Below, piece after piece: positions 1 through 64,000 of a stretch of 64,000 nt of DNA (position 1 is its first letter; every line of letters begins with the position of its first letter). Position numbers and translations under genes: made by a program. The notes beneath the pieces were generated by a model. It saw only the letters and a list, made by a program, of their open reading frames with translations, had not been told where the DNA came from and did no database searches. This stretch comes from Capitulum mitella (taxonomy: Eukaryota; Arthropoda; Thecostraca; Pollicipedomorpha; Pollicipedidae), in the NCBI GenBank assembly GCA_030062745.1, contig CP099843.1, positions 5,147,001 to 5,211,000 on the forward strand, read 5' to 3'.

Positions 1-2429
1 GTGACCTCTGGCTGTTTGCCATTGTTTCGCTTCCGATCACATTCACCTCGAATGCTGAAGGTCCTTGAGCGTGGCCTGTTGGGAGAGGCTCTGAATGAAA
101 TCGAACGAGTGTCTTGTTCTTCTTTCATTCTGTTTTGATTTTACAAACAACAGCGTTCCTTGTGGTGGTGTGCCAACGCAGCCGACTTCCCAAGAAAAGA
201 ATGCAGTTTTAGTTGATGTTATGAATAGTGTTGGAGACAAACACCATCAAATTTAAAGACGGACCAACTCTCTTAAAAAAAAAATACGAAAAATCTGCGT
301 ACTGCTTTCATTCTTTGGATTACGTATGCCTTCGGATGAAACAAGTTCAGAAACAATTTCACTTGCCGTGTTTCATGAGGCACAACGAATCCAATCCTGA
401 ACTGCATTGGGAAAATGCCGATCTCTCTGCACTTAAACACCTACGTTGTGCTCAAAGGACAAACATGAGCGTTTAAAGTTCGCGCTTTTCTACTCTTTTT
501 CTACTTCTTGCCTTCACCTCTCCTCTCACTTCTCCTCTCCAACGCCCTTTAGTTTGGCATATGCGTACGTTTTTTCGCGAGTATAATACGCACTTTTGAG
601 CACAAGATACAATGACGTGCTGTTCATTCAACTGTTTCCGTTCGTCCTTTCATAACTCCGAAATCGTTTCGTAAATGGTGTACACCATTCCGTACGCACC
701 GGTGTAATTAAGGTTGTGGGAGAAAAATCGAGGCAAGGCTCAATCTTTTTCGTCACGAATATTCTTGATGACACCGAGTCATCACATGCAACCGAAGAAA
801 CGACAGCAGATATGTGGTCGGTAGAAACCTCCAATGATGCACGAAATAGTAATCAGGCCATAAACCAAACATAATATCTTGTTTGTTTCCAATTAGGCTG
901 ACACGTAGTTCCAGGGATGTCCGTGGAAAGCCCAAGAACGTACAGTTAACGATATTTAGGGGGTAAATAAACGACCACAAATTTCATTACAACTTTTGGC
1001 CAAAGTCCTTGAACTTATGTAGCAAAGCAATATTCCAGTTCCAGCGCCATGACCAAACCAGTAGATAACACCACACATCACCAAATTACCTAGCTGGCCG
1101 GGCTTCTCCCACGTTCTCGGCACCCCCTCCCGCCGCCGGCTGAACGTCGATCTCGGCCCACATTCATCTCAGCTTCATGTTAATGAACGCTAAAGGAGCC
1201 AAGTGAAAACCACCGGCCGACGCTGGGCGGTTTCTCCTGCGCGGAGGTGCCACCGGGTCAATGTCAGCTGGCTAGACGTGCGATGCGAGTCACGCGCTGC
1301 CCGCGGCGCCGATCGAAATCTACGCGGCGGTGGAATGCGGTGGCGCTGGGAAGCGAGGGAGCGGTGTCGGAGGCGGTCACGGTATCGTTAAGTTAGGGCC
1401 TAAGCGAGGCGTTAGAGGGAGGCGCGTCTGGTGGGCCCACGCACAGTTTTCTCCGCTGGTGGGTGGTATGGGTAGGAGGCCGGTCTCGGTGGGTGTCCCG
1501 CTGGTCGGTTGAACGTTAATTCCGATTTTGTTTGCATGACTGACGGTCGTATCGATCAATGCTGTATGTCATGCATGACAACAGCGGCGATGGGCTTTTT
1601 CTCCGCCAGTCCAAAACGCTGCCGATTCTCCTGAGCCGGTCATTGCCATATGGATACACCTCGTGCAGAAAGCGGAAACTGCTTTATTTTTCTCGGATTT
1701 TCTCCCCAATTTTTGGACATTTTTTTTTTAGATTTCTGCTCCGCTGGTCGAGATACCGGTATCGAACCACGAAAGGCCAAGGCGAGCAGCACGCGGGAGC
1801 CGGTCGGGCGTCCTCCCGGGGCGCAAATCGGCCACCTGGGCTGACCCGCCGACGGTACTTCATCTGGCCGCACCTGTGAGCTGACTCAGGCGGTAGGGTT
1901 CGGCAACCGGCCTCCCATCTAGCTTTCCCGCTGCTGGGGGTTCCCTGGGACCGTCGTGGCACATCCTGAGAGGCCATATCCTGCGGAAAACCCCGGTCCC
2001 TCTCCGAACCGGAGATGGACCATCTTGCAGTGCTCACCAAACAGTACAGTGCAGTAGGGGAGGCAACATGATATGATACCGAATCCGTTTTTTCCGGAGT
2101 GTACCCGATAGGTTACTCGCTGCATGTATCAGTCGTCTGAGTAGCAATTAACGTGTGCCGTGTGAAGCGCACCTAGTATTTTTTTTTAACACAAGAGACT
2201 TCGAGCTTCGGGCCATGCGTCAGAACGCCCTTCACAGCCACTCAAAAATGTTGGGCTCAATTTCTTTGTCTGCATGTTCTGTAGTTTTGTAGTTCCGTAG
2301 TCTTTACCGTAGTTTGAGAATGGATGAGCGCCTCTGGTTGCGAGTATGCTCTTTCATGCGTAATTCCAGGCCTATCGACCGACCCACCGACGCCATGCGT
2401 CGATCGGCCACAGGTGAGGATCCAGGAGC

Positions 2430-2430
<1 letters not shown>
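1..2430. other. Intergenic DNA, no gene recognised
   Basis: I see no conserved protein or RNA gene here. Open frames are short and lack recognisable domains. A pyrimidine-rich patch lies near 500-545 and a GC-rich patch at about 1100-1500. A short T run near 1720 sits inside frames that overlap in several phases, which argues against coding. An unrecognised gene's UTR or intron cannot be excluded. Confidence 0.5.

Positions 2431-2487
<57 letters not shown>
2431..2487. repeat. (CT)n microsatellite
   Basis: An uninterrupted CT dinucleotide tract of 57 bp. It produces artificial Ser-Leu frames on the plus strand and Arg-Glu frames on the minus strand. These frames are not genes. Confidence 0.97.
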
Positions 2488-2489
<2 letters not shown>

Positions 2490-3680
2490 TTCTCCTTTTC
2501 TCTTTTTTCCTCATCCGTCACTGTCTCGGTAACACTGTCCGTTCCGATTTTTCTGATCCATTTAGTCCTCATCTTTCCGTGTCTTTTTCCTCCTACCCGT
2601 CTTTGTCTCTAGTTTATTGATTTAGCCTGGGGAAGACGAAGGCTGCTGGCCTGCCTCCATTGTTCAGTGGATATGGAGGAATCTTCAGGGAAATGTAACG
2701 GTTGTCCCACTCTTCACTCTTTCAGTGCCTGGCAAAAATTAATTGGGCTGAATGAAGGCAGTCAGCCACTGCGTTTTTACCTACACTTGTTTTTGTCACG
2801 CCCAGTTAAACACACGCTCCATATTTACGTGACGCCTGGAATGTCTCGAGTTTGTCCGTCCTATTTATTTACGGACAACCTTCGCGTTCCGTCACAGCAT
2901 TACACCGGAAGAAACAATCGTGTGGCCTTCCTTCGGAAAAACGTGCCTCTGATGCGACGGTCTGCCTTGTTTCGTCCGTTATGCGAGACGGAAACGATCC
3001 GTCCCTCCATCCGGAGTTTGGCCGGTGTTCCAAAGTTTCCGGCAGTTTCTCAGGTGCCATGCATTGTTTGCTCTTGTCGTGGGGTCTTTCCAAATGAACA
3101 CCAGCTGGTGTTCATTTGCAGAAGTTACGTTTTTTTTGAAGACTGTGCTCATGATACTGGCCTTGAGTTGTCCTCAATTCATGCATTGGCAGTAAGGAAA
3201 TTCTAAGCTGTGATAGTCATCCAGGTGACGTCCTCCCTCACTCATTTGAGATAGGATGTAAAGCTGCAGCCTGGTAGTGGTTCTGGTTTCGATACGAGCG
3301 TTGTCTCCTTGACGACAGATAGGGACTATCAGCATGGTGACTCGTATGAAAAACTGCTCTGAAAAACCGCTTGCATCAACAAGTCTTTGTTGCCCTCCAC
3401 GTGCCATGGAGTCAAACATGCTTGCTTTCGGTGGTTGTGGTAGATTGTCCACTTCATCATGCCGCTTGTACTGCGCGGTTTTGTGTGTCTGTTAACCTGT
3501 CCTTGTGAAAGACCATGCGCAGTGGATGCATAGTGGCGAGTAAATTGTTTGTATCGCAGACAAAGTGATGGGTGGACCAAACGCAGGTTGGGCATTGGAA
3601 ATATCCCTAATGCTGTGATCCATTCCCGGTCCCAAGACCGGAGCTGTGAGTTCGAAAGACAAGAGCTGTGTTGTTGATTG
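2488..3680. other. Intergenic DNA with one long unconvincing open frame
   Basis: A 179-codon plus-strand frame runs from 2667 to 3206. It shows no domain, no signal peptide and no repeat, and overlapping frames on both strands are open at the same place. I therefore do not call it a gene. The 28-bp palindrome listed separately lies inside it. Confidence 0.4.
3091..3118. repeat. 28-bp perfect palindrome without spacer
   Basis: The 14-bp arm CAAATGAACACCAG is followed at once by its exact reverse complement, centred on the AGCT at the middle. The flanking bases (C on both sides) do not pair, so the symmetry ends there. The function is unknown; it could extrude a cruciform or bind a dimeric protein. 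Confidence 0.9.
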
Positions 3681-3922
3681 GAGCTGTGACGCCGGAGGAC
3701 CAAAGCTGTGACGTCAGAGGACCGAGGATGTGACGTTAGAGGGCCAGATGTGTGACGCCAGAGGACCGAGGCTGTGACGCCAGGGGACCGAGGCTGTTAC
3801 GCCAGAGGACCGTGGCTGCGACGCCAGATGACGGAGGCTGTGACGCCAGAGGGCCAGATGTGTGACGCCGGAGGACCGAAGCTGCGACGTCAGAGGACCG
3901 GAACTGCGACGTTCGGAGCGGC
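3681..3922. repeat. Eleven-unit 22-bp minisatellite with TGACG sites
   Basis: Eleven consecutive units of exactly 22 bp start at 3681, 3703, 3725 and so on to 3901, with no insertion or deletion. The consensus is close to AGGCTGTGACGCCAGAGGAC plus two bases. Most units carry TGACG, the half-site of CRE/ATF (bZIP) sites, and one (3709-3716) is the full palindrome TGACGTCA. A degenerate lead-in is visible from about 3635. Confidence 0.9.
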
Positions 3923-5289
3923 GCTGGGCGTGGCCGCGCGGCCGGCCAGCTGACGGGCGCGTGACGTGTCCGTACGACCGTCACGGCCGGCGGCGCCGCG
4001 TGACCGACGCGGAGATCGGTCACGCACGTCGCGCGCGGCGCGGCTAATAGTGCCGTCCGCTACGGCGATGACACGTGCCCGGGCCGGCCGCAGCTCTGAC
4101 GACGAAGGGACCGGAACTTTTTTTATCGGTGACAGCGATGATACGTGCCGGGGCTGGCCGTGTCTCTGCCGTCGAAGAACTTTTTATGGGTGTTAAAGAA
4201 ACTTGGAAAGTAGCACGGAGGATCTCTACAGCATTTCTGCCGCTTATCACGCTTCATTAATGGCCTTTCGCCACAAAGTTACAAGGAAAAATATTCATTA
4301 TTCCAGCCAATTAGCTTTGACCATGCCTGTGTGTAACTAGAAAACTATGTGTAAAAAAAATCCGAATACTTATGTTTCGAAGCATGGAAAGCTGTGAATC
4401 AGCGCATGACTCATGGACCAAGCCTCTGTCATCAGGCGGAGGTTCAGCCAAACGTTGGACTGCTGATACTTGGACATCCCTGCCCTGGGATCTCCGATAG
4501 ATTACGTGCTACATTGGCGTCCCAGATGGGAACTTTGCGCTCTTTGAACGGCCGTAAACGTCTGCAGTGCTCGCTGCAGCACATTTCACCGCTATTCTCC
4601 GCGAGGCCGGTATTTCCGCTCCGTGACGCTGACTACCACGGTCAGTTCCCCCTCCCCCAGCTCGTGCGTACGTGCCGCAGAGGGGCCGACAGTGGCAGCG
4701 GGGTGAGGCGGCGGTGGCTCGACCGCGGCCACCGCCGGCGGTCCGTTGATCCTTCCGGCGGCGCTGGCCGGATTTCCGGCGGTCCGGTGCCTTTGGTCGG
4801 CACTGCTGTTTGGATGGCGCTGGCGGCCGGTGTGCTGCCCCGTGACGTGGTCTGCGGAAAGACGCAAGGATCGTCGGCCGGATGGTTGTGATGTACCGTC
4901 CCGGTAAGGCCTGAAGGGTCCGCAATGTCAGACATGGTCCACGGTGAACATTTGCCTCACGGCAGCAAGGAACGCATGCGTTCTGGTAGAAGAAAACAGG
5001 TGGAAGTGGACATTGGTATGGATGATCAGCAAACCCTCAGTTCTTGATGCAACTCGAGCTCCCCAGTCTGTACCCCAACAGCTTCAACGCCGAAGGAACT
5101 TCGTGGGAGGGCTTGCTTGATATGTAAGTACAAGCTCAATGAGATGGACAGCACAGAGAACGTTTTCAGTCATCGCCGTCCTGAGACGCAGTACCGCTGC
5201 TTGCAAAATGTGACATGATATGAAACTCAAGCCGGCTTAAGGTGGCCGACGAACGCCGAAATTAATGTGCGAAACACGAACCCCGAGTA
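3923..5289. other. Intergenic DNA, GC-rich then mixed
   Basis: No gene recognised. There are GC-rich patches at 3900-4060 and 4620-4860, with overlapping open frames in several phases typical of CpG-rich DNA. The stretch 4240-4400 is AT-rich and empty. Confidence 0.45.
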
Positions 5290-6900
5290 TGCCACACAAG
5301 ACAAAGCCGTATGTCCGGCCGTCCGCCGGATTATTTCAAACGCCGTCGCCTAGCGAAACGACCCGAGCGCGACAAAAACGGCAAAAACGGCGCCAGAATT
5401 CGCCGCGCCGCGCCGGCGCATCCATCCGCGCGCGCGACGCGGGTCGGCGTCCGCGCCCGACCCTCGCCGTCCCGAATCGAGCCCGGGCCGAGCCCGCCAG
5501 CCCGCCGCCGCCGGCTGTGCAGCGCGTGGGAGCGGCGCCGTGCACGAGGCGCCGCTTTCCCAGGGCGCCGGCGGCCGGGGCCGGGACGAGCCGGTGAAAC
5601 CGGCGGCACCGGCGCCCGCCAGCGCCCCGCCAGCGCCCCGCTGGCGCCGTGCCGTGATACGGCGCTCGTCTGACGCATCCCGGCTGGACCCCTAGTCCGT
5701 ATAGCTGAGGTGATGTAAGGTGTAAGGTGATGCTGATGTTTCAGCGGAGGGGATACTGGTCACCGATGTGTCTTCGACCGGGCACTGAAATTCGGCTGGC
5801 GGAGGGAGCCTGCATGGAGGGAGAGAAAGGTGGTCGTTGTGGACGGGAAGAGGGCTGCAGAACGGAAATGCCTCAGTGCAGAACGGCTATTATGATGCAG
5901 ATGCCTGGGCATACCGACGAGTCGGTTAACGGTTGCAAACCACACTAAATACGGCTGGTTATGCCGTCTAACCCCGCGTGACGTCTAGCCTATCCCGCTC
6001 GGCCAGACCCGTGCAATGTGTTCCTCGTTTCGTCTGTAACCTGCGGTTTCGTGCAAACCCGTCCTTCCGGTCCCGCGGGAACATGCCCAAAAAACACCTT
6101 CGCGCTCGCCTGTACTGTCCCATTTCTGAGCCCCGTGCGAGCCTCGTGCGCCCCGTGATCCCGTGCGCCTCGTGATCCCAGGTATACCAGTCATCCCCTG
6201 GCACGTCCGTCCCTCCCGTCATCTCTGCAGCACGGTCCAGTCCGAGCCAGACCGCTCCTTATCGGTCTCAACAGCTCGCACCGGCTCGCAGACTCCGTAC
6301 CGGCCGCCCGCCGGGCCGGCTCAGCCGGCGGCGGCGCGCCGCTGCCGGCCCCGGTGACCGCCGCCCGACGCTGGGGCGGCCGGCCCGAATACCGTCACGG
6401 CGCTCCCCGGGGACGCCGGCGCGGGCGGGGCTGCAACGGGCGCGCCGCGGCGCTTTCTCCCCTGCGGCCTCGGCCGCGCGCCGGCCCCGCGCGCGGTATT
6501 CGTGCGCCGGCGCCGGCGACGGACGCGGCGCGACGGGTCGCATTCCGGCGCGGTGGACCGCGGCGGCGGACGCGCCGAGCGTTGAACTCGTCCGCGGAGA
6601 CGTCCGGCCGGCCGGCGCGGCGCGTTCTCACGCGACGCGACCCTGCCGCGCGCTCGGTGGCTCTGTTGTGACGGCCGGCCGGGCCGTGTTGTCGCGCGCC
6701 GTCCGCCGCCGCGGGGTGCCGCTTTTAACGGGCCGGCCGGCCGACCGCTGCCGACTTTCTAACGCACAAATATGCGCCTCGGCTGCCGGCCGCGGGCAGT
6801 TCTGGGGCCGGGTCCGGAAGCGACGGGCGAACTGAAGTGCGGCTCCATCACTCGCCGACGGCCGGCCGGCGAATCGGCGGGCCAATTACCGGCTGACAGT
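5290..6900. other. CpG-rich island pair (5.3-5.7 kb and 6.3-6.9 kb)
   Basis: Two very GC- and CpG-dense blocks lie around 5340-5680 and 6290-6890, separated by less extreme sequence. Several frames are open on both strands and encode only Arg/Ala/Pro/Gly-rich strings, as expected from composition. They resemble unmethylated promoter-type islands, but no adjoining conserved exon is visible, so promoter function is only a possibility. Confidence 0.5.
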
Positions 6901-9900
6901 CATACGTCAGGCGGGCGGTCCAGTTAGACAAGGGCCACTGATCGTGACGCCGGCGGTCCCTAAACACACGCAGCAGAGGTGGCACATTTGCGGTTTCGTT
7001 GCTTAAGGCCGGCTGGCACACACAGGAACTGCAGGATATAAAACTGTTTTCGCCCGTGATGCGTGCGAGCTAAATTAGCTCCAGGAGGACATGGACGTTT
7101 TTCAGGCTGATGCACTATAAATTGTTTCGCAAGGAATGCAGCTGAAAAGTATCAGTCGTCTGCAGCGAGTGGTACGTGAATGACGGCACTACGAAGACTT
7201 TGTAACAAAACTTTCCTATTACCGGAAACAATGGGCCATTGCGATCTTGGGTAGTTTATTTTGCATGCTGAATAAAAACCAAAGAATGTCCTTTTTCAGC
7301 ACATTTGGATGCCGGAGCGTCCAACAATGAAAAACCTTCATTTCAGATCACGTAGTGCAGAATATTGCAGGTACGGATGATGCAGCTTGAATGCATTCGT
7401 ACAACAGCCCGCTGTCTGGCAGGCCGAAACTATGCGGGGTTTTGCGGGAAAAGCAGTTCAAAGAACTTTCAGCACCAGACATTACAACGCAGAGCTCATC
7501 GCCACATGATGCCTCGGTAGAATAGGCTTCATTTGGATGGGCACGTGCCATCAGAATATGAATGAACACGTGTAGAATGCAATGAAGGCCATGCTTCCTG
7601 TACGGTGGGTCTATGTTCTGTTTATGACTTTCCGCTGTATGCAACTTGCAAATCAGGCCCACCAATCGAAATGCCTGGACTAAAATATATATCGATTCTC
7701 TGCATCTCGACAACGTTATTCCCGAAGCCAGCGTGACTCGAGGCCACGGATGGAGCCATCAGTGCTTTTGGAGTTACCAATGCAGAACCAACAGTGCCGT
7801 AATTTGTCATTACGGTAATATGCGGAACAGGCGTGAAGCCGTCTCTGGCAACATCAGTGATTTTTGAAAGCCTCCGGCGGTGCCCGAAGCAATTGCCGTG
7901 TCATAAACAGACCAGCAGCAATGATGTGGTAACCGGAATAAACCGCAGAAGCGCTGAACGCGCCAGGCGATTTGTTTAGATCGAGCCGACGATGGCGTGC
8001 CGGCGACATTTGAGTTTCTTTCCGTTTACACGACAGCCGTGGAAAACTCCCACGGTGAAGAGACGCCAAATGGGAGCCCCCAATGTCGGTGGCCGCCGTC
8101 GTGCATGTCAAACACGGCACGGGGCCCGTTTCCCAGGCGCAATGGCGACGCCGGCATGAACCGCGCGGCGGCTCTCACGGGGACTGCCTGACCGCCTCCA
8201 AACGCCGCACGCCGTCAGATGAGCCGGTCCGCGGCGGAGCGCCGGCCGGCCGGGCGACTGCTCGGCGAACAGGCCCCGACGACGGCGACAGGCAGAGGTG
8301 AACCCCGTCCAGACCGCTGGCTCGCCGGCGACGACCGGTCGCGAGACTGGCGACGCAGGTGTTGGCGTTTGTCGCGCCAGGTGGTTGCCGGTTACCAGAG
8401 CGGCCGAGCGCCGGCCGGTTAATTCCATTCGCCGGTAATGTCGCCGGTGGGGATCGCCGGCCGGCGGAGGCCCCCCCCCCGTCAGAACCGGTCTGTGCAG
8501 CGCAGGGCGGGCTGAACTTGAACCCCGGCAAGGGCAGCCCGGCTCGGACGTCGCGGGGAACACGCGCGGTTGCAAAACCGGGCTCGGTCGACGATCGGCT
8601 CGCTGCCGTCGCCGGTGAAAACATCTCGCAACCTCAGTCTGTGAAGGCGGTGAAATCATCGCGCTGCAGCTTAAATGGCGGAGGAGGCTGAGATGACACG
8701 AGGGAAACCGCACTTATTGCCGTTGAAAATAACTTGCGGTGGTTTACGGTTGATGCTTTCGGAAGTGAGGGAACACGATAAGCAGATGACCCTTCGGTAG
8801 TGAGGAAAAACGATAAGCGCATGACACCAGAAGTACACAGACGCTCCAGGTGCGCAATGTATTCCGGGCCAGACTGTGGCGTGGAGTTTTATCTGGTTTG
8901 ATCGCGTCAAAATAAATTGGTTGTTTTCGTGCTCGCAAGCATTTCATGAGCCTCATTTGCTCGTTTCATTTCCGGATCGTCAGACAAAAAGATCACGAGT
9001 TTGTGTCGTGCGTGGACACCATTAAAACGGCTCATTTTCTCTTTCCATTTCTTTTTCATTTGGAAATGTTTCCAGCATCAGGACGATGAGAATACGTCTA
9101 ATCAGAGGCTTTGAATGTTCTAGGATGTCGTTTTCCCAAACAGCTCATTCGGAGTCGTCTGCGAATAAATGCAACCTGCAACAGTGAATCCATCCTCACG
9201 GCGTTCACAGCGGCCCAGCAGGCAAGCAATTGCCCAACAACCCGCCACTCGTGTTCTGCCAGACCTGTTCTCGGCGGGCGGCGGGCGGCGGGCGCCGTGC
9301 GCTGTACCCTTGAGAGAGGCGCGGCGGGTCGAGACGTGACGCGCATCCCGCCGCCACCACGTGACCGCCTGGGGCGCCGGCCGCGGAAAATGGCCGATCC
9401 CCGCGCCGCCGCCGCCCGCGGCCAGGCGCGCCGCGCTGCGCCGCGGATCTGGCACAGTGCGCGGCCCGGTCGAGAGATTGTGATCTCGGGGGGGGGGGAG
9501 TTCGTCCGTCGACGGCAGGACGATCGCTGCCGCTGTTGTTGAGGAGTTCCACCGCTGATGAATATCGGGCGCTGTTTACCTGTCGAACGGACGAGCACCT
9601 CGAAGCGCCGCGTGGCCACGTGCCCGGGGGACAGGAGGATAGCGAGAGATGGGAGGTGGCAGGTAGCCGGATATTGCAGGGTTCTCTTAACGCTGTTAGA
9701 ATTTCGAGGCGGACGCCGTAAATGATGTTCCACATGGCGCGGAACAGCGCCAGCAACAAAAACCGAACGGACGGCGACGCCGTAAACTGGCGTCTTCAAG
9801 AACAGCTCTTATGTAGAGAGCGCCATAAAGCCCCGAAGCATGCAATGAATTCTGGCACTCCTTTCGGTATTCACTTTTATGGGAGAAACCGACGATCCAG

Positions 9901-11134
9901 CCACACCTCAGATTGTTAACGCTGTTAGCCAGGACGTCTTCAAAACTTTTTACGTTTCAAAACATTCCGGCAGACGACAGCTGAACTCGTCACCGGCGGC
10001 CAATCAAATCCGTCGGCGGCTCGTCCCAGAGACGCGGGCCTCCGACGTCAGCCGGTCCGGACAGGTGACGTCACTCGGACGGCCGAGCCTCGGCACCGCT
10101 GCGTAGTTCAAGGTCCGGCGGTCCTGGGGAGAGCGGCAAGCTCGTCCAGGCGACTCGGGGGCGCCGATCTGTTGGATAAGCGGACACCGTCGGCGGACAA
10201 TGGGCGGGAGCTGGCCTTCGCGCTCCGGCGCCGCCGTGCGTGCCGCAGGAAGCGCTCACGCGGCGTCGTGCGCCGCGCTGGCCGCGGCAAGCAGCCTTCG
10301 CCGTAGAGGGCAGAAGCCTAGAAGACTGCCCAATGATCTTTGCCCGTTGTCCTAGAATTTGCGGGGCGGATGACCGTGACACGTGAAGGACACAGGAAGA
10401 AGGCAACATGTGCTGATCACGAACCTGTAGAAAATCCCGCCAAACACGTCATTATGAACTGTTACAATACCCCTAAGTGGTTGGTAAGCATGAAAAAATA
10501 CGCATTCCTTGGAGAGATCCAGAACTATCCAAAGCACTCCCCATGGTCACTGCACAACATTTTCCCTCGCTGTCTAGCGTCAGACGGGTATGTTTTGCCA
10601 GAGGCGCTGACAGCATCAAGGCATACCCGCGCTAGAAAGCGAACTGATGCATATATGCCTCTGCATCTGCCGATCCTTTCTGCTCAGCACTTTCACAGCG
10701 CGTCGTTTGCGAACGCTGCAGTTCAAAGGACGCCGCCATGTGCCGCTCCAGACCACCCCTCTCGCCAACAGCGGCCGCCACGCGCCGCTGGCGGCCACGT
10801 CCCGCCAACAATGGTTTCTCGGCACTTCTATGACGCATCCCGGCCGCCGGCGCAGCGGGCCGTTCGTCGGACAGCTTTCGTTCATCCTTGACCCAAACAG
10901 AGTGTGTACACTCGGCGGGCGTTGCTCAACTTCCGCCTGGCGGCAGGAGCTGACGCGGCGCACGCGCCGCCCGCTCTCGGAACTGACGTGGCGGGAACCG
11001 GGCGGACCGCGCCGTCAGCACGGTCCAAAGCGACGGCCAGTCGGCGCCGGCAGCCGACACGGCCGGCCCGTTAGGTCTCATCTCGAGCCGTCGCACCTGA
11101 CTCGGCGCGGCCAGCTGGAGGCGATCGGCAGCTG
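6901..11134. other. Intergenic DNA with two further CpG-rich patches
   Basis: No recognised gene. CpG-dense patches lie at about 8100-8690 and 9240-9500. A 201-codon minus-strand frame (8108-8713) and a 233-codon one (9098-9799) overlap frames on the other strand and are low-complexity Arg/Ala/Pro strings. The 183-codon frame at 10340-10891 has no recognisable domain. An exact CRE palindrome, TGACGTCA, is at 10066-10073. Confidence 0.45.
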
Positions 11135-11465
11135 TTGTATCTGGAGGACTTGGCAGCTGTCGTGTCTGGAGGGCTGGACAGCCACCGTGTCTGGAGGCGT
11201 GGACAGCTGGCGTGTCTGGAGGTCCGGGCAGCTGCCGTGTGTGGAGGTTTGGACAGCTGACGAGTCTGGGGGCTGGACAGGCACCGTGTGTGGAGGTTTG
11301 GACAGCTGGCGTGTCTGGAGGTCCGGGCAGATGCCGTGTCTGGAGGTTTGGACAGCTGCCATGTCTGGAGGTTTGGACAGCTGGCGTGTCTGGAGGCCCG
11401 GGCAGCTGCCGTGTCTGGAGGTTTGGACAGCCGCCTCGTCTTGAGGGGAAGACGGCTGCCATTGC
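11135..11465. repeat. 25-bp minisatellite, about 13 units
   Basis: Units of 24-25 bp close to CGTGTCTGGAGGTTTGGACA plus GCTGS repeat about 13 times. The TGGAGG core recurs at 11341, 11366, 11391 and 11416, exactly 25 bp apart. Because 25 is not a multiple of 3 and the unit lacks stops, long repetitive frames appear in several phases and on both strands (183, 137 and part of a 305-codon frame on the minus strand). These are by-products of the repeat, not genes. Confidence 0.92.
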
Positions 11466-11639
11466 TGGAGAAGACAAATGCCACGTCTAAAAAGACAGTC
11501 CTTTACTATGTGTGTCCGAGAGACTGAAAACGCTTGTCTGAAAAAGCAGAACGGAAAACTGAAGCACATGACCAGGGTACGAAAACAGTGTTGGCCCAAA
11601 ACCCAGGGCAGGCAGCACGCCCGTGCTAGGAGCCGGGAC

Positions 11640-11691
11640 GGAGAGCTGCCCCGCGCAGCAGCGGAGCTCCGCCGCTCCTGACCGGCGGCCC

Positions 11692-11724
<33 letters not shown>

Positions 11725-12060
11725 CGCCGCTCGGATCGATCGCGTGTCCCCGGCCTCGGAGCGGCCGTCGCGGCGGAATCGGTAACGGTCCGGCGCCGCC
11801 GCTCGCCGGCGAATCTCCGGAGACGCGGCGCCGGAAGCGGCGGCGAATCTCGGCCGCGGGTGAAGCGGGCCCACGCGGCGGCCGCTCTCGATTCGCCTGG
11901 GAAGGGAAGCGATCGCGGCTCGCGCATCGATCATAGTCGGCGCGGGATGTGGCACCGTCCAGGGATCCGCCTGCGGCGGAGACGGCGGCGCTCACCCCGC
12001 GCTGTTCCGCTGTTCTGCGCTGTTCCAGCGGCGGCCGCTTTCAGCCAGCGACCGACCAAA
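11640..12060. other. CpG-rich island
   Basis: A dense CpG block includes a short GCC/CCG triplet run near 11698-11722. Frames are open in at least three phases with Arg/Ala-rich translations. It may be a promoter island of an unrecognised gene. No coding exon can be supported. Confidence 0.45.
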
Positions 12061-14199
12061 CCGGCGGCACGCCGCAGAACAAAGCACGAACTCGGCGAGA
12101 GCGCGCGTGCCCTTCAACCAGGAGGTTTGAATATTCATGAAGCGCTTGAAACCAGCATTGATGCTCCGCGTCACTTCCTCGGCAATTCAGTGCGCCTGCA
12201 CGTGGCTGCAGAGCGAATGCAGATTGCTTCGCTTGCCGGGCCGCCATTGATAACGCACGCGATGGCGTCGTTGCGAACAAACACCTGAAGGGCCCGCCTG
12301 TCGAGGAAACGAAGAGCACAAATCGGGCACAATGGCCCGATGGCGTGCCTGCTTTGGCGGTGACAGTCTGAAAAATGCGCCAGTCAGACTGGTTGCCGAT
12401 GTTGACCCGAGTACACAGCGCAGTGTTGATTTAATCACCGCCGAAATGAAACTGAAACGGCAGGGCGGTGCTGCTTCCACTGTCATCTAAAACGTCTGAT
12501 ATGCCAAGACGCAGCCTGCCCGGACCATCGCGCAGACGGAGTTCACGGCGCACACAGACGTACGACCGCATGGAGCCTACTCACCTTGGCGGCCCACGAT
12601 CCGGCCGCGGCTGCCCCTGCCTTAAAAGCCGACGTCCAATGCTGCCGACTTGATGTATCGCGCTCCGGGACCATAAATAGCATGCGCGCCAAGGTGAGTC
12701 CGAGGGGCCGCTTCTTGCGGCCTGTTTTGTGAGCGGTGCTGTCGCTAGGCGTCGCCGCCGGAGCAGGGGTTCGACCGGGGATGAGCGCACGGCCCATCGG
12801 CCCCTCAGGGCGCCTGCGCCGAAGCTGTGCTGTTGCCTGGCGAGCGCTCACGGCTGCTGATGACCTCGGAGTGACGCGTGCAGATCTGCGGCCCAGAGGG
12901 ATGAAAAACAGAGGACGTTTAGGGATCAAAGACAACGCTGGCACGCAAGGTTCTCAAGGTGGAAGCGTTCAGAGGGATCAAAGGGACGGATCTGCACGCA
13001 GACTGGGTTAAGGCTTAGGGTTTGCTTAGGTCAGACAGCCAACCAAAAGTCTGACCGATGAGGTCAGATATCAGTAGCAAAAGTTCAGAAGAGGTAGACG
13101 TGCATGCCAAACGTTAAATCTTTCTGAAGCTCAAGGAATTAAAAAGAGTTACTTGCATTTGTTGTTTTAGCATTTGTGTGGCCACGGCAATACAGATCTA
13201 GATTATTTCTGTCTGCCATTAAACACGAGTCTGAAGGGGAATGGCCACCTTTTCTGTTTCGGAAGATATGCATTTCTGTCATAGGCATTTTAGAGGCGAA
13301 GACTTCCTAAAGTTATTCAAGGTCAATGAATGTTCAGGTCACTTCTTTCTCGTCATCGCCGACAGCCACAGCGTCAAGGTGTTTGTACGTAGAGGTGGGA
13401 AGCCGCAAGTTAGTGCATCTCACCTTCGTCGATAGCAGACTGTGCCAGGGCCTATTTTAACATGTTAACTGGGGGGGCAAATGCCCCCCCAGTCGGACAC
13501 TTTGCCCCCCCAGTCAAGATCCTTTGCCCATGCAAAGAAAAAACAGCCAGGTGTACTAGCGTAACCAGGAAGGTATTCCATAAAGCGCTGCGCTCGCAAA
13601 GCAGCATCTTATCAACGAAGGATGTGTTGAATCACTGAGTAATGTGGGAGCACACTTAGAAGCATCACTTTACATATAATACGTATTGCAGGCACACCTA
13701 GTGACCGCTGGCGAGCGTGTTCCGTAATTAGTACGCCGGCACCCGATGCCGCGATTGTCTGGTGGGCGGGCAAGGCGTTTCATTGCATCGTAAGCACGTT
13801 AAAAATGATGTTAACCATCTTTGATGAGTTCAAGCGCAAGAAAACTGAAGGGCGAGCTGGTGCGCAGGGCGGTTTCGCTATGGTGAGATAAGGTTTATAT
13901 GAATGCGGTAACAGTCCAGCAGTGCTGTAGTCATCACCAATCATCCTGATCCGAAAACCCTGCTAAAATCCCAGTACCTGATTGGTAGAACTTCATTGAA
14001 CTAGGCGGTTAAACCCGAGTTTTACGCGAGGAAAACGGAAAATTAATCAGTCATATGTTAAAACCGTCAAACTTGCTGCTCCTGGTGCATGGGTTTGAGC
14101 ATCCCATGAGCATGCTTCATCTGCCTAACGAACATGGCATGGCCCAGACTGCAGATAATGACGAATGTTGATGATATCTCACTGAGGCGGGCCTAAGGC
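12061..14199. other. Intergenic DNA, no gene recognised
   Basis: GC-rich until about 12,900, then AT-richer. No conserved exon is seen. The G/C hairpin repeat at 13468-13522 is listed separately. Confidence 0.45.
13468..13522. repeat. G/C hairpin repeat (ACTGGGGGGGCA type)
   Basis: The arm ACTGGGGGGGCA (13468-13479) faces its exact reverse complement at 13482-13493 across a 2-nt loop. A second copy of the C-rich arm ending CAGT follows at about 13508-13522. The same kind of G-run/CAGT hairpin occurs inside the two ends of the TTAA-flanked element at 25.9-27.1 kb, so this is probably a fragment of a related repeat. It directly follows a TTAA-containing sequence. Confidence 0.6.
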
Positions 14200-17100
14200 G
14201 AATATTTCAATCTGAGGTGACTTTTTTATTTTGGGGCCGATAACCTGGAAATGGAGAAGTTTGTTCTGCCTGTGTTGGGACAGCTTTTACACTCCTGCGC
14301 AGTGTTGAAAAACATATGGCCAAAATTCGGTGAAAAATGTATTTTGGGGATAGATTAGATCAACAGAAACTATCCCGGACAGGCAACTAACTGTCTCATT
14401 TAGGGAAGAATCGAAGCTGCCGCAACATCTCGCCAATATTCTGGCCATCGTTTGCAGACTGTGACTTATATATTTGAAGTACCACGCCTTGCCATGCCAC
14501 GGTAACCCACGGTGCCGGTCTGGCAATTTCCCGCGCGTTCTTAGACGTCAGGATATTTAAGGACCACCTGCGTCAATGTAGAAAGTACCTTTTATAACGG
14601 AAGTCTGTGCCACTATGGCTGCACCACGAGAAAAGAGCAGACTTTTGGTTGACCGGTGCTCAGAACTGCCATCGCGGGGAGAAGTGCTGCAGCAATATTT
14701 TCAGTCCCACCGTGCGGATAGGCTTACCCAGAGGTAGGTCATAACCCAGATCGTCCGCGAAATGATGAAGGTGTGGAACAAAGCCCGTGTTCTCACTGCA
14801 CCGGAGCGGAACGTGATAAAGAAGCTCAACAGGAAGCTTGACCAGTACCAAAGGCAAATTGTGGAGGTTCACCCCGGAAATTGACAAGAAGAATGGATTT
14901 AGGGACAACCTTAACAATCTTTTTGACCTTGCCCTTGTCGGCACCATTAAGATCATCAAAACCAAGAGGATAAAGACATTCTCCAGGCCCAAAGGGAGCC
15001 AGGTCGCCGAGGCGTCATGGTGGTATTCGATAAGTTCCCTTCTCAGAAGGAGGAGCGAGCTCTTCAACAACAGTAGGCCGAAGCTTTAAAGGGCCCGCCG
15101 TTAGATTAAACAGCAGACCGAGCATGAGGCAACTGCCCAGCTGGAATACTCACCTACCGACAACACACAACTGACAGATCAGGATGACCCGCAGCCCTTG
15201 GCCATGCCTTCGAAGCGGCCCTGCAGGAGAGCCAAGAACATCGCCACTCCTGGTCAGGCAGCAGCCCTCGATCGGACCAAGCTCAATGATCGCTCTACAG
15301 TTCACTTCCTATCGGCGACGGTTTCGGTTCTCGGCCACGACTCCTCTGAACTGGCGATCACAGAAGCTCGGGCAAGCGCGCACGTAGATCGCAGAGGAAA
15401 GCCATTGCGGACGAAATCTAGCATTCTTTCTCCGCGTCACCCAACCTGGTGGTCCACTGGGACGGCAAACTGTTACTGACGATGGAAAGGAAAAGGTGGA
15501 TCGACTCTGTCATTGTAACCGGTCCAAGAAGTGCCGCCAAGCTCTTCGGTGTTCGGAAGTTGCAAGTAGAGCCGGAGCAACGCCAGCCGACGTTGTCGCG
15601 CTTTGTCTGGAAGACTGGGAGGTTTCGGACAAGGTCGTCGGCATGAGCTTCGACACCACCTCCAGCAATACTGGACAAGTTGTAGGAGCAAACACTCTTC
15701 TTCAACAGAAGCTTGAGTGACGGCCTATTCACTTTGCTTGTCGTCATCATATCGTCGAACTGGTGGCAGAGGCGGCTTTCTCCACGCGCTTCGGTCCGTC
15801 CTCGGGACCGCGATCTCCTTGTTCAAGAGCTTCAGGAAGAGATGGAGGTTCATTGATTGGAACAAGTTTGAACCTATGGTGTATGAAGACCTGGCCAGCA
15901 GTGGCCGAGACGTTTTTCTCTTCCAATGATCGTTTCGTCGCCTGGTGCCGTGAGAAGCTCGCCGAAATCCAACCTAGCGATGATTATCGTTGGTTCTTTG
16001 AGATCTCGATTATCCCCTTTGGTCAAGAGCCTCCACGGGAATCAAGTTCCCCAGCCAGGTGCTCTCCAACGTGCCAGATAGATGGTTCCATCGCGTCAGA
16101 TGGATGGGGCGCATAATCTGCGGGATCAAGATCTTGCTTTGCCATCAGTTCTCCGTGACTCTCAGTGAATTGGGAGCACTCAAGCGCTTCGTCTCTTTCA
16201 TGGTTGTTTTGTACGTCAGTGCATGGTTCTGCTCTTCATCGGCGGTCAACGCTTCCGTGCACGACCTGGCCGTTCTGCAAAGCCTGATGTGAGTGCTGAA
16301 ATTTCGAAGGGGATCTCCAAGGAGTTTGCCGATCACCTATTATCTATTATGACATTATAATCGACATATGATTTATTATAACACTGACCTATTATGGTGC
16401 CCCAGCGAAGAACTGGCTGGTGTGTCGTTCTTCGACGAAGGCGTGCCGTGTGAGATGAAGACGAGGATGATCGCGGCACTCCAGGAACAGGGATCGGAGA
16501 GTCCTCCCAGAGAGCGCAGGTGGATCTCGCAGAAAAGGAGGTTCTCGTCCCAGGAAGATCATCGTCGACTTCATTACCGCAAAGTCGGTGGCCAACCTGA
16601 AAGCCTACGGCATCAACATGGACTTCCTTGCCGCCGATCCCGCTGATTGGGAGACGGCACCTGGCTTCACGGACGCTAAGGAAGTCCTGTGCGGGATCAC
16701 GGTAGTTAGCGACTTCGCGGAACGAGCTGTGGCTCTTATCCAAGTATACAACAAGGTACTGACGAAGGATGAAAGGCAAAAGCAGTACCTGCTGCAAGTC
16801 GTCGAATAGCATCATCGCCAGAACCCCGAGACCACTAAGAGGACTGAAGCATCATTCCCACCTAAGCCACACTGCTGCCGACAGGGCCAGTGGCCTATGA
16901 CCTGAGACATAATGCGAAGTGTCTTTCGATCCAGTGTGTCAAAAGGAGTGCCATGATGTGCATTTTATGCATATCGTGCGCTTGGTTTAAAAAACTGAAG
17001 CACAAAACACGTTTGGGGGCATTTCAGACACATCTCTCCCTGAGCGAATCTCCCAGGGATCACAAGTCCATGGAGAATGAGTTCTTGCTGGGGATAAATG

Positions 17101-17220
17101 AAATGGTGTTCTTTGAATTTAATAGGCTCGGAATGCACAAAAGCCGGCGCGAATTTCATCAAAATAAAATAAAATCCAACACAAACGACATACAGTCTTC
17201 GTGTGAGAGTGCTTAAGAAT
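14200..17220 (+). mobile_element. Decayed copy of a transposase-like repeat family
   Basis: The interval contains the broken coding region described separately, plus an AT-rich leader (from about 14,215) and a trailing segment to about 17,220. The boundaries are approximate: I could not find terminal inverted repeats or a target-site duplication. From memory, similar coding sequences recur as multicopy uncharacterised proteins in crustacean, tick, mollusc and cnidarian genomes, which suggests a mobile or formerly mobile family. This identification needs a search. Confidence 0.5.
14615..16809 (+). pseudogene. Broken RNase-H-like, transposase-like protein gene
   Basis: Pieces of one protein family follow each other in the right order on the plus strand but change frame repeatedly. 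A start at 14615 is followed by a stop (TAG) within about 40 codons. The frame then moves near 14,885, 14,980, 15,200, 15,450, 15,500, 15,800, 15,930, 16,030 and 16,590, with an in-frame TGA at 15718-15720. Recognisable landmarks are FDLALVGT (about 14,920), LVVHWDGK (about 15,450), SFDTTSSNTG (about 15,650), FACRHHIVEL (about 15,730), EELAGVSFFDEG (about 16,410) and AERAVALIQVYNK (about 16,720). The acidic residue in the FDTTSSNTG block and the later CRHH block would fit an RNase-H-like (DDE, hAT-like) catalytic core, but that is inference. The copy cannot encode a full protein. I am sure that it is broken, less sure of the superfamily. Confidence 0.65.
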
Positions 17221-17311
17221 GCTGGACCAAGGCCATATTTTGCACATATGATTTCCTCCAAAAGACATCAGTTGATGACAGAGCGCTGAGGAAGTGTTCA
17301 TCGTAATTCGC

Positions 17312-17314
<3 letters not shown>

Positions 17315-17362
<48 letters not shown>

Positions 17363-17398
17363 CTTCCTCGGGAAAGCATATATATGTCCTTTCCCTAG

Positions 17399-17446
<48 letters not shown>
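17315..17446. repeat. Two TA microsatellites flanking a small hairpin
   Basis: Pure TA/AT tracts at 17315-17359 and 17401-17446 flank a 41-bp segment. That segment holds the near-complementary GGGAAAG and CTTTCCC around a short AT loop. Frames through it give Ile-Tyr strings that are not genes. Confidence 0.93.
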
Positions 17447-17449
<3 letters not shown>

Positions 17450-18080
17450 GTGGACAAAATTCCATATGGAGAACACAAATGCCCGGTGGGGTGGTCTCAG
17501 TCAATGCGTCTCGTTCGCAGCATTGCCCCCGCAGTCATTTTTCCTTAAAATAGGCCCTGGACTGTGCCTTGGTGCACCATGATCTATTGTTAACGCTGCC
17601 ACTGTCATTCGAATTAAAAACACGCCAATATTACCATTTACGATGCCTTGTTTAAACTTGCGTGATTATTTTTTCAAACTATCGTAGTGTTTCCTCCTTC
17701 CCAACACAGGCAGGTCATTGCACTGTAGTTCATGGACCATTTCTGCATGAGGTGAGCGTAGATACGATCTTCTAGGCAGGGCGTAATCTTAGTTATCCGG
17801 AAATTCTTTCTCAGCCGGCTACTTGCTGTCAGACGTCTTAAAACAACCGCCACGCAAAGGTCGATTACTAGCAAGCACGCAAAGTCCATGAAGAACGAAC
17901 ACAGAGGCCTCAGAAATCAAGATCCTCAGAAGACATCAGTTGAAATCCGGCTAGATTCATACGACAGAGAGGATTGGTCGAGACGGCGCGGGCAAAGATT
18001 CACCCACTATCTAAACACGCCCCCGCCCTCAGCCATTACAGTGGAAATCCCGATTTCACGGGACCGAGAGGCCTTGACAT
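17447..18080. other. Intergenic DNA, nothing recognised
   Basis: Mixed-composition sequence without a conserved open frame, repeat or RNA gene that I can identify. Confidence 0.5.
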
Positions 18081-20900
18081 GACTCATCCGGTGCGGCTTT
18101 CTTGTCCGTCGGCGCAGTCTCCGCTCGAGGCGAGCAGGCTGCGCCGCAACGCCCGCCGACCGCCGGCGGCGATCCCGCCGGAAACGCGCCACTAACGTCA
18201 ACGCGCCTCGGCGCGCCCGTCTCGAGTGATTCACGCGCCGCTTTCCAAATTCGGGCGGCGTTTTTGTGCGCTGCGCGCCGCTGACCCAAATATTTATCCA
18301 GTGCTGCGCGTGGCCTGGCAGGCCGCCCGTGTCCACTGCGCTGGGCCGGGCGGCCGTGGGCGGCGGTACGCGCGCACCAGCCGCCGCCGGCCGTCCCGCG
18401 CGCCCTGGCGCTCCGGCTGTCTGGTCCAATGTCTGAGCACCGCGGGCCGCGCGCGGCTGCATGCTGCAGAAATGGCTGTCTGGGGAACGGTCGCGGGGCA
18501 GAGGAGCGGTACGGGGAAGAGACGATTACCGGTTGTTTGTGCAGGAGGGCTGGGTCTGCGCGAAGCGTGCAACGTGCATTTGAAAAGGAGCCGGTGAGGT
18601 TATGGTGGGACCTCTTTGTCGCCACCCTCCCGGGGCTGGACAGGGCTCCGGCCCCTCCTGACCGTGACCCTAATGAAGTCGGCGTGACGACCGGACAAAA
18701 CCCGCGCCCAGCTCCCAGCGGGAACCGGAATGGCGGTTCAGACGACGCTCTCGGCTGGACCCAATCATCGTAAATATTGTCCTGGCCAGACAGGGCTCGC
18801 CTCTCGGGTGGGCGGCCACGACGGAGGCGGCGGCGTGGAAAGCAACGGTCGAAGCCGGCGGGCCCGTGACGAATGCAATCATTGCTCCTGAGCCTGGTCT
18901 CTGTCCAGGAAATCGCGACGGGCCCACCTACGGCGGTGCTCACAAAGCAACGGGCGTCACAGCACGGCTTCAAAACAAACGCTTCGTCAAACACTGAACG
19001 CAACGCAACGCAACGCCTCCCGTAGTTTTACGGCACGGTCGTGGCGAAGCATTCATTTGTGATCTTGCGTGTAAACAACGCACTTGACGTGGACAATGGC
19101 CCGATCGACAATCACGTCCGTAACAGCCCCCCTCGTCATCAGAGATCGTTCAGACGGTCGTTTGGACGGCGTCTCAATCGCTAACCGGCCTTTCATTGAT
19201 ATTGTGTAGGCTGTTTATCTATTGCACCAGTCGCAACAGCACGACCTCAATCATGCGGCCCTGCGTCCCCGTCTGTAACCCGCCATTACATGCGTGCCTG
19301 CGGCGGCGGCCCATGCGGCGACGGCTCCGACTTCGCCGTCCGTGGGGCTGCCGTACCTGGCGCTGGCCCGTTCCTCCGGCAGAGACGCGCGTGTCTCCGT
19401 GATTTATTCAGCAGCTGACGCGCCCCTGTCCTCCCCTCCCCGACGGGGCGCGGCCGTGACCCCGCTTCCTCCGCAGCGAGAGGGGGTTAAGGGGGGAGGG
19501 GTGCACCTGCCAAAGCCGTGGCGTCAGAGGGACAGCTGCTCCGGCGCGGCGGGTTGGGCCAGGGCGTCGCCGGCTCGTCGGCCGAACAGCCGCGTCGGGC
19601 CGCCGCCCGTGCGTCGGTGCCGTCGCTCGTCGGCGTTGACGGACGGCCCGTCACGGCCGGCTAACGACGCGCGTCACGTGTGCCGCGCCGCGAGCGACGG
19701 AGAGCGGCCGGAGCCGCGAGGGAGGGGGAGGGACGCGGGGCCCGAAGACCGAAGCGTTCGGTAGAGAGTTGCTATTTTCCGACAGGAGACGAGGAGGGGG
19801 AGGAGGGGGGTTCCGTTCGTGCAGAGACTCAGCGGCTCCGGGATCGGTAGAGGGCTCCCCTTCCCCAGCTGTCAAGCGGAAAGAGAGGGCCCCACAGAAG
19901 CGGCGATGAACAAAGCTGGAGGTGCCGAGTACAGGCGCCGGCGCTGCAGAAAACTGCCAGTGCCCGACGGCGGACCGGGCCGACCGTCTGGTCGGCGCTG
20001 CAGACGACAGCAGCTGTCCGGCAGGGCTGGGGCGGGGAGGACGACTTCTGGAGGGAGGCAGACTGTGCTGGACGAGGGCGAGATGAGCGCCGGGGTCAGC
20101 CGTTGCACCGGACCCACGCAGCAGACCCGGCCGGTCTCCTCGTGCAGCTGCAGAGGGGCTGACGCGGTCAGCCTGAAGTCCGACGCCTGGAATCTGCTGT
20201 CAGAGGCCAGTCGGCCCGCTGACTTGGCATCTCAGCCCAAGCGTCGCCAATAGTTCGACGACATCGAAATAGCCCGGCAGCCGGCTCATCTTTGTCCAAG
20301 TCTGCAACAAGTGCCTCACGCCCCAGTGCACCCGGAAAGTTTTGTCTCCGATCCGGCCGCAGGAGCGGTGCGCCTCGCCACGAGCCGTGCGGAGTTGCGG
20401 AAGAAGGAAATGACACCTGGAGCCCTCTCGAATCTTCACCGCCCTATCTTAACATACCGGTCGAAACAACTTTCTCTGCGGCGAGGAAAAACCAATCAGT
20501 GGACGAGCCTGGGACTGAGAGGGAAAGGAATCGCTGATATCAGGGCGTTGTTCCCCTGATAACTCCCACGACCTCGTGATTGCTCCTCCACCTGCCAGCC
20601 AACCTGCGCGACACGCCTCGAGTAGCGCCATATCGAGAGCAGGGTGGACAGGCGCATGAAATGCGCGCCGCATCTCATCGACGACCGGCCGGCGCCGGCC
20701 GCGGCCCGCTCGTCTCAGCATCACCGGCGGCCTGCCGCTCGGAAATTCCACCCCCCCCCACCATAGGCTCTCCTGTCAGCCGAGTCGGCGCTCGTGAGGT
20801 CGGGCCGACGATGAGCGCCGTGCACGTTGCACGGCGCCCCGTGCACTGACCGCATCATGGGGCCGGCGGGAGCTCCGATCGGGGCGATGCCGGGCCGACC
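18081..20900. other. Extended CpG-rich region, no gene recognised
   Basis: CpG-dense blocks lie at 18100-18480, 19290-19780 and 19870-20250, with milder sequence between. Long frames on both strands (315 codons on the minus strand at 18056-19003; 156 and 144 codons on the plus strand) overlap each other and show only compositional Arg/Ala/Pro/Gly strings. A short AACGC pentamer run lies at 18997-19016. A guanine-run motif at 19720-19740 fits the G-quadruplex pattern. Confidence 0.45.
19720..19740 (+). other. Potential G-quadruplex motif
   Basis: Four G-runs of 3, 5, 3 and 4 bases are separated by loops of 1, 1 and 4 bases, which satisfies the usual intramolecular G-quadruplex pattern. It lies in a CpG-rich block and its function is unknown. 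Confidence 0.5.
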
Positions 20901-23263
20901 AGCGCCCGGGCACGCCGACGCGGGTGGTTAATGACCCGGGCCGGGACACGCCTGGCAGCTTCGGGCCGCGGCGAGGCTCTGTTTTCAGCTGAAACACGGC
21001 TTATAGGGCGAGAGACGGCAGTGGCAGCCCATACGTTGTTGTTCAGTCCAACTAAGTTTGGATGCCAAAATGCGCAGTTTTATATTTCCCTCAGAAATTA
21101 TGCAGAACTAAAAATGAGCCAGTCTACGTATGCGTTCCTTTCGTCAGTGATTCCTCTCACCGGGAAAAATAATGTTAGGACACGTTCAAATAAAACACAG
21201 AGGTATTGCATACTGGGCCCCAAAGCAACTTAAAACTTGAACGGTCTTTTCAAGCGTTAAAAGGTAACATATGATTTGTGGTGACAAGCGAATGAGTGGC
21301 TGGCTCGCCATATCAGCAGCATCAGCAGACTGACGTGGTCCCTGATTGCTTTTTCATCATCCGTCTCCCGCGATCGTCCCTCTCAGTTGCCCACCGGCTC
21401 GCCACCAACCTGACCCAGAGTTCCCATTAGTTGTCATTATTATTATCATTTTTTTAGTGGTTGTGAGGGCAGGCTTAAGGCCTTTATAACGTTGCCACAC
21501 TACATTCATTTATTAGTGATATTTATTAATGATACATATTGCCACACTACATACTTTTATTAATGAATCAGTCCTTCAGCGATTGAGCGAAACCTATATT
21601 GCTTGTAAGGTGGAGAGTAATAATAGTAATAAATGACGCATTTTTTTAAGGATTTTGGGGTGTGTGAGGCACAAACAGATATATACAGACACAGCACACA
21701 AGGTCAGAGCATATGTCAGTAGTGACTGTAACAGTTTTTTCACGTTAATAGTAGTTCAGCCGTTTTAGTAGTTAGTAGTTAAAGAAATGCTGCAGAGGCA
21801 TCCGAGGGACCAGATGACGCGGCTCTACTCAATGAAGAGCCAGCTCCGATCGAGCGTGGCCGAGCCGCCCAGTGGCCGCCCAGCAGCCGTCCAGCAGCCG
21901 GTCACCGGCCTCCCGCGGCACCCGGCCGGCACTGGTGGCGGCAGAGCGCCGGCAACCGCAGGCCGGACACCATCCATCCAGCCGCGAACCGGACACACCG
22001 CCCAGAAGTGCCCGGTTCGCGGAAGAACGCATGAAGTGAATGGAACTCCAATAAAAGAGGAATGCGCTGTTCGGAAGACATGACAGCGTAGCGTATTAGG
22101 CTCGTCATCTGTCCTGGGAAGAACTAATCGCCGGAGAAGACGTTAGATCGCGGTGTCGCCGCATGCCAGAGGGGTAACGGCGCTCGAACGAATTTCGTCA
22201 CCAGCGCCGCTGCCACGTGACCGGACGACAGGCTGTACCTGTGGGCGTGTGTTTATTTATCTGTATACACACAGAAGTTTGCGACCTTGAGCGCTGCGCG
22301 GCTTATCTTGGCACGTGCAAAAAACCGTAGGTGTTTGGTTACAAAGTCTCCGTGACATGACTGTTTTTTTCGCTCTCTAGTTTGATGACGTCAGTGTTCA
22401 GGGGACGGACACTGCCTCTGACTTTAAACAGCGTCACACTTCCTGCCTGACCACACAGTCTACGTAAACGTCGACCACTCTCACCACTCTCGCTCTGGCC
22501 TGACCGCGGCTGACAGGACATCCGCAGCCAGCGGACCAGCACACGCGCCAGGCAGCGACACAGGCTCGTGTAAATCCGACGGCTGTGACCTGGCCCGACT
22601 GACCACCACTGACCTGGCCCGACCTGATCAGGTCAGCCCGGTCTGGCTGGCAGTCTGCAGACTGGGCTGACTTTAACCGGTCAAGTCAGGGCCTAGAAAC
22701 CTCACATTGCCCTGCTTTGACCTAACCATGTCACCCTCGCGTGGCCGCCACCGACAGACCCCGGCAGCCGATTCCTGACGGGCCGGCCCCGGCCGGCACG
22801 TGCCTGTCCCGGCAGCCGCATCTTGGCGTCGAACCTCTGACGTGCCGCTCTATTTACCGCGCGCGCCGGCAAAAAAGATGCAGCCGCGCGCCGGATACGC
22901 CGCGCGCCGCTCAGCAACCTCGACCGTTGCACGCGGCCGCAAATACGGCCGTTTGAGGCTTGCGGCGGATTTGACGCCTCAGGACGACGGCGCGCGCGAT
23001 TTTCAACGGTAAACTGCAACGCCGAGCGGCGCTGTGGTCGTGAACGTGTGCACGTGCGTGAGCGTACCTGGGCTGTTATGGAGAAGCTTCGGTGAGTGTG
23101 TTTTGGTAACCACCGATTATTTTATGCTTTCGTGCGTGCAAAATGTACGCTGGTGCGTTTATGGGAGAGATTTGCGAACTGAGCAACATATTCGCTGGCG
23201 TGGAAGAAGCGCCTTCAAATCGATTCGATTCGGACTGCCCCCAACGCCATCAGCAATAGTTCA
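20901..23263. other. Intergenic DNA, mixed composition
   Basis: No gene recognised. 21,000-21,780 is AT-rich and contains the direct repeat listed separately. An exact CRE palindrome is at 22386-22393. Around 22,585-22,640 the phrase TGACCTGGCCCGAC occurs twice. 22,740-22,980 is CpG-rich. Confidence 0.45.
21492..21583. repeat. 47-bp direct duplication
   Basis: TTGCCACACTACAT occurs at 21492-21505 and again at 21539-21552, followed in both copies by a similar TTTATTAATGA-type tail. This is a diverged tandem duplication in AT-rich DNA. Confidence 0.7.
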
Positions 23264-23690
23264 CTAGGACTTACAGTTTATTGCTGTTGGTGGTTCGGAC
23301 GAAGATAAACATTGCTTCTTTTCAGAGGCGGTTCCATGCGCACTAAAACGGCCGCCGTAACACGCCAATCCCTCCTCTCGGCCGCGCCGTGCAAGCCACG
23401 CCGGCCCAAGCCGCCAAGCGCGCCGCCGCCGGCATGCTGGCTCGGCCTCGCGCCGCGCCGCCGAGCCGCCGCCACTGGGAACCCGGCGCCGAAATCTGGG
23501 CCGCGGCCGGGGGACGCGCCCCGGCCTCGCGCTCGGCCGAGACATTGCCCGCGCCTGCCGTGCCTGCGCGCCGTCGAACGCCCGTGTTCGCACACTAATT
23601 CTATCGGCCCACATACCGGCGGCGGCGCTCGCATGCCGCGGCCGCCGTCCGCCGCTGCCGCGGCCGCGGAAGCGGCGCCGGTCGTGACCG
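23264..23690. other. CpG-rich island
   Basis: A dense CpG block with frames open in three phases and on both strands (up to 186 codons on the minus strand). It has Ala/Arg/Pro-rich translations and no domain. It is directly followed by the tandem array at 23.7-24.35 kb. Confidence 0.45.
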
Positions 23691-24350
23691 CGCACCTCGG
23701 GCCGGTGCGCAGAGGGTGCGAAACTGGACTGGACTGCTGGATGCGAAAGTGATGCGCAGAGGGGCCGCTGAACTGATGGGTGCCCAACTGGTGCGCAGAA
23801 GGGTTGTGGAACTGCGAGGTTCATACCTCGGGCTGGTGCGCAGATGGGATCAGTATCCCATCTGTAGAACGCACAGGAAGGCTGCTGAGCTGTAGGGTGC
23901 GCGCTTCAGAATCGTGTGTACAGTGGCTGTTGAACTGCGGAGTGTGCACTTCGGGCTGGTGTGCAGTAGGGCTGCTGCACTGGAAAGTACGCAGAAAGGC
24001 TGCGGAACTGCGAAGTGCTCACCTCAGTCTAGTGTGCAGAAGGGCTGCTGAACCACAGGCGCAGCCTAGGGGGAAGGGGCGGAGGCCCGAAAACTTCTTA
24101 GGCCTAATTTTTTGTGAAAACCATTGCGCATCGTCTTCCCAGCAGGCGGTTTTCGTATCATTTCAGTTCGCACTGAGCTCCCCCCCGCAGAAATCCTGGC
24201 TGCGCCCCTGTGCTTAACTCCTGGGTGTGAGACTGGTGCGTAGAGGAGCTGCTGAACTGCAGTGCGTGTTTCGGATTGGAGTTCAGGATGTTCGCTTAAC
24301 TGCGGATTGCGTGCTTTAGATTAACACGCAGATGCACTGCTGAACTGCTG
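23690..24350. repeat. Diverged minisatellite (CTGGTGCGCAGAAGGGCTGCTG type)
   Basis: A unit of roughly 45-60 bp repeats with substitutions and indels. The recognisable phrases are GGGCTGGTGCGCAGA, GGCTGCTGAACTGC and GAGTGTGCACTTC. The array is interrupted at 24054-24212 by a foreign element and then resumes in register with CTGGGTGTGAGACTGGTGCG. Confidence 0.75.
24054..24212. mobile_element. Small inverted-repeat element (MITE-like) inside the array
   Basis: This 159-bp insert begins CACAGGCGCAGCC and ends GGCTGCGCCCCTGTG, which are near-perfect terminal inverted repeats. It carries no coding capacity. The surrounding tandem array continues on the far side at the equivalent unit position, so the insertion is later than the array. 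The flanks suggest an AAC-type short target duplication, which is weak evidence. The terminal sequence resembles the right end of the element at 51.4-51.7 kb. Confidence 0.6.
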
Positions 24351-25874
24351 GCCAAACTTACAAAATTATGTGACGCCCTTTGCGGATTTTCCGGATTTTT
24401 TCCCTACAGCTGTGGGGAAAAATACTGGAAATACCGAGTATCCTCATTTCTTTAAGCATCTTAGCTGTACTTTACCAGAAGCCGAATACGATATGTTATT
24501 TTTTAAGATAGCCACTGTAAATACCTGTAGCCGAACTGACTACGAGGTAAATGCAGTCTGAAGGCTAAGTGAAGATCTAGGTGTAATATTAGGGCACCTA
24601 AATGCGTGGTGTTTGCCGAGAAATCATGCGTAAATCATGATATAACAATAACGAACTATTTCCTGTCCTAGGGACATGTTTTCAGCAAATCTCGTCTTGA
24701 AACACTGCAGTCGAAACACATTTCATCTTGGCACTCCTCGACAGCATCAAGTAACGTCTGGCCCTCCATCTGTTTGGAGCATATCTCGATGTTCCGTCTC
24801 GGCGGGGCCGTGTGACACCGGCGCTCCGACACCGGCCAGCCTTGACGGGCGACAAAAGTTCCGAAGCACGGCTCACCTCGGCATGTGCAAAAATTGTGCG
24901 GGATTTGGTTAAGAGCGAATGTCTGGAGAGGGGTCACGGCCGTCGATCCCGGTGACATCAGCGTTCGGGGAACCGACGCTGTCGCTGCTGCGTTAAACAT
25001 CCCGTTTGACCGCACCGTCTGCGTAAACGCTCCGCCAGCAACCGATCGCCGCCGTCGCCGTCTCGTCGACGGGGAGGGGGGGATTGCCTCTCGACGCAGA
25101 TGTCGCAACGTGCGCCGCGCGTCGCGTGCGTCGCGACCCCAGCTGGCACGCGCGAGACAAGGGCTGTCGCTGTCAGTCGCGCTGCCAGGACCGCACAGCA
25201 GGCGTCGCCAGACCGCGGCTGTGCGTCTGGTGCGCGAAATACCCTCGCCATTTACGAGCTCTAATGGTCCGCCCGCGGCCATCCTCTAGCTCGTTTGTGT
25301 AAGGAGTGTTTGACTGATACACCGAGAGCCAGGAGGCGCAAAATAATTGTCCTGTCGTTGCCGTATGCCGTGCGATTTACTCCACGCTTCAGACAGCTGT
25401 TCACAGGGGTGACCTTCGGCTCGACGCTGGAATTGGTTTGGAAAGGGAACTCGAACGCAGAAGAATAACGGGTCCGTCTTATTGCATCACACCTGAGCTC
25501 CGTGGCCAGGGGATTTGCATCGCCCGATGTTTCAAAACGGAACATTTTAAATCGCCGAAATCCTGGGCTGGCACCCACGGCCCCGGAAACGAGTTCCACG
25601 TGAATGAGCCTAACCTCCCGATTTCGCAGGATGAGCGGCGCCATTCAGTGGAATATGGTCGGAAATATATTTCTTACATCATAATCTAACTGAAAGGCCC
25701 AGGCAGTTTACGCTTGTTCATGAGGGCAGGAGCCTGGGGACCAGGCAGGATGGAGGCCTTACCAGCTTTGAAAATGTCGATATTAACCTCACGGTATTGA
25801 ATGTAAATAATTGGCCCCAAAATGTCTTTTGTCCTATCAACGTTAAAAGCTACTGTGCGCATGAGTACATTTAC
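24351..25874. other. Intergenic DNA, no gene recognised
   Basis: AT-rich to about 24,660, then moderately GC-rich. A 204-codon minus-strand frame (24668-25282) and a 134-codon plus-strand frame (24885-25289) overlap each other. Neither has a recognisable domain. Confidence 0.45.
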
Positions 25875-26086
25875 TTAACCCGTCCCCGACTGGGGGGGGG
25901 CAGTTGGCTCCCCCTGGGTTTTTGGGGCTTGCGAGAGAACCAACAAACACAGAACCACGAAACTTGGTGTACCTTTTGCTCCATCAATTTTACGTCTCGT
26001 GTCAAAATTTTGACATCAGGTCAGGTCAGGTGCCTGACCTAGGTCAGGTCAAACAGACCTATGCAAAAAATTTAGCGCCCTCTAAC

Positions 26087-26098
26087 TTTTTTTTTTTT

Positions 26099-26139
<41 letters not shown>

Positions 26140-26140
26140 T

Positions 26141-26195
<55 letters not shown>

Positions 26196-26300
26196 TTTAA
26201 TTTTTTTTTTTATAAATTTTTTTTTTTTTTTTTTAATTTTTTTTTTTTTTTATAATTTTTTTTTGGGGGGGGGGGGGAGTTTTTTTTTTTTTTTTTTGGG
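26087..26300. repeat. Long interrupted poly-T tract
   Basis: More than 200 bp consist almost only of T with a few A and G interruptions, including a G-run near 26,265-26,278. Frames translate as polyphenylalanine and are not genes. Length and interruptions could be affected by sequencing error. Confidence 0.9.
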
Positions 26301-26801
26301 GGAAAGTATTAGGGACCTCCAGCCATTGACAGGTCAGGAGAATAACTGTAGTGGGCCAAAATGTACCACGGTCAAAATCGACGATGAACTATCAGAATGG
26401 GTAGAAAATGGCAGATCTAACTTTCACAACGTAGTTAATCCAGGAACCTCAAAAAGTTTGAAAAAGTAGCATATTTTGGAAATAAATAGGCTCTGCGAAT
26501 AAACTCGCCAACTTTGTAGATTGGCAACTAATAATTTTCCCAAAATTTAAGCATGAGAAACCATCACAAGAACCACAAAGATCAATAAATTGACATAGAT
26601 TGTCCTTTTTCGCGAAAATAAAGGAACACCAAAATTAGTTCCCGTCAATTTGGTACCGCATACGGACGCGGCGCACACGGACGGCCGACCGGGAGAATTA
26701 CGGTGTCTTTAACTCAACGTTTCGGCGTAAATATTGAACAAATCTGAGGAAATTAGACGTGTATCGGCATCCGCGGACATTCTGCCGTGCCTTTACCTAT
26801 C

Positions 26802-26811
26802 GTTTTTTTTT

Positions 26812-26850
<39 letters not shown>

Positions 26851-26892
26851 TTTTGTTTAAAAAAATTTTTTTTGGGGTTTTTTTTTTTTATA
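26802..26892. repeat. Second poly-T tract
   Basis: About 90 bp of T-dominated sequence with short A and G interruptions, inside the same TTAA-flanked element. Confidence 0.9.
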
Positions 26893-27064
26893 TTTTATTT
26901 AAAAATAAAAATGAGACCAGTTTTGAGCTCTTCTCGTACAGGCTTGAACGGTATGCTTATTTTTATCGTGCGACCAACCGTTCGTGAGTTAGAGGGGGGG
27001 GCAGTCAACTGCCCCCCCCCAGTCGCTGATGTTCGGGACGGACCGACGGTCGTGCGCGGGTTAA

Positions 27065-28180
27065 AGAGGTACACGTTTCTCTCAAGCCCCAGCCTCATCC
27101 GTTGGCATGTGAACAGGGATATGTGAGAATTAGCCCAGTTTATTGACGGAGGAAAACAGCGAACCTTGCTGACACTTTTCGTTTTCAGCCATCAAGTGAC
27201 GCTGCATTCATGAGCTATCCACGTCACGTTGGCAAATACTCTTGGTCAGCAAACATTCTTCATTTATTGGCATTATTTTATGCATTCACAGACTTTGCGT
27301 AAATCATACAGCAAACTTCAAGTAGTTGGGAAATATGCGTCATGCAACGATATGACCATATGATCCAAGAATTCTTCAACCCCGAGGGCCATCATCATTA
27401 TTATTTTTAACAGGAATAAGAATTGCCAGTTAACGAAGGGAACGGGGTTCAGTGCTATACGGACATTAAGGCAAATATTTACCAGCAAACTGACATCGAG
27501 TTCCTATAACTAATGATCTCATGGCGAAATGGTCTCCGCTCTTAACCTTAGAATAATGCGCATGTCCTGGAACATCGACATGTCGTTGGGTACTTTTTAC
27601 GAGGCAAGCTTCAAAGGTCTCTCAAATGTAACAGCCTGCACCCAAACCCTACAACGAGTCCCCGCCTGCCCCTCCTCTTTTTCTTTTCTCCTCAGCCACT
27701 CGGCATCTGCGCCCCCTCGCGGCTCAAATTCGCTTCTCGCCGTCCCTCGGAACAGTCGTCCCTCGTGATCCCATTCTGCCCTTCCAGCCCCGGACCAGCC
27801 GTGGATCCGACGGCGCGAAGATTCCACCGACGTCCGACAGGTGGCAGCAGCTCTGAGCGGTCCGGCCGGCCCGCGCCAGTCTGTTGTACCGCCCCGCCGC
27901 GGTCGTGCGGCCGTCAGAGAGCGCCCGAAGTGCGGAGGTTTTATCCTGTAAAGGCTGAACGGCGGCACGCACGAGGCGAGCGCGTCGCCGTCGGAGATCG
28001 AGACCGAGGAGCAGCAGAGAGTCTAAAGGTGAGATTCGATTTGGAAGAGCAGTTGACGCGTTCACCCGCGAACTGACCGAGCGCCTCGGATTCAGGGCGC
28101 ATCTAAGGCAGATGCATCGTTCGTGCCCGCCTGTCTCCTGCGTCCTGCTTCCTCTGCCTCCATGCCATCCACTCCCTGAC
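27065..28180. other. Intergenic DNA; possible exon border near 27,694 unproven
   Basis: AT-rich to 27,600, then GC-rich. The stretch 27,670-27,694 is a strong pyrimidine tract ending CTCCTCAG and looks like a 3' splice site. The sequence after it shows no recognisable protein, so I do not call an exon. Confidence 0.4.
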
Positions 28181-28215
28181 GCTGCGAGCTGCGAGCTGCG
28201 AGCTGCGGGCTGCGG
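28181..28215. repeat. GCTGCGR heptamer repeat, 5 units
   Basis: Five head-to-tail copies: three GCTGCGA then two GCTGCGG. Confidence 0.9.
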
Positions 28216-30000
28216 GCTCGCAGTCGCAGCGTCACCAGCGCCCGGCCGCCGTCCGGCCGGAGCCGGGCTTTAATTCATTTGACCCCGCGCTGTACGGCGG
28301 CGGCCGTGTCCCTGTGCCGCCCGGCGCCCGGCGGCCGGCCGGAAGCGACGCTCCATGCATGTCGCCGCCGCACCGGCGCCCCAGTGGGAGGAGCCGCCGG
28401 GGCGCGGTCCCGGCTAATTAGCCTGTTACAGGCGGGCCGGCGGCGGCCGGGCGGAAAACGGCTCGAGGAACCGCGGCGCACGTCGGCGCGGCGTCGGAGC
28501 GGCCACGAGGGGCCGTCGTTTGACGTCATTTGGTCGCGGACGCGGGTCGCAGGTGTCCCTCAAGACTGCGGGGCGCCGTGGCAGCTGCGGCCATGCGTCA
28601 TGGTCGAGGCCGCAACCATGAATGTATGGACGTTTTCAAAGTGGAAGGGGCCAGAGCCATTTGTTGGCAATTTCTTCCCGTACAACACCATAGAGCTGTT
28701 GGAGCTATCCAAAGCCGGTAGAGGCTCCGCTAGGTTGGTAGGAGGACCGCTGCCCTTCCCACCTCACGGGCTGCTACACACACGGCCGCACCTGCTGCCC
28801 CACGAGCGCCAACCCTCTTCAACCCCGCAGCGTCAGACGTTCGTCAACCTTATGAGGGAGCCTTTGCCCCGGTTGCCGAGTGCGCGCCAACCGGGCCTGG
28901 CCGAGGCTGTTTGAGCGCAAACACGCGCCTGGCCTCGTATCGGCCCGTATTGACTGCGGCCGAGCCTGCCTGGCAGTTCTGAGCCTTGTTTGCCCACTCT
29001 GGGCCGTGTGTTCCCCGCAAGACGGCGGGTGGTTAGGCGTCAGGATGGCTGTCGGCCGATCCCCTGCTGACCTACGGATTCCTGCTGCCTTACTGACTCC
29101 TGATGTCCCACCAGCTCCTGTTGTCCGACCGAATCCTACCGTCCCGCTAGAACCTCCTGTTCCACCGACCCTTGCGGTTTTACCGACTGGTTTTCCACTG
29201 ATTCCAGTTGTCCCACTGACTGCTGTCCCGCTGACCCCTGTCATCCTGTTGACACTAATTCCCCCTCTGATGCCTGCTGTCCCACCGACTCTAGTCGTCC
29301 CATGGGATCCAGGCATCCCATCGATTCCTTGTTGTACCATCGACCCCCCCCCCGTTGCTCCCGATCGAAGAGTGTGGAACTGTACTGCGTATCTCTTCTT
29401 CACCTGTCCTTGGAACCGGCTCTGAGGACGGCAGCCGTTGACCAGGTCAGCCAGGTCATAAAGGCTCAGACCTTGGTTGGGCCGGGCCGGCTGGGGGCGG
29501 CGGACAGCCCAGTTCGCCTCCCTCTCTCCACCCTGGTTTCCCCAGGGACCGCCCGCCGGGCAGGGCCGGGCAGGTCGTAAAGGTGTTGGCCTTCCCCGGG
29601 GAGCGGGCGCCGGGGCCGACCTCCCCCCTGCCGTCCCCCCCCGCAGCTGGTCGGACCCCAAAGGTCCCGACCCCGCCGCGGGGGGCGCCGGCCGGGCCAG
29701 GTGTCGCCGCATCGCGCGGGCTCGGCCATTATGTGGCCAGACAATGGCCGGCCGAGGGTCGCCGCGACAGGTGGGCGTCGCCCCGCCGAACCCCGGCCCG
29801 AGACGCCGCCACGCCGCCGCGGGCGCGCGCGTGATGGCGATAAATGGCCGCGGAGCCGGCCGCCGGCCGTTTCGCCACCATCAGTCCTCGCCGCCGCCCG
29901 CTCGTCCATCATGAGGCTGGACTGGAGCCGGCCCCTTCGGCGCGGGGCTCTGTTGTCCCGGCGGTCGCCGCCGCCGCCGACGCGCTAAACAAACCGGTGG
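28216..30000. other. CpG-rich region flanking an 18-bp repeat
   Basis: Very CpG-dense blocks lie at 28270-28560 and 29560-29990, on either side of the 18-bp repeat listed separately. A minus-strand frame stays open for 297 codons (28819-29712) and a plus-strand one for 181 codons (28880-29425). Both pass through the repeat. An exact CRE palindrome is at 28521-28528. A real but unrecognised gene is possible here. Confidence 0.4.
29082..29346. repeat. 18-bp minisatellite with only triplet length changes
   Basis: About 14-15 units close to CCTGTTGTCCCACCGACT. Most are exactly 18 bp and two are 15 bp, so every length change keeps the frame. In the plus-strand frame they encode a hexapeptide such as PVVPLT or PAVPPT. 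In the open minus-strand frame they encode Gly/Thr/Ser-rich hexamers such as GTTGVS. Whether either frame is translated cannot be decided here: there is no signal peptide or flanking domain. Confidence 0.75.
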
Positions 30001-32908
30001 CCCATTTGGGTCAATGACGTCTGGTTCTGGAACGGCCGAAGCAGCGGCGCCCTCCGAGGGTGACGAAAGGATCTGCATGGGTTGGGGTAGAGGTGTACTT
30101 ATGTTCTGCAAGGCACGTGCCGACTATAGGTTATGACATCATTTAAACCTCTGTTAAACTGCCCGAAAAACCACCAAGGCTGCGTGTGCAGGCTTGGGCG
30201 ACAGATTTCTTGTATTCGAAGCACGTCAAAGGCGTAGGAAGAGGGTGACCGGGGGGCCATGGCCTCCACTTTTTGGAAATTTAACATTAGTCCTGAGGGG
30301 AAAACGTCTCTGACTCCCCACTTTTCGGGATATTCTGCACCGCTTTAGCACACGATGCGCAATGCTGACTGTCCTGACTTTAGCGAGATACGTTGACCTG
30401 TAGAACATTTGGTGGAATATGTTCAGTTCAGCACTAGTGCAACGACGAGGTGAAAGCCTGCTGTTGACTATTTCTAGATGTTTACTTCCCGTGGCTCTGC
30501 ACTGTGCGCATGCGCCGTAAGACCGGTCTGCGGACCGCCCGACCATGATCGTACTGTCTGCCATTTGACCTTATTAAGATAGCGACGCAGTAAACAGGCT
30601 CGGTGCGGCGGCCATTCTCGGAAGGTTTCCGGTCGGTCTGACGGGATGGGGGGGGGGCTCAGCGTGCGACTGAGGTCATCTCCCTGGGGGGGCGTCTTAC
30701 CGCGGTGGGGGCTGGCCAGTCAGCGCAGTGGCGTATTTTGGAGTGCCGCCTGCCGGTGGAACAGAGCGGGAATGTGTGTCGGAACAAGGTCATGTGAACG
30801 TTGTTCTGCAAGTCACAGGTGTAGAATCTGTTGGGCCCAAGGATGTGCCTTGACCTGGGCAGCGAAATGGAAGCTTTGCGAAGCTGCCCGTTCTGAGCCG
30901 ATTCAGAATCCGGTGTAGAACACTGGAGATGAATGGTTGGGCTGTCGTCATTCGTCATGGAAGATGAAATGTTGATTCTGCAGCGGGTTGTCGAGATGAA
31001 TTTTACGGGACCACCAAGCAGCATCGAACCGACGGACTGGTTGACGCGAAAACTCAGACCATGGGGCAGAACGAATATCAAATTTACAGCATTTCTTTCT
31101 GTTCAGCTGCGTCTAAATACTGAATGAATGAGCAGGTCGTATGTTCCCGGGATTGCTGGGAATGCGGCTCGTAAGTCGCACTAGAACTGTAAACGCGTTT
31201 TGATACACTGAACGCAGTATTACGCCGCAAACGTGTTCTGCTGACTGCCTCTTTACCTCATCCGCGTGCGGATCACCAACAGCCACCGGTTCGGGTCACA
31301 GGAGCCATTGTCGCGTCCGTCATTGATCCTCCGTTTCCGGATCAAACCACAATACCACACCGAGTGCGCTCGAAATGGTGCGGGGCGCTCTCATGACCGA
31401 GTAAGTGCCCGGACCGTGATAAGCCCCTACTGAGCCCCCATTGAGCCCGCTGAACCGCTGCTGGTCGACGTGAGGAGGCCAGTTACTGGTCGTCTGAGCC
31501 AGTTTGCGGGAGCGGTACCCACGCGCTGATGGCCTTAGTGCCGACGGCCCCCATAATGCCGTTTTCCTCGGACGTTGTGAAACGTCACGAAAAATGTCGA
31601 CACACATGGTCGTGACTGCCGGCTGGCCAGTTTCCTGGTGGCGCCGTCGCCGGTTAATTGGCCGTGTACGGTACTGAGCGTACGTCACAGACGAACACGT
31701 CTGGTTTGGAAGAGCCGCAAGGCCTCTGGCTCCTCTCCGGAGGAAAGGCAGTCTTATCGCCGATAAGCACTCACTATTCCGATCTTGCTTGTCTTTCACA
31801 TGTAGCGCGTCCTGGCTTGTGAAATGATTGTGTCGGTGAGTTAGCTGCTTGTATCTCTTTTCCCCTTGGCTCCCAGACAGCGCTCCTCCCCTTGTGTGTT
31901 GCCATTGGACTCGTCCGACGTCATGCGCGCTGCCCCCAGGCTGTGACCCGGCGTCGTTGCGAGCGGCAGAAGCTGGTTTCTTGCGAGGGTGCTCCGTAAT
32001 CTCTGGGGAAACAATGGGTCGGGGTCGGCGCCGTGCTGAACGGGTGGCGTGTCGGCCGGGGATCCTGACAGCAGAACTGACGCCCGTAAACGTCCCGTCA
32101 CAGAGCGTCACGTCAAGCTCCAGTTTTTGGGCGTTCAACGTCAGAGGGTAGCCCGTGCGTGAAACGAGCCCGACTCTCTGCCACGCGAACGGAAGTCCTG
32201 TGCCTCAGACTGACGAACCTCGAAATTAGCGTAATTGCCGGGGCGGCGCCATCTTGCGGCGCTCGTGCGGCGACCTTGAGACATGCAACTGGTGTCGTTA
32301 ATGGGAGGTCCGCCTCCTTGACGTCTGGATGCCGTGCTGCGGCGACACATGCCATGCCGTGGGGAGCGGTCCGCCTATGTCCGCTCAATCCAGTTCACTT
32401 GTCCGCGTCAGGGACCGGCGACGGCTTGGCGGTTTCTGCTGCATTTGCCTGAGCCCCGCGTCAAACCGGACAGGGTGTGGCGAAGCTTTGTAATTACAAA
32501 CCCGGCTATTTCGTCCTGCCTGCCCCTTCGCGTCACTACCTCGCCGCAACGCGGCAGGCGGCGAACTCTCCGGCGCCATTTCCCCGACTCCGCCTGACAA
32601 TGGGAAAATCGGACGAGTCTTACAAAATGCGCGCCGGCTCCGCCAGAAATGCTTTTAGCCGAATGCTCGGACGCGCTGGCGTCTTTCTCCGCGGAGGTAT
32701 TCCGACAATCCCCGGGATCGGCTTGGCGAGCCGATCGCGGCAGACCGCCTGACCGGGTCGGTGGAGTAATGAGCCCTGCGTGACGGGTTCTCGTGCGCCA
32801 CGGGCCTGCGGTTGGCGGGACCGGGAGCCGTACTTCGCGCCTGGCCTGCAGACCTGGCCTGCAGACCGACTGAGTCATCGGACCGCCCGGCGTCCTGTTC
32901 TGCGGCCC
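30001..32908. other. Intergenic DNA, no gene recognised
   Basis: Mixed composition. A G-run lies near 30,648-30,658. A 272-codon minus-strand frame (31320-32138) and smaller overlapping frames have no recognisable domain. 31,900-32,750 is moderately CpG-rich. Confidence 0.45.
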
Positions 32909-33120
32909 GCTAAAGAGCCGTGATGACGTAATACAGCGCAGCAGGCATGGTAAAGAGTGGCGATGATGTCACATTACTGCAGGGGTAGAGCAAGGGGCGA
33001 TGATAGCGTTCAACCGCTCTGGGAGCACGCTAAATGATCGGGACGATCTCACACTGCTCAGAGGCGGGCTAACGATGGATGATGACGTCACGCCACGTCA
33101 AGGTGCGGCACTGACATCAC
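32909..33120. repeat. Strongly diverged tandem repeat (GATGATGTCACACTGC type)
   Basis: About five irregular units of roughly 37-45 bp share a GCTAAA...GATGAYGTCACA...GCRGRGGC pattern. One contains the exact CRE palindrome TGACGTCA (33083-33090). Confidence 0.55.
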
Positions 33121-33252
33121 ACTATGGTGGACTTCTGCCGGGAGGACGGTCCCAGGTCCGGCTCGGCCGCGTCCCCCTGTCGGAGTCGGGGATTAAATGT
33201 AGATGATGTAAATGTTCCTGTCTGTCCGTTCTTCCACGCCCCTGCGTTCTGA

Positions 33253-33460
33253 TGGAGCCGGGGCCGGGGCAGAATCTGCAGCAGTTCTTCCTGTCGGTTC
33301 GTCCCGGCCTGGCCCTTTGTTTTCCTGACGGAGCCGGGGCCGAGACCGGGGCAGAATCTGCAGCAGTTCTTCCTGTTGGTCCGTCCCCGGCCCAGCCCTG
33401 CGTTCTCCCGACGGCTGCGGCCGGGGCAGAATCTGCAGCAGTTCTTCCTGTCGGTCGGTT
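33253..33460. repeat. Three copies of a 75-82-bp repeat
   Basis: GCAGAATCTGCAGCAGTTCT followed by TCCTGT starts at 33269, 33351 and 33426. Each copy is preceded by a GGGCCGGGG-type stretch and followed by a YGGTYSGTYCC-type stretch. The core begins with the short palindrome GCAGA-A-TCTGC. Confidence 0.88.
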
Positions 33461-33470
33461 CCCAGTCTGG

Positions 33471-34599
33471 GCTTGTGGTGGGACGAGCGCCGGAGCTGTC
33501 CGTTTCGTGCGGCTGGGCCGCGGAAGGCGGGCTGATGTCTCGTGAATGCGGTTTCCGGCGTGCGGCGCATCCTCTGCGTGGGTGACGCCGCGTGTTTTTA
33601 ACGTCCCAGTCAGGCGACCTAGTCGGAAAGCGACCAGGGTTTGTCGGGAGCTGTCACCGCTGACGGTCGTTCCGGGAAGTCGTGGCGAGAGCGGGTTTAT
33701 TTGCGGAGTTTGGCCGTGTTCCGCCCGGCCGGAAGGAGGGGCGACGCATCAGTATGCCGATCGTTTCCGGTGCGGGGCGGAGACGGCTCCTTCGTCCAAC
33801 ATATGACGAACACCGCCGTCCGCTACCGCTGTGTGTCGGAAAATGGTATAATCACCGTCTCGTCCCGTCACACCCACCGGTCGCCGTGGAATTGCGGAGA
33901 GCCTCGTAGATCTTGCGTCAGGCTTAATGACTTCAAAAAACCGTAATTAGAGTGCTTTGAACCGTTCTCTTTGTTTCACATGCATATTTCGCAGTAGTCA
34001 GTGTCTTGAGCTACCTGGTGTGTGCGGAACTGATTGAAGAATGGCGTAATGGTTTGGGAATATTTGTTGACATCTGTTTCCAGAAATTGTCGTGGCGTAA
34101 CCAGATGCTCGGTGATATGTGGGATTCGATTCAATGACTCGTTGTAAAGGTGAATCCCAGCTAATGACTGCTTTGTGCTTGTTCATGACCTTTCTGGTAT
34201 CAGTATCCCACAGGGTCCAGATATTTAATATTAAAGCGATGTTGTAGACGTCTGTCAAAAATATGTCATAGTTCTTCCCAGAAACCTCCATATTGCGACG
34301 TTGAGTTGATAAGTTCTTTCCCGTGCCTTCAAAGATCTATGGGCTGCCTCCCATGGTCTCTATTATTTATCCGCCACCTCCTCTCTCCCCGCTCCAAACC
34401 CTTTTATCATGCCAATCATGCCAGATGAAGAGCATTCGCCGAGCTGTCGGCTGACATAGAGAACCGCTCACAGCTCAGATGCTGTCGTTTCACTAAGGAA
34501 CAACGCCCCTTTCGGTGAAATCCGCAGCCGGAATCTGCTTATTCCCGCGTCTAGAGAGTGCGGCGGTTCTCTCCTCCCCGCCCCTCGGCCGCTCACGAC
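33471..34599. other. Intergenic DNA, nothing recognised
   Basis: GC-rich to about 33,920, then AT-rich to about 34,480. No conserved exon or repeat identified. Confidence 0.5.
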
Positions 34600-35102
34600 C
34601 GGTCAGACTCGTTCCTTCTCGGCTCCGCCAATGTCGATCACTGAGCCCTGCCGATCACTCAGGCCCCAGTGGTCAGCAGGGCTGATTGACTGATCATCAG
34701 CCTCGAACCCGCCGACGACAGCGCGGCGCTTGGGGAGGCGGATGTTATCCGGCGCTGTGACGCGCCGGAGACGAGCGGTTACGCGGCGGCGAGGAGCGCC
34801 GGCGTCACGCTCGACCGCGCCGTGACGTAACGACGGCGTGCGGCTGTTCCAGGAGTCCAGGAGCCGCCCACGTCGCCTCGAGGACCCCCGGTCGGCGCCG
34901 ACCGGCTGCAGCCGACCAGCGAGCATCCGGGCCACCGTGAAAGTGAACTCGCGTCGCACTTCCACCGAAGTCCGACGTCAGAGCGGTGATTACGTCACTG
35001 GCCGGGGCCGGCGCGCGGCGCGGGCGTTCGGCGGGCGTCGGCGTGCGCGGCGTGCGTGGCGTGCGTTAGGGCGGGCGCAGCTCGCCGCCCGCGCCCGCGC
35101 CG
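34600..35102 (+). promoter_or_regulatory. Probable CpG-rich promoter and 5' UTR of the WH1-CRIB gene
   Basis: A CpG-dense block runs directly into the start codon at 35103. No TATA box is evident. A CRE-like TTACGTCAC lies at 34990-34998, about 105-113 bp before the start codon. The transcription start is not determinable, and an additional upstream non-coding exon is possible. Confidence 0.45.
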
Positions 35103-35399
35103 ATGAAGACCAGCAAGAGCAAGAGCGTGACGAACCTGGCGTCGGTGCAGGCGCAGTACGCGTCCACGCCGCACCTGTTCGTCTTCCAGTCCAACGACGA
35201 CGCGGCGGTGCTCAAGAAGCCCGAGCCCATCTACCAGTCGGCGGTGGACGTGCGCGCCAGCCGGCAGGCGGCGGCGCAGCGCATCAGCGAGAAGTACGAC
35301 TCGTACCGCAACCTGGCGCGCGAGGAGGAGCAGACGTTGACCGTCAGCGACGCCGACATCGCCCAGGTCGAGTCGTTCTTCGCCGGCCATAAGACCCAG
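35103..35399 (+). CDS. WH1-CRIB protein, exon 1 (residues 1-99)
   Basis: First coding exon of a 272-residue protein. It starts with ATG in a GC-rich context and is codon-biased strongly towards G/C in third positions. It ends at a CAG|GTGAGT donor in phase 0, and joins 46093 in frame. The encoded part begins with a short basic Lys/Ser segment (residues 2-8). It then has an HLFVFQSND stretch (about 23-31), a helix-forming Ala/Arg/Glu region (about 50-78) and an acidic tail before the exon end. I recognise no catalytic motif. The join is supported by codon phase and by the fact that exon 2 begins exactly at the first strand of the WH1-like domain. I recall similar uncharacterised arthropod proteins with the same order, but cannot attach a gene name. 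Confidence 0.82.
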
Positions 35400-36789
35400 G
35401 TGAGTGGCGGCGTTGGGCGGTCGGGCGGCGGGTCCAGGCGAGGAGGGAGGGGGCTGTGGGTGATTGGAGGCGCGTGATGCGGGGTGTGATCAGGGCGTGG
35501 TTGGTGAACTGGCTGCCAGCACGTCGAGGCCTCTAGAGATGCCAGAGATCTTCATTGCTATCGGGATCGCTTCCTGAGAGTCCGAAGGTGAAGTCGCAGC
35601 ATTTTCTCGAGATTTTGCAGATTAAGATAATGCTTCGACTTCCAAGGGAAAAGATGCAACCACTTGTGTATCTCTCTGTGGTATTAGTGTTCTGCATGCC
35701 CGTTTGACGTTTTGAATTTCTGTGGGCAGCATTGTTCCACTTTAATATATCAGCCAGAACAGTAAGCGGTTGTTGAAAACGCTGTTTTTTTTTGTTGAAA
35801 ATGACCCAGGTTTCATTTTGCCTAGTGTGGAATATTGTAGAAGGGGACCCCTTCACAGCAAATCTCGACTTTCCCTTGACAGGCTGGAACTCGATACAGC
35901 CTTAACGAGGTCACGTATTCTCACAACACAGACCAACAATGCGTTGTGATGAAGCGATAGGTTCAATTCCAGAAATGATCGATGATGCGTTCTCACGAAC
36001 TATTGCTGGAAGGAAACCTCCCGGCGCGTGCGGCGCTTGAGGAATCAGCTGGTCATCCGATGATGGTGATATTCCCACACTCTGTCTTCCCTGAAACATC
36101 CATGCCCTTTTTGCTTCCCGACCAAACCGGAACCCATGAGATGATTGGCTACGGTCCCACGGCTGTGGGTGAATTGAAAAGCCGACGCCAGAGCGTGCAG
36201 CCAGCGGCGTGGAGCGGCCGCTGTCTTCGGCAGGCTACCGCGCTGTCACACGAGCGCAGAACGCAGGCCATACGACAGTGTCTCGATCGCATGCCGTCTT
36301 GCACGACAAGCCACTTACCATGGGAACTCCGTTCGCTTTCCCTATTGAAAGCTCGGTTTGAGGAAGACACAATGCAGGAATTGCGGCCGTAAATAGGGCC
36401 GGAGAAACTCTCGCGTCGTTCGGGACCGTTGTTCGTGACGCCTTGCCGGCCGCTAATGCGTCATTGATGGTCGGAGACCGGTCAGTTACAGGTCGCCTCC
36501 TCAAACCGTCTTCTGGTGGGACCCGCCACTTTTCTTTCGTGACGTGACGCTCATATCCCTTGCGAGGCGATTTCGTTTTGTTTCACGCACCGGGTGGTCG
36601 TTGTCTTACGCTCACAGCTCGTCATCGCGAGACAGACAACCTGACGCCTAGATGTTTCTGTCAGAACCGGACAGATAGCTGAATGAAGCGCTAGTATGCA
36701 CACACATGCGTATTTGCATGTCCAAGGGGTGCAGGTATAAGGCATTCGCTGGTGTAACCCGTAGACATCAGTTTTGGTATGACTGCGAT

Positions 36790-36851
36790 GGACGTTTATG
36801 GACATATATGGACGATGGAGGTATATGGACGTATATGGACGTATCTGAACG
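36790..36851. repeat. 10-bp repeat (GACGTATATG type)
   Basis: About six imperfect units of about 10 bp carrying GGACRTATATGG-like sequence, roughly one per DNA helical turn. Confidence 0.75.
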
Positions 36852-39234
36852 TAGTTTTTGGCTACCTGAAAAAATTAACAAAGCCTGCATAGCCCGTACC
36901 TAACGAGGATATGAGAGATCAACAACTTTTGCCAGGTCTTTTCCCGTTAATAAACTAGAGGTACACTTGTCACAGTTATTCTCATCCATCGAGAGGATCA
37001 ACTGAGTTTGTTGGCAATTCCAGGCATGTGCCGTGGCTATGTAAGTCAGTTAACCTAAATCATTCCCATCTGATAACACCATATATTCAGCGTGTCGCAA
37101 AAAGAGGGTTACCCAGAAATCTCATCGTAATAAACCGCACTTCAAAACTGACTGATTCCAGCCATTACCCACGTCGAGGCTGCGATTCAGACACCATTAT
37201 TGCCGACCTTTTAGAACGCAGAGCAAAACGCTTCGAGGATGGATAAGATTTTTATTAAACCTTCGCGACGATGATCGTTAATAATAATTACCACGGCTTG
37301 ACAGCTCTGTGTGAAGTCGACGATGCGTGGCCGATCGGCCATTGATTCCGTTTTATCTCTGATTCTTCATCCGTGACGTCCTTAAAGGCGAGACGGCATT
37401 TATTCCCTATTCTTCCCACACCAAGAATATCTTCATTATAAAGGTATGTGTGAGTCCTATAAGGATTTACGCATGCCTTACTGGAAATGTTTCTTAATGC
37501 CAACAATATTTACATGTAGTACGCGTGATACAAATATCTGATGATAAGTTAATGGTCCGTTGGGTGTTGGTGATGACGGATATCAATCGAACGGAATTAA
37601 ATCCGACCCATTCCCTCTCTCGTGGCTGTCCGTCTCCGGACGTTCTGCTGGTCGTTTTCTCCGCGAGGCGTCGTATATCGGCTGCCGTTTCCCCGGGCGC
37701 GGAGGAGCCCGCGCTCAACTTTCTTTCACCCGGCGCGCAGTGCGCCCGAAACGGTCCGTAATTTGTTCCCCATTCTCGGCCTGTTCGTGGGCCGTCGTGA
37801 TTAATGCCCGTTCATCGGGTCTGGCTGGCCCGAAATCGACCAATTTGGTCCGGTCCCGGAGCCCGCGTTTCACGCAGCGGCGGAAATACGTCTCACGTGT
37901 TACATTCTCGGTTTCAATTCGGCGGGCTCCTTTCTATTTCATGCGGGCATTGTGAATGGCGGTGATTGGGAGCCAATGAAGTCGCCTTCCTGGTCGGTGA
38001 TTTCTTGGAGGAATGTGAATCTAATGGCGGTGCGAATGTGAGGTCCGTTCGATGCTGGAGTTTTTCCAAGATCTCTGTTTGGCGGCTACGAACTTGGTGC
38101 CGCGGGCTTGTAAGACCGTCGAATAACTCGTAGGAATGAACCTTGAGATATTTGTAAAATCATGGCTGTATGACAATGTTCATTCAGGTAGAATTGCTTT
38201 GATGTATTTTTGTGGGCACCTCTGCTGAGCTCTCCAGAACATATGTAACCAAATCCCATAATCCACCATGGCACCAATGACATTCGCAGCCTGTCCTTCC
38301 ACCATGCTCCCTATGGGTCATGTAGCTCGCCGTTTGTTGTGGGAAATCTCGCCAGGCTCGTCTGGCTCTGCCTGACATTTACTGTTCATGGTTCGAGTCA
38401 CAGCCCAGGTTGGAAGCACTGTCGGATGACTCCCACGATGTCAGCCACTTGGGCGAAGGGGTCATGGACTGCGTAGTGCTGTAGCTTTTGCAGACTTAAT
38501 GCTTTATGAAGACCAGATCGGGGTAGGCACTTGAGAATGTTGAATATTTCTTCCAGAAACTCCTATACGCAATGGTAAAGCTCACCATCTCTAATGAATA
38601 TCATGTCTGTGTCTTGGATAAGCGGCTTCCAGTTACCACAAAGGCGTAAACCCTTTGACATGAAATACGGCGACCAGGTTGCTGGCGTTAAAGCCGGTTT
38701 CATCCTCTAAAACGACTGAAATTTATTGTACAATAGAAACTGACACCACACGCTTTGGATGCCATCCAAAACGCGCCCCTGTCCGCCTTATCGCTCGGCG
38801 TTTTTGTGCCCGTAACGAACTGGTACGAGCTACATTACTGCATTCCACTGGACTGCACTTAAGAGCTGGTTCGCGGGGCCGATGTGGCCTGATATCGGAT
38901 TTGTTCTTGATCCACAGTGATCCGGGGTATAAGCGGGATTTCCCTCCGTTTGCACGTCTTGAGCGCATGTTTATAGAAAGCTCCCCACTCTGATACGGAG
39001 GGGAAGGGGCGGAGATTAAATAACAAACAACACCAACGAACTTCGCAACGAGTGGAAGCAGTCAAAGCGTTGCAAGGTTCGAGTATACAAGGGGTGCTGC
39101 GTAGCGCCGGAAAGAACGGTTCTCTACGGCGCAAGGGAGGAGTGGCAGGAACTGGGCGAGATCCCATGCAAGGTATCGGAGATGTTTCGGACCGGAAGAG
39201 GACCCGTGGCGAGCGCCGACATGACGTGCGACTG

Positions 39235-39490
39235 TGACAGACCGGTCGCAGGCCACGGCGACACACCTCCGTGACAGACCATCGCGTCAGACCACCGTGA
39301 CAAACCTTCTTGACAGACCACTGTGACAGATCTGGGACTGACCACGGTGACAGACCATACTGATACATCCGTGACAGACCATCAGGTCAGACCTCTGTGA
39401 CGAACCTTCGTGATAGACTACTTTGACATACCACGTTGTCACCGTAACAGACCACATTCACAGACCCGTGACAGACCGCCGCGACAGACC
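39235..39490. repeat. TGACAGACC minisatellite
   Basis: Around 13-16 imperfect units of 11-16 bp built on CCGTGACAGACCA, including variants such as TGACAAACC and TGATAGACT. Located in the large intron. Confidence 0.85.
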
Positions 39491-41302
39491 AGTGGCCGCC
39501 GAAAGTCTGGAGCGACGGGACGGTCGAGTCTGGAGGGTCGGTTCCCCCGAGTGCGCCAGACCGCCGGCGGCAGCTGCGCCTCTGACGAGATCGCCGGCCT
39601 CTCGTGGGAACAGGCCGGTGCAGGTGTGCCGGCAGGTGCTCGATGTCGCGCTGCGCGTGGGATTAACTCGCTTGTCACAGGACACCGCCGCTGTTCACGG
39701 TACGCGACCCGCCAAGGTTAAGCACACATGCGTGCATGCCCTGGGGATTACCTTTTTTGCCGGAGACATGCTTCGTCATGGATATTCGGGGAATGGAATC
39801 CATCTTGTACGCAACTAATTGCTTGGGTCGCTTTTTCGTCGTCTCAAACGCGTCGTCGGCGATGACAGTCCTCATTTCGTCTTACAGCCTACGGTGTTCG
39901 AGAATATATATCGTTACCAGTTTCTTGTCACCTTTCTGAACAGAAAAACGTGTATTCGATAAAGAAAGACTTTCTCACGGAACGCGGCCGAAAATTGGCA
40001 GCATAGCTAAGTAGTTTTGCACGTCGTAGTCATTTTTACGTCGTTGCTAGGACCGCGGTCTTTGTCTTTGGTTTTACCGGGTGAGTTTGGTCCAGCCAGC
40101 ACTCTGTTTCCTAATGTTTCCACGCCACGTATGCCAAAACAGGCCACCGTTGATAAAAATAAGCTGGTGCATGCTGTACGCCGCTCCTGATTCTACTACT
40201 TGCCGTTGCATACCTGAAAATGCTAGGTGTCATTGTTCAGCATCATTGTTTGGTTTACTGTACTGCGTAGGTATACTATAAAAAGGGCATTTTCGTGTAC
40301 CGGCAGCCGTATCCCTTGCTAGGATGGCAAAAAGAAAGCATAAGGTAATGGTGTGATGTGCACATAAAAGGACTGATTCTCGTCTTTCTGGTACATAATT
40401 GCGTCGTTCAAAGTGTCACCCATTGTTTTCGTTCAGTGACATTTGGAAGACGATGTTTGCACAGCAGCTACACAATTTTTTTGTCAGCCGATAAAACTTT
40501 GCCCATATCTGTGGCTTACGGTAACTGCACGACGTTGATCCGCAGGTATATGCGAGGACTTTGTCTCTGTAATTGTTATAGTCGTTGAGTTATGGCCTAA
40601 AAGAACCTTTTTCAAATAGCAACAAAAGTATGTTGTCCGCCGGTAAGCAAGACGTTCCGTCATGAGCACAATGTCAGCTGATGATTAAACGATGTTTTTG
40701 CGACTAGTTATTTGGATCAATACTCCAAATCAATATTTGGATCAACTGGTTTCGCCCAGTTCAGCGAGTGAAAAGAAGTTGATGTTTTCGGGGAACATAC
40801 GTCTGCAAAATTAGATATCAACACGCAGACAACCGATGCAGGGTTTGAGCGAGCCGCAAATATTTCATGGGCCGAAACAATTGGTTTTTCGTGATCTATC
40901 ACGAGACCACGTAGCGAACCTTCATTAATGGTGCAGAGGAAACTTCGTTTATTTAATTCAACGACATTAATTAAGATGCGTGGAAAACAGATGCTCAGAT
41001 AGCGAATTCTGGCCCGTCACGGCAATGGGCGTGAGAGGCTGCGTCGTACTCGACCATAGCAGTCGGACACATAAAAAAAAATCAACAGTAGCAAAACAGC
41101 GAGCCAACAGAGTCTAGACTGTCCGAGTTGCAGGAGACGAATGTCATACGGGAAGGTTCGGGTTTCATACGCTTCCGCCGCCGCCGTTATCTGATTTGAC
41201 GGTTGAGCGAAGTCCAGTCGGACGTGCGAACATTAACTGCGATAAAACAGCGGGAGTTAGCTAACCTTCTTAATCAGAGGGTGACGTTTCGTGCAAATGA
41301 TT

Positions 41303-41323
41303 GGGGATGGGGAGGGGGAGGGG
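41303..41323 (+). other. Potential G-quadruplex motif in the intron
   Basis: Four runs of 4, 4, 5 and 4 guanines with loops of 2, 1 and 1 bases. This is a strong match to the intramolecular G-quadruplex pattern, on the transcribed gene's sense strand, so it could also form in the pre-mRNA. Confidence 0.6.
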
Positions 41324-42327
41324 TGGCGAGCCAAGGCCCTGACCTGCCCCGAATGTGGGCTCTCAACGGATTTAGCCCACTTTATTTTGGTGAACGGCAA
41401 TTTCTCAGTTTTTTGCTATCAGTTAACAAATAAATGTTGCATATATTCTCTTGTATATGTATATACATATGCATATGTTTGTCTATTGTGTACAAATATA
41501 CATCAAGGTAGGTGGGTAGATGGGGATAGTTATAAATGTACATAATATGTACATATTTGTACCATTACTCTGTTGCATGAGTTTCATGATTCATGATTCT
41601 GTTTTTTATTGCAGCTGCCCTTTTTTACATACAGCTGTGAATCAAGATTTGTTTTCTACCAAAAAATATTTGGAAGTCCTGAAGGAACATTGGTGAGATT
41701 TAAATGAATATAAGTAAGCCTCTAGCAGTACCAGACCTATAGAAAACGACAGCCTTGAACACTGTGTCTGTTTGACCTCATCTGTCACTATATCTTTGTT
41801 AATGTTTTAGATTATTTATACTTTATTCTATGCTTTCTGCCTATCTCTTATCTATTTCGGCCGTTCTTTTCGTTACTGTTGCCCATTTCCCTTGTAAAAA
41901 CCGGCAGAAAATATGAGGGGCGAAGGGGGAGAGAAATCAGCTTTGGGGGCCAAGATTCACATTGGGTAGGCCATGGCCCCTCCAAAAACACAAGTCGACA
42001 CCCCTGTTTTAAATGACAAACTACGTGGGCTATTCATGACAGAAAATTTATTGGAGAAGGAAACAGGTCTTCGTATGCTGTAGTAACTTCTAGTAGTAAT
42101 AAGTAACTAGTAACATGGTTGCAGTGAGCGCGACGAGACTCTTTTTATACAAAATCTTTACTCACCTGAATAGAATGGCGTCCAAATACGCCTTATCCCA
42201 TGCGTGATATAAAGAAATATAGCTGTCAGGAGCTCGAATTTTCCCACCACTGCAACACGGAGAACAAGAACTGCTACAGTGTACGCCGACGGTGGAGACC
42301 TCCTGACGACGGAGACGACCGTGACGA

Positions 42328-42373
42328 CGGAGACCTCCTGAATGTCCAAACAAGTACATTCAGGAGGTCTCCG
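42328..42373. repeat. Perfect hairpin, 18-bp arms and 10-nt loop
   Basis: The arm CGGAGACCTCCTGAATGT at 42328-42345 is exactly complementary to 42356-42373, around the loop CCAAACAAGT. A partial extra copy of the arm (GGAGACCTCCTGACGACG) lies just upstream at about 42,294. In the intron's transcript this would fold into a stable stem, though it is shorter than a typical pre-miRNA. Confidence 0.9.
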
Positions 42374-44014
42374 CGCGCATCCGGGCCCACAGGACACTAG
42401 TGGCGCCACTGCCATCATGAGCCATTTCCTGGACATGCAGTCCGCTCACATCCTTTGCTCAGATAGCCTAGAGAGGGGACGCCGTTCGACGTTATCAAAG
42501 GCTCAGCGGGAACATTCTGTGGTCAGAGTCTCAGCAGAACAGTCGCACACGCTGCACCCGAGGTTTGACTGCCTGATCTCACGTCATGATAGCGCGCCCT
42601 TGTCGCAAAGGGAGGACGTCGTCTGTGACGGCTGCATGGTTCGTCAGGTGCACCAGCGCATGAAATCTCGCAACAGCACGATTTATTGTTTGGCGCTACG
42701 CCCGCCGGCTGTTTCGCTGTTCCCGGTGCAGCGCCGACGAGAGGTGTCGAGAAACAAGGCAGTCACAGCCGCCGACGGCGCCGTGAAATAATCAACAACA
42801 TGGCGCTGTCTGATGTTAGGTTACTGGCGTATGTCGGCCAGGCTATAAACAAGTCTGTGGTTGGGAGCCGCCGGCGGCCAGTGCTGGTAAAGTGCCAGCC
42901 AGTCGGAGCTTCATTCATAGCGGTAGGACCACTTTCACTCAGGTCTCACACATCAGATCAAAATGTAAAACAGCCGGCTGACCCAGATCGCAGCATCTCG
43001 GCGGCGCCTGGGTCCCGCGGACCAGCCCTGTTGTATTGTGCAGTGCCTTTTCACTTTTTTGTCTGCGATCGGTCACTCTAGACAGAAAATGTAAAATAAA
43101 TGGAATGACCTTGGAGCCGAAATCAGAAGGTCTTTGGGGTAGATGTGTTTATTTTCTTTGTCGTGTTGCCGGCCACTTTCCGGATTGTTTAAGAGAAAGA
43201 TCTAAATTCGCCATATATTACAGCGGAATGCTTTCTCCGAGACACCCGGAACAATATGCATTTAATATGCTAGTCTGTATTCATTGTAAGTATCGTAAAT
43301 GATTGTTAGCTTTTGTCTTATGCTCCCAGTTTGAATCGTCATGCCCCTTTGCTGTTAATAGCCGCTATGAGCTGTTAAAAGCGGGTCACCTTGAAGACAA
43401 CACTGATGTGAGAACACCCGATTCCCATATTATCTGGGGCCACAGCCCTTCGCCTGTTGCGCAAAGCTTTAGGACTTCTTCATCATTGTACTACTCCATG
43501 ATTTTATCATTTTCTGCGTCCACGAGCTGGTATAAGCAACTAATGCAAATTTGCTTTCGGACCGTCTGACCGCGGATGATTCTAAGAACACGAGTAAAGA
43601 CCAAAGGTACACAAATAAAGACCGTGAAACCAGTGAGATTATGGTGGACAGCGTTTACGACAGACATCAGGCCTGCTTTTGTGCTAATGCGTGGAAAGCC
43701 AGAATCACGATTATCTTTTCTCAAGGCCTGCAAAATGTTAAAATGATGTTGACTTAAAGACTGCCGTCTGTCAGACTTGTTGCGGCACATCAACGGTGGC
43801 GTCTAACTGTTCACGGTCACATGTAACAAGAAAACTTTTTCTTTCTGGAGCCTTCATGTTGTATTTCCAACCCAGCCGAACGCTAACAGCGACCGAAAAT
43901 CTGCTGTTTCCTTCAGCACACGGCCTTGCAAAACCGCGTTGACAAAGAGATCGCGCGGGTATGTTTCCGGTCTAGTTAGTCGGCTGCCGGCTGTCGTGTC
44001 TGCCGTTCCGTATG

Positions 44015-44520
44015 TCACGGCGACGTCGTGACGGCGGTCCCGTCACCAGGTTCACTGTGGCACTGGCGGTATCCCGTGACGGGGTTCATGGCACATGACA
44101 CTGTTCCCGCGACGAGATTCACGGCGACGCGGCAGGGTTCCCACGACGAGGCAGCACCGTGACCGTGTTTCCGTGTCGAGGCTCACGATGTGGCGTTGCT
44201 CTCGCCGTGAGGCTCACGGAGATAATGCGAGGTATCCGTGACGATGTTCAAGGTGGTAGCCTGATAGTCTCCTCTGAAATCGTTCGTAGAGATCCGACCT
44301 GGTAACCGATGTGTGACGGTGTTCCTCTGACGCGGTTCACGGTGAGTTATTGATGCCGTCGCCGTTACGTGAATGGCGCCATTGCTGTGACACCAGCTCT
44401 GCCCCATTGTTTACCGGGTTTGCACCACGTGGCTCACGGGTTGCATTACCACATGGGCCGCGATGGCTTCGTGACGGTCTGCGTGACGAGTTTCACAGTG
44501 ATGCGGTGGGATGGCTCTTG
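44015..44520. repeat. Degenerate GTGACG / TTCACGG array
   Basis: Irregular repetition of phrases such as CCCGTGACGAGGTTCACGG, TTCACGGCGACGCGG and GTGACGGTGTTCC, at roughly 30-40-bp intervals with many substitutions. An ancient minisatellite is the best reading. Confidence 0.6.
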
Positions 44521-44986
44521 CCCCAGCGATGCCGACAACGAGCAGCCCGACGCCAACTGGACCTTGTCCGTCGACTTGTCCGCGCTAATTGGAAGGGCAT
44601 GGTAGCGCGGCTCTGAAAAAGTCAGGAACCTTGAGCGATGACACTCCGAGGGGGCCCCACCAGGCGGATGGGCCCGATAACAGCTAACTTTGCACTGTTC
44701 TTTTCGGCTCTGCAGAATCATTTCCTGGTCAGGATGATTCAGAAGCGCCGTGTTTACGGAAGTCACTGCAGGAATAATGGGACTGCTTGCTTCTTCCGTT
44801 CTGCATTTGGAGAAAAATGAATGGGTTGATGTCACCTGAGCGGATGGAATTTTAGCAAGGAACTCGGAGGTCTTGGTCTGCGGGAGCGGTCGTGGTATCT
44901 TCTCTCAAAAAGATCCTATTCAGAGAAATATTACAGGTAACTGCGTTGCCGTAGAGCTCTCATTGAACTCTGATTTCGCGATGTCT

Positions 44987-45045
44987 GTGCATGACTAGCG
45001 ATCCCGGGGGTCTAGCGACTAGTGTGCATGACTAGCGACCCCGGG
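44987..45045. repeat. 22-bp direct duplication, 37 bp apart
   Basis: GTGCATGACTAGCGA followed by YCCCGGG occurs at 44987 and 45024, differing by one base across 22. Both copies end in the CCCGGG hexamer. Confidence 0.85.
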
Positions 45046-45834
45046 AGACGGGGGTCCGGATCCCTCCCATGTTCAGGCATTCTTACATTAGGCCTTTGGC
45101 AATGACTGAAAAGAAGCGGTCTAAAGTCATATGTGGACCCCCACCCAATAATTTCCGGAAATTTCCAACCATGTGTTTGTGAAGGAACCAATTGCAGGAT
45201 TGCCCAAACAACTTTCCAGACGTGACACCTGGTGATTCTGCGTCATGACTGCAGAGGAAGCTCTGCACTGCCACCTCCGAATCTGCCGTCACCCGTTTTA
45301 TTTTGTGCAGACAGGCGCGGTCTGGTAGAAAAACTAGGCCCTGACTGACTGCATGTCGGGAGTGGAGCTGAGCTTTGTCCGGTTAAATCAGGCCGAGGTT
45401 TGATCAAATGCCTTTACGCTGAGAATCAATCTGAGTCGTAACCACCCAGGCCAGACAGAGGAATACCACTCTCAGGCGCGAGGTCTGGTCGACAGGGCAG
45501 TCTGTGGACGATCGCGGGCAGGATCTGAGCTCTGCTTTTCAGGCAGGCCCAACAGAGATCAGATCGGATCCCTGTTTCCCAGGCAGACGTGACAGGCTTG
45601 TTATCCAGCATCTGTTCCCAAGGCAGGCAGGGAAGAGACCGGGTCGAATCCCTGCTTCCCAGGCGGGCCGTCACGTGCGCGTGGCAGCGTGACGCTGGTC
45701 CGGCGAGTCCGTGCATTCGGGTCCAGTCCGACATTCATCCGCCGTCGATCTGTTGTCTCGGCGCCGGGCTCAGCTCGTTACCCCGGCACCGTTCCCTGTC
45801 GCTGATCACTCTCCGTGTCACGGCCCGTCTGACC

Positions 45835-45909
45835 CGACCGGTCAGGGCAGCGCCCCGGGCGACCGGTGAGGGCATTGCCCTGGGCGACCGGTGAGGGCAG
45901 TGCTCCCGG
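45835..45909. repeat. Three adjacent 25-bp units before exon 2
   Basis: Head-to-tail units start at 45835, 45860 and 45885, each close to CGACCGGTGAGGGCAGTGCC plus five bases. The array ends 183 bp before the 3' splice site of exon 2. Confidence 0.88.
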
Positions 45910-46092
45910 CGATCGTGTCTACCCGTGTATGCTAATCGTGCTCCGTGTGAGCCGCGTTTCGACATCGGGCGATGCGGTCGCTTCCGCTGGGAGCATTCCT
46001 GCGGTCTTGCCATGAAACTGTTCGAACGGGACACGTTTTCGAAACAGTCGTCCCCTGACGCGTTCCTGACGTGCTGCCTGTTCTGCCCGCAG

Positions 46093-46614
46093 GTGATCGT
46101 GTGCCGGGCGCTGGCCAACATGTACCTGAGCTCCGAGTCGAACTCGTGGGAGCTCAAGTACACGGGCATCCCGGCACTGGTGGTGGACGCCGGCGACACG
46201 CGCAACCGCGGCCGTCGCCTCATCCAGATCGTCCTCGCTGAGAAGGGCACCAGCTTCATGCTGTGGCGCGACGTGGTCGACAACCTCTCCAACTACACGG
46301 CGCCCGACCCGAGCTTCCACACGATGCACCTATCGACCGACCACCGGCACCGCGTCGGCTTCAGCTTCGACGACGTCGAGGCGGCCAAGGCGTTCCAGAG
46401 CCAGCTGGAGACGCTGTGCGCCGACCCGGCCAACATCAGCCTCTCTGGGCCGGCGCTCAAGAAGCGGCGCAAGAAGAAGGTGGAGCGCTACGTGCGGCCG
46501 CGCAAGGAGGACATCTCGCAGCCGTGCTGCTTCCAGCACGTGACCAGCGTGTGCGTCTCGGACATGGACCGGTTCTACACGCTGCAGAGCCTGGTGGGCA
46601 GCAAGCTGGCGTGA
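46093..46614 (+). CDS. WH1-CRIB protein, exon 2 (residues 100-272 and stop)
   Basis: Last exon, after a CTGTTCTGCCCGCAG acceptor; it is in frame with exon 1 and ends at TGA (46612-46614). Residues about 100-208 match the WH1/EVH1 pattern of WASP: CRALANMYL at the first strand, W118, the IQIVL strand (143-147), LW (156-157), FHT (174-176), GFSF (188-191) and a C-terminal helix (194-208). WH1 domains bind proline-rich partners such as WIP. A basic run (KKRRKKK, 222-228) follows, then ISQPCCFQHV (240-249). That fits the CRIB consensus I-S-x-P-x(2-4)-F-x-H, which binds Cdc42/Rac-GTP. The protein ends about 23 residues later, without a polyproline region or VCA segment, so it should not activate Arp2/3 like WASP. 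A scaffold or GTPase-sensing adaptor near the cortex is my inference. Confidence 0.85.
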   Translation: MIVCRALANMYLSSESNSWELKYTGIPALVVDAGDTRNRGRRLIQIVLAEKGTSFMLWRDVVDNLSNYTAPDPSFHTMHLSTDHRHRVGFSFDDVEAAKAFQSQLETLCADPANISLSGPALKKRRKKKVERYVRPRKEDISQPCCFQHVTSVCVSDMDRFYTLQSLVGSKLA

Positions 46615-47495
46615 GGCGGCGCCGCGTCCGGACGTTGCCATAACGACCACCGGCGGGGCCGCGTTGACCCGGCGACCCGGGCGGCGCGGAAGCGAGCCCA
46701 CCCGCCGTGTTGTGATACGTCCGACGTCGGAGGTTTCCCCGGCGGCGCGTCGTAAACGGCGGCGCGCGCGCCGGCGTGTTTGGCCTCATCCCGAGTCGCA
46801 GCCGTCGCCAGTGAAAGCCGTGAAAGCTGCCGGTGTCGCGGCGGCGGCTGATTCACGCGGGCCGCTTGCGACACGGGCGACCCCCGGTGACATGGGCTCC
46901 CGGCTGGCGCAGTCTGAGTCACGGTCGTCAGAAGGTGCCGCGGTCGGCGGCGATGGGCCCGTGTCGGCGCCGCAGACTCGCCAGGCGGCGCGTGACGAGC
47001 GGCTCCCCAGTAATGTGCAGTGTGGCTGAGAGTGAAGAGCGCGCTATGCAACGAACATGTGAAATGTGAACTAGTCAGACAAAACTGTCTTGCTTCGCGA
47101 ACGATGTCGAACGCTTCTGGACGCTGGGAAACGGATGCCATGTGCTCAGTTTCTTCCGGTTCTTATCAGTTGAACCTCGACGTTGACTCCAGCTATTTAG
47201 ATTTTACGAAAACATGGTCAAGAATTTTGGACAGCAAATATATGAGTAAAAAACAACGTAAATGTGCTAATTTCGCGAGACATCGACACATTTGTTCATT
47301 TATACTAAGACAGTCTGACGTGCATCTGTGATTTGGAATGTTTTATGCATCGGCGCCATCCCCAGTGGACTTATCGTCGTGTTTTTGTGGTACGCTGGGA
47401 CGCCAACTTAGTTGTTCCATCGTAATTTATGCTACTCGCTGTATGTGTTGCCATTTATCGGGGCTTCTCGAGCTGAATAAACGGAATACGTTGTA
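46615..47495 (+). promoter_or_regulatory. 3' UTR and polyadenylation signal of the WH1-CRIB gene
   Basis: The first canonical AATAAA after the stop is at 47476-47481, giving a 3' UTR of about 0.88 kb. The first 400 bp are CpG-rich and the rest AT-richer. The cleavage site itself cannot be fixed. Confidence 0.5.
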
Positions 47496-48560
47496 ATTTA
47501 CGCCGTCCTTTTCAGTAAGCTGTTTGGCTACCGTTATTGCTTCACGAGAAAGCGCAGTTAGTCGTCTCTCCTTTGTGATCAAATGAATCTCTGTAATGGG
47601 ATTTCTCCGAGATGGGGCCACAGGTATCAGCCTCATTTGGCGGTGAAGTGTCTACTGTCAGTGTGCCCGCAGGGACTTGAAAGACAGTTATTAATGTCTT
47701 GGGGGGCGGAACTGTGAACTTGGCTCGTCGAGCACTCTGCATAAAACTGCTTTCGATAAATACATTACATAGGTATGATATGCATCACTGACGCTTGCTG
47801 TGCTGCAAACGGGTCTAACTAGGAAGTTAACACGGATTTCGGGGTCGAAGTCTGAAAAATGCCATTTTCTTTCTTTCTTTGGCTTTCTTGTCCGAGTGGC
47901 ACTGAGCACTAGAGGATCTTTGCAAGAAAACGAGAGCTCATTGCAAGGAACGAGTCCGCAATGAGGCCTGGTAATGTGTTTGCATATCAACCACGGCAAT
48001 AATACAGCTGGTGTCCCGCAAAAAGCGAACCGAAACATGGCAATAGAGCACTGAGCCAGCGTAAGCGCTGCATTTAATGATGCATCTACATTTCAAGTGC
48101 AAAAAACCGGCATTTATTTTTCACTCAGCACAGAATGCGTTGGCTCCATGGCGTTTGAAGAGAAGATTGTCTCCGTCGCTCCAGAACGCAAAATTTATGT
48201 GCTCAAATGGAAAAGAAGCTGTTTTATCGTCACAATGGGACAAGGAAATGAAACAGGAAAATCACAGGATTTTCGTCCTTCGACTTAGGCCTTTTCGGGG
48301 CCTCGCTATCGCAAGAATCCGCCAAAAACGCCTGCGAGTGATTTCGGCTCTCGAGCTCATTCGCTATAACAGACGTCCTCCGATTTCCCGGCGTCGTCGT
48401 CTTTTATTGGCTACCCGGACCCTGGAATGTGGCGTTCCGGAGCAAAAGATCCCTGGGGCACGAAGAGGATATGGCCTTGATGCGAGATCCGGGTCTTCTC
48501 AGTTCTGGGGCAGCGCTCTTGATGTGACACTGTACCATGGGCGACGCCACCGTGAGGTAC

Positions 48561-48621
48561 GTGGGGCACCAGTACCCCACAGTTCCTGATTTCGGGGTAC
48601 TACCTATACCCAGTGCCCCAC
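48561..48621. repeat. Nested inverted repeats
   Basis: Outer arms GTGGGGCAC (48561-48569) and GTGCCCCAC (48613-48621) enclose inner arms GTACCCC (48572-48578) and GGGGTAC (48594-48600). It could be the end of a short inverted-repeat element. Confidence 0.6.
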
Positions 48622-49824
48622 AACAATCGCAGCTTGTAAGATGGAATACTGTGGTGAAGCATATAACTTCGGATATATTGTGACGAAGTTTGCTTTCATG
48701 AATGAGATCATGGAAATCTGGCCGTAGTTCGGAGGCAGAACGCGATGTATTTTGATATGCAAAACCTAAAACTTCCTGTAGGGCGATTGCCACTTCTACG
48801 GTTTTTTTCGGACAAATAAGCGACACGTTTTTTACTGTTAAGACCATAAATGGTAACATGAACTGGCCTAAATCCGGGGAGAAACCCAGTTTTTAGGGCG
48901 GGGTAGGATCTCCTTTCAAGAACTTGTCGTCTGGGCTGCGCCCCTTCAGACAAAAATCTGCAGCGCTGTCTCTGCGCTAAACCAGATGACCATGCAAAGC
49001 TTGGCCTTGACCGTTTGTCAGTGTTTTTTTTTTTTTGGACGCTTTTGGTATGGATGCTTCGTGTCCAGACCGTAACCCTGTCAGCATTTCTTTTTTCAGT
49101 TTATCCACGCAGTCTTACCAACAACTTCTCACTACACCTTTGTTCTAGAATTATTTCAACGGACGCGTCTTGGCCCGTTTAAATGCATCAGCACGTATTT
49201 CCTGTTCGTAGCAACAGCGATTCTTAAACCGGTGCGATGGCCGATGAGTCACAAACCGGTTTTTATTCCTTCATTCTCATTCTGAAGGGCCTCTTCCCGC
49301 GCCGACAGGGATTATTCGCCAATTTCGCACCAGCAACACGGCTCAGGCAGACTCGTGCAGGGCGTTTGCCGTGGCAGGCGACCCGTGGGCCGAGGTCTGA
49401 CAGAGCGCGGCACTCGGTCGCGTCCGCTGAAGGTCACCCGTCACCCGCCTCGTGACGGGTGACGCGGGTGACGCGGGGTCACCTGCCGGGACGCGGCGGT
49501 TTGACCCTGTCAGCGAGGAGCCGCAGAAGGTGGCGCGATGCACCGCCGTGGCTTTGATGCGTGGCTGACGGACGACGGGGGGCGACGCCTCGACAAAACG
49601 CCGCCGTCCGCGCGGCGCTCAGATCCGCGGCCGGCGCTTTGATTGCGGCGTCACAGGACGGTGGCGAAAAAAGCCGGGTCTCCGGGCGGTCCGACCCGCT
49701 CGGCAGTCAATGACCGCCGTTTTTCGGCGGTGGAGACGGGCCGGTCTGCAGGCGGGGCGGCGCCGCCGTCTGGAGATGTGCCGCCGCCGCTAACGGGACC
49801 TCCGCGGCGCCCGCGGCACCGGGC

Positions 49825-49892
49825 GTTCCCGGGACCGAGGAGTGCTCCCGGGACGCGGTGTCCCGCGACCGAAGAGTGTTCCCGGGACGCGG
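49825..49892. repeat. 34-bp tandem duplication
   Basis: Two adjacent units close to GTTCCCGGGACCGAGGAGTG then a TCCCGGGACGCGG tail; they differ by a few substitutions. Located in a CpG-rich block. Confidence 0.8.
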
Positions 49893-51395
49893 AGCGGGAC
49901 GCCTGACCCGAGATGGGCTGGGCAGGCAGGGAAGGGACGGCTGCGCTGAACTCGTCACAGGCGTGGGAAGTGGCGACGAGGGTATCAGCTGACGTCTGTC
50001 TGCCGGAGGAGGCGGGTTGTCGAAGGAACGAAGGTCGGCTCGCGATATCGTGCGAAGCGGCGGGAGGGTGGACTCAAGCCAGAATGTTTGCACTTCGATG
50101 GGAGTTTTCGACCGAAGGCGTAAACATTTTACAAGCTCATGAGGAATGCACAATAGGAATGGCGCCATGGCGCTACCAGATTTTGTAGCCCTCTTTTGGG
50201 CTACCATTCATTTTTTCAGTCCTTATCATTTGTATCAGAAAAAATGTAGTAATTTTAAGCTATGAGATAGTCTTCTTTGAAAAAAGCTGGGATGATAAAC
50301 AGTTTTAAGCAGTGCACTCAAGAACATTAATCGAACAGTATGGAATTAATTAGGGTGAGCGGCGTTAACATAGGATGGTACCTCTTGCGGCATTACTTAC
50401 ACTTCTTACGTTTATAGCTTATATTTGTAATTCACTTATAACTTTGAAACTTAGGATGTTACTTCAGCTGAATGATGCCATCATTTGTTCCTGCAAGTTT
50501 AGTGAGAAATTAATTACTGACCTTTCTTTAGAGTGATATAGACCGTACGCGCAGCGCAGTGCAGCTCGCACACATAAAACGTAGATGATCAGAAAAATGG
50601 CACGATAGACCTACCTCTCACGCCTAAAAAATAAATGAACTATATAGACATCACGAACCCGTTGAGTACGGTTCATATGGCAGATTACTGCGTGTAACTC
50701 CTCAAGGCTTCTTCAGGTATGTCAATTTTTCCTCGAGCATGAAATCGACATCTGTAGACCGTACAAATAATGGTGAGGCATGCATATGTACGGGACGTGC
50801 AGACATACCATTGTGGGATTTATCGGTAGCCATCTACATTAGTTTAGCTCAGGGGATAACGTAGCCAGGACCTGACCCAGCTGACCACCTTGGGAGGAAT
50901 TAAATGCCTTGTTTTGGGGAAAAGGAGATGATAACGGGACTGGTAACGTTATGTTTATGTCTTTGAATAAATGGATTTAAATTTGAAAACGGAATGAACA
51001 AATGCAAAAAATTGCAGATGCTGGAACAGAAAAAACAGATTTTATGATAAAAGTCACTGGTCGTTTCGAAGGTGGCCTTCAGCACGCTGACGCAAATGCT
51101 GCCAGACCCGCCAGCTGGCTAGCCGCGCAAAACGAATCCCAAGCAGCACGATCCGTAACGTGTTCAGATCTACGACTTTGAAGAAAACGCGCAAGAATCC
51201 ATTCTTTAAAGGGCCGGTGAGGGCACTGGTACAGTTCCCGCTCCGATGGCTCGACGGCGACGCACGGACCAACGTTAACGAAAAACGTTGGGCTGGTCCG
51301 TTGACAATGAAAACGGCCTGCTGACCGGGTTCCTCGTGCACCATATCGTATAGCAGTGTCGCTGGACGGACGTCGCGATTAGTTCCAAACACCAG

Positions 51396-51675
51396 ACCAT
51401 GGACCTAGCCAAGGGGGCCTATGGGGGTCATGGCCCCTTCCCCCCTGAGCCAAGCGGTCTACACTAGATACATGGCGATTTCGCATGAATACGTAATAGT
51501 GATCATATATGTGTTGCAAAATCAAACATTAAATGTTTTCCTGTGGATGAAATATAAGATAAATTGCCTAAAATTACTGCCTTTTCTTGTCGATTTCGTC
51601 ATACGCCTGTGGCATATGACAAAAGTTGACATTTGGCACACCCTCGAGGAAAATCCTGGCTACGCGCCTGCACCA
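51396..51675. mobile_element. Second small inverted-repeat-type element
   Basis: The right end reads AAATCCTGGCTACGCGCCTG, close to the right end of the 24.05-24.21-kb element (AAATCCTGGCTGCGCCCCTG). The left end has CCTAGCCAAGGGGGCC, a weaker inverted match. The interior is AT-rich and non-coding. The left boundary is uncertain. Confidence 0.45.
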
Positions 51676-52648
51676 GACGGCCCATGACCTCTGACATGCA
51701 AAGGAGTAACAACGAGGATGAGTCCTTAGGTCGCCTTTAACGTAATTATTTTTTCATGTACTAACCCAAGTCTCTTCGTGGTATTTGGCAAATTAATGTT
51801 TTGTCTCCACTCTGCGTCCTCCACTACGACGTAGGCCCAAAAATCACAACACCATGGATATCTGTAAGATAGAAATGCAAATGCAGATACAAATACAAAC
51901 GAATGTTAACACAAATCGTAAATATTAACACAGGTAAAATACAGGTAAAGCATATGCTACTGCGATTGTAAATAAACATACCCATTTAAATATCAATACT
52001 GGTGCCTATGAAAACACAAATACCAAATGCCACCACGAACACAGACATAAATACAAATGCAGATATGCGCTCCACCTCATGGTATGGTCACATCCGATAT
52101 GGAGTTTCATGTCGGTTCACTCCGTGCAGCAGGCCGTCTGGAGAAGATGTTATATGTATCCATAAGTATGCCGTTATGGGGCCCACTGACAACACAATTT
52201 ATAGCGTCTAAAACACCATGTTCTTTCACTATGAATTTTGTGCGGAATCCTGAGTGTCGTTTATTCACGATGTTTTGTGTCTTTTTTGAAAATTACAGAA
52301 TTGGAAGCTTTCTCCCGATATGGTACCCTTACCTTGAGGTACAAAAGAAGCGCATCGCAAACGTTTCAGACGCAACGCTTACGCGGTATCCTCGTTCAAG
52401 TCAAAGTAGGATAAGAGAGGGTAGGACAGAAAACGTGTGTGGCACATTTTCTGTCGGTCTTACAGAGCCGAAATTTGGTAAGTCTGTCTTTATGTTTGGC
52501 ATGGCTTCATATATATATTTGGCACTCAGAATTCATGTCTGCTGCCTTTGAACAATGTCTTACCTAAAAGGCAGTGCTGCGTGAGTATGTGCAAGTTCGA
52601 ATATTGGCATCAATGACATAGGCTGGAATTCAACCCAACGGTAGGACG
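51676..52648. other. AT-rich intergenic DNA
   Basis: 51,870-52,070 holds a diffuse AAATAC/ACAAAT-type hexamer repetition. The 164-codon plus-strand frame at 52057-52551 has no recognisable domain and overlaps other open frames. Confidence 0.45.
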
Positions 52649-55166
52649 GGAGGAAATAAGAAAATACAAAATGTAGAATAATGGGAGGTTCTTTGTGATT
52701 ACTAAATTTGTGGAAACTGCATAACATTTATGCAAACAGCAGGAAGAGAATGAGAATATCTTTGTGGAACTGATTGTTTTGTTATAAATACCACAATTTA
52801 TGTTGATTAACATTATGTTGTGCATTTAACAAAGGTTACAGAAGTACTAGTAAAAAGAGAATTATATCAGAATTGTGGGTCTTGTTTCATGACTGTGCTA
52901 AACATTTCCTTCATGATTATGCATGAGACACTTGTTCTGGTATTTTGTGCAAAGTACTTGCAAAGGCAATACTAAATACACTTGCAAGTTTATAATTAGG
53001 CTAGAAAAAAGACTGTGAAATAATGTCCTAGTGTGCAGCAAATGGCTTAGTTTCAGTTCTTGGCATTAGTTCCTTATTTTTTCAGTTCTGTGGTCTCTTG
53101 TGAGCTCTGTTAAGCAGTCTCAGTAGAGACATCCTTCAGGGTAGCATGGCAAGCCAGGCCATTAGGGATTCCCATAGCTGACCTGCAGACCTTGCACTGA
53201 TTACCTTATTGCAGCCTGCTATAGGAAATGCATGGATGAAGTGTGTTTTTCATGTTTTAATCAAGGTTGGGTTCAGGCTAGCCAGCTACAAGGGGTGGTA
53301 AGCCAGGCTTGAGAGGTGAGATGCGGTGTTGGGAACCTGGGTTTTCTTCCTGGTGTTGGAGTGCAAATTCTCTTTTGGGGTATAAAATGTCATGTGTTTA
53401 TGAGAGAAACATGGACTAACTAGGTGCTTTGCAAGCATATGTGGCCAGCAGAGGCAAATCCAGCAGCTCTGTTTCATGGGGGAGGCAAACTAGTTTCCTG
53501 TGTCTACATGGTAAATCAGTGGCATTGTTGATTAGGGGGATGGAAGGCAGCCGGCTGTGGGTTTGGAGTATACTTTAGTGGCTGAGATGGATTGAAAACC
53601 ATGAACTAGGGGGAGGTGCTGGGCAACTTCAGACTCTGGTTGAGTGGAATGCCCAAGTCTGTTGGGGTGGGATGGGGGAAAATGATCATTTTGGAGTACA
53701 AAATTTTTCATGGAATCTAAATTTTTTGGTGCTCCTTGACACCAGAAAATGAAAGTTTGTCCAACATTGAGGAGATGTTAAAAAACACATGCAGAAGGAC
53801 TTGAATTGTGGATTTGGGAAGCATAGATTTCTTCTGTTAATCATTTGGTCACATTATAAGGTTCCTACATATGCCAAATGGATCACCTAGATTTTATTTT
53901 TGATCTTTTTATCACATGTAAATGCTTCACAGTGGTATCTGGCACCACAGGCATGATTCCAACTTCTTGGTAGTTTGGGCCTTTAGGACTGTACCAATAT
54001 CCTGGGAAATTAGCTTTGTTTGTGGGATGTTTGGATAAATTTAAGTTGATTTTACTGAATTGTAAAAGATGGGAGACACATTTTCACTCTACACCCAAAA
54101 CTGAAACTGATTCTGGGACCCTGAACTAGTCATTAGCCATCTAATGACAAAATTAGCTAGATGGCTAGTTGCAGGTGCCACACTGGCTAGCTGCCAACCT
54201 GAAAACTGGCTAGCCACAGCCAGCCTTATTTGAATCAAGAGGCTGCTCAAAACTCATCAGAATTGGTGGCAGTAAGCCATGGTGTCATCAAGCAGAAGTG
54301 AATGGAATGAGATGTAAATTCACATTACAGACAGTTTCTTATTTTTGCCAAGAAGTCAGGGTCTCAGTATGTAACCCCAGCCTATAAAGTTGTCACTGTG
54401 TTTGCAGTCACAAAGTAGATCAGAGATCATGGGATGGCAGCATCTACCACAACCACAGTGATACCTATGTGTAATGTGGGCAAGTGGTTGTGGCCCCCTG
54501 CAGGAAAATTGTACTATCATGCTTGTATCTCACCTCCCTGTTGATCTGCATTTTGTTCTGTATGTATGAAGATTTGTGATCAGTGATGACAAATTGCAGG
54601 GATATGTAACATACCCCTGTAATCCCTTTGACTGTACCTCTGATTTATAGGAATTTTGGATGGACTCATTTCTGATGTCAACCATGTGAGCAGTCTATCC
54701 TCTTTGGAAACTTCTGGTCTTTACATTGTACTTTGTAAACAGACATACAGGACAAGATTGGGGACAAGATTGGGGTGGATTGGTAGAGAAAGGGCTTCAT
54801 TTGACCACTTTTTTGGTGCAGCATTCACTGATTAAAATGGAAACCTTTTCCTGAATCCCTTTTCCTATGCACCCCTTGTTTCTTAAAACCTGCCACATTT
54901 ACTGACTATTGCAAGGCTGGTTGTGCATTATATATGTATCCTTGTGGCTAGGTTCACAATACTGGGAGAAAAAAGAGACCTGAGACACAAAAATAATTGC
55001 ATTCCAACTGCAGAAATGTTACATCTGAACATTGTTTTGGCAGCAAATTGCATGTGCCTAAATCCTGATGCTGCATCCTTACTTTGCAGGCTTTGATCTT
55101 TTTGCACCATGGTTATATTTTCATTACATTATCACATACACTCCATACCCATACAGACAGTTATGA
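52649..55166. other. CpG desert
   Basis: In these 2,518 bp I count only two CpG dinucleotides (53324 and 53552); none occurs from 53554 to 55166. G+C is not especially low and TG/CA are plentiful, so the loss is specific to CpG. No long open frame, terminal repeat or recognised element explains the block. A short TAGCTAG/CTGGCTAGC-like repetition lies at about 54,150-54,225. Confidence 0.9.
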
Positions 55167-59067
<3,901 letters not shown>

Positions 59068-60162
59068 GACTGCGTGCTAGATGTCAGCTCGACCAGCTCC
59101 GATGAGTCTGATGACGAGACGCCACTAAAACTGCTCAACAAAGAGGAGCTGGAGAAAATCAGGAACCAGCGTAAAAAGAAGAAGAAAAAGAAAGAAAAGA
59201 GGAAAAAGCACAAAAAGAAGAGGTCTGACTCTTCAGATTCGGACTCCGGTGACGACGACAGGAAGAAGACGAAGAAAAAGAAACGCGGCAACGGTGCACA
59301 TTCATCTGACTCGGGCAGCGACGCGGGGAAGCATAAAAGGAAAAAGACCAAAGAGAAGGAGAAGCACGGTCCGGACTCAGACTCCGACATCGCAGCGGCT
59401 CGGCGCCGGCACAGGGGGCAGCACGGAGGCCGCTCCGCCTCGCCGGTAGATGGCAGGAGCTCCGACCGCGGCCGCTCTGAGCGTGGCGGCGGCGGCGGCC
59501 GCTCGCGTGACGTCTCCGGCGGGGACCGCCGGGGTGCCCCCGATCTCAGGAGGCGCTCGAGGTCGGGCAGTCGGGGTGGCGGCCGGAAGAGGCGCTCCCG
59601 CTCTCCCGCCGACACCAAGCGAGGCGCCGCGAGGCGGTCGACATCCGGGAGCCGAGGCACCGCGAGGAGATCGAGGTCCGGAAGTAGGGACGCACGCGGT
59701 CGGAGAAGACGCTCCGGCTCCGACAGCGCCAGGAGACGAGGCGACAGGAGACGCTCCAGGTCGGGGAGTCGAGGCCGGGGTGGAAGGAAGGGACATTTGG
59801 GGTCCGGTGATCGGGGCAGACGAGCCGATAGACGGTCCCGATCCCGGAGTCGCGACGGAGAGACGAGAAAAAGACACTCGGGGTACGGTAATCGCGATGG
59901 AGTGTCTAGGAGACGCTCTGGATCTGGGAGTCTGGAGGAGACCAGAAGGAAACGCCCTGGATATGGAAGTCCGGAGAAGACTAGGAGGAGGCGTTCAAGA
60001 TCGGGGAGCGGGGGAGGGCGAGGTGTAAAGTGGCGGTCGAGATCAAGGTCCCAGAATCGTGGCAGAGAAGAGAGCAAGAGAAGCTCAAAGTCTCGGAATG
60101 GTAACAGGGGCAGCCGGAAAAGAAGTTCGAGTAGTTCGACCTCCTCAAGTTCAAGCTCTTGA
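59068..60162 (+). CDS. SREK1IP1: SREK1IP1-like protein, RS-rich exon (residues 43-406 and stop)
   Basis: After the CTTCGCAG acceptor the frame continues DCVLDVSSTSSDESDDE, the second hallmark of SREK1IP1, and runs to TGA at 60160-60162. Order: acidic/serine block (about 45-60), helical KLLNKEELEKI (about 62-72), lysine-rich runs (about 76-130), then about 270 residues rich in RS, SRSGSRG and RRRSGSGS motifs, ending in a serine string. The human protein is about 155 residues and mainly Lys/Glu-rich after the knuckle, so this one is more than twice as long, mostly through an expanded RS tail. RS tails are phosphorylated by SRPK/CLK kinases and mediate contacts among splicing factors, so a nuclear-speckle role is likely by family. 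Confidence 0.88.
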   Translation, partial: DCVLDVSSTSSDESDDETPLKLLNKEELEKIRNQRKKKKKKKEKRKKHKKKRSDSSDSDSGDDDRKKTKKKKRGNGAHSSDSGSDAGKHKRKKTKEKEKHGPDSDSDIAAARRRHRGQHGGRSASPVDGRSSDRGRSERGGGGGRSRDVSGGDRRGAPDLRRRSRSGSRGGGRKRRSRSPADTKRGAARRSTSGSRGTARRSRSGSRDARGRRRRSGSDSARRRGDRRRSRSGSRGRGGRKGHLGSGDRGRRADRRSRSRSRDGETRKRHSGYGNRDGVSRRRSGSGSLEETRRKRPGYGSPEKTRRRRSRSGSGGGRGVKWRSRSRSQNRGREESKRSSKSRNGNRGSRKRSSSSSTSSSSSS

Positions 60163-62117
60163 AGGATGGCTGAAGGCAGCATGTGTGGTGAAACGGCCGT
60201 ATCTGTTTGTATGCCGTGGATCGCTTCTTGTTAATGACGTGTCCACCGTCATGTCTGTGGTGCTAATTCACGACAAATCATCATGTCTGATGCCTTTAAA
60301 GACGACTAGAACGGGTCGTTTTGATGGCGCGTGTAATTCTGACTCTCGTCATTCCCACCTTCTTCCATGTGTGAAGAAAACCTGCATTTGTGTAACATCA
60401 GATGCTCCTTGAGCAATGTTTGCAATGTCATACGGAGCGGTTGCTGCGCCGTTCTGCGAAGCTCGCGGTTCTCCCGTTAACGCCGTTTGCGGTACTGGTA
60501 CTGACGCGGAACATGCATTGCACTGCGAGACTTGTATGATGGTGGCGAGGAGGAAGTTCAGGTGGGACCATGAATCTGTTTCATCTCCGCATTGTTTCCT
60601 TCTCTGAATCGCTGACCGTCGGAGATCGTGGATCGAATCACGTTCTCGGAGACACGGCCTGTTTCCACGGAGGCCTTCTGACAGAGCGGACTCACGGCCC
60701 GCTCCTCACGGCGCAGGCCTCTCAGCCGACCAGCACGGAGCGCCGCAGCGGCTGCCCGGACGCCGTGACGCCGCGGCCACGGCCACAGGCGGCCTCTGGG
60801 AGCGTCACTTAGCTGGGGTCTGGAGTCCTTCGCCGCGGGCACATTCGGCCCACGATCGAATTTATTGTCGGCACGCGCTGGAATCCACCTGCACCTGAGC
60901 CAGGTGACCCATATCGAGGGAGCGTGGGTGTTTAGGGGAAGGGGAGCGGGCGCCGGCGGCGAGGGCGGAGCGCCAAAGAGTGTGCCTCGATCCCCTCGGG
61001 TAGACAACAGGCAGACAGGTAGACTCTTAACGGCCGTGTATTGGGTGGGACAGTACGCTGCGGCACGGATAGGTGCCACGACGTGTGCGGACCCTGCTGT
61101 TTGGTATCTGCGATGCGGTGAAGTCTACGGCGCCTTGCGGTGCTGTTCTGAGTACGGACCAGTCGAGAATAGCCGCTGCTCACTGAGCTGCCAAGCCTCG
61201 AAATGCAGCAATTCGGACGCACTGTGAGAGAACGTGGGCTGTGCAGCTCGCGTTTTCGCAGGGAGAAAGGTGCAGTGTCCGTCTCACTAACGGAGAGAGG
61301 TGCGGCTATAAAACCGTGACAAGGGACGGCTTTTTAACACAACACTGCAAAAGAACGTATGAAACGGGCATTACAAATCGCGCATCGTGCAACATACCAC
61401 ACAGAGAGCATTGCATCGCCTCTGCTTCGATGCAACGGTCCGACTGTTGACGCGCTGCGATGTGACATCTTTGAACTACCTTCGGTATTTTAAAACATCC
61501 CGCCTTCGATTCCGTGTAGCTGAGAACCGTAAGATGAGTGCCGAATGGAGCTGTGAAACGGGACTGGTGTAAAACTTTCACTGGTGTGAGCGCAGCGTGT
61601 GCCGGCAGTGTTTGATTACCAAACGCATTCTTGTTAACTTTCCCCGCATCGCGAGCGCCTAACGTCGCATGACACCGTCAAACGCCAAACGCTTAGGACC
61701 GGGACGACCACCTCATGAGGCGTGGAATCGCGTCGTTTTGACTGGCGGGTCGCATGCTGAAAGATCATGATACGTGCCAACTGGTGTGCCATCTTGTGGA
61801 GATGTTTGAAACTAAGTGCAGCGGCCATCACAGTTCCTGAGGCAAGTCTTACGGACAGGGCACAGGTATGGGCCAAATGTCGCTTCTGGACCAGATACAC
61901 CACAGAAATCAACGCTCACGCCGGCAATAAAACCACAAAGCGTTTATGCGCCCGACTTCATAGCATGCTTTCCTCGCCATCCGCTTTCGACGAAGCTCCT
62001 CTTCAAACAAAACGGTTGCGATGAGACTCATCCAGTCCACCGGACTGCCTGCGCAATGCGCCTTCACTCGGTCTCCGGTGCCAAAAAAAAATCGTCACCC
62101 CACCGCTGTCCTCCACA
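60163..62117. other. Region between the convergent SREK1IP1-like and tetraspanin genes
   Basis: It must hold both 3' UTRs. The first plus-strand AATAAA I see is at 61926-61931, rather far away for the first gene. For the minus-strand gene an AATAAA (TTTATT on the plus strand) is near 60,859. Neither is a firm assignment. 60,660-61,000 is CpG-rich. No other gene is recognised. Confidence 0.45.
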
Positions 62118-62369
62118 TCACTCGATCATCTTGAAGAGCGCGATGGAGAAGATCATGCCGAGCAGCATGACGCAGGCGATGCCGACGCCGACGCCGCCGA
62201 TGACGGTGGCGTGCGCCGTGACGAATTCCTTGATGCGGCTTTTGCAGCCGACCTTGTAGGCGGCGGCCTCCGTGCAGGCCTCGGCGTCCGACGCGGGACA
62301 GCAGGAGGATGGCAGCGGCGTCACCCGGCCCTTCCAGTCCTCCGGCCGGTCCACGCCGCAGCACTTCAT
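62118..62369 (-). CDS. Tetraspanin, last exon (partial gene)
   Basis: On the minus strand a CTGCGTCCCCAG acceptor precedes 83 codons and a stop. The peptide has the second half of a tetraspanin large extracellular loop: CCG (3-5), W12, PSSCC (20-24), C32 and GC (41-42), i.e. six cysteines forming disulfides. The fourth membrane segment follows (about 54-80, Val/Gly/Ile/Leu-rich) and a very short cytoplasmic tail, KMIE. Tetraspanins are four-pass membrane organisers that assemble integrins and other receptors into microdomains. The exons for membrane segments 1-3 are not visible up to 64,000, so the gene extends beyond the window. The exon may begin with codon ATG by chance; it is not the translation start. 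Cys pattern and tail do not let me name the subfamily. Confidence 0.88.
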   Translation of the reverse strand: MKCCGVDRPEDWKGRVTPLPSSCCPASDAEACTEAAAYKVGCKSRIKEFVTAHATVIGGVGVGIACVMLLGMIFSIALFKMIE

Positions 62370-62500
62370 CTGGGGACGCAGGGGCGAGTTAGTCGGCGGA
62401 CCGCGTCATGTTCTGTCATCAGGCCGCAGTGTTTCATCTGGTGACACAGGGACGTCTGCTATCACCCCCCAGCACTTCATGTGGGGACATATGGACGGGT
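62356..62500 (-). repeat. Copies of the tetraspanin 3' splice-site region in the intron (proximal)
   Basis: The plus-strand phrase CAGCACTTCATCTGGGGACG marks the true exon border. Two diverged copies follow in the intron: GCAGTGTTTCATCTGGTGAC (ATG-equivalent at 62435-62437, with CACCAG before it on the minus strand) and CAGCACTTCATGTGGGGACA (62478-62480, with CCCCAC). The second intronic copy has lost the AG; the first keeps it. Confidence 0.7.
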
Positions 62501-62545
62501 CCGTGGCTGTGGCAGGAATCTGTCACGAACAGAACATATGTTACA

Positions 62546-62568
62546 ATATATATATATATATATATATA
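62546..62568. repeat. (AT)n microsatellite
   Basis: A short uninterrupted AT tract between the two groups of splice-site-like repeats. Confidence 0.9.
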
Positions 62569-62904
62569 ACCAGGATTTTCGTATGGGGGGTCAAACTAAA
62601 ATAAAAAGGTCTAATACGTACTATGACAAGGGCCAACTTATTTCAGACATATAGAAATTAATCATGTGAAATAGCACACTCCAAAATGAAAAGCACATCA
62701 CCATTAATTCTAAAAAAGTGTTGTCTTAAAAATCATTTCAGGTAATGACCGATTTTTTAAAAGCACTGGTCATGTGGGCGGAGTAATCGACCCCTCCGAA
62801 CCATCTCTGGCTACGATACTATTTACGAAGTCTCGATATTGGGACATAGGGGTGGGAGTCAAGGCCGTGGGGGCACTTGAGACTTGACTGTGTCAAGGTT
62901 CTGT

Positions 62905-63120
62905 TCAGTTCAGTCGGGGTCCCACCACTTCGTTGGGGACACATAGATGGACTGTGTCAGCAATCTGTCATGAAGTAGCACTGATCTGGGGATATACGGA
63001 TGGACGTCAGGGAGTTTGGGAACGCTGTCAGCTTGACTGTGCCTGAGTTCTGTTATCAGGTCGTTGCATTTCATCCGGGTACATAAGGGCGGATCCGTCA
63101 TGACGTCACCGTCTCAGCAA
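62905..63120 (-). repeat. Further diverged copies of the same unit (distal)
   Basis: Related phrases are at about 62,924-62,950 (CCACTTCGTTGGGGACACAT), 62,977-63,000 (GCACTGATCTGGGGATATAC) and 63,065-63,090 (TTGCATTTCATCCGGGTACA). They are joined by shared spacer text such as CAGCAATCTGTCATGAA and TTCTGTTATCAGGTCG. They are separated from the proximal copies by about 400 bp that includes an AT microsatellite. Confidence 0.55.
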
Positions 63121-64000
63121 TCTATTTTCGGCCTGCAGAGCTTCGCCTGGGATGACGCACCACGGGAACGGGTTATCAACGAGAAACACTGGGATCCGAT
63201 TAGTGGCAGCCGCCGTCTGTCTGAGTACACGCGACATTGTGGCTGCAACACCTCTCCTGTGACGCAACAACGACGAACATGACTGCGCGCGATATCGGTC
63301 TTGAGGCTAGAGAACTGCCATGCCGGGAACACGGTGTTAGTCGCAAAAAAACGTAACTGTCGGAACCTGGCAGAGCTGCCAGCCATTCACCAGACGAAAA
63401 ATTGAACGACGGACGCCGCGTGGAGTCAGTTATGATCGGATGTTCCGGATGTTCGGATGTTCGCAGGGCTACGTCAGACAGCGCTAACAGATAGATGTCA
63501 TGCCACAATATGTTGGAACCAACAGAGTCTTTCGTTGAAACTGTACCACTCTGTGCTTTTTTACGTTAGCAATGCAACATCGTGGTTAATACCACATTAT
63601 CACGTACCACGTTAGCACGGTACCACGTACAAGCAAAACATGTAAATAACTTTTTCAAACGACTTAGATAAATCACGTAATTGAGACCATGAAAACCTAA
63701 CAAAGTGTACGATTAAGGCCCCACAGCCTACCCAATTATCACGAACAAGGAAAGTTACGAGTTCTAGAAAAAGAAATCTGTAATTAATCGGACATCGTGA
63801 GAATCAGGCATTGGGCACAATATACCAATACCCTTCATACATAGCGTCCGTTCGTAAGCATTTTTTTTCAGCAAGCACTACACCACAAATCTCGCATGAC
63901 CACAAAAGCCCACGATCCAATCACGTTCTTCTTTCCTCAGTGTGTCCTCACGACCCGCAAATTGACCATTCTGTCTCCGGTCCCGCGCACCTGGCTTTGC
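63121..64000 (-). other. Probable tetraspanin intron, no exon found
   Basis: Mixed then AT-rich sequence without an open frame resembling tetraspanin membrane segments on the minus strand. It most likely belongs to the same intron and continues past the window edge. Confidence 0.45.

Follow-up and report, generated by a model that had tools for sequence, protein, structure and literature searches.

The WASP-family proteins are the closest described relatives of the protein reported here, and short forms are already known in basidiomycetes and in fish, differently truncated from the present one. Basidiomycete S-WASP (Kollmar 2012, PMC3298513) is an extra WASP homologue that lacks the proline-rich region and the VCA and ends shortly behind the WAID. 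Fish S-WASP, described in the same paper, is a short WASP paralogue without basic, C, and A domains; its proline-rich region is very short. Among the listed titles and abstract starts of open-licence papers, none described a WASP-like protein of an animal that stops at its CRIB, and no relatives were confirmed in viral contigs.

The window, a 64,000-nucleotide stretch of Capitulum mitella DNA, carries a real and intact two-exon gene (Table 1). Its exons join in phase 0 and in frame to encode 272 residues; the coordinates, residues, and reading frame given by the earlier sequence-only reading hold, and its landmark residues (W118, L156-W157, F174-H175-T176, and G188-F-S-F191) are present and, except for F189, identical in a second genome copy on contig C4. 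G+C at third codon positions reaches 99% in exon 1 and 97% in exon 2, and none of the six flanking stretches measured has G+C codon periodicity like that of the exons. Apart from the two exons, a codon-periodicity scan (frames of at least 90 bases, score above 18; 84 kb, and also the window by itself) marked nothing on the forward strand from 34.8 to 62 kb, with exon 1 scoring 68.5 bits and starting at the ATG; the scan sees only strongly G+C-periodic exons and passed over an RS-rich open frame at 59038-60162.

Table 1. Features of the WASP-like gene, in positions of the window
Feature	Position	Strand	Evidence
Exon 1: start codon, N-terminal extension (residues 1 to about 83, 35103-35351), first WH1-region residues (about 84-99)	35103..35399	+	ORF with ATG at 35103; donor CAG/GTGAGT at 35399
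Phase 0 intron, placed where the WH1 domain begins	35400..46092	+	GTGAGT...CCGCAG
Exon 2: most of WH1, basic run, CRIB-like motif, short tail	46093..46611	+	acceptor TTCTGCCCGCAG directly before 46093; join, WASP profile, coding scan, C4 copy
WH1 domain, residues 100-206 (match starts at residue 94, in exon 1)	46093..46413	+	Pfam below cut-off, WASP profile, PDB profile search
Basic run, residues 222-237 (KKRRKKKVERYVRPRK)	46459..46506	+	sequence; aligns to N-WASP basic region
CRIB-like motif, residues 237-252 (KEDISQPCCFQHVTSV)	46504..46551	+	BLASTP to own-genome WASP, shuffles, identical in C4 copy
C-terminal tail, residues 253-272	46552..46611	+	DMDRFYTLQSLVG (256-268) identical in both copies
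Stop codon TGA	46612..46614	+	the copies are alike up to this codon and not past it

The encoded protein is homologous to the front half of WASP. A WASP profile gave two collinear matches in WASP order, WH1 (residues 94-206) and basic plus CRIB (222-254), totaling 28.8 bits against 9.3 bits for the best shuffle (1,682 reported of 2,000 made); this supports the proposed domain order of WH1, basic region, and CRIB-like motif. A profile of the two copies searched against PDB (177,635 sequences) returned four matches at E ≤ 1, all of them WASP or N-WASP (best 3.4e-5). The Pfam comparison put forward with the sequence-only reading favored it in part: WH1 (PF00568) matched at E 0.0026 with 18.1 bits, under the curated cut-off of 22.4, and PBD/CRIB (PF00786) gave no match at E up to 10, with HMMER filters dropping most matches above about 0.1. 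We class the domain as a WH1 of WASP type on the WH1 piece of the WASP profile (17.0 bits by itself) and on the PDB search that finds WASPs only, with the curated Pfam cut-off missed.

Residues Y110, W118, and F174, identical in both copies, align to N-WASP Y46, W54, and F104, the aromatic groove triad of the EVH1 fold. N-WASP W54 is entered as a WIP-contact residue in a table of PMC3362030. Exon 2 modeled by itself in AlphaFold reached pLDDT 34 and pTM 0.31, too low to be informative about the fold. The Ena/VASP and Homer proteins of this genome share the EVH1 superfamily with the protein, and their WH1 types gave no clear signal: single-sequence profiles, each from the WH1 of that protein in the same genome, scored 1.7 and 4.5 bits, values reached by 114 of 1,457 and 22 of 1,617 reported shuffles, respectively, so that the Homer score falls in the top 2% of shuffles, far under the WASP signal. 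In NCBIfam, one of the two members matched a bacterial protease family by chance (12 bits against a cut-off of 200).

A basic region lies ahead of the CRIB-like motif. Compared by BLASTP with the WASP of the same genome, the basic plus CRIB stretch is identical at 14 of 34 residues (E 7e-4, single comparison). CRIB plus tail by itself scored 16.6 bits (best shuffle 7.6; 3,302 reported of 5,000), the corresponding part of the C4 copy 16.8 bits (best shuffle 11.6; 3,644 reported of 5,000), and among 20,000 shuffles of the protein only 3 produced the motif IS-x-P-x(2-4)-F-x-H. The claimed fit to the CRIB consensus stands for ISxPxxFxH, which is kept, and fails for the second His, replaced by S251, and for the Gly, which is C253 here and S in the C4 copy. 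At the position of N-WASP H208, where the H208D change blocks Cdc42, the histidine is kept. The last 59 residues by themselves found no CRIB protein in PDB, their 12 matches at E ≤ 10 all being HSP90 (best 0.8), a result that weighs against a ready assignment as CRIB. Binding of Cdc42/Rac is doubtful because the motif lacks the second His and the following Gly.

The two copies are similar in structure and conserved as proteins. The C4 copy likewise has two exons and 272 residues (76% identical), with an intron of about 3.2 kb in the same place. Exon 2 DNA is 82% identical over 46083-46614, and similarity stops at the common stop codon, the same aligned end codon in each, with none past it. Of four segments set side by side, CRIB plus tail (234-268) is conserved best, with 32 of 35 residues the same, vs. 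12 of 23 in the linker/basic segment. Amino-acid changes between the copies number 65, fewer than in any of 2,000 random placements (mean 96.3, minimum 84); the protein is therefore under purifying selection.

Upstream of the WASP-like part lies an extension that is also largely kept. The WH1 region starts within exon 1, at residue 94 in the HMM alignment or at about 84 in the MAFFT alignment; since the last part of exon 1 thus matches the beginning of the WASP WH1 region, about 83 of the 99 N-terminal residues described as having no counterpart do lack one, and about 15 do not. The extension found no match in Pfam or PDB at E ≤ 10, and 63 of residues 1-83 are identical in the C4 copy.

The phase 0 intron invites comparison with human WAS intron 1 (c.132+1, c.133-1; PMC9304939): in the HMM alignment the two introns coincide, and in the MAFFT alignment they are one codon apart. 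The canonical WASP of this genome sits at a separate locus, has a WAID, two WH2, and an acidic tail, and lacks an intron at that position. The genome also holds a WIP-like gene piece with a WH2 followed by NDRSAPIL, a hallmark of WIP. Because its best PDB match is an N-WASP WH2 chain (E 2e-11), ahead of WIP (E 5e-7), the assignment of this piece to WIP is putative and leans partly on that hallmark.

The nucleating tail is absent from the protein, as the sequence-only reading had held. Translation ends 20 residues after V252 (about 23 had been counted after the motif), with no WAID, proline-rich region, or VCA (WH2, C, A). The alternative that the two exons only open an ordinary WASP-type gene, with further exons overlooked, draws on a donor-like GTGAGG at 46611 that overlaps the stop, on the bias of the coding scan and the RS-rich frame it passed over, and on a weak VCA match (E 0.019, 33% over 51 residues) that lies some 220 bases past the stop of the C4 copy. 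Against it, the C4 copy has CACGTGACT in place of the donor-like site and stops at the same aligned codon, and the DNA similarity of the copies ends at that stop. Searches with the genome's own WAID gave a best E of 3.9 by tblastn in the window and nothing at E ≤ 1 in 27.4 kb downstream of this copy (C5) and 19.4 kb downstream of the C4 copy; VCA matches downstream of both were no better than off-target ones in the WASP control locus (E 0.018), where the true WAID and VCA scored 2e-44 and 1e-73. No run of at least five prolines (forward frames of at least 40 residues) occurs ahead of the tetraspanin exon at either locus, and none of the 24 genome WH2 matches listed, a lower bound, lies near either. 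As the searches downstream of both copies turned up no exon encoding a proline run, a WAID, or a VCA, and the coding scan and the copy comparison point the same way, missed exons are very unlikely. Decay of a WASP duplicate into a pseudogene would fit the strong divergence from canonical WASP and the pairwise BLASTP of exon 2, which shows the basic plus CRIB piece only; we reject it on the number of amino-acid changes between the copies, and the two intact copies of equal exon structure and length and the G+C-rich third positions also speak against it.

We read the gene as an ancient WASP duplicate cut down to its binding modules, whose product would most likely act as an adaptor or competitor in the WASP pathway (probability roughly 0.5). 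The input side of WASP appears to be retained in the WH1, the basic patch, and the CRIB-like motif. The WH1 could in principle hold a proline-rich ligand of the WIP/verprolin kind, and the basic patch could bind acidic phosphoinositides; with no WAID, proline-rich region, or VCA, the protein should not itself activate Arp2/3 and would have no intramolecular lock. Most likely such a protein would link WIP to membranes, possibly also to a Rho-family GTPase, and would thereby limit or place canonical WASP. Ligand, lipid, and GTPase binding, like the direction of the effect on actin, are what we infer for it. A bolder version, which we offer tentatively, is a dedicated and conserved animal WASP antagonist derived from WASP. 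Free of autoinhibition, and built of WH1, basic region, and CRIB behind a new N-terminal module, it would gate WIP at Cdc42/PIP2 membranes; it would be old enough to share an intron place with vertebrate WAS, and its two copies would have been kept after a block or genome duplication.

Two other readings would keep the protein in the pathway and change what it does there. The CRIB-like stretch may no longer bind GTPases; the protein would then be an adaptor that takes WIP or another proline-rich ligand through its WH1 and meets membranes through its basic patch, with motif plus tail serving another protein contact. The replaced His and Gly in both copies, the missing PBD match, the want of a CRIB structure among the matches of the last 59 residues, and a tail identical between copies although no WAID was found all suit this possibility; the retained H208-aligned histidine and the strong conservation of CRIB plus tail weigh against it, and we consider it possible at well below even odds. 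Less probable, and in our view unlikely, is a promoter of actin assembly that would bind and stabilize or activate WIP, and through it recruit cortactin/Arp2/3, with no VCA of its own. The WIP-like gene piece is consistent with such a role, and so is the WH1-only N-WASP truncation R128*, which raised nuclear F-actin in a WIP-dependent manner (PMC11720165). In the same paper the longer, cancer-type V418fs, missing only the VCA end, acted in U2OS cells as a dominant negative toward nuclear F-actin, which favors the adaptor or competitor reading, and had no effect in N-WASP-deficient keratinocytes; the present protein, moreover, retains basic and CRIB-like parts behind its WH1. Because R128* raises F-actin and V418fs is neutral in keratinocytes, the effect on actin may have either sign. 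If the adaptor or competitor reading is true, this would be a natural, selected gene of a shape related to V418fs, a competitor or adaptor built by evolution into an animal actin pathway. The protein also offers a test of the WASP front half without autoinhibition and without nucleation.

Among known systems, basidiomycete S-WASP shares with this protein the state of a WASP homologue without proline-rich region and VCA; the fungal form (PMC3298513) ends shortly behind a WAID, whereas no WAID was found here, so the protein does not belong to that group. Fish S-WASP, from the same source, is likewise a short WASP-derived paralogue without CA domains; the two differ in the basic region, which is present here and missing in the fish form, and in the proline-rich region, which is very short in the fish form and absent here. 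WASP and N-WASP differ in having the WAID, proline-rich region, and WH2/C/A, in the second CRIB His and Gly that are replaced here, and in lacking the N-terminal extension of about 83 residues, and the link from WH1 to basic region is shorter in this protein. Common to them and this protein are the order of WH1, basic region, and CRIB or CRIB-like motif, an intron in the same phase as human WAS intron 1 and within one codon of it, and the Y, W, and F of the aromatic groove.

Two copies of the short gene lie in the genome (477 Mb in 16 contigs of chromosome size), one in the window and one on contig C4. The exons of the window copy join in phase 0 to give 272 residues, with G+C at third codon positions of 99% in exon 1 and 97% in exon 2; comparable third-position periodicity was not found in the flanking stretches measured around the gene. 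The C4 copy likewise encodes 272 residues, 204 of the 269 aligned ones being identical to the window copy (extension 63/83, WH1 97/124, linker plus basic region 12/23, CRIB plus tail 32/35). The copies differ by 132 nucleotide changes, which alter 65 residues; in 2000 trials with these changes placed at random, 96.3 residues were altered on average and never fewer than 84. NG86 gave dN 0.150 and dS 0.308, the latter probably compressed by the extreme third-position G+C bias. The short gene is under selection, and it encodes a WH1–basic–CRIB-like protein without a nucleating tail; the genome has a canonical WASP locus in addition.

Coordinates of the short gene, its C4 copy, and other features (window positions unless a contig is named)
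Feature	Position	Strand	Detail
Exon 1, window copy	35103-35399	+	donor CAG|GTGAGT
Extension, residues 1-83	35103-35351	+	within exon 1
Exon 2, window copy	46093-46611	+	acceptor TTCTGCCCGCAG|
Stop TGA	46612-46614	+	
Exon 1, C4 copy	C4 29453668-29453973		
Exon 2, C4 copy	C4 29457129-29457638		
Tetraspanin gene, window	62121-62372	-	runs on into L018
Tetraspanin gene, C4	loci L015-L016		
RS-rich open frame	59038-60162	+	374 aa
Repeat-built open frame	33117-33748		
Repeat-built open frame	10926-11486		
Repeat-built open frame	28819-29880	-	
Canonical WASP (L001)	G000:C11:7351371-7354691		

Scanning both strands of 84 kb for codon periodicity, a method that detects strongly G+C-periodic exons only, returned for 34.8–62 kb just the two exons with antisense shadows, and then the minus-strand tetraspanin gene. 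The scan passed over the long RS-rich open frame; rich in K/E at first and in RS and RG repeats after that, its product resembles nuclear proteins of the SR type and gave no Pfam hit at E ≤ 0.01. Three further open frames, seen by eye to be built of short, degenerate repeats (e.g., TNRKNCCRFCPG), are probably not genes but minisatellites. On C5, upstream of the window, a minus-strand coding segment (L019) resembles, by eye only, a portion of the catalytic domain of a protein kinase (CDVWSMGVILYTLVTGSSPY).

Residues 95–205 match Pfam WH1 at E 0.0026 (18.1 bits, under the cut-off of 22.4), and Pfam PBD gave no match in the window-copy protein; the C4 copy behaves in the same way toward both models. 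A WASP profile (N-WASP, WASP, and the WASP of this genome) aligns with the short protein in two collinear pieces, residues 94–206 (17.0 bits) and 222–254 (9.9 bits), with a total of 28.8 bits and a best shuffle of 9.3 (1682 reported of 2000 shuffles). Single-sequence WH1 profiles from the same genome gave 1.7 bits for Ena, reached by 114 of 1457 reported shuffles, and 4.5 bits for Homer, reached by 22 of 1617. Searched against 177635 PDB sequences, a two-copy profile hit four at E ≤ 1; each of the four is a WASP or an N-WASP, and the best reaches 3.4e-5. The basic-plus-CRIB piece matches the genome's own WASP at E 7e-4 (BLASTP, that single comparison); for CRIB plus tail the scores are 16.6 bits in the window copy (best shuffle 7.6) and 16.8 bits in the C4 copy (best shuffle 11.6). 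The last 59 residues alone retrieved no CRIB protein from PDB and gave 12 HSP90 matches (best E 0.8). The CRIB consensus is kept at I, S, P, F, and the first H; it is lost at the second H (S251) and at G (C253, S in the C4 copy). The N-terminal extension, residues 1–83, contains blocks identical between both copies (QYASTPHLFVFQ and AVLKKPEPIYQSA); it has no match in Pfam or PDB and is possibly a new binding module.

The protein ends 20 residues past the CRIB. With the autoinhibitory domain (WAID) of the genome's own WASP as query, nothing at E ≤ 1 turned up downstream of either copy (27.4 kb covered for the window copy, 19.4 kb for the C4 copy). VCA gave weak matches only in these stretches; the best, with E 0.019 and 33% across 51 residues, lies some 220 bases past the C4 stop. 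These are no better than off-target VCA matches inside the WASP control locus, which reach E 0.018; the true WAID and VCA of that locus score 2e-44 and 1e-73. Forward frames of at least 40 residues before the tetraspanin exon held no five-proline run at either locus, and among the 24 genome matches to WH2 listed none lies near either copy; two of the at least 24 fall in the canonical WASP on C11. The one donor-like GTGAGG, at the stop of the window copy, has no counterpart in the C4 copy, whose end falls on the same aligned codon. In the canonical WASP, WH1 to WAID form one uninterrupted frame and the proline-rich/WH2/acidic part lies in another, with a small intron or an assembly indel between them.

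When DNA from window position 34001 to 64000, extended by the following 10 kb, was compared with 60 kb from C4, ten matches resulted. The match at exon 1 starts 16 bases ahead of the ATG and reaches about 50 bases into the intron; that at exon 2 extends from 10 bases before the acceptor up to the stop codon. Three more correspond to exons of a tetraspanin gene that lies downstream of both copies in convergent orientation (last exon PF00335, E 1.1e-16), a fourth, short match is collinear just past them, and four short ones at 41.3–41.9 kb resemble dispersed repeats. Since the convergent tetraspanin gene follows both copies, the arrangement indicates that a two-gene block was duplicated long ago. 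Ena-type WH1 loci also number two (L002/L006 on C7 and L005 on C9), a hint of further duplicated blocks. Thoracican barnacles, for which an old duplication of the genome and a set of 16 chromosomes have been published (PMC11331182), would tentatively fit the contig number and the duplicated blocks seen here.

The window gene's intron interrupts the WH1 region in phase 0, as human WAS intron 1 does after codon 44 (splice variants c.132+1 and c.133-1, PMC9304939; residues L46 and A47, PMC4266975). The two coincide exactly in an HMM alignment and are one codon apart in a MAFFT alignment; the canonical WASP of the genome has no interruption there. The short gene is therefore unlikely to be a recent copy or retro-copy of that WASP, and more likely split off before the canonical gene lost the intron.

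The genome also holds a WIP-like piece, a WH2 followed by NDRSAPIL, a WIP hallmark; the piece's best PDB match is an N-WASP WH2 chain, with WIP next. In the short protein, the WH1 groove may hold WIP, because the aligned Y, W, and F of the aromatic groove are kept as Y110, W118, and F174. For N-WASP, W54 is given as a WIP-contact residue in PMC3362030. The basic run would bind acidic lipids, and the CRIB may have weak GTPase binding or none; a protein so built would be expected to act as a competitor of WASP or to position WIP. N-WASP truncations in the literature point in both directions for the effect on actin: V418fs, which lacks VCA, was dominant negative in U2OS cells and had no effect in N-WASP-deficient keratinocytes, and the WH1-only R128* raised nuclear F-actin through WIP (PMC11720165).

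Judged by its parts, the short protein is not a nucleation-promoting factor and would at most act like a WASP front half. It matches neither type of short WASP described by Kollmar 2012 (PMC3298513). Short WASPs of some basidiomycetes lack the proline-rich region and VCA and end shortly behind the WAID, whereas no WAID was found for the present protein; those of some fish lack the basic, C, and A domains, whereas the present protein retains a basic region. It also carries an N-terminal extension without known relatives.
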